Positions 1 to 30,062 of a stretch of 30,062 nt of DNA are shown one piece after another. The position numbers and the translations under genes were made by a program. Location of the stretch: positions 1-30,062 of IMG/VR virus record IMGVR_UViG_3300025151_000192; one strand, given 5' to 3'. The stretch comes from a virus. Below the pieces are notes generated by a model, which saw only the letters and a program-made list of their open reading frames with translations, did no database searches and had not been told where the DNA came from. How positions within the stretch are numbered: position 1 is the stretch's first letter; each line of letters starts with the position of its first letter.

Positions 1-99
1 TTAGTTTCAGCTTGTTCCTCGCTGTCAAAAATATATTTACCTACTTTTATCATAGTGTTGTAATTTCTATTGCTTCTGCATTTGTTAATACTCTATCGT
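1..99. repeat. Terminal direct repeat, left copy (circular closure)
   Basis: These 99 bases are identical to 29964-30062. They hold the first 17 codons (1-53) of the gene complete at 29684-30016 and the last codons of the fibre gene. Joining the copies gives a circle of 29,963 bp with an intact ATGA gene overlap at the junction. An overlap of 99 is also a common assembly k-mer size, so this is more likely circular closure of an assembled contig than a physical terminal repeat of the virion DNA. Confidence 0.95.
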
Positions 100-1816
100 A
101 AACTCTTGTATCGTATACCTTTCCTTCAAAGTTAAAATTCCCACTAACATTTGCAAAATTAAAAGTATCTAAACCTGTCGGCATATCGCCACTTGTATCT
201 GTAACTCTTAAAACTCCATTTATATAAAAATTAAATTTATTTTCTTCAAAAGTAACTAATATTTTATTTCTTGTATCAAAGTTTATAGTTTCAGAATTAA
301 ATACGACAATACTATTATTGGCTTCAACAATATATCTAACTTGCGTATTATTGTTTTGAAATTGTAAAGCAATTCTATTGTCATTTGTTCCATCGTGAAT
401 ATAAATCTCTCTTTGTGCAGTTGAATTTTTAAAAGGTATTAAATCTATAAACCAACTACCCTCTGTTATATCAAACAAATCACTATCCCCACCATTTAAA
501 CACTCATCTTTTAATCTTGTTACTGTACTCGCTTCTGTTTTAATATAGCTTGAGGCATAATCGCCTTGCTCTACTTGTGCGCCAAATATGTAAATACCCT
601 CTGTTCCTGTACCTGCATAACCAAGAGTGCCATCTTTACATAATGTAACTCTAATAATTGCACTTGTTGAAGTAGGTGTTCCTGTTACACTTAATCTTAT
701 CCAACCATTACCAAAGTCCTCATAAGCAAATTTGCCAATAGTAGTACCTATATCGCTAAGGGTTGAAATATCAAATCTAACTCTTGCCCAATTTGTATAG
801 GGTGAGCCATTCTGGGCACATAAAAGTTCTACTTGGCTTAATTCTGACTGTTTTAAAAATATTGAAAATGTAGCGTCACTTGAAGTAGATAAACTATATG
901 CAATGTCTTGTATATATTTAGCCGCTGAGGTTGTAGTATCAACTAACTTATCAGCACTCAATTCGCCATTAGGACTTATAATACTATTTGCCTCAATAGT
1001 TGAATTTGATTTACTCCAAGCCGCATTATCAAACTGTTCTGAATATACTTGTAAATTTCTACGTTGTGGCTCTAAAAGTAAACTTGGACAATTGCTATTT
1101 AACCAATCTAATCTTGGTACATCTGTAAAAGTTTCTACTGTTTTAGTTTCTGTTGTGCCCTCTGTTTTTATGTAATCAGATAAAGCACCCTCACTAACCA
1201 TAGCACCCCAAATATAATATTGTTCGCCATTGTAATTTTGCAACCCAAAACCATAATTTTGAACACTTGTTGAGGTTGGTATGTGTTCAGCGCTACATCT
1301 AAACCACCCATTTGATAAACTTTCAATAATTGGGTTTGACATTGTTCCTGTGGGTGCGCTTACTGTTCCTGTACTTAAATTAAAAGTGGCTGTACCTGAA
1401 CCCCCTGCAAATTTATTAATTACAAACGTTGTTACATTTATTGGCTTTACAAATATTGAAATAGTATATCTTTTCCCACTTGTAAAAGATATTCCATCAT
1501 AAACATAAGAAGTTCCTGTGCCATCGCCTGTTAATTTATCTGCTGTGTTTGTACCGTTTGGTGCAAGTTCTTGGTCTGCGGTTATTGTTGTTCTTGATTT
1601 TGACCAAACAGAATTATCAAACTCCTCACTTCTTGGTTGTAGGTTAGTAATACTGCCTACTGTTTTAGCTTCCTCTATTAAACCATCTTTGCGTACTCTT
1701 GCACCTATTGACTGTCTTTCAAATTCAAAATCGCCTGTAGCATCATTCGGCAAAATAGAATATACTTTGCCGCTTTTATATCCGCTTGGTATTAATGCTA
1801 ATTTAGGGTTGCTCAT
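50..1816 (-). CDS. Tail fibre / receptor-binding protein with duplicated carbohydrate-binding-like modules and a LamG-like C-terminus
   Basis: A 588-residue virion protein, probably on the distal tail and contacting the host surface. Residues 1-50 form an attachment-like head (SGYKSGKVYS, FERQSIGARVRKDGLIEEA). Two related modules follow at about 58-220 and 253-430. Both begin NLQ..SE.FDN..WSKS, carry APNG or SPNG plus ADKL, and end in IWGAMVSEG or IFGAQVEQG followed by YIKTE. Residues 445-588 look like a concanavalin A/LamG jelly roll (NFYINGVLRV, VYDTRVYDRVLTNAEA). The start codon overlaps the upstream stop as TAATG, and its TGA overlaps the next start as ATGA across the circle junction. The fibre role is inferred from domain type and position; no enzymatic motif was seen. 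Confidence 0.75.
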   Translation of the reverse strand: MSNPKLALIPSGYKSGKVYSILPNDATGDFEFERQSIGARVRKDGLIEEAKTVGSITNLQPRSEEFDNSVWSKSRTTITADQELAPNGTNTADKLTGDGTGTSYVYDGISFTSGKRYTISIFVKPINVTTFVINKFAGGSGTATFNLSTGTVSAPTGTMSNPIIESLSNGWFRCSAEHIPTSTSVQNYGFGLQNYNGEQYYIWGAMVSEGALSDYIKTEGTTETKTVETFTDVPRLDWLNSNCPSLLLEPQRRNLQVYSEQFDNAAWSKSNSTIEANSIISPNGELSADKLVDTTTSAAKYIQDIAYSLSTSSDATFSIFLKQSELSQVELLCAQNGSPYTNWARVRFDISTLSDIGTTIGKFAYEDFGNGWIRLSVTGTPTSTSAIIRVTLCKDGTLGYAGTGTEGIYIFGAQVEQGDYASSYIKTEASTVTRLKDECLNGGDSDLFDITEGSWFIDLIPFKNSTAQREIYIHDGTNDNRIALQFQNNNTQVRYIVEANNSIVVFNSETINFDTRNKILVTFEENKFNFYINGVLRVTDTSGDMPTGLDTFNFANVSGNFNFEGKVYDTRVYDRVLTNAEAIEITTL

Positions 1817-2280
1817 TATCTTTCTGTTAAAATTACTGTACTATCCACATAACGCCATATACCGTTTGACTGCCATCTGATAAATATTTTATCATCTCTA
1901 CTTATTTCTACATCGTGCGCAAAATCAAATGTTAAGCGCATATTTTCGCTTGGTGTATAAGTTAATGTTTTTGTGGCTATTTGTGTTACTTCATCGTTTT
2001 TGTATATCTGTATTGTTGCGCTTGTTCCTGTTGGTGTTCCGTATGTTACACCTCTACTTGTATATTTATTGGCGGTCATTGTAACGCTTGTCACATAACA
2101 ATCAAAAGGAACAGGAATACTTCCATAAGAGTATGGGAATTCAGTAGATGCGCCACCTTGATACAAAGTATAGTTACTTGTACCACCTAAGTAGTGTCTA
2201 CGATTGAACGCCAATCGTTCAGAGGTAATACCTCTTGTGATAGCGTTTCTTGATTTTTTTTGTATTATACTATTTAGCAT
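1816..2280 (-). CDS. Probable virion / tail-associated beta-sandwich protein
   Basis: A 154-residue protein directly upstream of the fibre gene, coupled to it by a 1-base TAATG overlap. The first 30 residues are basic (KKSRNAITRG, RRHYLGG). The rest is rich in alternating beta-type sequence with Thr, Ser and Tyr (YTLYQGG, SYGSIPVPFDCYVTSVTM, IFIRWQSNG), suggesting a beta-sandwich of the kind used in fibre adaptors or capsid decoration. No catalytic motif is visible. I do not recognise the family; the virion assignment rests on composition and its place between connector and fibre genes. Confidence 0.55.
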   Translation of the reverse strand: MLNSIIQKKSRNAITRGITSERLAFNRRHYLGGTSNYTLYQGGASTEFPYSYGSIPVPFDCYVTSVTMTANKYTSRGVTYGTPTGTSATIQIYKNDEVTQIATKTLTYTPSENMRLTFDFAHDVEISRDDKIFIRWQSNGIWRYVDSTVILTER

Positions 2281-2404
2281 CTATATAGGTTTTATAGCAA
2301 ATCGCTACAGCTTGTTCTTTTTTATATTCCTTGCTTATATTTGCCACACATCTCGTCATAAAATCGCTTTGCTTCTCGTTGGGTTTTGGTTTCGGTATTG
2401 GCAT
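2270..2404 (-). CDS. Small phage protein with MPIPKPK N-terminus
   Basis: A 44-residue ORF missed by a 60-codon cutoff. It begins MPIPKPKPNEKQSDF and continues with RCV..I...Y...QAVAICYK. An MPxPxPxExxxxFxxxC...QxxAIC pattern recurs in phage structural proteins, often near portal or protease genes, and seems to be kept as a free peptide here. Its stop lies inside the next gene's start region (11-base overlap with 1816-2280). It overlaps the 44-residue ORF at 2322-2456 for 83 bases in another frame on the same strand. The function is unknown. Confidence 0.6.
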   Translation of the reverse strand: MPIPKPKPNEKQSDFMTRCVANISKEYKKEQAVAICYKTYIDAK

Positions 2405-2456
2405 TTATATAATTTTTTAGCTTGTTTAAATTTAGCTTTTTTACTTTATATTTCAT
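2322..2456 (-). CDS. Small basic hypothetical protein overlapping the next gene
   Basis: A 44-residue ORF whose ATG overlaps the TAA of the connector gene as TAATG, the coupling used repeatedly in this genome. It is lysine-rich (MKYKVKKLNLNKLKNYINA) and then predicted helical (QREAKRFYDEMCGKY). More than half of it overlaps the MPIPKPK ORF in a different frame. The strict start/stop coupling supports translation. It could instead be a leader whose translation feeds ribosomes to the overlapping gene. Confidence 0.45.
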   Translation of the reverse strand: MKYKVKKLNLNKLKNYINANTETKTQREAKRFYDEMCGKYKQGI

Positions 2457-2956
2457 TAGAGTACCCAGCCATTAAAAGTTGTATCCGTATCAGGAGTAAT
2501 ATCTTCGTTTGTATTGCTGCGGTATTCTGGGAATAAGTTATGGTTAAAACTTAAATAATCAACCATACGTGTTGAATAGTAATTTGCGTATTCCCTTGCT
2601 TTTGCAACCAAATAATCAACTTCGTTTTTATCTACGTTTTGTGCCGTTTCGCTGCTGTGCTTAAATACACCGCCATTCTTAATTTGATAGGCCGCGAATG
2701 GTATATAATTCATTTGAGCAAACCAAATCAACGTAGGTTGTACGTACGTGTTTACAAGTGTTAAATAATCACCTGTTAAAGTGTCAGCAATAATATCAGC
2801 ACTTATTTTGTTGTATAAGTCTGAACCTAAAAGGTTTTGTATATCTATCTGCTGTGCTATCTTGATGAACTGAATAAACTTGTCCGTATCTACATTCCCG
2901 TCAATGATAGAATTTTTAACAAGGTCAGTTCGTGATATAAAAAGTGCTGTTGCCAT
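2456..2956 (-). CDS. Head-tail connector-like protein (DUF6712-like)
   Basis: A 166-residue, mostly alpha-helical protein immediately downstream of the portal. The N-terminus (LFISRTDLVKNSIIDGNVD) and the central IKIAQQIDIQNLLGSDLYNKI and PTLIWFAQMNYIPFAAYQI helices resemble the Bacteroidota-phage family DUF6712, thought to correspond to HK97 gp6-type connectors that extend the portal ring. The C-terminal YYSTRMVDYLSFNHNLFPEY and Thr/Asp-rich tail fit that family from memory. It follows the portal stop after 2 bases, consistent with head completion. Family placement is by pattern only. Confidence 0.6.
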   Translation of the reverse strand: MATALFISRTDLVKNSIIDGNVDTDKFIQFIKIAQQIDIQNLLGSDLYNKISADIIADTLTGDYLTLVNTYVQPTLIWFAQMNYIPFAAYQIKNGGVFKHSSETAQNVDKNEVDYLVAKAREYANYYSTRMVDYLSFNHNLFPEYRSNTNEDITPDTDTTFNGWVL

Positions 2957-2958
2957 AT

Positions 2959-4797
2959 TTAATTCTTAAATCCTTTTTTGTTCCAATATTCTGCTGTGTA
3001 TCCTTTTTGTGGCATATCGTTTGGGGCGACTGGCACTTGCTGTTCGTTTGCCTCTGGCTTAAAGCCCCTTTTTCTTGCCTCTGTGGTCGTTATTAAATCG
3101 CCTAACCCCTTTGCACCTTTTTTACGTACATAGGTCTTACGCAGCCATTTATGATGACAACGAGGACCGCCTTTCCATAGCCAGATGCTGTATTTTTTTG
3201 CACCGCCCTTTCCAAACCCTGGATTAACTTCTTTTTCGCTCATTGCAAGTATATCTTCCTTGCGGTAAACTTTTTTAGCGCTTACCATTTTAGAACAAAA
3301 CTGCCTTGAGTTTGTTTTGCTTACCGCTGGGCTGTACATATATCTAACAAGGAATTCGTTTCCTTCCTCTGCTGTTTGCTTACTTGTGCCATCTTGGTCA
3401 CTTTTTTGGTAAGGTTTAGCGCTGCCAGTACTAACAAACTGCCACATTTTAGCCAGTAAGCTTTTTGGCTTTGGTGTATTAAGTTCTTCAATAACCGAAT
3501 CAAGTTCAGCTTCGTAATCGTAGTTTACTTCTTGCTCGTCAATTACTTCAAAATCTTTTAACAGTTCTTCCTCATCTTGCCCCAGCTTTATTAATTCTTC
3601 AGCTATTTCGCTACCTAACTCGTCAGGCAAATCTTGAGCTGAACAGCATTCCTTTGCAAGTTTTACACCAGTTTCTTCCTCACGTGTTTCTTGGTCTACT
3701 ACGTTTTCAAGGTCAGTGAATTCAAGCGGCTGCAAGGTTTTAAAATACAGCTTTAAACTTATGTTATTATATGCAAGTATTTGGTCAAAGGCGTCTATTA
3801 AAAGCGTTTGGAACGGTCTTATAACGGTATTGTCCATTAATATACTTGCGGTCTTTAATTCGTCTGCATTGTTCCCTAAACCGCTGCTGTCTTTAATACC
3901 TAAAAGCATAGGCGAAACAACCCTGTGGGCTACCATTATTTTTTTACCGCTTTCATCACTCAAGAACTGGTATTGGTTATGAGCGTCGCTTAATTGTATT
4001 GGCTCAATGGTTGCTGCGCTTTCTGGGTTGTCATTAAAGGCGAGTATAAATTTGCCAGCATTACTACTCCCGCTGAATTTTTGGTAAATTCTATTTTCTA
4101 ACATTTGGCGTTCCTCTGCATTTGGTGTTCCGTTGTTAAAATTGATTAACATTGACGGAGCCAAACCATTTAGGATATTGTTCAAATGATAGTTACTAAT
4201 TTCCTCCTCGAGCTCGGCATATTGTAGACCACCTTGATAGTCTGGCGAACTATAATATTTGTAGCCAGCTCGGTAAGGTTTTACGTATAAAATTTCAATC
4301 GGCTCGTTGCTGTATCCAAAAGCTGGTATGCGTGTGCATTGGTCAGCGTTTTTAACTTTTTCCCAGTTGTCAGAATAATAGTAAGCTTCAATTTCGCCCT
4401 TGTCGTTACATTTTTCAGCACGTAGGTTTTCAACTGGTATGTGTTCAACCCTTGCAATAGTTTTGCGGTCTTTACTGTAAATAACCTGTATTGTACATTG
4501 ACCCATCAGTTTTAGGTCATAACACAATTTACGAACACAATCCTTGTGGAATAGCGTCATCATTTTAGCGTATGCCTCGGGCTTTTTGCTGCTGTTAAGT
4601 GCATCTAAGCCCTTACCGTAAATCATTTCGCTAATTCCATTTATAATAGCGTTATTTGTTGGGCTACCATTATAGCGGTCAATAAGGTACTGAAAATAAT
4701 TATTGTCTGTACCGTATGCAACCCATTCCTTGTTAGATTTTTCTACAATTTCAGGGCTGGTGTAAGTGCTCAAATTTACTACTCTTAAATCGTTCAT
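2959..4797 (-). CDS. Portal protein with an extra C-terminal domain
   Basis: A 612-residue portal forming the dodecameric DNA channel at one capsid vertex. The N-terminal half has typical portal features: AIINGISEMIYGKGLDAL near residues 50-65, the VRKLCYDLKLMGQCTIQVIY region, a long helical section with NGTPNAEERQMLENRI, and the VSPMLLGIKDSSGLGNNADE loop. Residues from about 482 onward form a second module: SRQFCSKMVSAKKVYRKEDI, then NPGFGKGGAKKYSIWLWKGG, CHHKWLRKTY and a GYTAEYWNKKGF end. Usual portals are 400-500 residues, so this tail looks like a fused minor-head domain. The start overlaps the upstream gene as ATGA. It is unusual in lying after the capsid and tail-tube genes, about 13 kb from TerL. 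Confidence 0.85.
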   Translation of the reverse strand: MNDLRVVNLSTYTSPEIVEKSNKEWVAYGTDNNYFQYLIDRYNGSPTNNAIINGISEMIYGKGLDALNSSKKPEAYAKMMTLFHKDCVRKLCYDLKLMGQCTIQVIYSKDRKTIARVEHIPVENLRAEKCNDKGEIEAYYYSDNWEKVKNADQCTRIPAFGYSNEPIEILYVKPYRAGYKYYSSPDYQGGLQYAELEEEISNYHLNNILNGLAPSMLINFNNGTPNAEERQMLENRIYQKFSGSSNAGKFILAFNDNPESAATIEPIQLSDAHNQYQFLSDESGKKIMVAHRVVSPMLLGIKDSSGLGNNADELKTASILMDNTVIRPFQTLLIDAFDQILAYNNISLKLYFKTLQPLEFTDLENVVDQETREEETGVKLAKECCSAQDLPDELGSEIAEELIKLGQDEEELLKDFEVIDEQEVNYDYEAELDSVIEELNTPKPKSLLAKMWQFVSTGSAKPYQKSDQDGTSKQTAEEGNEFLVRYMYSPAVSKTNSRQFCSKMVSAKKVYRKEDILAMSEKEVNPGFGKGGAKKYSIWLWKGGPRCHHKWLRKTYVRKKGAKGLGDLITTTEARKRGFKPEANEQQVPVAPNDMPQKGYTAEYWNKKGFKN

Positions 4798-5144
4798 ATT
4801 ATTATATAATCATTATCGTAACTATCTTCCTGAACGTATTCGCCATCATTAACAGAATAATAGTCGTTATTTGTCTGGTTAATTGTTTGGTCGGTACAAA
4901 ATACCCTATCTTTATAAATAACCGCACCAGAGTCCTTAATTTCAAGCGTATAGAAGTCGCCCTCTGTAAGTGTACCAAACACAGCATCAAAGGTCATATA
5001 ATCCCTTACGGTGCTGGCTGTTGGTGTTACTGTTACATTTGCACCTGTGCTTTCACTTGTTAAGCTTACTGTAATACTACCGTCTATGTAGTGGCGCGGT
5101 ATTACTTTAAAAGACTTATTGCCGTTTGTACCTATTAACTTCAT
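4794..5144 (-). CDS. Hypothetical virion-associated protein upstream of the portal
   Basis: A 116-residue protein of mainly beta character (SFKVIPRHYIDGSITVSLTS, GDFYTLEIKDSGAVIYKDRV) with an acidic, tyrosine-rich C-terminal tail (YVQEDSYDNDYIII). It looks like an immunoglobulin-like or beta-sandwich domain plus a disordered end. Its stop overlaps the portal start as ATGA, so translation is coupled to the portal. It follows the terminator after the tail-tube gene and has the TTTATATATTAATAT-type leader next to its ATG. I do not recognise the family; a structural or head-completion role is inferred from position. Confidence 0.5.
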   Translation of the reverse strand: MKLIGTNGNKSFKVIPRHYIDGSITVSLTSESTGANVTVTPTASTVRDYMTFDAVFGTLTEGDFYTLEIKDSGAVIYKDRVFCTDQTINQTNNDYYSVNDGEYVQEDSYDNDYIII

Positions 5145-5191
5145 ATATTAATATATAAACAAAAGTATTTTATTTTGTACGGTAATGGCAT

Positions 5192-5222
5192 AAAAAAAGG
5201 GCTGCATATTGCAACCCCTTTA
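5192..5222 (-). terminator. Rho-independent terminator after the tail-tube gene
   Basis: Read on the minus strand, GGGGTTGC and GCAGCCCT form a stem of about 8 bp (one G-U pair) around an AATAT loop, followed by seven T (plus strand A-run 5192-5198). It lies 20 bases after the tail-tube stop and upstream of the 4794-5144 gene, so it should limit transcription into the portal region. Confidence 0.85.
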
Positions 5223-5241
5223 ATTTAAAACCCTTTATTTG

Positions 5242-5763
5242 TTATGGTGTTGGGTCAATTGGTGATGAACTGTCATCAGTTGGTAATGTAGCCACAAAGA
5301 ATGGAGGTGCTGTTTCCTGTGCTGTAAGCGTGAGGGTGAATCCTGAAAGGTCACCCATTGCTGCACCTGTTACAACTGTTCCGCCTGTAACCTCTGCTCC
5401 GTGATCTTTACCAATTAAAAAACCGTTTCCGTTGTAATCTTCTACAACAATTTGCGGTCTACCATTAGCAAGTAATTTAATTTGCTCCTGTGTTGCAACG
5501 TCTAAAAATGTAAAGGTACAATTTAGCGTCGCTTCGTAAAATGTAGTTCCGTTTTCACGTGAACTGTTAATAGCTGTTTCTAAGCTACTGTTTCCTTTTA
5601 CCTCGTATTTATACCAGCTTACTGAATCGTCAAGGGTAATTGTACCCGAGCTATCTGTAAGGTCTGCGGTTGTAGTAGTGTAAGGACCAAAGAAAATATT
5701 TTTAATCCCACCTACTGCCGATTTACAAGGTAAACTTCTTCCGTTTGATACTGCGCAAGCCAT
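5242..5763 (-). CDS. Major tail tube protein
   Basis: A 173-residue candidate for the repeating subunit of the tail tube. The N-terminus (MACAVSNGRSLPCKSAVGG, then IKNIFFG) and the sequence SWYKYEVKGNSSLETAINSS fit a family I associate with Bacteroidota siphophage tubes. The SGFTLTLTAQETAPPFFV strand near the end matches the C-terminus of a tube beta-sandwich. A Pro/Ser/Asp tail (SSPIDPTP) follows. It sits directly after the major capsid gene and is bracketed by strong terminators at both ends, so it probably has its own controlled mRNA level, as expected for a protein needed in high copy. The tube assignment is from pattern and position. Confidence 0.7.
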   Translation of the reverse strand: MACAVSNGRSLPCKSAVGGIKNIFFGPYTTTTADLTDSSGTITLDDSVSWYKYEVKGNSSLETAINSSRENGTTFYEATLNCTFTFLDVATQEQIKLLANGRPQIVVEDYNGNGFLIGKDHGAEVTGGTVVTGAAMGDLSGFTLTLTAQETAPPFFVATLPTDDSSSPIDPTP

Positions 5764-5781
5764 ATGTTTATTTTTTTAATT

Positions 5782-5816
5782 AAAAAAGGGTAAGGGTTTA
5801 ATCCCTCACCCCCTTT
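5782..5816 (-). terminator. Strong Rho-independent terminator after the major capsid gene
   Basis: On the minus strand GGGTGAGGG pairs with CCCTTACCC (9 bp with one G-U) around an ATTAAA loop, extended by flanking A/T pairs and followed by six T (plus strand 5782-5787). It lies between capsid and tail-tube genes on the same strand, so it works as an intra-operon attenuator or 3'-end stabiliser for the capsid mRNA. Confidence 0.9.
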
Positions 5817-5839
5817 TGTTTGTTAGTTATTTATTTTAA

Positions 5840-6775
5840 TTATGCAAGTGTGTAAAGTGCCACATCGCTACCGATTCCGTACTGAACCCCAGCAGTTGCT
5901 CTCATTACTACACGTACATTCTGGCTTCCGTCAAGGTCACCCATATCAATAACCTTAACTTCGTTCAAGTCTGACAAGAGGCCAGTTCCGAAGAATAGGT
6001 TTGATTTTTGAGCTGCTACCATATGGTCAGCTGGCATACCTGGAGCGCGGAAGATTTTAATTCCGTCATACAACAAGTTGCTTAAAGCTTGGTTGTTACC
6101 TTTGTTGTCGTAACCGTTTGCCCCAACGCCTTGAGCTGCATACCCTCCAAGGTGTCTTAAGTATAATTGGTAAACGTTGTTAGGAACGTAGATATGCAAG
6201 TCATCTTGATATAAAACGCTGTTTGGAATAGCATCAACAAGTTTCCCTATTTCTCCAGCGACGTTCGCAGCTGTAAAAGAAGTTTCTGTTGTTACTGCAT
6301 CGTTTACATCGCCGTCAGCTGCCATTAATACTGTAAGCCCATCAAACTCGCCAGCATTGGCATTCACACCGCCCCAAATGTTAGTTTCAATTTTTTGAGC
6401 GACCTTTGCTGAAACGTGTCCAATTAAGAAATCTGCAAATGAAGGAGGAAGTTGGTCAAAAGAGCTGTAACCCATTTGGATCGCTTCCCAATCGCTGCGG
6501 AAGTCCTTTTTACAAAGCTGCAAGTTTACTTGGAATTCTTCTGGTTGTAGAATTCTTTCTGTTAAAGTGATTGTAGAAGTTGGGTCAAAGTCACAAGTTG
6601 CGTCTTTTAAAATTGCATCAGTAGATACTTTTTTAATTACTTCCTTGAACTTTACGTTTGGTTTAATTTCTACACCACCGTTGTTTAGTGTTTCTCCGCT
6701 CAATAAAGCTGCTGAAATGTATTTTCCAGCAAATTCACCTGCGTAAGTAGTTGTGATTGAAGTTGTAGTTGCCAT
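5840..6775 (-). CDS. Major capsid protein (HK97-fold)
   Basis: A 311-residue protein with the layout of a short HK97-type capsid subunit. The N-terminal arm is Thr-rich (TTTSITTTYAGEFAGKYISA). An E-loop-like segment VEIKPNVKFKEVIKKVSTDA follows, with CDFDPTSTITLTERILQPEE and the long spine-helix region FADFLIGHVSAKVAQKIETN with IWGGVN. Residues DDLHIYVPNNVYQLYLRHLG and the QNVRVVMRATAGVQYGIGSD end match the P- and A-domains. It lies directly after the acidic scaffold-like gene and before a strong terminator. No large cleavable delta domain is seen, consistent with a separate scaffold protein. Confidence 0.85.
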   Translation of the reverse strand: MATTTSITTTYAGEFAGKYISAALLSGETLNNGGVEIKPNVKFKEVIKKVSTDAILKDATCDFDPTSTITLTERILQPEEFQVNLQLCKKDFRSDWEAIQMGYSSFDQLPPSFADFLIGHVSAKVAQKIETNIWGGVNANAGEFDGLTVLMAADGDVNDAVTTETSFTAANVAGEIGKLVDAIPNSVLYQDDLHIYVPNNVYQLYLRHLGGYAAQGVGANGYDNKGNNQALSNLLYDGIKIFRAPGMPADHMVAAQKSNLFFGTGLLSDLNEVKVIDMGDLDGSQNVRVVMRATAGVQYGIGSDVALYTLA

Positions 6776-6779
6776 TTAT

Positions 6780-7409
6780 TTATTGATTTATTTTGTTAAA
6801 TACTCTATCTAAAATGTTTTGCGGTCTGTTATTTGCAAAACGGTTAAGGTTTACTGCATTTGTGCTTTCAGGGTTTGCCTGAATTGGCTCTGCAGCTGGT
6901 TGGTTAAGTTCCTCTTGAACTTCTGCTGGCACTTCGTTTAATTCAACTTTTTCGTGCTTTGCAAGTTCTTCGGTTAAAAGGTTGCCTAAATCTTCTGCGC
7001 TCATTTGTTCTTTTGGCTCAAGCATTTGTTTAATTTTTTCTACCATTTGCTTAACCTCAGCGAGCTCCTCTTTTGTAGCGTAACCCATTTCTTCTTTTTC
7101 TTCTTCAAGTTCCACATCTTCCGATGCTTCAACTTCTTCGGCTGGTGCTTCTTCTTCGGCAGCAGCTTCTTTAATTTCAGAAATAAGCCCCTCTTCTTCA
7201 ATGACTAAAATACGGCCATCTTCCAGCTCGTATTCACCAACAGGAACAGCCACTTTTTCGTCATCGGTAACTATAAAAATTTCGTTACCGCTTTCAAACG
7301 CTTCTGCTTCAAGAACAGTTCCGTTTTCTAACTTTTGTTGTTCTAACTTAACTTCCTCGCTAAGATTTAGAACTTCCTTGATTTTACTGATCATATCATT
7401 CGTGTTCAT
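6780..7409 (-). CDS. Capsid scaffolding-like protein
   Basis: A 209-residue, very acidic protein four bases upstream of the capsid gene. Residues 1-80 contain a compact beta-rich part (NEIFIVTDDEKVAVPVGEYE). Residues about 80-110 are almost all Glu/Ala (AAAEEEAPAEEVEASEDVEL). A coiled coil follows (TKEELAEVKQMVEKIKQML), and the C-terminus is basic and Asn-rich (NRFANNRPQNILDRVF), the usual capsid-docking end of scaffolds. A helical, charged protein encoded just before the capsid is expected to template procapsid assembly and be removed by the upstream protease. Its ATG is preceded by the recurrent TTATATATTAATATG leader. Confidence 0.7.
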   Translation of the reverse strand: MNTNDMISKIKEVLNLSEEVKLEQQKLENGTVLEAEAFESGNEIFIVTDDEKVAVPVGEYELEDGRILVIEEEGLISEIKEAAAEEEAPAEEVEASEDVELEEEKEEMGYATKEELAEVKQMVEKIKQMLEPKEQMSAEDLGNLLTEELAKHEKVELNEVPAEVQEELNQPAAEPIQANPESTNAVNLNRFANNRPQNILDRVFNKINQ

Positions 7410-7445
7410 ATTAATATATAAGTGTTAAAAATTAATTTTGCATTT

Positions 7446-7895
7446 TTAAGCTTTTTTCTGTATAATAAACCACTCGCTACCGTCACTCCAAACATATATA
7501 CCCTCATATTCTTTATTTATTTCATAGTAGTTAGTAGAGCCATCTAACGTATCGCTGCCACTTGGTGTTAAATAAACCCTTGTATTTGTGTTAAACCCAC
7601 CGTTTGAAATAAACCTTATTGCTCTGTTTGTGCTATTGGCTGCACTTGGTAAATTAAGAGTCATATTTCCAGCAGCACCGCTCCACGTTAATTTAACCAA
7701 TTTTATATCTGCATATTGGCTGTCTGATAGGTTTATGGTTTGCCCACTTGATACGGTTATATGCGTAGGTAACAAGTAATTTACAATATCATTAACAGTA
7801 CCTTTTTTGGTTGTGCCACTTTGTACAAAAACTAAATTTTCAGTTCCATCAAGTGCGGTTGTACTGTTAAGCTCTGTTATTTTTTTATCTGCCAT
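7446..7895 (-). CDS. Probable virion decoration / fibre-like protein
   Basis: A 149-residue protein starting MADKKITELNSTTALDGTEN and LVFVQSGTTKKGTVNDI, an N-terminal pattern shared by many phage fibre and head-decoration proteins that assemble through a short repeat. The remainder is beta-rich with Ser/Asn/Thr (HITVSSGQTINLSDSQYAD, AIRFISNGGFNTNTRVYLT) and ends with aromatic GIYVWSDGSEWFIIQKKA. It sits between the protease-region small genes and the scaffold. The start overlaps the previous stop by one base. Surface decoration of the head is the best guess; a tail-fibre tip is possible. Confidence 0.55.
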   Translation of the reverse strand: MADKKITELNSTTALDGTENLVFVQSGTTKKGTVNDIVNYLLPTHITVSSGQTINLSDSQYADIKLVKLTWSGAAGNMTLNLPSAANSTNRAIRFISNGGFNTNTRVYLTPSGSDTLDGSTNYYEINKEYEGIYVWSDGSEWFIIQKKA

Positions 7896-8104
7896 TATAA
7901 TTTTATTTTACTATTATTTTCCTGTAAAATTTTGCTTCTGTTTTCCTGTAATAAAAAACTAAATAATTTTGTTATTGAACCAATACCTTGAGCCTGTAAA
8001 CTACCATCACAGCATTTTCTGGAATACGTATTATCTGCGCAAAGGCAACCTCTACGGCTACCTTTAGGGCTTGTATTACTTGGCGTTTTAAATCTCCTTT
8101 TCAT
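7895..8104 (-). CDS. Small cysteine-containing phage protein
   Basis: A 69-residue protein with a conserved-looking N-terminal part: MKRRFKTPSNTSPKGSRRG, then CLCADN, SRKCCDG and a SLQAQGIGSI end. The four cysteines (CxC and CC) could bind a metal or form disulphides. The C-terminal third contains a tandem 8-residue repeat, LQENRSKI then LQENNSKI. The start overlaps the 41-residue gene as ATGA and its end overlaps the next start by one base. Similar short proteins occur between protease and capsid genes in Bacteroidota phages as I recall, but their role is unknown. Confidence 0.6.
   Translation of the reverse strand: MKRRFKTPSNTSPKGSRRGCLCADNTYSRKCCDGSLQAQGIGSITKLFSFLLQENRSKILQENNSKIKL
7905..7951 (-). 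repeat. Tandem 24-base imperfect repeat inside the 69-residue gene
   Basis: Bases 7905-7927 and 7929-7951 match at 19 of 23 positions with a 24-base period. Being a multiple of three, it yields the in-frame peptide repeat LQEN-[RN]-SKI. It marks a recent local duplication at the gene's 3' end. Confidence 0.8.
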
Positions 8105-8226
8105 CCTTGGCCTTTATATAGTTTTTTATAATTTTTACTACTTTTTAATTTACTGGTTTTGCTTTTGGCGTGTATGCCTTTACGCTTAACCTTTTTGCGC
8201 TCTATTTTAACGGCTACCTTTTTCAT
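8101..8226 (-). CDS. 41-residue highly basic phage peptide
   Basis: A short ORF found in the gap. It reads MKKVAVKIERKKVKRKGIHA, then KSKTSKLKSSKNYKKLYKGQG. About 40 percent of residues are Lys or Arg, so it should bind nucleic acid or an acidic partner such as the scaffold. The ATG overlaps the protease gene's TAA by one base and its TGA overlaps the next ATG as ATGA, so it is translationally coupled on both sides, which strongly supports it as real. The function is unknown. Confidence 0.75.
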   Translation of the reverse strand: MKKVAVKIERKKVKRKGIHAKSKTSKLKSSKNYKKLYKGQG

Positions 8227-9272
8227 TATATTGGTACGCAGTTAGGTACTAATTTTCCGTTCTTGGTTTTCATTCCATACTGACGGTAACCAGCTTGACA
8301 AGGTGCTTCAAGGTCAATTAAATCTAATTCCTTTAATTTGCTTAAAGCCCAACGTTTACCAGCTTTGCCACCCCACAATAGATATGATATTGTTCCACAA
8401 GCTTTAGTATCGCCCTCATCGTAGTATTCCTCTGCTCTTGACAAATAGGAATACATCCGTTTTATTGTTTGTACGCTGATTGGTTTGCCTTGTGCCAGTT
8501 GCTGCGCTCTTACCTTACCTACTTGCGTTGCGCATTTGTTGTTTACTTTTTCGTTTAACTCAAGGCCTCTTTTGGCGTTGTTTTTTACGCCGCTGGGGTA
8601 ATCGCTATAACTTTCAAACTCTATTTTTTTACCGCCCTTAACACGTTTGTCTTTTTTTACTATGGCCTTTATTTGCCCAAGTAAATATTCGCCCTCTTCT
8701 TCTTCTATTTGTTTTAGTATTTTATCGGTACTAAAATCGCCCAATGTTTTGTCTTTAGGGCGTTCCATTTTATCTGCAAAATAACCCTCTATCGAAAAAC
8801 CTTTTACCTTACCAGTTTTAACAAACTCGTTCCAAATTTGGTCGTTGTTTACTTTAACACTTCCAACCCACGTGCCTAAAGGCAGTTCCATTCCGTATTT
8901 TACGCTTTTGTCGTGTACCTTATCTTCAACTATCCAGCTTTCTACTAAACTTAAACCGTTTATTTCGTACTGGTGTTCAAGCGTGCTGTTGTTTTGTTTG
9001 CCTTGCATTAAATACATTTGCGACGCTTTTAAGACCGTATCTTTTGAAAAATATATATAGTACTCATCTTCGCCGTTGCGTCTGTATATGGGCTTGTTTG
9101 GTATTAATAGCGCACCCATTAAAATACGCTTTTCTTTGTCTACCTCTGCAAGCTTAAATTCTTGGCTTTTAAGGGCAATGAAATCTTCCTCTATCGCTGG
9201 GTTTTCTACAACACTTATGGCTTCAATTCCAATTTCTTGCTCTTCGTCTAAAATTAATTCTACTATACGCAT
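8226..9272 (-). CDS. XkdF-like putative prohead serine protease with C-terminal helical domain
   Basis: A 348-residue protein. Residues 1-170 resemble the phage XkdF-like protease family: MRIVELILDEEQEIGIEAIS and VVENPAIEEDFIALK at the start, ILMGALLIPNKPIYR, and LEHQYEINGLSLVESWIVED carrying the candidate catalytic His, then VKGFSIEGYF. Residues about 215-310 form a separate domain (YPSGVKNNAKRGLELNEKV, QGKPISVQTIKRMYSYLSRA, CGTISYLLWGGKAGKRWA) that occurs fused to several phage proteins. The end has two Cys (APCQAGYRQYG, LVPNCVPI). Its place upstream of scaffold and capsid agrees with a role in capsid maturation. The ATG follows the recurrent TTATATAATAATATG leader. Confidence 0.7.
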   Translation of the reverse strand: MRIVELILDEEQEIGIEAISVVENPAIEEDFIALKSQEFKLAEVDKEKRILMGALLIPNKPIYRRNGEDEYYIYFSKDTVLKASQMYLMQGKQNNSTLEHQYEINGLSLVESWIVEDKVHDKSVKYGMELPLGTWVGSVKVNNDQIWNEFVKTGKVKGFSIEGYFADKMERPKDKTLGDFSTDKILKQIEEEEGEYLLGQIKAIVKKDKRVKGGKKIEFESYSDYPSGVKNNAKRGLELNEKVNNKCATQVGKVRAQQLAQGKPISVQTIKRMYSYLSRAEEYYDEGDTKACGTISYLLWGGKAGKRWALSKLKELDLIDLEAPCQAGYRQYGMKTKNGKLVPNCVPI

Positions 9273-9306
9273 ATTATTATATAACTGTTTTTATTATTTT
9301 TTGTCT

Positions 9307-11199
9307 TTATAGGGTTGCGCCCTCTACAATATTGTTGTTTAAGCTTTGCGCTGTTGTTACATCATTTGCCACCACATAGGCCTGAACTGGCTGTTGTTCT
9401 TGCTCGCCTATGGCTTCAGCTAATTGACTGGTTTCTGTTGCACCTACAATATTAAAACTCGGGGCTTGCGGTTGCGCAGCACCACCACCACCAGCACCGC
9501 CGCCGCCTATTGTACTGGCTACACTATTAGCTGAACTTGTTGCTGATTTTACAGCCCCTATAATACCAGCGAGCTGGGCTGCATAACCAATCAATAAAGG
9601 TATGTTTTGCGGGAACCCTACTTTCGCCGTTTGGGCTGTACCCTCTGCTCCTGCGACTGTACTTTTTGCAATTGCCAGCTTTCCAAATGTTATGGTCTTT
9701 TTTGCCTCCATAACCATTTCTTTCAAGGCCAAAGCTTGTTTCGCTATTAATAGCGCTTTGCCTACGCCAGTTTCTGCGCCAGCCAAACTAATTGCATCGT
9801 CAAGGGCTTTTTGTTTTGCAGCTGTTTTTTGTTGTTCTAAACGTGCTGTTTCTTCTGCCAATTTTGTTTCTTCAGCAAGTATATCGGCATCAACCTTTTT
9901 CTTAGCTTCAACTTTTAATTCATCGTAATACCTTTGCACTTCTAACAGCTGTTCATTTGTAGCTCCTAACCTATCAAGTTCAGCAAGCTTTCTTTGTTCT
10001 TCAAGTTCTACCTTTTTTAGCTCATTATCAGCATCCCTGTTTTCTTGTTTTATGCGGTAATCGTTTTGTATTTTTTCAATGGCCGCTTGCTTTTCCTCTT
10101 CGGTCATTACATCAGATTTTGCTGCATCTTTTGTAACTTTATTGGCCTCACGTGTTGCGGTTGTTATTTCAGCCGTCAGAGCCTTTTGTAGTTTTAACCT
10201 TTGTGTTTCTTTATTAATTACTTCGGCCTTTAATTGTGCTTCTTCATCAAGGTCTGCTTTATTACTTTTGGTTAAGGCGTTTTCGGTTTGTTTAGCTTCA
10301 AGCCGTATTTTAGCAACTTCGGTTTCTTGCTGCGCTAAATTGTTGCTTATTTCAGCGGCTTCCTGTAATGCTTTTATTCTTTCCTCTGCCGTTACGTTTT
10401 CCTTGTCTGCGGCTTTTTCGCGTAGGGCGGCAATATCACGTTCTGCTTCGGCACGTTTAACCACCAAATCCCTCGCCATTTTTTCGGCCTTTGCACGTTG
10501 ATCGGCTATTTTCGCAGCGGCTTTCGCATCATCTACAATTTCATCTTTAAAACTTTTAACGGCATTTGTCGCCTTGTCAATACTGTTTTCAACGCCTGTA
10601 AAACTATCAACAAAACTGCTGCCAGCTTTTTTCGCACTTTCCAACGCTTCATCAAAATCGCCTTTAAATACGCTTTTTATTGCACTACCTAAAAAACCAA
10701 CTGTATCAAGTATAGCTTTAAACCTGTTTGTTATATTGGTTACAAGTAAGTTTTTAAAGTCAATAAGGGCTTGTTTTGGGTCTTCAAAAACGCTTATAAT
10801 CCCCTCGCCTAAATCCGCAAGTAAATCTAAAAGGTTGCCAGTAACACTACCAATCACACCCAGTATTTTAGCAAATTTGTTTTGCCCCTCTTCGCTACGT
10901 GTAAAGGCCTGTCCAAGTGAAGTAACTGCAATTAATAAAGCCCCTATTCCTGTTCCTATAATAGCAATACGTAAACTTTTAAAGCTACCTATAACGGTTT
11001 TTAACGTGCCTTTTAAAGCTTGGAATTTACTTACTGCGCCGCCAGTTGCTTTGTCTACTGTTCCTGCCATAGCTTGCGTAGAGGCGTTTGTATTGTCTAT
11101 TTCCTTGTTGGTTTCTTTTATGCTTTCCTTAAACTTGTCTAAGCCGCCAGCAGCTTTAACCGTATCAACGTCAATTACTATCTTTTTTTCTATTGCCAT
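9307..11199 (-). CDS. Tape measure protein
   Basis: A 630-residue protein that sets tail length and travels through the tube at infection. It starts with a short strand (MAIEKKIVIDVDTVKAAGG). A hydrophobic helix is at about residues 75-95 (IAIIGTGIGALLIAVTSLG), followed by another hydrophobic stretch near VIGSVTGNLLDLL. Residues about 220-450 are a long charged coiled coil rich in Ala, Glu and Lys. A second hydrophobic patch is near 520-550. A Gly-rich linker lies at 565-575, and the last 50 residues (LAEAIGEQEQQPVQAYVVAN) form a conserved-looking end. Using about 0.15 nm per residue, the tail would be roughly 95 nm. Its start lies within the 3' end of the 46-residue gene. Confidence 0.85.
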   Translation of the reverse strand: MAIEKKIVIDVDTVKAAGGLDKFKESIKETNKEIDNTNASTQAMAGTVDKATGGAVSKFQALKGTLKTVIGSFKSLRIAIIGTGIGALLIAVTSLGQAFTRSEEGQNKFAKILGVIGSVTGNLLDLLADLGEGIISVFEDPKQALIDFKNLLVTNITNRFKAILDTVGFLGSAIKSVFKGDFDEALESAKKAGSSFVDSFTGVENSIDKATNAVKSFKDEIVDDAKAAAKIADQRAKAEKMARDLVVKRAEAERDIAALREKAADKENVTAEERIKALQEAAEISNNLAQQETEVAKIRLEAKQTENALTKSNKADLDEEAQLKAEVINKETQRLKLQKALTAEITTATREANKVTKDAAKSDVMTEEEKQAAIEKIQNDYRIKQENRDADNELKKVELEEQRKLAELDRLGATNEQLLEVQRYYDELKVEAKKKVDADILAEETKLAEETARLEQQKTAAKQKALDDAISLAGAETGVGKALLIAKQALALKEMVMEAKKTITFGKLAIAKSTVAGAEGTAQTAKVGFPQNIPLLIGYAAQLAGIIGAVKSATSSANSVASTIGGGGAGGGGAAQPQAPSFNIVGATETSQLAEAIGEQEQQPVQAYVVANDVTTAQSLNNNIVEGATL

Positions 11200-11330
11200 T
11201 TTATTTCCTTTTTAAGTGCTTTGTATCCCTCTTTTAAAGTTGTAGGCAGTTTGTATTTGCCTTGTGCTATACGTATATTTTCGGTTTCACCATTAACGTA
11301 TTTTAAGCTGTCTAATATTAATTTTATCAT
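11190..11330 (-). CDS. 46-residue protein between tail hub and tape measure
   Basis: A short ORF in the gap: MIKLILDSLKYVNGETENIR, then IAQGKYKLPTTLKEGYKALK and a KEIKWQ end. Its ATG overlaps the hub gene's TGA as ATGA and its last 10 bases overlap the tape measure start, so all three are translationally linked. It may be a small tail-initiation factor or only a coupling peptide. No known family was recognised. Confidence 0.65.
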   Translation of the reverse strand: MIKLILDSLKYVNGETENIRIAQGKYKLPTTLKEGYKALKKEIKWQ

Positions 11331-13933
11331 AATGTTGTTTCAGTTATTGTTGCATCAAAAGAATACCCATCATTTCCACCAATATCATATTTTGACCTTA
11401 CTGAAATATTATAAGTTGTACCACTTTCTAAAAAATTCAACTTATTGAAATTATAAACAGCAGGTGCGCCAATTGAAGGAACAGTATCAAATAAACCACC
11501 ATCTAAATAAATATTAAAATCCGTTTCATCGCCATTACCTCTGAAAGAAATAATTATTTCGTCTGTAGAAACAGACGTTGCTTGTAATTCTGTTGGTCTG
11601 TCTAAGTACGCTACTTGACCGTTCGCTAATTGACTTACATATTCTTGTTTGTTGTATAATTCTAAATCTGACTTGTTTGTTAATAGGTTTGTTTTTATGC
11701 TGTTAATTCTAAAAACAGTATTTGCGATTATAAGTTGGTCATTTAATTTTAATTGTGTTAAAATACTCAATGGTAAATAAGCACTAACTTTATACAACCT
11801 TGCTTTTTTGTCAAAAACAGTTTCTACATAATCTAAATAATTTGCTTCAAATAGATTAGATGATGTTGAAGGGTTTGGCAAATCCCCCAACCACTCATCA
11901 GCTTCTAAGCCAAAATTTAACTGCATTCTATTGTTCCAACCCCAATTAAACGTACTCATATTTGATGGTCTACGGTAATTACTTGGTGTAGTTCCGTCTA
12001 TTGTTAGTTCGCTATTTGTATTAGATTGATAATGTATACAGAACAATAATGGCTCACCTATTGTTGGTTCAAACTTCTTATTTAACATTGCGCCTTGTCC
12101 GATATATGTTTGTGCATCTGTATCTTCATTGGTTAAACGTTCATACATCATTTTTTCAAAAGGCAATTCTACTTTATAAACTCCTCCGTCCCATTGATTA
12201 TCACCATAGCTTTCTTGCGAAAATGGTACACCTTGTATCTCGTCTGAATATTGTACTAAAAATGATTTTTTGCTTTTAAAACTAAAATCCATTTCCTTAT
12301 ACTGAAACAACCTTTCTACAGTTGAAGTAGACATATCTACATATTTTGTAATATCATAAGCTTCAGCTGTTGTGTATTTGCCACTCCTCATAAAAACACT
12401 CGCTAATTCTACTTGAATATTATTACCATCTTTATAAACAACACAGTTAAACATTTTAAACAAGCCACTTAAAAAATCCATTACTTTCATTTCTGGCATT
12501 TGTTTGTTTATGTAAAAAGTTTTATCTGGTACATTGTTTACAGGTGTATAATTAGCTGTATAAACAAGATTATTATATTGATAAGGCCAAGCCCCTGAAT
12601 ATTTTTTAATTTCTAAGGTTTGGGTCATTGTAATTGTATTATTGCTTTCAACTTCAACTATAATGTCTAAAGGGCCACCTGGCGTGATATCGTGTGTAAT
12701 ATCTGCATACGTGGCACTGTTTCCTCCATTTTCATAAGTATGTTCATAATAAATGGTTTCTGTACTTCCTTTTTTAATTCTTACAGTATAACTTTCTGTT
12801 TGACTTGTATTAACATAAGCTGTTACTCTATACTTGTATTTCCAACCTGGCCATTCAATATATTGCGTTCTAACATCGCCAAAACTTGATGGGGTTGTGC
12901 TTGTGTGCGTATAATCTAATGGGTCATCAAATTGGTGTCGCCATCTATTCCTAACTATAAAAGTATCGCCACCCTCTTCAGCGTTTGTTATATACCCCTC
13001 GTTTTTATGTAGCCACATATATACATTGCTAAACGGCTCTGAATTAAAAAACCCTGTTAAATTGATTTGTGGGAATGTGTTGTTTATTGCGTCAATAATT
13101 GCTCTACATCTTATTGCAGGTTTTAAATCTACCCAACTTAGTTCAGTGTCTGTTATGTTATCTTTATATCCTGCGTTTGTGTAACGCATATTTTTAGTGT
13201 GGTGGATATTAGGTACAAGTATATCTGTGCTACCAAACACGCTATTTATGTTACTGTCTGAAGCGGTAAAAAGGTCGTTTATATTAACTTCGGTATAATC
13301 AAAATTTAACGAACTTAGATAATTAAGGCCAGACAATTTTGTTTCGCCTAAAACTTCTTTTAATTCTACCGCATCGCCATAAAACACTACTTTGTATGCG
13401 TGTGGTTTATTGTCTTTTAATGATACGCTTTTAAATTGTATTTTGCCTTTTTTGTAATCTATTCCGTTTAGCTTTATTATAGCATCGTGCCTAAACCTTG
13501 CATCAAAACTGTTTTCAATATCAAAATTTTCATAGTGTCTGAATAGCTTATTGTTTAGCTTAGATGCAGGAAGATTAAATTGTTGACTAAAAGGTGTGAA
13601 CACTTTTTTAATGTCCTTTATATTTAAAACACTATCAGTTATAACAACGCTTTCATCTTCGAACATATCTGCTCTAAAATAATCGCTTTCAATTTTATAC
13701 AAATCATAGTTAGGACTAACAAAAATATCATCAGATAAACTTAATTGTGTAACGCTGTCAATAGCTGTTACTGTCGCTGTTTCTTGTGTTCTTTGGTTTG
13801 TAACTAAATCGCCAACTATAACACCTAACTCTGAAAAATCTAAATTAGTGTCAATTAGTTTGTTTGTAGAAAAACTTTTAGCTGACCCCCTTACAATATT
13901 AAACCCTTTTATGTATAATTCAATTATCTGCAT
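11327..13933 (-). CDS. Large tail hub / baseplate-like protein with C-terminal fibronectin III-like domain
   Basis: An 868-residue protein, the largest in the genome. The N-terminus begins MQIIELYIKGFNIVRGSAKSF and has a small beta-barrel-like part (VGDLVTNQRTQETATVTAID). Residues about 95-125 (NIKDIKKVFTPFSQQFNLPA) and SFDARFRHDAIIKLNG resemble tail hub proteins of Bacteroidota siphophages. The centre is Tyr/Thr/Asn-rich beta structure, with KVMDFLSGLFKMFNCVVYKD near the two-thirds point. The last 90 residues (DRPTELQATSVSTDEIIISF, TTYNISVRSKYDIGG) look like a fibronectin type III domain. It lies between distal-tail and tape-measure-side genes. Hub is inferred from position and size. Confidence 0.65.
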   Translation of the reverse strand: MQIIELYIKGFNIVRGSAKSFSTNKLIDTNLDFSELGVIVGDLVTNQRTQETATVTAIDSVTQLSLSDDIFVSPNYDLYKIESDYFRADMFEDESVVITDSVLNIKDIKKVFTPFSQQFNLPASKLNNKLFRHYENFDIENSFDARFRHDAIIKLNGIDYKKGKIQFKSVSLKDNKPHAYKVVFYGDAVELKEVLGETKLSGLNYLSSLNFDYTEVNINDLFTASDSNINSVFGSTDILVPNIHHTKNMRYTNAGYKDNITDTELSWVDLKPAIRCRAIIDAINNTFPQINLTGFFNSEPFSNVYMWLHKNEGYITNAEEGGDTFIVRNRWRHQFDDPLDYTHTSTTPSSFGDVRTQYIEWPGWKYKYRVTAYVNTSQTESYTVRIKKGSTETIYYEHTYENGGNSATYADITHDITPGGPLDIIVEVESNNTITMTQTLEIKKYSGAWPYQYNNLVYTANYTPVNNVPDKTFYINKQMPEMKVMDFLSGLFKMFNCVVYKDGNNIQVELASVFMRSGKYTTAEAYDITKYVDMSTSTVERLFQYKEMDFSFKSKKSFLVQYSDEIQGVPFSQESYGDNQWDGGVYKVELPFEKMMYERLTNEDTDAQTYIGQGAMLNKKFEPTIGEPLLFCIHYQSNTNSELTIDGTTPSNYRRPSNMSTFNWGWNNRMQLNFGLEADEWLGDLPNPSTSSNLFEANYLDYVETVFDKKARLYKVSAYLPLSILTQLKLNDQLIIANTVFRINSIKTNLLTNKSDLELYNKQEYVSQLANGQVAYLDRPTELQATSVSTDEIIISFRGNGDETDFNIYLDGGLFDTVPSIGAPAVYNFNKLNFLESGTTYNISVRSKYDIGGNDGYSFDATITETTL

Positions 13934-15045
13934 TAACGTATGTTGTTTATCGTGTCAAACGCAAAATCTATTTCTATTGTGTAATTAATAAGCTTATCGT
14001 TTAAGTGTGTTTTGTAGTTTAAACTGCTACTTGCTACGTTTATAGGTAGTGTTTTATTTTCTATCTCTATCCAACAATCTTCGCTTAATTGCATTTGCTT
14101 AAATACTTCGTTGTAAACCTCTGGATAAAACCCTGTATTTAGTGTTAGTTTTTCAGTACCGTTTTTAGTTAATATTTTCTGTTGGTGTCTACTTGTGTCA
14201 TAAGCACCATTGACAATTATATTACGCTTAAAATCTTCCTTTTTAGTTGTTAGCACCTCGTTTGTTCTTTTGAAAAACCACAAGTCTTGTAATGCACCGA
14301 ACTTATTTACAAACGTTACTTTATAAGGTTGGTATTTACATTCCTCTATATTGTCTACAGTTAGTTTTATAACATTATCAGTAGTATCTATGTATATCGT
14401 GTCAAAGTCAAACAATGTAAAGTCATCTACAAACTCCTGTAAACATACGCTATTCTCAAACGTTCCACCGTCCTGTATTACTCTGTTTTCGTATTCGTCT
14501 GCACCATTAACCCCATTTGTAACGTATTCTATTTGCTCATCACTTTCAACGCTACTTGTTACAGCTTTGGTGTATACTTGTTGTCCGTTTAGTTCGTATG
14601 TTACTTGTGTGGTCTTGGACGTATCAACTGGAATAACAGCTGGGGCATCATCAAGCTTTACTACCTTAGTATTTGACTGTAATAAGGCACTATCATTCTG
14701 GGGGTTTGCTTCGTCCTCATAATATCCGTATCCATCAAAACCTGTTAATTGTGTGTAGCTTGTAAAACTTCCTGCGCTACCAAGTATGTAATTTTTAGTT
14801 CTGTAATCCACCCATACATTAGCACTTGAATAATCGCCATCAAAAGTTTGTAGTATATAATCTCTAACTATCTCGCCTATTTCAAACGTAACATTATTAC
14901 TTACAGCAAACGATGATAATTCAAACTTATTACTTCTATCGGTTGTTTGCGTTCCTGTATATACATATAGTTCCATATCTACCTGTGTTAAGTTGGTAGC
15001 ACTTATGTTTATGTAGTATGGGCTTCTTGCGTTGATTTTAGCCAT
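13933..15045 (-). CDS. Putative distal tail protein
   Basis: A 370-residue protein that opens with MAKINARSPYYINISATNLT and a beta-rich domain (MELYVYTGTQTTDRSNKFEL, FEIGEIVRDYIL). A central region has CKYQPYKVTFVNKFGALQDL, WFFKR and then KKEDFKRNIIVNG. The end is INYTIEIDFAFDTINNIR. The VNKFGALQDLWFFKR segment is typical of tail proteins next to the hub in Bacteroidota phages as I recall. It is joined to the hub gene by a 1-base overlap and to the upstream gene without a gap. Distal tail is an inference from order; another tail-tip role is possible. Confidence 0.55.
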   Translation of the reverse strand: MAKINARSPYYINISATNLTQVDMELYVYTGTQTTDRSNKFELSSFAVSNNVTFEIGEIVRDYILQTFDGDYSSANVWVDYRTKNYILGSAGSFTSYTQLTGFDGYGYYEDEANPQNDSALLQSNTKVVKLDDAPAVIPVDTSKTTQVTYELNGQQVYTKAVTSSVESDEQIEYVTNGVNGADEYENRVIQDGGTFENSVCLQEFVDDFTLFDFDTIYIDTTDNVIKLTVDNIEECKYQPYKVTFVNKFGALQDLWFFKRTNEVLTTKKEDFKRNIIVNGAYDTSRHQQKILTKNGTEKLTLNTGFYPEVYNEVFKQMQLSEDCWIEIENKTLPINVASSSLNYKTHLNDKLINYTIEIDFAFDTINNIR

Positions 15046-15618
15046 TTATAATTCTTTTAAATTTATTTGTATTTGTTTTTCTATACCTACGGAATACGCT
15101 TTTAACAAGTCATCTGGCAGTCGTTTAAAAGCCGCTTCAAATGGCTTTGTAAAAAACATACTTGGCCGTATCCCTCTGTAATAAATATTACGTGCTATAA
15201 CGTATCCAACTGCATCGTAACCGCCTTTTGTAAAACGCCCTTTTTTATCTCTGAACCTTATACCTTTGCGCTGGGCATAGCTCGCCATACTTTTGGCAAA
15301 CTGTTTAAACGTGCCTTTTTTACTGCCAGTTCCAAAACGGTAAGGGCTGTTCGGGGCTTGCTGGCCTGTTATTTTACTGTTCGGCGATACTTTGCTGGGG
15401 TCTTTACCTTTTACACCTTGATCCTGGAACTTACCGTAGTCAGCCATTTTAAAGACCATAGACGTCGTTTTACCGTTTACTTCTATATCACCCTTTAAAC
15501 TATTATAAAGTTCCTTAGAATAGTTCTTTTTGCCTTTACTTAAGTTGCTGCGGCTTTGTTGTATAACGTATTTAGCAAACTTGTTTAATTCGTCACGTAA
15601 GTATTTATCGCCTAACAT
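15046..15618 (-). CDS. HK97 gp10-like head-tail or tail completion protein
   Basis: A 190-residue basic protein. The N-terminal helix LRDELNKFAKYVIQQSRSNL is followed by KELYNSLKGDIEVNGKTTSM and VFKMADYGKFQDQGVKG, the YG.FQDxG pattern common in the gp10/neck family. KGRFTKGGYDAVGYVIARNI and RGIRPSMFFTKPFEAAFKRL match the C-terminal half, where a short motif with Phe and Pro precedes the last helix. It overlaps the tail terminator-like gene by 7 bases. Such proteins sit at the neck or help tail completion. Confidence 0.65.
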   Translation of the reverse strand: MLGDKYLRDELNKFAKYVIQQSRSNLSKGKKNYSKELYNSLKGDIEVNGKTTSMVFKMADYGKFQDQGVKGKDPSKVSPNSKITGQQAPNSPYRFGTGSKKGTFKQFAKSMASYAQRKGIRFRDKKGRFTKGGYDAVGYVIARNIYYRGIRPSMFFTKPFEAAFKRLPDDLLKAYSVGIEKQIQINLKEL

Positions 15619-16082
15619 ATATCAATATCGTTTCTTACAAACACATCAAAGGTTGCAGCCCAGCCAGCGAGTCGGTTTTCAAACCTTTCGTAAAACGGCT
15701 CAAGGGTTGCATCGCCATCTAATTGGTATTGGTCATTATATAGTACACCCCTACGCAGCACCATAACTAATTTATTTAATACTGCCAGCTGGGTGTTTAA
15801 AACATCTTGCTCGTTGTCGTTACCTACAAAAATATCAGTAGTCGCGTTTTTACTTTCATCAACTATATCCATAGCCATTACAGTAATGTTAAACGTAAGT
15901 GTTTGTTCTTGCGTTGTAACGTTGTTTATTATTATATGACTCAATGGGAATATACTTTGCTTTGCCAAGTCAATATCGTATAGGTCGCCTGTTGTTACGG
16001 TGTTTACATTTACGTCGCTTAACAGCTGGTCTTTTATTGCTTTGGTTAGTAAGTAAAACCCTCTTATTCCTGTGTGGCTCAT
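15612..16082 (-). CDS. Putative tail terminator protein
   Basis: A 156-residue alpha/beta protein. The first 30 residues (GFYLLTKAIKDQLLSDVNVN) form a helix. A strand pair QEQTLTFNITVMAMDIVDES, the helix DVLNTQLAVLNKLVMVLRRG and the final sheet (FENRLAGWAATFDVFVRND) follow, which is the fold order of small tail terminators that cap the tube. Its ATG overlaps the stop of the frameshifted extension of the chaperone gene as ATGA (16079-16082), which supports that the -1 frame is translated. Assignment is from fold pattern and position between chaperone and neck genes. Confidence 0.6.
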   Translation of the reverse strand: MSHTGIRGFYLLTKAIKDQLLSDVNVNTVTTGDLYDIDLAKQSIFPLSHIIINNVTTQEQTLTFNITVMAMDIVDESKNATTDIFVGNDNEQDVLNTQLAVLNKLVMVLRRGVLYNDQYQLDGDATLEPFYERFENRLAGWAATFDVFVRNDIDIC

Positions 16083-16809
16083 TTAAATTTGCTTTTTATT
16101 TGTCTTGCTTCTAATTCGTTTTTTTCCTTTGTATATGTTAAGTACAAAAGGCATTCATTTACGTTTAATTTAGTGATATATTCAAACCTTGTAATATCTC
16201 CGCCAGCGATTGCATAGATGCTGTTGTACCAGCCCCATTTTCTTGTGAATACAGATACTCCGCTAAGGTCTCCTGATTCTTGCTGTCCAAAGAGGTCAGG
16301 ATAACTGTCGATAACTCCTTGCCTAAATTGTAAAAAAAAACAACCGCACCAAGTACCGCATCCAATGGGAATTGTTTAGCCAGCTCGCTGGTGTTTGGGT
16401 CGTATTCTTTTATGGTGTACCTATCGCCTGTTCTGTGTTCTATTGGCCTGTAAAGTACATTAACCGCCCTATGTAAATTAAGGTTATCGCCTATAAAGGT
16501 ATCAAGGTCTACATACTCGCCAAATGTTATATCTTCAAGGTTTGGTATAAAGCCATATTGTACACCCTTACAAGTAAACCTATTTAAAAGCTGGTGTTTA
16601 GTATCAAACAGGTTGTTTATGATATCGCATATTTCTGCTATGTCTGTGGCTCGCATATTACGAACAACAATAGGCGGCACGTTGCAAAATATTTCAATCA
16701 TCTTTAATTGCGCTTGTGCGTCCTCCATATCGCCCAGCTGTACGAACCTTTGGTATTGCCCTAAAGTTATTTCGTTTAAGCTGCTGGGTATTTTTAAATT
16801 TACTTCCAT
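16079..16809 (-). CDS. Tail assembly chaperone, -1 frameshift fusion product (lambda GT-like)
   Basis: Reading 16809 to 16333 in frame 0 (159 codons) and then shifting -1 on a T-run gives a 243-residue fusion. The extension of 84 residues starts LQFRQGVIDSYPDLFG, continues FTRKWGWYNSIYAIAGGDI and ends KEKNELEARQIKSKFK, with TGA at 16079-16081 overlapping the next ATG. The WGWYNSIYAIAGGD.T..E....LNV.ECL.YL.Y.KEKNELE pattern has coding-like composition and the amphipathic helical look of known GT extensions. Without the shift an 80-base gap would remain in an otherwise gap-free operon. Chaperone pairs of this kind coat the tape measure before tube assembly. Confidence 0.8.
16165..16809 (-). CDS. 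Tail assembly chaperone, unshifted product (lambda G-like)
   Basis: A 214-residue protein, the 0-frame product. It starts MEVNLKIPSSLNEITLGQYQ, with the LxEITLGQYQRF pattern seen in phage chaperone-like proteins, and goes on to LKMIEIFCNVPPIVVRNM, ITFGEYVDLDTFIGDN, NVLYRPIEHRTGDRYTIKEY and LDAVLGAVVFFYNLGKELS. Ribosomes that do not shift read through VVFFYNLGKELS and end at ISLN. The first gene after a terminator, it starts the virion operon, with a TTTATATATTAG leader about 20 bases upstream. In lambda the unshifted form is in large excess; the same is inferred here. Confidence 0.7.
   Translation of the reverse strand: MEVNLKIPSSLNEITLGQYQRFVQLGDMEDAQAQLKMIEIFCNVPPIVVRNMRATDIAEICDIINNLFDTKHQLLNRFTCKGVQYGFIPNLEDITFGEYVDLDTFIGDNLNLHRAVNVLYRPIEHRTGDRYTIKEYDPNTSELAKQFPLDAVLGAVVFFYNLGKELSTVILTSLDSKNQETLAEYLYSQENGAGTTASMQSLAEILQGLNISLN
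16333..16339 (-). promoter_or_regulatory. Programmed -1 frameshift slippery site (T TTT TTT within nine T)
   Basis: Plus-strand A16332-A16340 is a run of nine T in the mRNA sense. The 0-frame codons are GTT TTT TTT TAC, so both decoding-site tRNAs can re-pair as TTT after a -1 slip (heptamer T TTT TTT). The -1 frame then reads TTA CAA TTT AGG without a stop for 84 codons. No clear stimulatory hairpin was found by eye. Confidence 0.75.
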
Positions 16810-16857
16810 ATAATTGTACTTACTAATATATAAACGTTTTTAAATATTTTTAGGCAT

Positions 16858-16883
16858 AAAAAAACCCCCACTATTTGTGAGGG
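16858..16883 (-). terminator. Rho-independent terminator before the virion operon
   Basis: On the minus strand CCCTCAC pairs with GTGGGGG (7 bp, one G-U) around AAATA, followed by seven T (plus strand 16858-16864). It closes the short three-gene unit ending at 16899 and lies about 50 bases before the chaperone gene, which should then need its own transcript start or read-through. Confidence 0.85.
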
Positions 16884-16898
16884 TGTTTGTGTTAATTG

Positions 16899-17066
16899 TT
16901 ATAACTTATCATTTAGGTCATCTAATAAAGCGTACAAAGAAAAATCATTAATATCCTTTTGCTTAATTCTGTCCTTAAGCACACGCTTTAACCTATGCGC
17001 TTGTTTTTTTGTTAATTGTATCCCTATAGTGTTGTTTGTATATAGGTCGCTGTTTGGTGTTCTCAT
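16899..17066 (-). CDS. Small hypothetical protein, last gene of the 17 kb unit
   Basis: A 55-residue ORF found in the gap. It reads MRTPNSDLYTNNTIGIQLT, then KKQAHRLKRVLKDRIKQKD, then INDFSLYALLDDLNDKL. The centre is a basic helix and the end an acidic helix, similar in layout to small ribbon-helix-helix or DNA-binding peptides, but no definite motif was recognised. A terminator follows 16 bases later. It is the third gene of a unit with its own promoter at 17597-17628, perhaps regulatory. Confidence 0.65.
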   Translation of the reverse strand: MRTPNSDLYTNNTIGIQLTKKQAHRLKRVLKDRIKQKDINDFSLYALLDDLNDKL

Positions 17067-17094
17067 AATTGTTGTTTTTGTTTATTCTTATTTA

Positions 17095-17304
17095 TTAATA
17101 TCCGTTTCTGTTTAAGTTATATCCTAATTCATTGGCTGCATAGTTTATATGCTTTTGTGTGGTTACAGACCACCACCCTAACTGAATGGCTTCTTTTTTG
17201 ATATGGTCTAAACGTGCCACCCTTGTATCGTAGCTGTAAATATAGCCGTTACCTTTCCAGCTTTGTATTTTTAAGTTTTGTTTGTATTTGTTAAAAGTTC
17301 CCAT
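17095..17304 (-). CDS. Hypothetical 69-residue phage protein
   Basis: A Tyr- and Trp-rich soluble protein: MGTFNKYKQNLKIQSWKGN, IYSYDTRVARLDHIKKEAI, QLGWWSVTTQKHINYAANEL and GYNLNRNGY. The GWWSVTTxKHINYAANELG core is a recurring pattern in small proteins of flavobacterial phages and plasmids as I recall, with no known activity. It follows the 83-residue gene by 9 bases in the same short unit. No membrane segment or catalytic motif is visible. Confidence 0.65.
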   Translation of the reverse strand: MGTFNKYKQNLKIQSWKGNGYIYSYDTRVARLDHIKKEAIQLGWWSVTTQKHINYAANELGYNLNRNGY

Positions 17305-17313
17305 AGTTGTTTT

Positions 17314-17565
17314 TTATTTTATAAATTCTACATTTTTTAGGGCTTCAGCTTTTAGTATTTCGTTAGCTTTTTCCCTTGCTAATTTTATAACAGTTTCTAA
17401 GCCTGTTATTGTAAAAACAGTTGGGTGATCTAAGATATGTATTTTAGGTGCATCATCGTCAATTAATGCAGCTTCAAAAAAACCGTCATTATTAAAATCT
17501 GATAAACTTAATACAAACCTTGAATTGATTTGGAACTGTGCTACGTCGTGAGTTTTTGTTTTCAT
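17314..17565 (-). CDS. Hypothetical 83-residue protein, first gene of the 17 kb unit
   Basis: An 83-residue protein with a small alpha/beta layout: MKTKTHDVAQFQINSRFVL, SLSDFNNDGFFEAALIDDD, IHILDHPTVFTITGLETVI, then a helix KLAREKANEILKAEALKNV. The DFNNDG segment is acidic and loop-like but too short to call an EF-hand. It lies 32 bases downstream of the promoter at 17597-17628, so it leads a separate early-type transcript between TerL and the virion operon. The function is unknown. Confidence 0.6.
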   Translation of the reverse strand: MKTKTHDVAQFQINSRFVLSLSDFNNDGFFEAALIDDDAPKIHILDHPTVFTITGLETVIKLAREKANEILKAEALKNVEFIK

Positions 17566-17596
17566 AATATTTGTTTTTTGTTATTGTTTTACATTG

Positions 17597-17628
17597 CGAA
17601 TATATAACGCTTTTACATAACTACCAAA
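17597..17628 (-). promoter_or_regulatory. Bacteroidota-type promoter for the 17565-16899 unit
   Basis: On the minus strand TTTG (plus 17625-17628) is followed after 20 bases by TATATTCG (plus 17597-17604), a 7 of 8 match to TAnnTTTG. The spacing fits the known -33/-7 arrangement. An AAAAAAAATTGTAAA stretch lies just upstream, as at the 24.6 kb promoter, and the start codon is about 30 bases downstream. Confidence 0.7.
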
Positions 17629-17667
17629 CTTTTTAACAACTTTTTTACAATTTTTTTTGTTTACAGG

Positions 17668-18822
17668 TTAGTGAACTGCATATTTTCCAAAGTTAGGACG
17701 GCTTAAAATTGAATAAGTTGCGTAACGTACAGCATCAATTATGTGATTATTCTTGTCTACTGGCTTGTTTGTTAGTTTGCCACTTCTGTCCTCTGCCCAT
17801 TTGTAGTTTCTAAATTCTTGTATTGCGTTGTTACTGTCTGCGGTTATATGTATTTTAAAGCGTTTAAGCAAGTCTATTCCAGCGTTAATACTATCACGCC
17901 CCTTTAAGCTGGGTTGTATATTATGCCCCATCCTGCGCAGTTCGTCAATTAAACGTGGCTCAGCTGCATCAAAATAAATTGGGTTGCGCCCTATTGGTAA
18001 GCTTTTAAAATGGTCGCTGATATCACGTGTGGTCATCATAGTCCTATACAGGTGTTCTTTTATATATAGGTTATAATCCTTTTTATATACGCTTACAAGT
18101 GTGCTCGGGTCGTTAGTGTACCCAGCATCTGCGCCGTAGCTTATAAGTTCAGCATCGTGTGGAATATGCGGTACTTCTATATAATTAAATATCGTTGCTT
18201 TGCTTACACCCCTAACCCCAAGGCCGTATATTTGCCAGTATTGTTCATCGGTTTCTTTAAGCCGTTCTATTTCTGTTATTATACTGGGGTCTAAAAACTT
18301 GTTGTCTAAATATGTGGTTTTGTAAAATTCAACATCTTCCCTATTTAGTACCTTGTCATATATCCAATGATATTCATCACTTGGGTTGTAATCTAATATT
18401 ATTTTTTCTGTTGTTCTAAATATAAGCTGCTGCCAATCTTCGTAGTCAAGTTCGTTAGCCTCATTAATAAATAAAAGGTCACGTTTGCGCCCCCTTATTT
18501 TTTGCGGCTGGTCTACGCTTATAAATTCTATAAGGTTGCCACCTAAGTTGTATTCACTATTGCTTTTATTGTGGTGCGCTTCATCATATATATTATGCTG
18601 TTTTAATATATCAATAAAATCACGCATAACAGAACTGCGTACAGCTGGGAACGTTTTACGGCAAATGGTTACCGTTTTATCTACGTTTGTTTGGCAGTAG
18701 TGGAATATTAAATACAGGAGGATATTGTAGGTCTTACCGCTACGTGTACCCCCCTGTTCTACTACTATCTTTTTTTGGCTGTCAAGTAAGTGCTCAAATA
18801 CTACATTAACATCAACTGTCAC
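17668..18822 (-). CDS. terL: Terminase large subunit
   Basis: A 384-residue packaging motor of the PBSX-like type. The Walker A is GGTRSGKT at residues 24-31. The Walker B with catalytic Glu is LLFINEANE at 116-124. The RNase H-like nuclease has candidate acidic residues at D232 (ADAGYTND), D285 (YFDAAEPR) and D363 (HIIDAVRYA). It pumps DNA into the procapsid and cuts it, working with TerS and the portal. The start codon overlaps the TerS stop as ATGA. It is compact for the family but both domains appear complete. No cos-like sequence is obvious nearby, and the circular assembly fits headful packaging. Confidence 0.93.
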   Translation of the reverse strand: MTVDVNVVFEHLLDSQKKIVVEQGGTRSGKTYNILLYLIFHYCQTNVDKTVTICRKTFPAVRSSVMRDFIDILKQHNIYDEAHHNKSNSEYNLGGNLIEFISVDQPQKIRGRKRDLLFINEANELDYEDWQQLIFRTTEKIILDYNPSDEYHWIYDKVLNREDVEFYKTTYLDNKFLDPSIITEIERLKETDEQYWQIYGLGVRGVSKATIFNYIEVPHIPHDAELISYGADAGYTNDPSTLVSVYKKDYNLYIKEHLYRTMMTTRDISDHFKSLPIGRNPIYFDAAEPRLIDELRRMGHNIQPSLKGRDSINAGIDLLKRFKIHITADSNNAIQEFRNYKWAEDRSGKLTNKPVDKNNHIIDAVRYATYSILSRPNFGKYAVH

Positions 18823-19166
18823 CTATGTATTTTAATATTTATTTCCTTGTCTGTGGTGTCGTGCTTTATTTCACGCTTTGTACCGTTTAACCTATGCGCT
18901 TCATCATCATCTGCAATTAGCTTCATTAGGCCTATTTGTAAAGTAGGGTTATCGCTTTCGTACCATTTGGCTCGCATATCTACTTTCATATTTATACGGT
19001 TTTTTGCCAGTTCGCTTTTTATAGCGTTGCATTCTTGCAATTTGTGGTCATAAAACGCCCTTTTACTGAACCCAGTATAACCAAATATATCGCCTATAAA
19101 AACAAGGTTATGTTTTTTTATTACCTCTAAACTTTGTTCCCTTAATTCTTCTGTATTGTATGCCAT
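18819..19166 (-). CDS. Terminase small subunit
   Basis: A 115-residue protein directly before TerL, coupled to it by ATGA. Residues about 20-45 hold a helix-turn-helix candidate (VFIGDIFGYTGFSKRAFYDH). The NRINMKVDMRAKWYESDNP and TLQIGLMKLIADDDEAHRL segments fit the helical oligomerisation core of Bacteroidota-phage TerS proteins, and the basic end TTDKEINIKIHR may bind DNA or TerL. It should select the phage DNA start site for packaging. A GTTTATATATAAATATAG leader lies upstream. Confidence 0.8.
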   Translation of the reverse strand: MAYNTEELREQSLEVIKKHNLVFIGDIFGYTGFSKRAFYDHKLQECNAIKSELAKNRINMKVDMRAKWYESDNPTLQIGLMKLIADDDEAHRLNGTKREIKHDTTDKEINIKIHR

Positions 19167-19206
19167 AGTATTATCTATATTTATATATAAACAATTTAGT
19201 AAATTT

Positions 19207-19563
19207 TTATTCGCTTATAATGGCTTCTACTTTTTCTACTTGTTCTGGTGTAAGGTTTTGTATCTTGTTTAGTATGTTTAGCTTAGTGTCGTTTAATAAG
19301 GACTCGTATATAAGTTCTAAGTCCCTATTATAAAAGCTATGCTGCGGATACGTGTTTATACTATGTATGATGCTGGGGTGTGTTGTATTGTAGCCGTTCT
19401 TTTTATAGTCGTTTACTATTGCCATCAGCTTCATATTAAGTGCTTTGGTTAGGTAAGTGTTTACCATACTTCGCATTTCTATTACATCACGTCGGCGTGT
19501 TTGTTCAAATATGTTTACCCCTGTAATGTTTTGTACTGTGTTTGCTATTGTTTTAAGTTTCAT
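19207..19563 (-). CDS. DnaA domain-IV-like DNA-binding protein
   Basis: A 118-residue protein resembling only the C-terminal DNA-binding domain of bacterial DnaA. The section NITGVNIFEQTRRRDVIEMR (residues 12-31) corresponds to the first helices with the basic RRRDVxExRS motif. NGYNTTHPSIIHSIN (56-70) parallels the DnaA signature around RDHTTVIHA. No AAA+ domain is present. It could bind host or phage DnaA boxes, acting at a phage origin or as a competitor of host initiation. It lies just upstream of TerS, so a role in choosing a packaging or origin site is also possible. Confidence 0.65.
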   Translation of the reverse strand: MKLKTIANTVQNITGVNIFEQTRRRDVIEMRSMVNTYLTKALNMKLMAIVNDYKKNGYNTTHPSIIHSINTYPQHSFYNRDLELIYESLLNDTKLNILNKIQNLTPEQVEKVEAIISE

Positions 19564-19566
19564 AGT

Positions 19567-19737
19567 TTATACTATTGCGTTATCTAATTGTTCTATCATA
19601 TGCCTTAACTCACTGCGTTCAAACTTTCCTGTTATTTCTGCGTTATAGGTTTTAAACGTTAAGTGATACATATCTTTGTCTGTGTCGTGTTTGCTTTCTT
19701 TTTTTCCAAGGTATTCAATTTTAATGTCAAATTTCAT
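19567..19737 (-). CDS. Hypothetical 56-residue protein
   Basis: The ATG at 19737 (MKFDIKIEYLGKKESKHD) is preferred over an upstream non-ATG extension because it begins 6 bases after the previous stop. The protein is a small alpha/beta unit: strands DIKIEYLG, MYHLTFKTYNAEITGKFE and a helix SELRHMIEQLDNAIV. No family was recognised. It lies at the end of the modification-region operon before the DnaA-like gene. Confidence 0.55.
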   Translation of the reverse strand: MKFDIKIEYLGKKESKHDTDKDMYHLTFKTYNAEITGKFERSELRHMIEQLDNAIV

Positions 19738-19742
19738 AGTAT

Positions 19743-20108
19743 TTAGTTTAGTTTTAAAAATTCTGCGTTTGCGTGTTCTGTGAACCAATCTTTGTTTTCG
19801 TTATATTTGTCAACAACTGCGTCAATCATTACAAGTTCGTCAATACTGGCTGTTTTAAGCTTGTTTACAAGCGTATCTATTTTTCTTAATACGTTTGTAC
19901 ACATTTCAGGGTTATTGGAATAAATAAGATTAAAATCTGTTTTTACTATTCCCTCAAGTATTTTAGTTGTTCTGTTTACTTGTTGTTTAAGGTTTTGTTT
20001 GTATTGGTATGTTCCAACCAGTTCATCGTTTGCCTCTAATAACAACTGGCTTAATAACACCACCTTTAAATAATTTAGGTGTTTGTTGTTTATTTGTTCT
20101 GGTTTCAT
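19743..20108 (-). CDS. Hypothetical helical protein after the glycosyltransferase
   Basis: A 121-residue all-helical protein: KHLNYLKVVLLSQLLLEAND, LKQQVNRTTKILEGIVKTDF, PEMCTNVLRKIDTLVNKLK and SIDELVMIDAVVDKYNENK. It may form a coiled-coil bundle. The start overlaps the glycosyltransferase stop as TAATG, so it is coupled to that gene. No catalytic or metal motif is visible. It could be an accessory subunit of the modification enzymes; that is only an inference from coupling. Confidence 0.55.
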   Translation of the reverse strand: MKPEQINNKHLNYLKVVLLSQLLLEANDELVGTYQYKQNLKQQVNRTTKILEGIVKTDFNLIYSNNPEMCTNVLRKIDTLVNKLKTASIDELVMIDAVVDKYNENKDWFTEHANAEFLKLN

Positions 20109-20848
20109 TAAAATAAAGTTGTTTGTTTACTGGTTAATATTTTGTAACTGTTTTTATTTAGTAGTATTTCGTTTGGTCGTTTAGTGTTTAGCTTTATACA
20201 TTCGCCCCACTTGTTTATCAAGTATTTTATTGTTTGCTGTTCTAACTGCTCTGTTCTGTAGCTTACCGCACCGCCTTTATTCCCATACCTTTTAAAGTTA
20301 AATAAATACTTGTGATACCGTATGCAGCCAGCTTTTTTAATATGCTGCAAAGTGTAATCATAATCTTCCTTTAATTTTAATGTTTTATCAAACCTTATTT
20401 CATTGGGTTTTGTAATTGTAAAGGGTGCAGTAATTAATATATTTTCTTGACTTGGTTTTGTTGCAAAAAATGGGTTTTCTGTTGGGGGCGCACCAGCAAA
20501 AAAATAATCTGTTTCTAAAAATTGTTTTAAAATGCCGTCAATTGCTTGCTTTACAGTCACGTATTTTTTTGTCCTTTTTCCTGTAAAATCATTTACACTT
20601 ACATTAATTAAGTCATCATCTATTTGTACGCATATTTTATTTTTATTAAAACAATAATCAAGCGCAGCGTTTCTGTTACCTACCAAACTGCCGCCTAAAA
20701 TAACATTTTTTGCGCCGTTTTTAATATATAGGTTTTTATCAATTTCATCATTAACAACAAAAACAATATCTTCCGTTCCAGTTGTTTCATATATTTGCTT
20801 TATATTTTCTGGCCTTCTGTGGCTGATGCAAGTTATAATATATTCCAT
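20108..20848 (-). CDS. GT-A-fold glycosyltransferase, probable DNA hydroxymethyl-base glycosyltransferase
   Basis: A 246-residue protein. The N-terminal Rossmann-like part is MEYIITCISHRRPENIKQIY with IVFVVNDE. GNRNAALDYCF at 57-67 precedes the DxD-type metal/nucleotide-sugar motif VQIDDDL (D77-D79). The acceptor-side acidic motif KEDYDYTLQHI is at 160-170, followed by a basic aromatic part (YHKYLFNFKRYGNKGG). The family resembles the TET/JBP-associated glycosyltransferases predicted to act on oxidised bases in phage DNA, and a TET/JBP-like oxidase lies 635 bases upstream in the same operon. The C-terminus QTTLF matches the QxxLF sliding-clamp peptide, as does the neighbouring gene. Glucose or another sugar donor cannot be read from sequence. 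Confidence 0.72.
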   Translation of the reverse strand: MEYIITCISHRRPENIKQIYETTGTEDIVFVVNDEIDKNLYIKNGAKNVILGGSLVGNRNAALDYCFNKNKICVQIDDDLINVSVNDFTGKRTKKYVTVKQAIDGILKQFLETDYFFAGAPPTENPFFATKPSQENILITAPFTITKPNEIRFDKTLKLKEDYDYTLQHIKKAGCIRYHKYLFNFKRYGNKGGAVSYRTEQLEQQTIKYLINKWGECIKLNTKRPNEILLNKNSYKILTSKQTTLF

Positions 20849-20849
20849 A

Positions 20850-21305
20850 CTAAAACAATTTAGTTTGATTAGTTACTTTTTCAATACAGAATTTATCTGC
20901 CATTGCTTTACTTAATAAAAATCCTCTTTCTGTGCCACCTTTGGCAGTTTTAAAACCGTTGTAAAGCTTTGGTTTATTTCCGTGGTATATTTGCCGCAGC
21001 TGTTTGGTGCTAAATATATAAAAGCAATCTTTATCGCCAATTACATAAAGCCAGCTTTGATCTTTAAATATACCGCTGGGGTGTGTTACATATTCATATT
21101 CACGTTCAACACTTATAAAAAGGTTGCCAGTTTTTTTAAACATTTGGTCGTTCTTTATTTCTACGCCCTGTCTGTTTTCACCTTTAAGGTACTGTTCTTC
21201 TTTTGTGGTGTAATGGCTGAGGTTAATGTTTTTTTCTGTTGTGAACCAGTCGTAAACGAATGACTCAAACTTGAGGCCGTTGCTTTGCTTAATTGTTGTT
21301 TCCAT
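20850..21305 (-). CDS. Nuclease-like protein with C-terminal clamp-binding-type motif
   Basis: A 151-residue protein that resembles a small PD-(D/E)XK-type fold: a first helix LKFESFVYDWFTTEKN, a GENRQGVEIKND motif (E49-x-K51) and KKTGNLFISVEREYEYVTHP. A core strand WLYVIGDKDCFYIFSTKQL follows. The (TGNL.I....) after the E-x-K motif is common in phage nucleases of this kind. A full catalytic set was not confirmed. The C-terminus reads NQTKLF, again a QxxLF peptide. Its stop is one base before the glycosyltransferase ATG. It could cut unmodified DNA, process replication intermediates, or be an inactive DNA-binding partner of the modification enzymes. Confidence 0.6.
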   Translation of the reverse strand: METTIKQSNGLKFESFVYDWFTTEKNINLSHYTTKEEQYLKGENRQGVEIKNDQMFKKTGNLFISVEREYEYVTHPSGIFKDQSWLYVIGDKDCFYIFSTKQLRQIYHGNKPKLYNGFKTAKGGTERGFLLSKAMADKFCIEKVTNQTKLF

Positions 21306-21306
21306 T

Positions 21307-21486
21307 TTATTTAAAGGTTTTTAATTTTTCAATATAAATAATCGCATCTAATAGTTCTTCTTGTAAGTGGTTTAACCAGTCTGCTTTGTTAAGGTCTTGG
21401 CGTTCCATAGTTACGCCGTATTTACTTTTGCCTATGGCTGCACGTTGGTTAATTTTATCTATTACTTGTTGTTCTATTTTGCTCAT
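21307..21486 (-). CDS. Small MazG/NTP-pyrophosphohydrolase-like protein
   Basis: A 59-residue ORF found between the oxidase and nuclease genes. It reads MSKIEQQVIDKINQRAAIG and KSKYGVTMERQDLNKADWL, then NHLQEELLDAIIYIEKLK. The EExxDA acidic helix and the KYG.TMER.DL..WL.H.QEELLDA pattern are like short MazG-type helical bundles, which hydrolyse nucleoside triphosphates, but only half a canonical fold is present. The ATG overlaps the oxidase stop as ATGA, so it is co-translated with it. If active, it could adjust nucleotide pools for modified DNA synthesis; this is a weak inference. Confidence 0.6.
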   Translation of the reverse strand: MSKIEQQVIDKINQRAAIGKSKYGVTMERQDLNKADWLNHLQEELLDAIIYIEKLKTFK

Positions 21487-22352
21487 AATGTTAGGTATCC
21501 TGTTTTATCCATTTTTGTTTTATGCAGTTCTTCGCTGGGGCTTTTACATTTAATCATATTTTCCCTGTAATACATTACAAAACTAATACGCAGCCAATCA
21601 TCACTGCAATTTGTGAACTCTGTATTGGCGTGCCATTTGTGTACATCTGCAAATAATACGTCTGTATTATGTAGGTCTACAGCTATGGCATATTCTGGCA
21701 TAACAAAAAAGCCGCCGTCGTAATGCCCCTCACGATATACAATAAGGTTGCCAAACCCCTCACTAAAATCGCCAGCATCTTGATGGCAAGCCGTACGGAA
21801 GTTCTTGTTTACCGTTACAGTTGTAAAACTTGTATCGCCTATAACGTAGTTTCTGTTCGTACCGTCTGCAATAGCTTTTTGTTTTGCGTAATGTTCTGGG
21901 CAAAGTTCCGCATATTTTTTATCAATAAATTCTACAAACGGAATACCAGCTGTAAACTTGTCAAAGTAGTTACGTGCAAAGGCAGTTTTGCGGCAATACT
22001 TAACCATCGCACCGCTGTCCATAAAACCAACGTTGCCAGACTCTACCTTATTCCCTACCGTAATGTTACTAACTGAACCGTCCTTGCGTATGCGCTTGTG
22101 ACTGCTGCCACTTGCTGCACCCCTACTTTCTGTAAGTTCTATAGAACCCTTAAAGGCATCAACACCGCTTTTTAATATATCGTAAGGTATTGCGTTTTTA
22201 CGGAACCTGAACAATAGGTTTCCATAATTATCGTAAGCATCGCAGTCCTCTGTTATAAGCTGGTTATAATGTTTATCAGTAAGGAACTTTGTTTTAAGTT
22301 TGGCAGCTTGCTTTTTTGTTAAAACCCTTTTGGCTGTTATTGTTTTAATCAT
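21483..22352 (-). CDS. TET/JBP-like 2-oxoglutarate/Fe(II) dioxygenase, probable DNA base oxidase
   Basis: A 289-residue protein. The C-terminal half is a double-stranded beta-helix with the metal-binding set H190-x-D192 (FRTACHQDAGDF) and H241 (ADVHKWHANTEF), and R255 (DDWLRISFVMYYREN) as candidate 2-oxoglutarate ligand. VTVNKNFRT before it, GNLIVYREGHYDGGFFVMPEY and AVDLHNTDVLFADVHKWH follow the pattern of JBP1/JBP2, TET and phage relatives that oxidise a 5-methyl group in DNA. Residues 60-130 (GSVSNITVGNKVESGNVGFM) probably form the DNA-facing N-terminal part. It lies in an operon with a glycosyltransferase. The substrate could be thymine, since no methyltransferase is visible, or host-made 5-methylcytosine. 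Confidence 0.78.
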   Translation of the reverse strand: MIKTITAKRVLTKKQAAKLKTKFLTDKHYNQLITEDCDAYDNYGNLLFRFRKNAIPYDILKSGVDAFKGSIELTESRGAASGSSHKRIRKDGSVSNITVGNKVESGNVGFMDSGAMVKYCRKTAFARNYFDKFTAGIPFVEFIDKKYAELCPEHYAKQKAIADGTNRNYVIGDTSFTTVTVNKNFRTACHQDAGDFSEGFGNLIVYREGHYDGGFFVMPEYAIAVDLHNTDVLFADVHKWHANTEFTNCSDDWLRISFVMYYRENMIKCKSPSEELHKTKMDKTGYLTL

Positions 22353-22557
22353 AGTTACGTTTTAATAGCATTAATAAAAAATCACTTAAGTTGCCTTTTT
22401 GCTGGTATGCCTCGCCAAACTCTTGTTGGATACCTTTTTTACATAGGGTTTTAAATTGCTTTAATTCCTGTCTGCTAAAATATAATATTGTAGTAGTTAT
22501 TTCAACATCTTCTATTGGCGAATTATCTACGCCCCAGTTGTCATCAAATAGTTTCAT
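22345..22557 (-). CDS. Hypothetical 70-residue protein before the oxidase
   Basis: The ATG at 22557 (MKLFDDNWGVDNSPIEDVE) is chosen because it overlaps the RecE-like stop as ATGA. The first 25 residues are acidic; then ITTTILYFSRQELKQFKTLC and KKGIQQEFGEAYQQKGNLSD, with LLMLLKRNYD, form helices. The stop overlaps the oxidase start by 8 bases, linking the recombination and modification genes in one transcript. It is of unknown function; a DNA-binding or adaptor role is only a guess. Confidence 0.55.
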   Translation of the reverse strand: MKLFDDNWGVDNSPIEDVEITTTILYFSRQELKQFKTLCKKGIQQEFGEAYQQKGNLSDFLLMLLKRNYD

Positions 22558-23327
22558 AGTGTACCGCTTAAACAATAGTTATCAATATCAGCACCAGCAA
22601 CAAAAAACTTGTCGTATAAGTCAATGGCCTTTTGTACCTTTTCTTCGCCAGCATAATAAAACTCCTCGCTACAATCCCAGATGCCAATATCTAAACTGCC
22701 TTTGTCAAGTACAAGGAATTTAAAATCTTGGTAACTTTTGCCAAACAAATTACAATACAAATAGCATTGAATATCGTAGCCGTACTTTTTGGCAGCATAA
22801 TGGAACCCCTTTATATCGCTGGTGGTTTTAAGATCTACTATTCTGTCGCTTGCAAGTACATCGGCCTTTCCTCTAAAGGGTTTGCCCATAACTTCGCCAA
22901 TGGCAGGAACTTCAAAATTACAGTTGGTTATTAACTGCAAGGCGTGTTCATTGCGGTAAAACGCATCTGCAAGCCGCTCAGCGTCGCTTTTTTCTTTGGC
23001 GGTGAATACCCTACCCAGTTCGGTTTTAGCTTCCTTAAACTTCTTTGTATTCTTGCTTTGCACGTCAATAAAGGTTTGCGCTGCAAACACATCGGGCTCA
23101 AGTATGGCGGTATGGAATAACCAGCCATCGCGTAGGGCTTGACTTTCAGCACTACCGTACTCCTTTACAAATTTGTACGTTTTAGGGCTGGCCAGCAAAG
23201 TTTTTAAACTGCTGCTGCTTAATGCCAATTTATCAAGCTCTCCGTAGTAAAAGTCATCGTTTTGCATTTTTTTAAGTAATGCTGCGGTGTCGTATATTTT
23301 ACCGTCTAATAATTTAATTGTAGCCAT
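22554..23327 (-). CDS. RecE/YqaJ-like PD-(D/E)XK exonuclease
   Basis: A 257-residue protein starting MATIKLLDGKIYDTAALLK; the ATG at 23327 follows the upstream TAA by one base, so an upstream non-ATG start is less likely. N-terminal helix LALSSSSLKTLLASPKTYKF and RDGWLFHTAILEPDVFAAQ are typical of RecE-type proteins. The nuclease core has FRGKADVLASDRIVDLKTTS with D156 and D165-x-K167, then YGYDIQCYLYC, matching the QxxxY motif. It is expected to resect double-stranded ends at replication and recombination. Partner annealing protein may be the 27137-27544 gene. Confidence 0.78.
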   Translation of the reverse strand: MATIKLLDGKIYDTAALLKKMQNDDFYYGELDKLALSSSSLKTLLASPKTYKFVKEYGSAESQALRDGWLFHTAILEPDVFAAQTFIDVQSKNTKKFKEAKTELGRVFTAKEKSDAERLADAFYRNEHALQLITNCNFEVPAIGEVMGKPFRGKADVLASDRIVDLKTTSDIKGFHYAAKKYGYDIQCYLYCNLFGKSYQDFKFLVLDKGSLDIGIWDCSEEFYYAGEEKVQKAIDLYDKFFVAGADIDNYCLSGTL

Positions 23328-23328
23328 A

Positions 23329-23526
23329 TTATATTTTTTCAAGTATTATGTATTCTAAATCGTGTAATTGGTCTGGGCTTAATAAATTATAAATATCGTA
23401 GCCACCAACTTCAACACTTTCTATTTCTACCTCATCAGGCGAGCCAGGATAAGCAAAGGTTTGTTCTTCGCCTTTATAAAATTCGTATGCCACCTCCATA
23501 GGTATTTCGCAATAATTTATTTTCAT
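23329..23526 (-). CDS. Small acidic hypothetical protein
   Basis: A 65-residue acidic protein: MKINYCEIPMEVAYEFYKG, EEQTFAYPGSPDEVEIESV and GGYDIYNLLSPDQLHDLEYI. The sequence IPxEVxxEFYKGEEQTFxYPGxPDEVEIxxV is a pattern I associate with Bacteroidota phage proteins without known activity. Beta-rich first half, helix at the end. It is four bases into its neighbour and one base before the RecE-like gene, so it is expressed with it. Confidence 0.6.
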   Translation of the reverse strand: MKINYCEIPMEVAYEFYKGEEQTFAYPGSPDEVEIESVEVGGYDIYNLLSPDQLHDLEYIILEKI

Positions 23527-23798
23527 AATTCGTATTGTTTTAGTTTGTTTTCAAGTTCTTGTATTTGTTCTTTTAAATCGTTTATGGTTTTGTTTTTTTG
23601 CTCACGTGTTAAGTGATACCGCTTTGTTACTATATCTATTTCAGTTTGTAGGGTGTTTGTAAACATACCTATTTCTGTAAGTGCTTTAATGCAGTTACGT
23701 AAATCTTTGTTAAGCGGTTTGGCTTCATTCCATTCGTTTATTTTGTCGGCCAGCCAAGTGAACCATAAATTATAGGCCTGTCGTTGCAGTAAATCCAT
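23523..23798 (-). CDS. Helical, coiled-coil hypothetical protein
   Basis: A 91-residue protein. The N-terminal part RQAYNLWFTWLADKINEWNE is amphipathic and the last 30 residues (HLTREQKNKTINDLKEQIQE, then LENKLKQYEL) form a clear coiled coil. It may act as an oligomerising or DNA-bridging factor. The start overlaps the upstream stop by 1 base as TAATG and it runs into the acidic gene by 4 bases. No family recognised. Confidence 0.55.
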   Translation of the reverse strand: MDLLQRQAYNLWFTWLADKINEWNEAKPLNKDLRNCIKALTEIGMFTNTLQTEIDIVTKRYHLTREQKNKTINDLKEQIQELENKLKQYEL

Positions 23799-23986
23799 TA
23801 GCTTGCGTTACCTAAAATAAAGCCAATTAAAAACGTTAAAGCTGCAAATGTAATTATAGCAGCATTAATAATAAACTGCCTTGCTTTTTGCTGTTGTTCT
23901 TTTTGTTTTTGTAGTTCAGCTTTAGTGTAAACCTCAATCCTGTTTTTGCGTGTTTGGATATGTAATCCTGTTTTTGTCTTTTTCAT
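23798..23986 (-). CDS. Small single-pass membrane protein
   Basis: A 62-residue protein with a basic, Gln-rich N-terminus (MKKTKTGLHIQTRKNRIEV, KAELQKQKEQQQKARQF) and one C-terminal hydrophobic segment, IINAAIITFAALTFLIGFIL. The orientation rule puts the N-terminus in the cytoplasm. It could be an inner-membrane anchor for replication factors or a superinfection-exclusion peptide; no motif distinguishes these. It lies among small accessory genes with no lysis partner nearby, so a holin role is less likely. Confidence 0.55.
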   Translation of the reverse strand: MKKTKTGLHIQTRKNRIEVYTKAELQKQKEQQQKARQFIINAAIITFAALTFLIGFILGNAS

Positions 23987-23987
23987 A

Positions 23988-24143
23988 TTACATCATATTA
24001 TAAATTATACTTCTAACCATTTCTTGTCTTTTAAGTAAACTGTTTACTGTTTCCTTTGGTAAATTATTGTACATTAAGTTTAGCTGTAAGCTGCGCTCAA
24101 TATCTGTTAGTTCCTTTTTTAAGTCTGTTAATTGTGTTCTCAT
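23988..24143 (-). CDS. Hypothetical helical 51-residue protein
   Basis: The ATG at 24143 (MRTQLTDLKKELTDIERSLQ) is preferred because it follows the upstream TAA by one base; a longer open frame to 24218 would overlap the 95-residue gene deeply. The chain is a helix pair: LKKELTDIERSLQLNLMYN and KETVNSLLKRQEMVRSIIYN. No family was recognised. Confidence 0.5.
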   Translation of the reverse strand: MRTQLTDLKKELTDIERSLQLNLMYNNLPKETVNSLLKRQEMVRSIIYNMM

Positions 24144-24144
24144 A

Positions 24145-24432
24145 TTATGTGTTATAAATTGCTTTACTGTGTTGTAATACTTGTATTTTTTCTGCGAGTG
24201 TACCTTGCAGCTTTCCACAAACTGGAATACATTCTGTTGTTACAACTGTGCCAGCTTTAAGCTTTTTCTTGTTGTACACAAAATCTTCAGTTAGTGTTAC
24301 TTCTGTACGGCCACCATAACCCAACACATCACGGTCTGGCGTTGGTGTTGGTATGCAACCATAATACTTACCTTGATAATAGATATCAATATGGTAACCT
24401 TTTATTTCAAATACTGGTTTAATTGCTTTCAT
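24145..24432 (-). CDS. Hypothetical 95-residue beta-rich protein
   Basis: A 95-residue protein with alternating strands: VFEIKGYHIDIYYQGKYYG, PTPTPDRDVLGYGGRTEVTL, YNKKKLKAGTVVTTECIPVC and a C-terminal helix AEKIQVLQHSKAIYNT. The two close cysteines (TTECIPVCGK) could bind a metal but there is no second pair. It starts 3 bases after the 47-residue gene. Unknown function. Confidence 0.55.
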   Translation of the reverse strand: MKAIKPVFEIKGYHIDIYYQGKYYGCIPTPTPDRDVLGYGGRTEVTLTEDFVYNKKKLKAGTVVTTECIPVCGKLQGTLAEKIQVLQHSKAIYNT

Positions 24433-24434
24433 AA

Positions 24435-24578
24435 TTATCTACTTTTAATTTCTTTAATAACCATCTTTAATACTTGGTTATTAAATTTGTTAGGGTTTGA
24501 TTGCAAATTATAGTAATGATCCCATAAATCTTTCTTTTCCCAGTTTTTGAAAATGTTTTGTGAAATAATTGCTTTCAT
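24435..24578 (-). CDS. Small 47-residue hypothetical protein after the promoter at 24.6 kb
   Basis: A short ORF in the gap: MKAIISQNIFKNWEKKDLW, DHYYNLQSNPNKFNNQVLK and MVIKEIKSR. It is helical and basic at the end. It is the first gene after the promoter box (its ATG is 24 bases from the TATATTCG box) and starts the long early transcript. Its first codons ATGAAAGCAATT match the next gene's ATGAAAGCAATTAA, a repeated 5' sequence. Function unknown. Confidence 0.55.
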   Translation of the reverse strand: MKAIISQNIFKNWEKKDLWDHYYNLQSNPNKFNNQVLKMVIKEIKSR

Positions 24579-24602
24579 AATAATTGTTTTTGTTTTATAG
24601 TA

Positions 24603-24633
24603 CGAATATACAACTTATTTACTTATTTACAAA
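24603..24633 (-). promoter_or_regulatory. Bacteroidota-type promoter for the 24.6 to 19.2 kb transcript
   Basis: On the minus strand TTTG (plus 24630-24633) precedes TATATTCG (plus 24603-24610) by 19 bases. The same TATATTCG box occurs in the 17.6 kb promoter, and both are preceded by A-rich AAAAAAATTGTAAA. The ATG at 24578 lies 24 bases downstream. It is the likely driver of the accessory, recombination and modification genes. Confidence 0.7.
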
Positions 24634-24663
24634 ATATTTACAATTTTTTTTTTAATTTTTTTT

Positions 24664-25080
24664 CTACTCCTTCGTAAATTCACTTAAATTAATTATTGAA
24701 GCTTTTTGTTCTGGTATTAAATAACAGGGCTTTTTTACCTTTTTTTTAGTCCATAGCGTAGTATCTGGGCAATACATTTCAACTTCCTTTAGGTCTTTTA
24801 ACGTGTTAAGCCAAAACAAATAATTTCCCTTTGGGTCATTAACAAAATACAGGGCTGTTTTGCCAGTTGCTATGAGTTTGTCATACTTGTATTTTTCAAG
24901 CATTTTATCTTCATAGTACGTTTTGCGGAACTTCATTTCAATAACCACATCAACACCCTTTGGGCTTTTGCCTATCGCGTCATAGTGTTCGTAACCTTTG
25001 CCAGTCCATTCCAGCTGCCAGCCGTCTAAATTTAGTAAGTGAATAACTGCTTGTTCCCATTTGTGTACATTTTTAATCAT
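24664..25080 (-). CDS. PD-(D/E)XK nuclease-like protein
   Basis: A 138-residue protein. Residues 7-22 form the first helix (KWEQAVIHLLNLDGWQ). The active-site pattern is EHYDAIGKSPKGVDVVIEMK with D34, E48 and K50, followed by a helix MLEKYKYDKLI and strands TALYFVNDPKGNYLFWLN. This is the layout of small Holliday-junction resolvase or VRR-NUC-like nucleases. It may act on replication intermediates or on host DNA. Last gene of the unit before the 24.6 kb promoter. Confidence 0.65.
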   Translation of the reverse strand: MIKNVHKWEQAVIHLLNLDGWQLEWTGKGYEHYDAIGKSPKGVDVVIEMKFRKTYYEDKMLEKYKYDKLIATGKTALYFVNDPKGNYLFWLNTLKDLKEVEMYCPDTTLWTKKKVKKPCYLIPEQKASIINLSEFTKE

Positions 25081-25270
25081 TTTGGTATATTAATTCAATA
25101 TCAGCTATCCATCGTTTTATTTGCTTTGGGTTGCAGCTGCAAGGCTCAATATATTTGTGTTCCATATATTTTGCGTGGAGTCTGCAAATTAGCTTAAATT
25201 GTGGTTGAGTAACTTTGTTGGTTGCCTCTGCCTTGTATTGTTTCCATAATAATTTGTCTACTTGTTCCAT
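25073..25270 (-). CDS. Small cysteine-containing hypothetical protein
   Basis: A 65-residue helical protein: MEQVDKLLWKQYKAEATNK, QFKLICRLHAKYMEHKYIEP and CSCNPKQIKRWIADIELIY. The CxC and KRW pattern resembles a small DNA-binding or zinc-dependent protein but only three cysteines are present in total. Overlaps the nuclease by 8 bases and the 50-residue gene by 13. Function unknown. Confidence 0.55.
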   Translation of the reverse strand: MEQVDKLLWKQYKAEATNKVTQPQFKLICRLHAKYMEHKYIEPCSCNPKQIKRWIADIELIYQND

Positions 25271-25410
25271 AGGTCAATATCTATATCGTTCCATTCTTCA
25301 CGTCGTTGGTCGCAACCGCAATCCTTTCCTATTGCTTTGCTTACCTTTTTAACCAGCCAATGTATGCCAGTATAATAAGTAAAATAATAAACTAAATCAC
25401 CGAGTTTCAT
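25258..25410 (-). CDS. 50-residue protein with a CxC motif
   Basis: A short ORF found in the gap: MKLGDLVYYFTYYTGIHWL, then VKKVSKAIGKDCGCDQRRE and EWNDIDIDLWNK. The GKDCGCDQRREEWN part is a pattern seen in small Bacteroidota phage proteins as I recall. The start overlaps the sigma-like stop as ATGA. It may pair with the other CxC protein (25073-25270) encoded directly after it. Confidence 0.65.
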   Translation of the reverse strand: MKLGDLVYYFTYYTGIHWLVKKVSKAIGKDCGCDQRREEWNDIDIDLWNK

Positions 25411-25898
25411 AACTGTTCTTTTATATGTTTTTTTGCGTTTGTATAAGTATTGTATAAGCTGTAATAACTTATATTTGTTTCCCTACTTAATGCGGCCACA
25501 CTTTTACCGCTGGCACATATTTCAAACACCTTGCGGTCGTACCAAAACATATCATCTAAAATAGTATCTATTTGTTTTTTACGCTGCGCATATTCAAGCT
25601 CATCAATACCAAGTTCTTCGGCTTGTCGTAGTTCGTTAATTTCCTCTATATAAGTTTTTAGTTTACGTGCCTCTTTTTTGTATATGTTTAAATAAATACC
25701 CCTTAACACTTTATAACAATAGTAGTGGTTTACGTCATCGCCGTACCAAAGGTCTAAACCTTTTTGGGTGTCTTGTATCAACTGAATGTACATTTCTTGC
25801 ACAATATCTTCGCTGGTTGCTGGGTTGCAGCCAAAACTCTTTACAATACGTATCCAGTCTTGGTGTTTAAGGTATGCTATTTCAACTATATTTTTCAC
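25407..25898 (-). CDS. Sigma-70-family-like protein
   Basis: A 163-residue protein from a GTG start that overlaps the ATPase stop as GTGA. Residues about 8-75 resemble sigma region 2 (KHQDWIRIVKSFGCNPATSE, then DIVQEMYIQLI) and residues 118-160 a region-4 helix-turn-helix (VFEICASGKSVAALSRETNI, SYYSLYNTYTNAKKHI). A charged linker with EEINELRQAEELG lies between. It could direct host polymerase to phage late genes or act as an anti-host factor. An alternative is a helix-turn-helix phage protein with only general resemblance, since region 2 is divergent. Confidence 0.6.
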   Translation of the reverse strand: MKNIVEIAYLKHQDWIRIVKSFGCNPATSEDIVQEMYIQLIQDTQKGLDLWYGDDVNHYYCYKVLRGIYLNIYKKEARKLKTYIEEINELRQAEELGIDELEYAQRKKQIDTILDDMFWYDRKVFEICASGKSVAALSRETNISYYSLYNTYTNAKKHIKEQL

Positions 25899-26749
25899 AG
25901 TTTTTTAGGTACAAAGTATTCTAATGGGTCATAAATTTCGCCTACAACAAACGGCAAACCAAACTCGTTAATACTAAAGCTAAACGTTTCAAAGGCATAA
26001 CCCCTTGACCGCTTGCAGCTTACCGTTATCCATTCTTTATTAACCGTATTGGCTTCAAGTTGTATTTGTGTTTCTGTCTTTTTTTCTAAAAAGCTACCGA
26101 GGTGGCCTGTTGGTTTGTCGCTGCCGTAATTACTATGTATTACAGTAACGATATGGCAGTTAAACTTTGCGCTCCACTCCATTATTTTTTGTACACATAG
26201 GTTACTTTCCTCAAGGTTGTTTACATCACTTACAAGGTCGGCAATACCGTCAATGATAATAAGGCCGTTTTTATCGCCATTTTCTTTTAATATGTACTCA
26301 ATAAATTCTATACGCTGTTTGTAGTTTATTGTTCTTAATGCGTAAGTTTGGTAACACCCTACATCTTTAACATTTGCCATATCAAGCACACGTTTAAAAA
26401 CCCTTTGGCTGTGCCAATGGCCTTGTTCTGTATCAAAGTGTATAAGGCACTTGTTATCGCGATGCCCTAAAATCTTACCGCCAAAGTTATTACCGCCGCT
26501 TAAATATACGCTTGCAAGTAAACTAACAAAAAACGTCTTTTTGGTTTTTGGTGGTGCTTGCACGAAGCTGAAGTTTCCGTACGTGCCTATTGGAATAGGG
26601 AATGTTTTTTCACCCTGTTTGCTTTGTATTGTTTTTTGACCTAAACTCAGCGCAGTTGGTGGGTACTCCATAACTTCGGTCGTGTCTACGGTACACTCCT
26701 CTTTTATAAGTTCCATTAACATTTGCTGCGTTGTTTGTTCTTCTGTCAT
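25895..26749 (-). CDS. RecA/RepA-like AAA family ATPase (replicative helicase or recombinase)
   Basis: A 284-residue protein. The P-loop is atypical: SFVQAPPKTKKTFF at residues 61-74 has Ala and Lys where GxxxxGKT has Gly (A65, K70). The second strand carries CLIHFDTEQ with E108, a candidate catalytic Glu. Walker B is NGLIIIDGIADLV (161-173). HIVTVIHSNYGSD is the sensor strand, and TGHLGSFLEKKTETQIQLE a late motif. The combination resembles RepA-like hexameric helicases of phages and plasmids. As no polymerase or primase gene is visible, it probably brings host replisome to the phage origin. It follows the SSB terminator by a short spacer. Confidence 0.75.
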   Translation of the reverse strand: MTEEQTTQQMLMELIKEECTVDTTEVMEYPPTALSLGQKTIQSKQGEKTFPIPIGTYGNFSFVQAPPKTKKTFFVSLLASVYLSGGNNFGGKILGHRDNKCLIHFDTEQGHWHSQRVFKRVLDMANVKDVGCYQTYALRTINYKQRIEFIEYILKENGDKNGLIIIDGIADLVSDVNNLEESNLCVQKIMEWSAKFNCHIVTVIHSNYGSDKPTGHLGSFLEKKTETQIQLEANTVNKEWITVSCKRSRGYAFETFSFSINEFGLPFVVGEIYDPLEYFVPKKL

Positions 26750-26778
26750 ATGTTGGTTTTTGTTTTCAGTAAAGTTAT

Positions 26779-26806
26779 AAAAAAAAGGGGGCTGTTAAAC
26801 CCCCTG
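26779..26806 (-). terminator. Rho-independent terminator after the SSB-like gene
   Basis: On the minus strand AGGGGG pairs with CCCCCT (6 bp) around a TTTAACAG loop and is followed by eight T (plus strand 26779-26786). It separates the SSB unit from the ATPase gene, perhaps permitting partial read-through. Confidence 0.8.
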
Positions 26807-26815
26807 TAAATAAAA

Positions 26816-27124
26816 TTAAAATGGTAGGCCGTCTGCCTCTGCTTCAACAGGGTGCTGCTGTACGCCCTCCTGAACTTCTTTTTCTGCGTTTACAATAGTA
26901 CCGTTATTCCAAACAACTTTGCCGTTCCCAAGATACAGCTTTTGTTTTTTGGCTTCACGTTCTTCTTGCGTTTGGCTTACAAATACGCCAGTATTATTTC
27001 CGTAACGTGTGTCATCGTTTACTGACATTGTTAGGTTTACATAAACCGCACCGTCTTTGCCAGCTACGAATTTTTCTTTTGGGAGTTTGTCTACTCTTAG
27101 ACTAAAGTTAATTAATGCACTCAT
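26816..27124 (-). CDS. SSB-like single-stranded DNA-binding protein
   Basis: A 102-residue protein. The N-terminal 70 residues look like an OB fold: MSALINFSLRVDKLPKEKF, GAVYVNLTMSVNDDTRYGN, EAKKQKLYLGNGKVVWNNG. A flexible acidic part (QHPVEAEADGLPF) ends in DGLPF, close to the DDIPF tip with which bacterial SSB recruits partner proteins. It should protect single-stranded DNA at the fork and cooperate with the ATPase and recombination genes. It is shorter than typical bacterial SSB (about 150-180 residues). Confidence 0.75.
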   Translation of the reverse strand: MSALINFSLRVDKLPKEKFVAGKDGAVYVNLTMSVNDDTRYGNNTGVFVSQTQEEREAKKQKLYLGNGKVVWNNGTIVNAEKEVQEGVQQHPVEAEADGLPF

Positions 27125-27136
27125 AATTTATATATA

Positions 27137-27544
27137 TTAAAGGGTTTTAAATTCTGTTTTAGGTTTTTTAAAGCTGTCACTTTCATCTTCGCCAAATACA
27201 CCAAGTTCGTAAAAACCTGTGAGTTTGAGTACGGCTCGGCTCATTGCACGTTTTTCGGCCATCTCGGCCACATACCAGCTGTTCGTATTTCCATCTTTAT
27301 ACGTTTCGCCTTTTAATGCGCTGCCAAATGTTTCAATACGTTTGCCGTCTTTTTCTGCAAGTGCTTTAAATACTGCAAAATTTGGCTCACATTTAATCAC
27401 TTCGTAATTAACTGCCATTTGTTCAAGGGCTTGTATTTTATCAATGCCCTGTCTTGTAATGATAGTGTAATGCTGGTGTTTGAAAAAGTCTTCTTTTGTT
27501 AGATTGTACTTTTTGTACAAATCTGTAAGTTTCTGTTTATTCAT
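27137..27544 (-). CDS. Putative recombination mediator (Erf/Sak-like) protein
   Basis: A 135-residue protein: HQHYTIITRQGIDKIQALEQ, VNYEVIKCEPNFAVFKALAE, ETFGSALKGETYKDGNTNSW, then YVAEMAEKRAMSRAVLKLTG and FYELGVFGEDESD. The MAEKRAMxRAVLKLTG..GVFGEDES core resembles phage single-strand annealing proteins of the ERF type, where (Y)xxAxKRAKxRAV precedes an acidic tail. It lies in the same unit as the SSB gene. Annealing is inferred; a different DNA-metabolism role is possible. Confidence 0.55.
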   Translation of the reverse strand: MNKQKLTDLYKKYNLTKEDFFKHQHYTIITRQGIDKIQALEQMAVNYEVIKCEPNFAVFKALAEKDGKRIETFGSALKGETYKDGNTNSWYVAEMAEKRAMSRAVLKLTGFYELGVFGEDESDSFKKPKTEFKTL

Positions 27545-27683
27545 TATTATTGTGGTTTAAATATTCTACTTCTAATATTGCCTCTAAGTATTGTACTCGG
27601 CCTTCTAACGCTTCTATTCTTGCGTTTAAATAGTCAATTGTCGTTGGGGTTGCTGCTCGTTTAACGTCCTCGTAATGTGTCAT
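27537..27683 (-). CDS. 48-residue coiled-coil peptide
   Basis: A short ORF in the gap: MTHYEDVKRAATPTTIDYL, then NARIEALEGRVQYLEAILE and VEYLNHNNNE. The central heptad pattern with Ile and Leu is a short coiled coil. It starts 2 bases after the upstream stop and overlaps the next gene by 8 bases, typical of this genome. Function unknown. Confidence 0.6.
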   Translation of the reverse strand: MTHYEDVKRAATPTTIDYLNARIEALEGRVQYLEAILEVEYLNHNNNE

Positions 27684-27685
27684 AA

Positions 27686-27886
27686 CTATTCTGTAAAGTA
27701 ATCAAAAGGGTTGTCTAAATAGCCGCAAAAAATACGCAAGTCCATTACGCTGCCATACTTTAAATCGCTCACAAAAATTTTTGTTTCAAGTTCTTCATAA
27801 AGCTGCGTAACTAAATCTGGATAGTCTAAATTAGCTAAGCTTAATTTGTCTTTGTAAACTGGGTGTAATTTTTCTAATAAAGTCAT
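27686..27886 (-). CDS. Hypothetical 66-residue protein, first early gene
   Basis: A 66-residue acidic protein: MTLLEKLHPVYKDKLSLAN, LDYPDLVTQLYEELETKIF and VSDLKYGSVMDLRIFCGYLD. It is helical with aromatic residues. It is placed directly after the consensus promoter at 27916-27948, with its ATG about 30 bases downstream of the -7 box, and is therefore expected to be one of the first proteins made. It could modulate the host, but no motif is recognised. Confidence 0.55.
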   Translation of the reverse strand: MTLLEKLHPVYKDKLSLANLDYPDLVTQLYEELETKIFVSDLKYGSVMDLRIFCGYLDNPFDYFTE

Positions 27887-27915
27887 TTGTTTTATGTTTT
27901 TAAATTAATAATACA

Positions 27916-27948
27916 CAAATTTAAAACAAAAAAATTAATATAAACAAA
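27916..27948 (-). promoter_or_regulatory. Consensus Bacteroidota promoter for the SSB unit
   Basis: On the minus strand TTTG (plus 27945-27948) and TAAATTTG (plus 27916-27923, a full TAnnTTTG match) are 21 bases apart. The upstream sequence TGTAAATAA before TTTG resembles that of the 24.6 kb promoter. The first ATG follows at 27886. A strong terminator lies 24 bases upstream (27972-28000), so the unit is insulated. Confidence 0.8.
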
Positions 27949-27971
27949 TTATTTACATATTATTTTTAAAC

Positions 27972-28000
27972 AAAAAAAACCGCCCTAAAAAAAAGGCGGT
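27972..28000 (-). terminator. Rho-independent terminator after the NinG-like gene
   Basis: On the minus strand ACCGCC and GGCGGT form a 6 bp stem closing an A/T-rich loop, followed by eight T (plus strand 27972-27979). It ends the single-gene transcript of 28065-28469, 65 bases downstream of its stop. The 178-base region 27887-28064 holds only this and the promoter. Confidence 0.85.
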
Positions 28001-28064
28001 CATTTTCAGCTGGTTAGCTTATGAAAACAAAAACAAAGACTTATTAAGGTCTACACAAAAATAA

Positions 28065-28469
28065 CTAATTATCTAAACTATCTATCTTTTCTTTGTAGGT
28101 ATTTATTAACATTTCTAAATCTATTAAATCAAGCTTTACAGTTTCCCTTGTTTTTTGGTGCAGCTGTTCAGCCGTACCGCTGCCATATTTACTGTCTAAA
28201 TTTATGCTGAATTTATACTGCTCACCGTATTTATAGACATTACAACCCACACATTGAACCTGACAATTATTTTCGTCCCAACGTGTAGCCAAGTGTTTAC
28301 GGCTCATAAAGTGACCGCACTGCATTCCCTTACCTTTCCAATATTCTTTTTTACCGCAAGTAAAACAAGTAACATTCCCGTTTTTATCAGCATCACGCAA
28401 GCGTATATATATGCTAAATACTTCGTCAAGTTTTGCAATTAATCTTTGTCTTTTTGTTTTTTTCGCCAT
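28065..28469 (-). CDS. ninG: NinG-like recombination / zinc protein
   Basis: A 134-residue protein resembling lambda NinG. A helix EVFSIYIRLRDADKNG precedes a double zinc site: C35-x2-C38 (CFTCGK), C51-x-H53 (CGHF), H59, and C69, C73, C76 (CQVQCVGC). The MQCGHFMSRKHLATRWDENN pattern is the family signature. The end (SKYGSGTAEQLHQKTRETV) matches the C-terminal helix. NinG acts in phage recombination and may be a structure-specific nuclease. It has its own transcript between the 28.55 kb promoter and the 27.97 kb terminator. Confidence 0.85.
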   Translation of the reverse strand: MAKKTKRQRLIAKLDEVFSIYIRLRDADKNGNVTCFTCGKKEYWKGKGMQCGHFMSRKHLATRWDENNCQVQCVGCNVYKYGEQYKFSINLDSKYGSGTAEQLHQKTRETVKLDLIDLEMLINTYKEKIDSLDN

Positions 28470-28551
28470 TTGAATAAACCCCAGTTATCTTATATTTATA
28501 TAACTGTTTTTTTATGTTTTTATTTATAACTATTTTTAACTATAAATAATG

Positions 28552-28559
28552 CAAAGTTA
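28552..28559 (-). promoter_or_regulatory. Putative promoter -7 box for ninG
   Basis: Plus strand CAAAGTTA reads TAACTTTG on the minus strand, an exact TAnnTTTG match. The -33 side is only T-rich and has no TTTG, so it is weaker than the other promoters. The leader is about 75 bases to the ATG at 28469. The A/T-rich 28470-28586 stretch contains nothing else that I can support. Confidence 0.55.
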
Positions 28560-28586
28560 TATATTTTATTTTAAATAAAAAAAAAT

Positions 28587-29066
28587 TTATTTTTTCCAGT
28601 GCTTTGTAATCTTTTCTGCGCTACGCATACCAAAGTAACCGCCATAGACCAATAATAACAGTGAAGAAAGTAGGTCTATCCAGTTTGCGTCTATTTTAAA
28701 GCCCTCTATTGAGCTATCTAATATAATGTAAATAAATAGGGTTGCAGTTAAAAAAGCAAGCGTTAAAGGTCTTATATTGCGTGTTAAATAGCTTTCTGTT
28801 TGGTTGTCGCTTACCCATCTTTTTGTGGTTTCCTGCATTTCTAACATATCGTAACGCAGTTCCTCAAGTAGTAATTCTTTATCAGCTTCGGTTAATTGTG
28901 TGCTGCCTTTTATTTGTTTACTTAATTCTTTTAAACTTTCTATTCCAGTTATACTGCCAGCGGCGTCCAATATGCTTGGGGCTATTGTTTTACCTTGTTT
29001 TACAAGCCAGCGCAACGCATCGCCTACTCTTGTTGTACCGTTTTTTTCTTTATACTTTCCTGGCAT
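28587..29066 (-). CDS. Holin-like membrane protein
   Basis: A 159-residue protein from the ATG at 29066 (MPGKYKEKNGTTRVGDALR), preferred over a longer non-ATG frame. A soluble helical N-terminal part carries LDAAGSITGIESLKELSKQI and LLEELRYDMLEMQETTKRWV. Two hydrophobic segments then follow, RPLTLAFLTATLFIYIIL and DLLSSLLLLVYGGYFGMRSA, and a basic end KITKHWKK. This is the layout of GTA-type holins with a long soluble N-terminus. It overlaps the endolysin gene by 17 bases. It probably sets the timing of membrane permeabilisation. Confidence 0.7.
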   Translation of the reverse strand: MPGKYKEKNGTTRVGDALRWLVKQGKTIAPSILDAAGSITGIESLKELSKQIKGSTQLTEADKELLLEELRYDMLEMQETTKRWVSDNQTESYLTRNIRPLTLAFLTATLFIYIILDSSIEGFKIDANWIDLLSSLLLLVYGGYFGMRSAEKITKHWKK

Positions 29067-29433
29067 AGTTCCAACGTGCTTTAGTTTTGCGGATATCATA
29101 ATGTACAAAAGTGTCGTAGAGCCCCAGTCCGCCCTGAAGCATTAAACCCATATCAATCAAATCTTCTATAAGTGTAAAAACTTCTATCGGTTTTAAGCTA
29201 TCTATTGTTATATCAGCGGCCTTTCCTAAAAGGTGTTGTGAAGTTTTTGAGCCCCCTACTTTTTTGTTATGTTTTGGGCTGCGGTATGCACTGTTAATTC
29301 TAACAGGCCTACCAGTATAATCCCTTAAAAATTGTAATTGCCCAGCCAGTTTAATAATATTTTCATAAACTTCAAGCGGCATTACAGCCCCACTTTTACA
29401 CTTAAACTCTTTTATTTTAAAGTTCTTTGTCAT
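29050..29433 (-). CDS. M15-family peptidase endolysin
   Basis: A 127-residue protein from ATG 29433 (MTKNFKIKEFKCKSGAVMP). Family D-Ala-D-Ala carboxypeptidase/M15: VRINSAYRSPKHNKKVGG followed by the zinc ligands H67 (SQHLLGKAAD) and D74, and H111 with D113 (FVHYDIR). The pattern H-x6-D ... H-x-D is complete. It cleaves peptidoglycan stem peptides at the end of infection. There is no signal peptide, so release depends on a holin. Encoded between two small membrane proteins, it forms the lysis cassette after the fibre genes. Confidence 0.85.
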   Translation of the reverse strand: MTKNFKIKEFKCKSGAVMPLEVYENIIKLAGQLQFLRDYTGRPVRINSAYRSPKHNKKVGGSKTSQHLLGKAADITIDSLKPIEVFTLIEDLIDMGLMLQGGLGLYDTFVHYDIRKTKARWNYARKV

Positions 29434-29584
29434 TCTTTTTTTTGTGCGTTTCGTATATCTTTTGAAACGTATATACAATAGAAGCTAATAAAAGAATAAT
29501 CTTTAGACTATTCTCAACGTGCGTAAAACTTACCCCTAAGCTAATAGCATTAAAAAACGCTAATCTCAAATCGCTTACACTCAT
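29417..29584 (-). CDS. Small single-membrane-segment lysis protein (holin candidate)
   Basis: A 55-residue protein: MSVSDLRLAFFNAISLGVS, ENSLKIILLLASIVYTFQK and IYETHKKKNDKEL. One strong hydrophobic helix (KIILLLASIVYTF) and a basic C-terminus fit a small holin or spanin-like partner. ATG 29584 overlaps the 32-residue ORF's TGA as ATGA and has an AAAAGGG Shine-Dalgarno-like stretch; an in-frame ATG at 29614 would add 10 residues. It overlaps the endolysin start by 17 bases. Confidence 0.6.
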   Translation of the reverse strand: MSVSDLRLAFFNAISLGVSFTHVENSLKIILLLASIVYTFQKIYETHKKKNDKEL

Positions 29585-29679
29585 AACATCAACCCTTTTA
29601 AAAATTTGTTCCATTTAGCGATTAACCAAAATTGTAACGCTTCTATTTTATCTGCTAAGTATCTCAGTCCTTTTACCAT
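29581..29679 (-). CDS. 32-residue amphipathic peptide
   Basis: A very short ORF: MVKGLRYLADKIEALQFWL, then IAKWNKFLKGLML. It forms an amphipathic, basic helix with several Trp and Phe, the kind that sits on membranes. It starts after the 110-residue gene and its stop overlaps the holin-like start as ATGA. It may be a lysis regulator or a leader. Length makes it uncertain. Confidence 0.5.
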   Translation of the reverse strand: MVKGLRYLADKIEALQFWLIAKWNKFLKGLML

Positions 29680-29683
29680 TTTA

Positions 29684-30016
29684 TTACATTTTATTTTCTA
29701 AATAATCAATACCATAAAAGTTGTGAAGTGGCTCACCGCTTGGCGTAACCGCATAGCTTTTCCAACCGTATGGGTGTTCTTCTATTCCGTTCCAAACTAC
29801 ATCTATTAAGTATTTTTCACTGAGTACAGGGTCTTTAATTACATTCCCCTCTGCATCAGTTTCGCCTTCTTCTAATACTTCGTGTCCTAATCTGACAATA
29901 GCGTGGCTGTGCGTTGGGTATTCATTACCATTCTCATCAGTATCTACCCCTAAGCCTTTTATTTTAGTTTCAGCTTGTTCCTCGCTGTCAAAAATATATT
30001 TACCTACTTTTATCAT
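29684..30016 (-). CDS. Hypothetical 110-residue protein after the fibre gene
   Basis: An acidic protein: MIKVGKYIFDSEEQAETKI, GVDTDENGNEYPTHSHAIV, RLGHEVLEEGETDAEGNVI, YLIDVVWNGIEEHPYGWKSY and PLHNFYGIDYLENKM. The aromatic HPYGWKSYAVTPSGEPLHNF segment is a recurrent element of Bacteroidota-phage proteins near tail genes as I recall. It is coupled to the fibre gene as ATGA across the circle junction, so it is probably a tail-tip accessory or fibre chaperone. No catalytic residues seen. Confidence 0.6.
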   Translation of the reverse strand: MIKVGKYIFDSEEQAETKIKGLGVDTDENGNEYPTHSHAIVRLGHEVLEEGETDAEGNVIKDPVLSEKYLIDVVWNGIEEHPYGWKSYAVTPSGEPLHNFYGIDYLENKM

Positions 30017-30062
30017 AGTGTTGTAATTTCTATTGCTTCTGCATTTGTTAATACTCTATCGT
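29964..30062. repeat. Terminal direct repeat, right copy
   Basis: Exact second copy of bases 1-99. Positions 30013-30062 duplicate the 3' end of the fibre gene (50-99), and 29964-30016 duplicate the start of the 110-residue gene. It should be removed when the circle is closed. Confidence 0.95.

Follow-up and report, generated by a model that had tools for sequence, protein, structure and literature searches.

DnaA domain IV and its stand-alone phage relatives

Domain IV of DnaA (PF08299; structure 1J1V) is among the described systems to which the protein analysed here is closest. In E. coli DnaA, R399 inserts into the minor groove, the 3' portion of the DnaA box is recognized by the helix 434-451, and both the T435M and the R399A variants are defective, with box binding abolished by T435M (PMC5742627). 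The protein encoded in the window (the whole stretch of DNA under study, a virus record of 30,062 bases with its main genes on the minus strand) shares with this domain the fold, the order of the helices and the counterparts of R399, R401, R407 and H434. Unlike DnaA, it is devoid of domains I-III and has D433, T435 and Q408 replaced; the turn of its helix-turn-helix is longer, and there is an extra C-terminal helix.

Many phages, flavophages included, already have small DnaA C-terminal proteins among their annotated products, none of them found with a tested function; our search of the open literature (with most subscription journals outside its reach) yielded no work on a DnaA-IV protein from a phage. 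The comparison set comprises the "DnaA protein" of Cellulophaga phi19:3, gp53 of Polaribacter Freya, gp36 of Tenacibaculum Gundel and gp18 of Nonlabens P12024L. They resemble the window protein in being single domain IV proteins (~110-155 aa) of flavobacterial phages, albeit with only ~18-26% identity to it. All four are encoded in replication or recombination modules, whereas the window gene lies beside the gene for the small terminase subunit (TerS). The Freya gene is accompanied by a DnaC-like loader, the Gundel gene by genes of primosomal and replication proteins, and those of phi19:3 and phi13:2 by a DnaC-like replication protein, while P12024L gp18 neighbors an ERF recombination gene and lies at a distance of more than 11 kb from the gene of the large terminase subunit (TerL). 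P12024L gp18 joins the family only on iterated search and has no Pfam Bac_DnaA_C match; UniProt lists it as a DnaA C-terminal protein, in agreement with its model. The window protein is an unusually diverged and well-conserved member of this already annotated set.

A different comparison is offered by late regulators of the ArpU/RinA type, which are encoded just before terS in Firmicutes phages. Likened to them by position and not by sequence, the window gene is placed between the early genes and a terS operon with a promoter (a likeness that fits only clades A and C, as defined below). Unlike in the ArpU/RinA setting, the window phage carries its own ECF-type sigma factor.

A maintained gene upstream of the terminase genes

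The gene and its downstream neighbors are as follows.

19207..19563, minus strand: stand-alone DnaA domain-IV-like gene (P0001, 118 aa), established by ORF calling, family profiles, fold and selection
18819..19166, minus strand: putative small terminase subunit, assigned from its position before TerL; no Pfam match
17668..18822, minus strand: large terminase subunit (phrog_2, 1.5e-43)

The reading frame begins with the ATG at 19563 and ends with the stop codon at 19207-19209, leaving a gap of 40 bp to the putative terS, which is followed by terL. An earlier note on this DNA had proposed here a DnaA-IV-like protein with the motifs RRRDVIEMRS and THPSIIHSIN; the ORF is indeed present, on the minus strand, and the motifs occupy residues 23-32 and 61-70 of its product. 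A dN/dS of ~0.08 between the window protein and its two nearest homologues indicates that it is maintained; the 118-aa ORF is a genuine gene, subject to purifying selection.

Family assignment

Taken by itself, the window sequence makes a weak case for likeness to DnaA domain IV. Bac_DnaA_C (PF08299) was its top Pfam match (E 0.074, 13.5 bits as compared with a cut-off of 31.5), a phmmer search of the PDB with the single protein gave no match, and tblastn and pattern scans with it found only two contigs (97-98% identity) and nothing in phages, plasmids or genomes. Two other assignments were set aside: NCBIfam GFO_1090 (E 0.01-0.02), being far under its cut-off, and a weak PHROG match (phrog_7711), the fold being already explained by the DnaA link. 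An alignment of mixed flavophage proteins had too little conservation for a pattern scan.

Significance came with the relatives, which were gathered using TerL as an anchor (80 related viral loci, 3,019 ORFs). Within this ORF set, phmmer with the window protein alone recovered ~30 homologues, including the phi19:3 "DnaA protein" (E 3.6e-5), and an iterated search extended the family to more than 70. (One further query was a Bacteroidetes-like DnaA-IV sequence; evidence was taken only from the records that it retrieved.) The homologues were sorted by eye into clade A (mostly 117-130 aa, including the window protein), clade B (~167-185 aa, with RDHxxV as in host DnaA) and clade C (~161-192 aa). 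A conserved C-terminal tail, approximately KGAKLNRPVKNPVLC, a possible partner-binding peptide, is seen in clade C (e.g. L026:5062-5607 and L036:3751-4266) and is absent from clade A.

Three alignments were used, A3 (clade A), A4 (all 51 sequences) and A5 (clade B), and the profile-profile comparison of A3 with A5 gave a probability of 96.9% (E 1.6e-10). The A3 profile, built without any DnaA-annotated sequence, matched 2hcb, 1l8q and 1j1v in the PDB, all of which are DnaA, at E 2.3e-4 to 2.5e-3 (the next, unrelated match being at 0.45), and the profile of 51 sequences matched 1j1v at 8.8e-13. In the opposite direction, Bac_DnaA_C was found in 48 of the 51 members at an E of 0.1 or lower, the best match being at 2.9e-16, and two members of clade A, L029 (2.4e-8, 34.3 bits) and L101 (1e-7, 32.3 bits), exceeded the Pfam cut-off. 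At the level of sequence, the similarity to Bac_DnaA_C is reached via the clade of the window protein, with the window sequence itself under the cut-off. The profile comparison with the DnaA C-terminal domain, suggested in the earlier note as a check, proved significant by the same route (A3 against DnaA in the PDB, E 2.3e-4).

Fold and DNA-contact residues

An AlphaFold2 model of the window protein with the 51 homologues had a pLDDT of 88.2 and a pTM of 0.77. (An earlier model, built on three near-identical sequences, was of low quality, with a pLDDT of 56 and meaningless Foldseek matches.) In VIA-align, six DnaA entries led the comparison with Z of 8.6-11.1, the next row being at 5.7; DnaA chains also ranked first in Foldseek (probability near 1, with weak E-values), and many matches in a viral structure library were titled "Chromosomal replication initiator, DnaA C-terminal".

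19273..19563, minus strand: residues 1-97, superposing on DnaA domain IV (1J1V, Z 11.1, rmsd 2.3, 91 aligned)

The domain IV match takes up these 97 of the 118 residues, and both the AAA+ domain III and the N-terminal domain I are absent. By profile and structure comparison, the window protein is a DnaA domain IV fold with a helix-turn-helix and without the motor domain, so that the ATPase-free, DnaA-IV-like protein of the earlier note is borne out by the clade profile, the model and the structure matches.

The elements that bear on DNA recognition are located as follows.

19495..19497, minus strand: codon of R23, the counterpart of the minor-groove R399, invariant in 51 homologues
19384..19407, minus strand: extended turn (residues 53-60) leading into the recognition helix, by alignment ~4 residues more than in E. 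coli DnaA
19375..19383, minus strand: codons T61-H62-P63, the counterparts of D433-H434-T435, with H kept and D and T lost

The recognition-helix H62 (H434 in DnaA) is likewise invariant (51/51 sequences), and the counterparts of R401 and R407 are almost so. The Q408 counterpart is S32 in the window protein, and the D433-H434-T435 set of a canonical reader of the DnaA box (TTATNCACA) is represented by T61-H62-P63. The RDH motif of host DnaA is preserved in clade B (the D before H was taken from the sequences themselves, A4 having a gap in that column). Judged from these alignments, the DNA-gripping scaffold is kept and the specificity-setting part changed in the window protein. The combination of fixed R399 and H434 with varying D433, T435 and Q408 suggests that each phage clade would read a site of its own rather than the host DnaA box. 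The earlier note had staked its case on the DnaA-IV fold and on its DNA-contacting residues: the former is confirmed, and the contacts of D433, T435 and Q408 are lost.

Distribution and gene neighborhood

The DnaA-IV gene belongs to the core genes shared by a large group of marine flavophage-like contigs: 40 of the 50 related contigs have it. In nine of the other ten, the sequence extends no more than ~2.2 kb beyond TerL on the upstream side, and in the tenth (L089) it extends 4.9 kb, occupied by other genes. The gene lies directly before TerS in ~29 loci, and in ~28 at least one gene stands between the two (counted by hand, a contig fetched twice being taken as one); cargo between or beside the two includes genes of a Tet/JBP-like oxygenase and of a glycosyltransferase. 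In the window, a Tet/JBP-type oxygenase (PF12851, 2.8e-23; 21483-22352, minus strand) is found beside a TET-associated glycosyltransferase-like gene (20108-20848, minus strand), as part of a variable cassette for DNA modification that surrounds the DnaA-IV and TerS genes and that methyltransferases join in relatives.

The DnaA-IV gene sits on the replication-recombination side of TerS, the side on which a possible replicative helicase is also encoded.

25895..26749, minus strand: RecA-fold ATPase (AAA_25, RepA-like), a possible replicative helicase (PF13481, 3.4e-7)

Orthologues of this ATPase are found in most full contigs, at least 5.5 kb from the DnaA-IV gene, which adjoins the late genes in this group. 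One contig (L111, also G042; 10170-11069) has a primase/helicase-type RecA-fold ATPase (phrog_18375, 4e-42) in place of the RepA-like one and still carries the DnaA-IV gene, which is also kept where a 5'-3' exonuclease replaces the PD-(D/E)XK exonuclease. Contigs of 29-31 kb (G005, G007, G032, G033, G042) share an identical gene order with the window and have different start genes, as if circularly permuted, suggesting that the window may be a near-complete genome.

A putative late promoter and an ECF-type sigma factor

A bipartite element (consensus ~CWAAAATAA followed by GTTTATATATWARTA) immediately precedes structural genes, both in the window and among its relatives, with window sites, all on the minus strand, at 19178-19192, 16821-16835, 7409-7423 and 5146-5160. 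One copy follows the DnaA-IV gene, and the phage encodes a sigma factor of its own.

19178..19209, minus strand: putative late promoter upstream of TerS, TAAAAAT (19203-19209) and GTTTATATATAAATA (19178-19192)
25407..25898, minus strand: ECF-type sigma factor (TIGR02985, Sig70_bacteroi1; 1.9e-9, under its cut-off)

The second box occurs seven times in the window at up to one mismatch (1.1 expected), G041 and G042 having the variant ACAAAATAA ... AACTATATAYAAAT. In many genes it ends at the ATG, an arrangement that would fit leaderless or nearly leaderless transcripts. This conserved element is a putative phage-specific late promoter, and the ECF-type sigma factor, whose conserved gene is shared by almost all full contigs of the group, is likely to read it. 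The early genes, unlike the late ones, have host-type TANNTTTG promoters (~28545-28565 and ~27910-27935, minus strand), with TATAACTTTG before NinG and TAAATTTG before the ERF-side genes. Inverted repeats also precede NinG (AGTTAT...ATAACT in the window at 28470-28520, minus strand; AGATA...TATCT in G007 and G023), and their arms seem to covary between phages, as in an operator or an RNA hairpin.

Searches for binding sites

The clusters of DnaA-box-like sites anticipated in the earlier note did not appear: the window has 100 such sites at up to one mismatch versus 119 expected, no box clusters were found, and such sites were enriched neither in the window nor in related phages. The exact TTWTNCACA is low in most contigs, with 31 seen in the phages and 49 expected; this deficit is not special, since permuted control patterns gave similar or larger ones. 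No iterons were found within the window, and a comparison of four intergenic regions revealed mainly host-type promoters and no conserved block other than promoters. With no box enrichment, iterons or conserved block, both a DnaA-box origin and a decoy role are left without positive evidence.

Functional assessment

From its fold, the protein would be a sequence-specific binder of double-stranded DNA made solely of DnaA domain IV. It would mark a site in the phage genome, probably the replication origin, to which DNA-opening or helicase-loading proteins of the phage or the host would be recruited; having neither the AAA+ nor the N-terminal domains, it cannot unwind DNA or load a helicase alone in the manner of DnaA. 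Marking of a phage origin appears to be the most likely role, at a probability that we would place somewhat below even. It is consistent with the fold and family evidence, the invariance of R23 and H62, the prevalence of the gene among the contigs and its location toward the replication-recombination genes. The persistence of the gene through the ATPase and exonuclease swaps is what a site-marker could show, and its counterparts in Freya, Gundel, phi19:3 and phi13:2 are found among replication genes. On the other hand, the site searches revealed no origin, the RepA-like ATPase gene is at least 5.5 kb away, with late genes next door, and the "replication initiators" of other phages bear that name by similarity only. 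The origin-binding role proposed in the earlier note survives as the best guess, with neither iterons nor an origin found.

The protein might instead control the change from early to late transcription, binding near the promoter after its own gene in the way of ArpU/RinA. This possibility, which we regard as doubtful, is kept as a rival because, in most of clades A and C, no other gene lies between the DnaA-IV gene and the first late-type promoter, even where TerS is not next; moreover, the upstream promoter box (TAAAAAT) overlaps the stop codon of the DnaA-IV gene in the window. However, the two-box promoter and the ECF-type sigma factor would explain late transcription without any DnaA-IV protein, the clade B gene is located further upstream with no such promoter behind it, and the relatives in Freya, Gundel and phi19:3 reside inside replication modules.

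A takeover of the host, in which the protein would cover the DnaA boxes of the host origin and halt host replication, seems unlikely. An isolated domain IV could act as a competitor of DnaA, and the host motif is retained in clade B, but the window protein has T in place of D433, P in place of T435 (the residue whose change to M abolishes box binding in E. coli; PMC5742627) and S in place of Q408, and the phages show no special avoidance of TTWTNCACA. The occupation of host boxes envisaged in the earlier note is unsupported, given T61 and P63 in the box-reading triplet and the lack of box enrichment in the window and related phages. Finally, a packaging factor acting with TerS, e.g. by binding the packaging start site, as the earlier note had suggested from the adjacency of the genes, is highly improbable: TerS follows directly in the window and in roughly half of the relatives, but cargo intervenes in the other half, a promoter-like element lies in between even where the two adjoin, and the P12024L counterpart is remote from TerL.

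Returning to the marking of a phage site, we tentatively propose, at well under an even chance, that the reading domain of DnaA was split from its motor and adapted, in each clade separately, to a phage-specific site with the two core contacts fixed, and that it would serve a RepA-like phage helicase as the only mark of the origin, or else act as an early-late switch beside a phage-specific late promoter. The three clades, with their constant core contacts and changed specificity residues, make up a natural set for swaps of recognition residues combined with site finding. Such swaps would show to which end phages use the DnaA reading head, be it replication, transcription or host shut-off.
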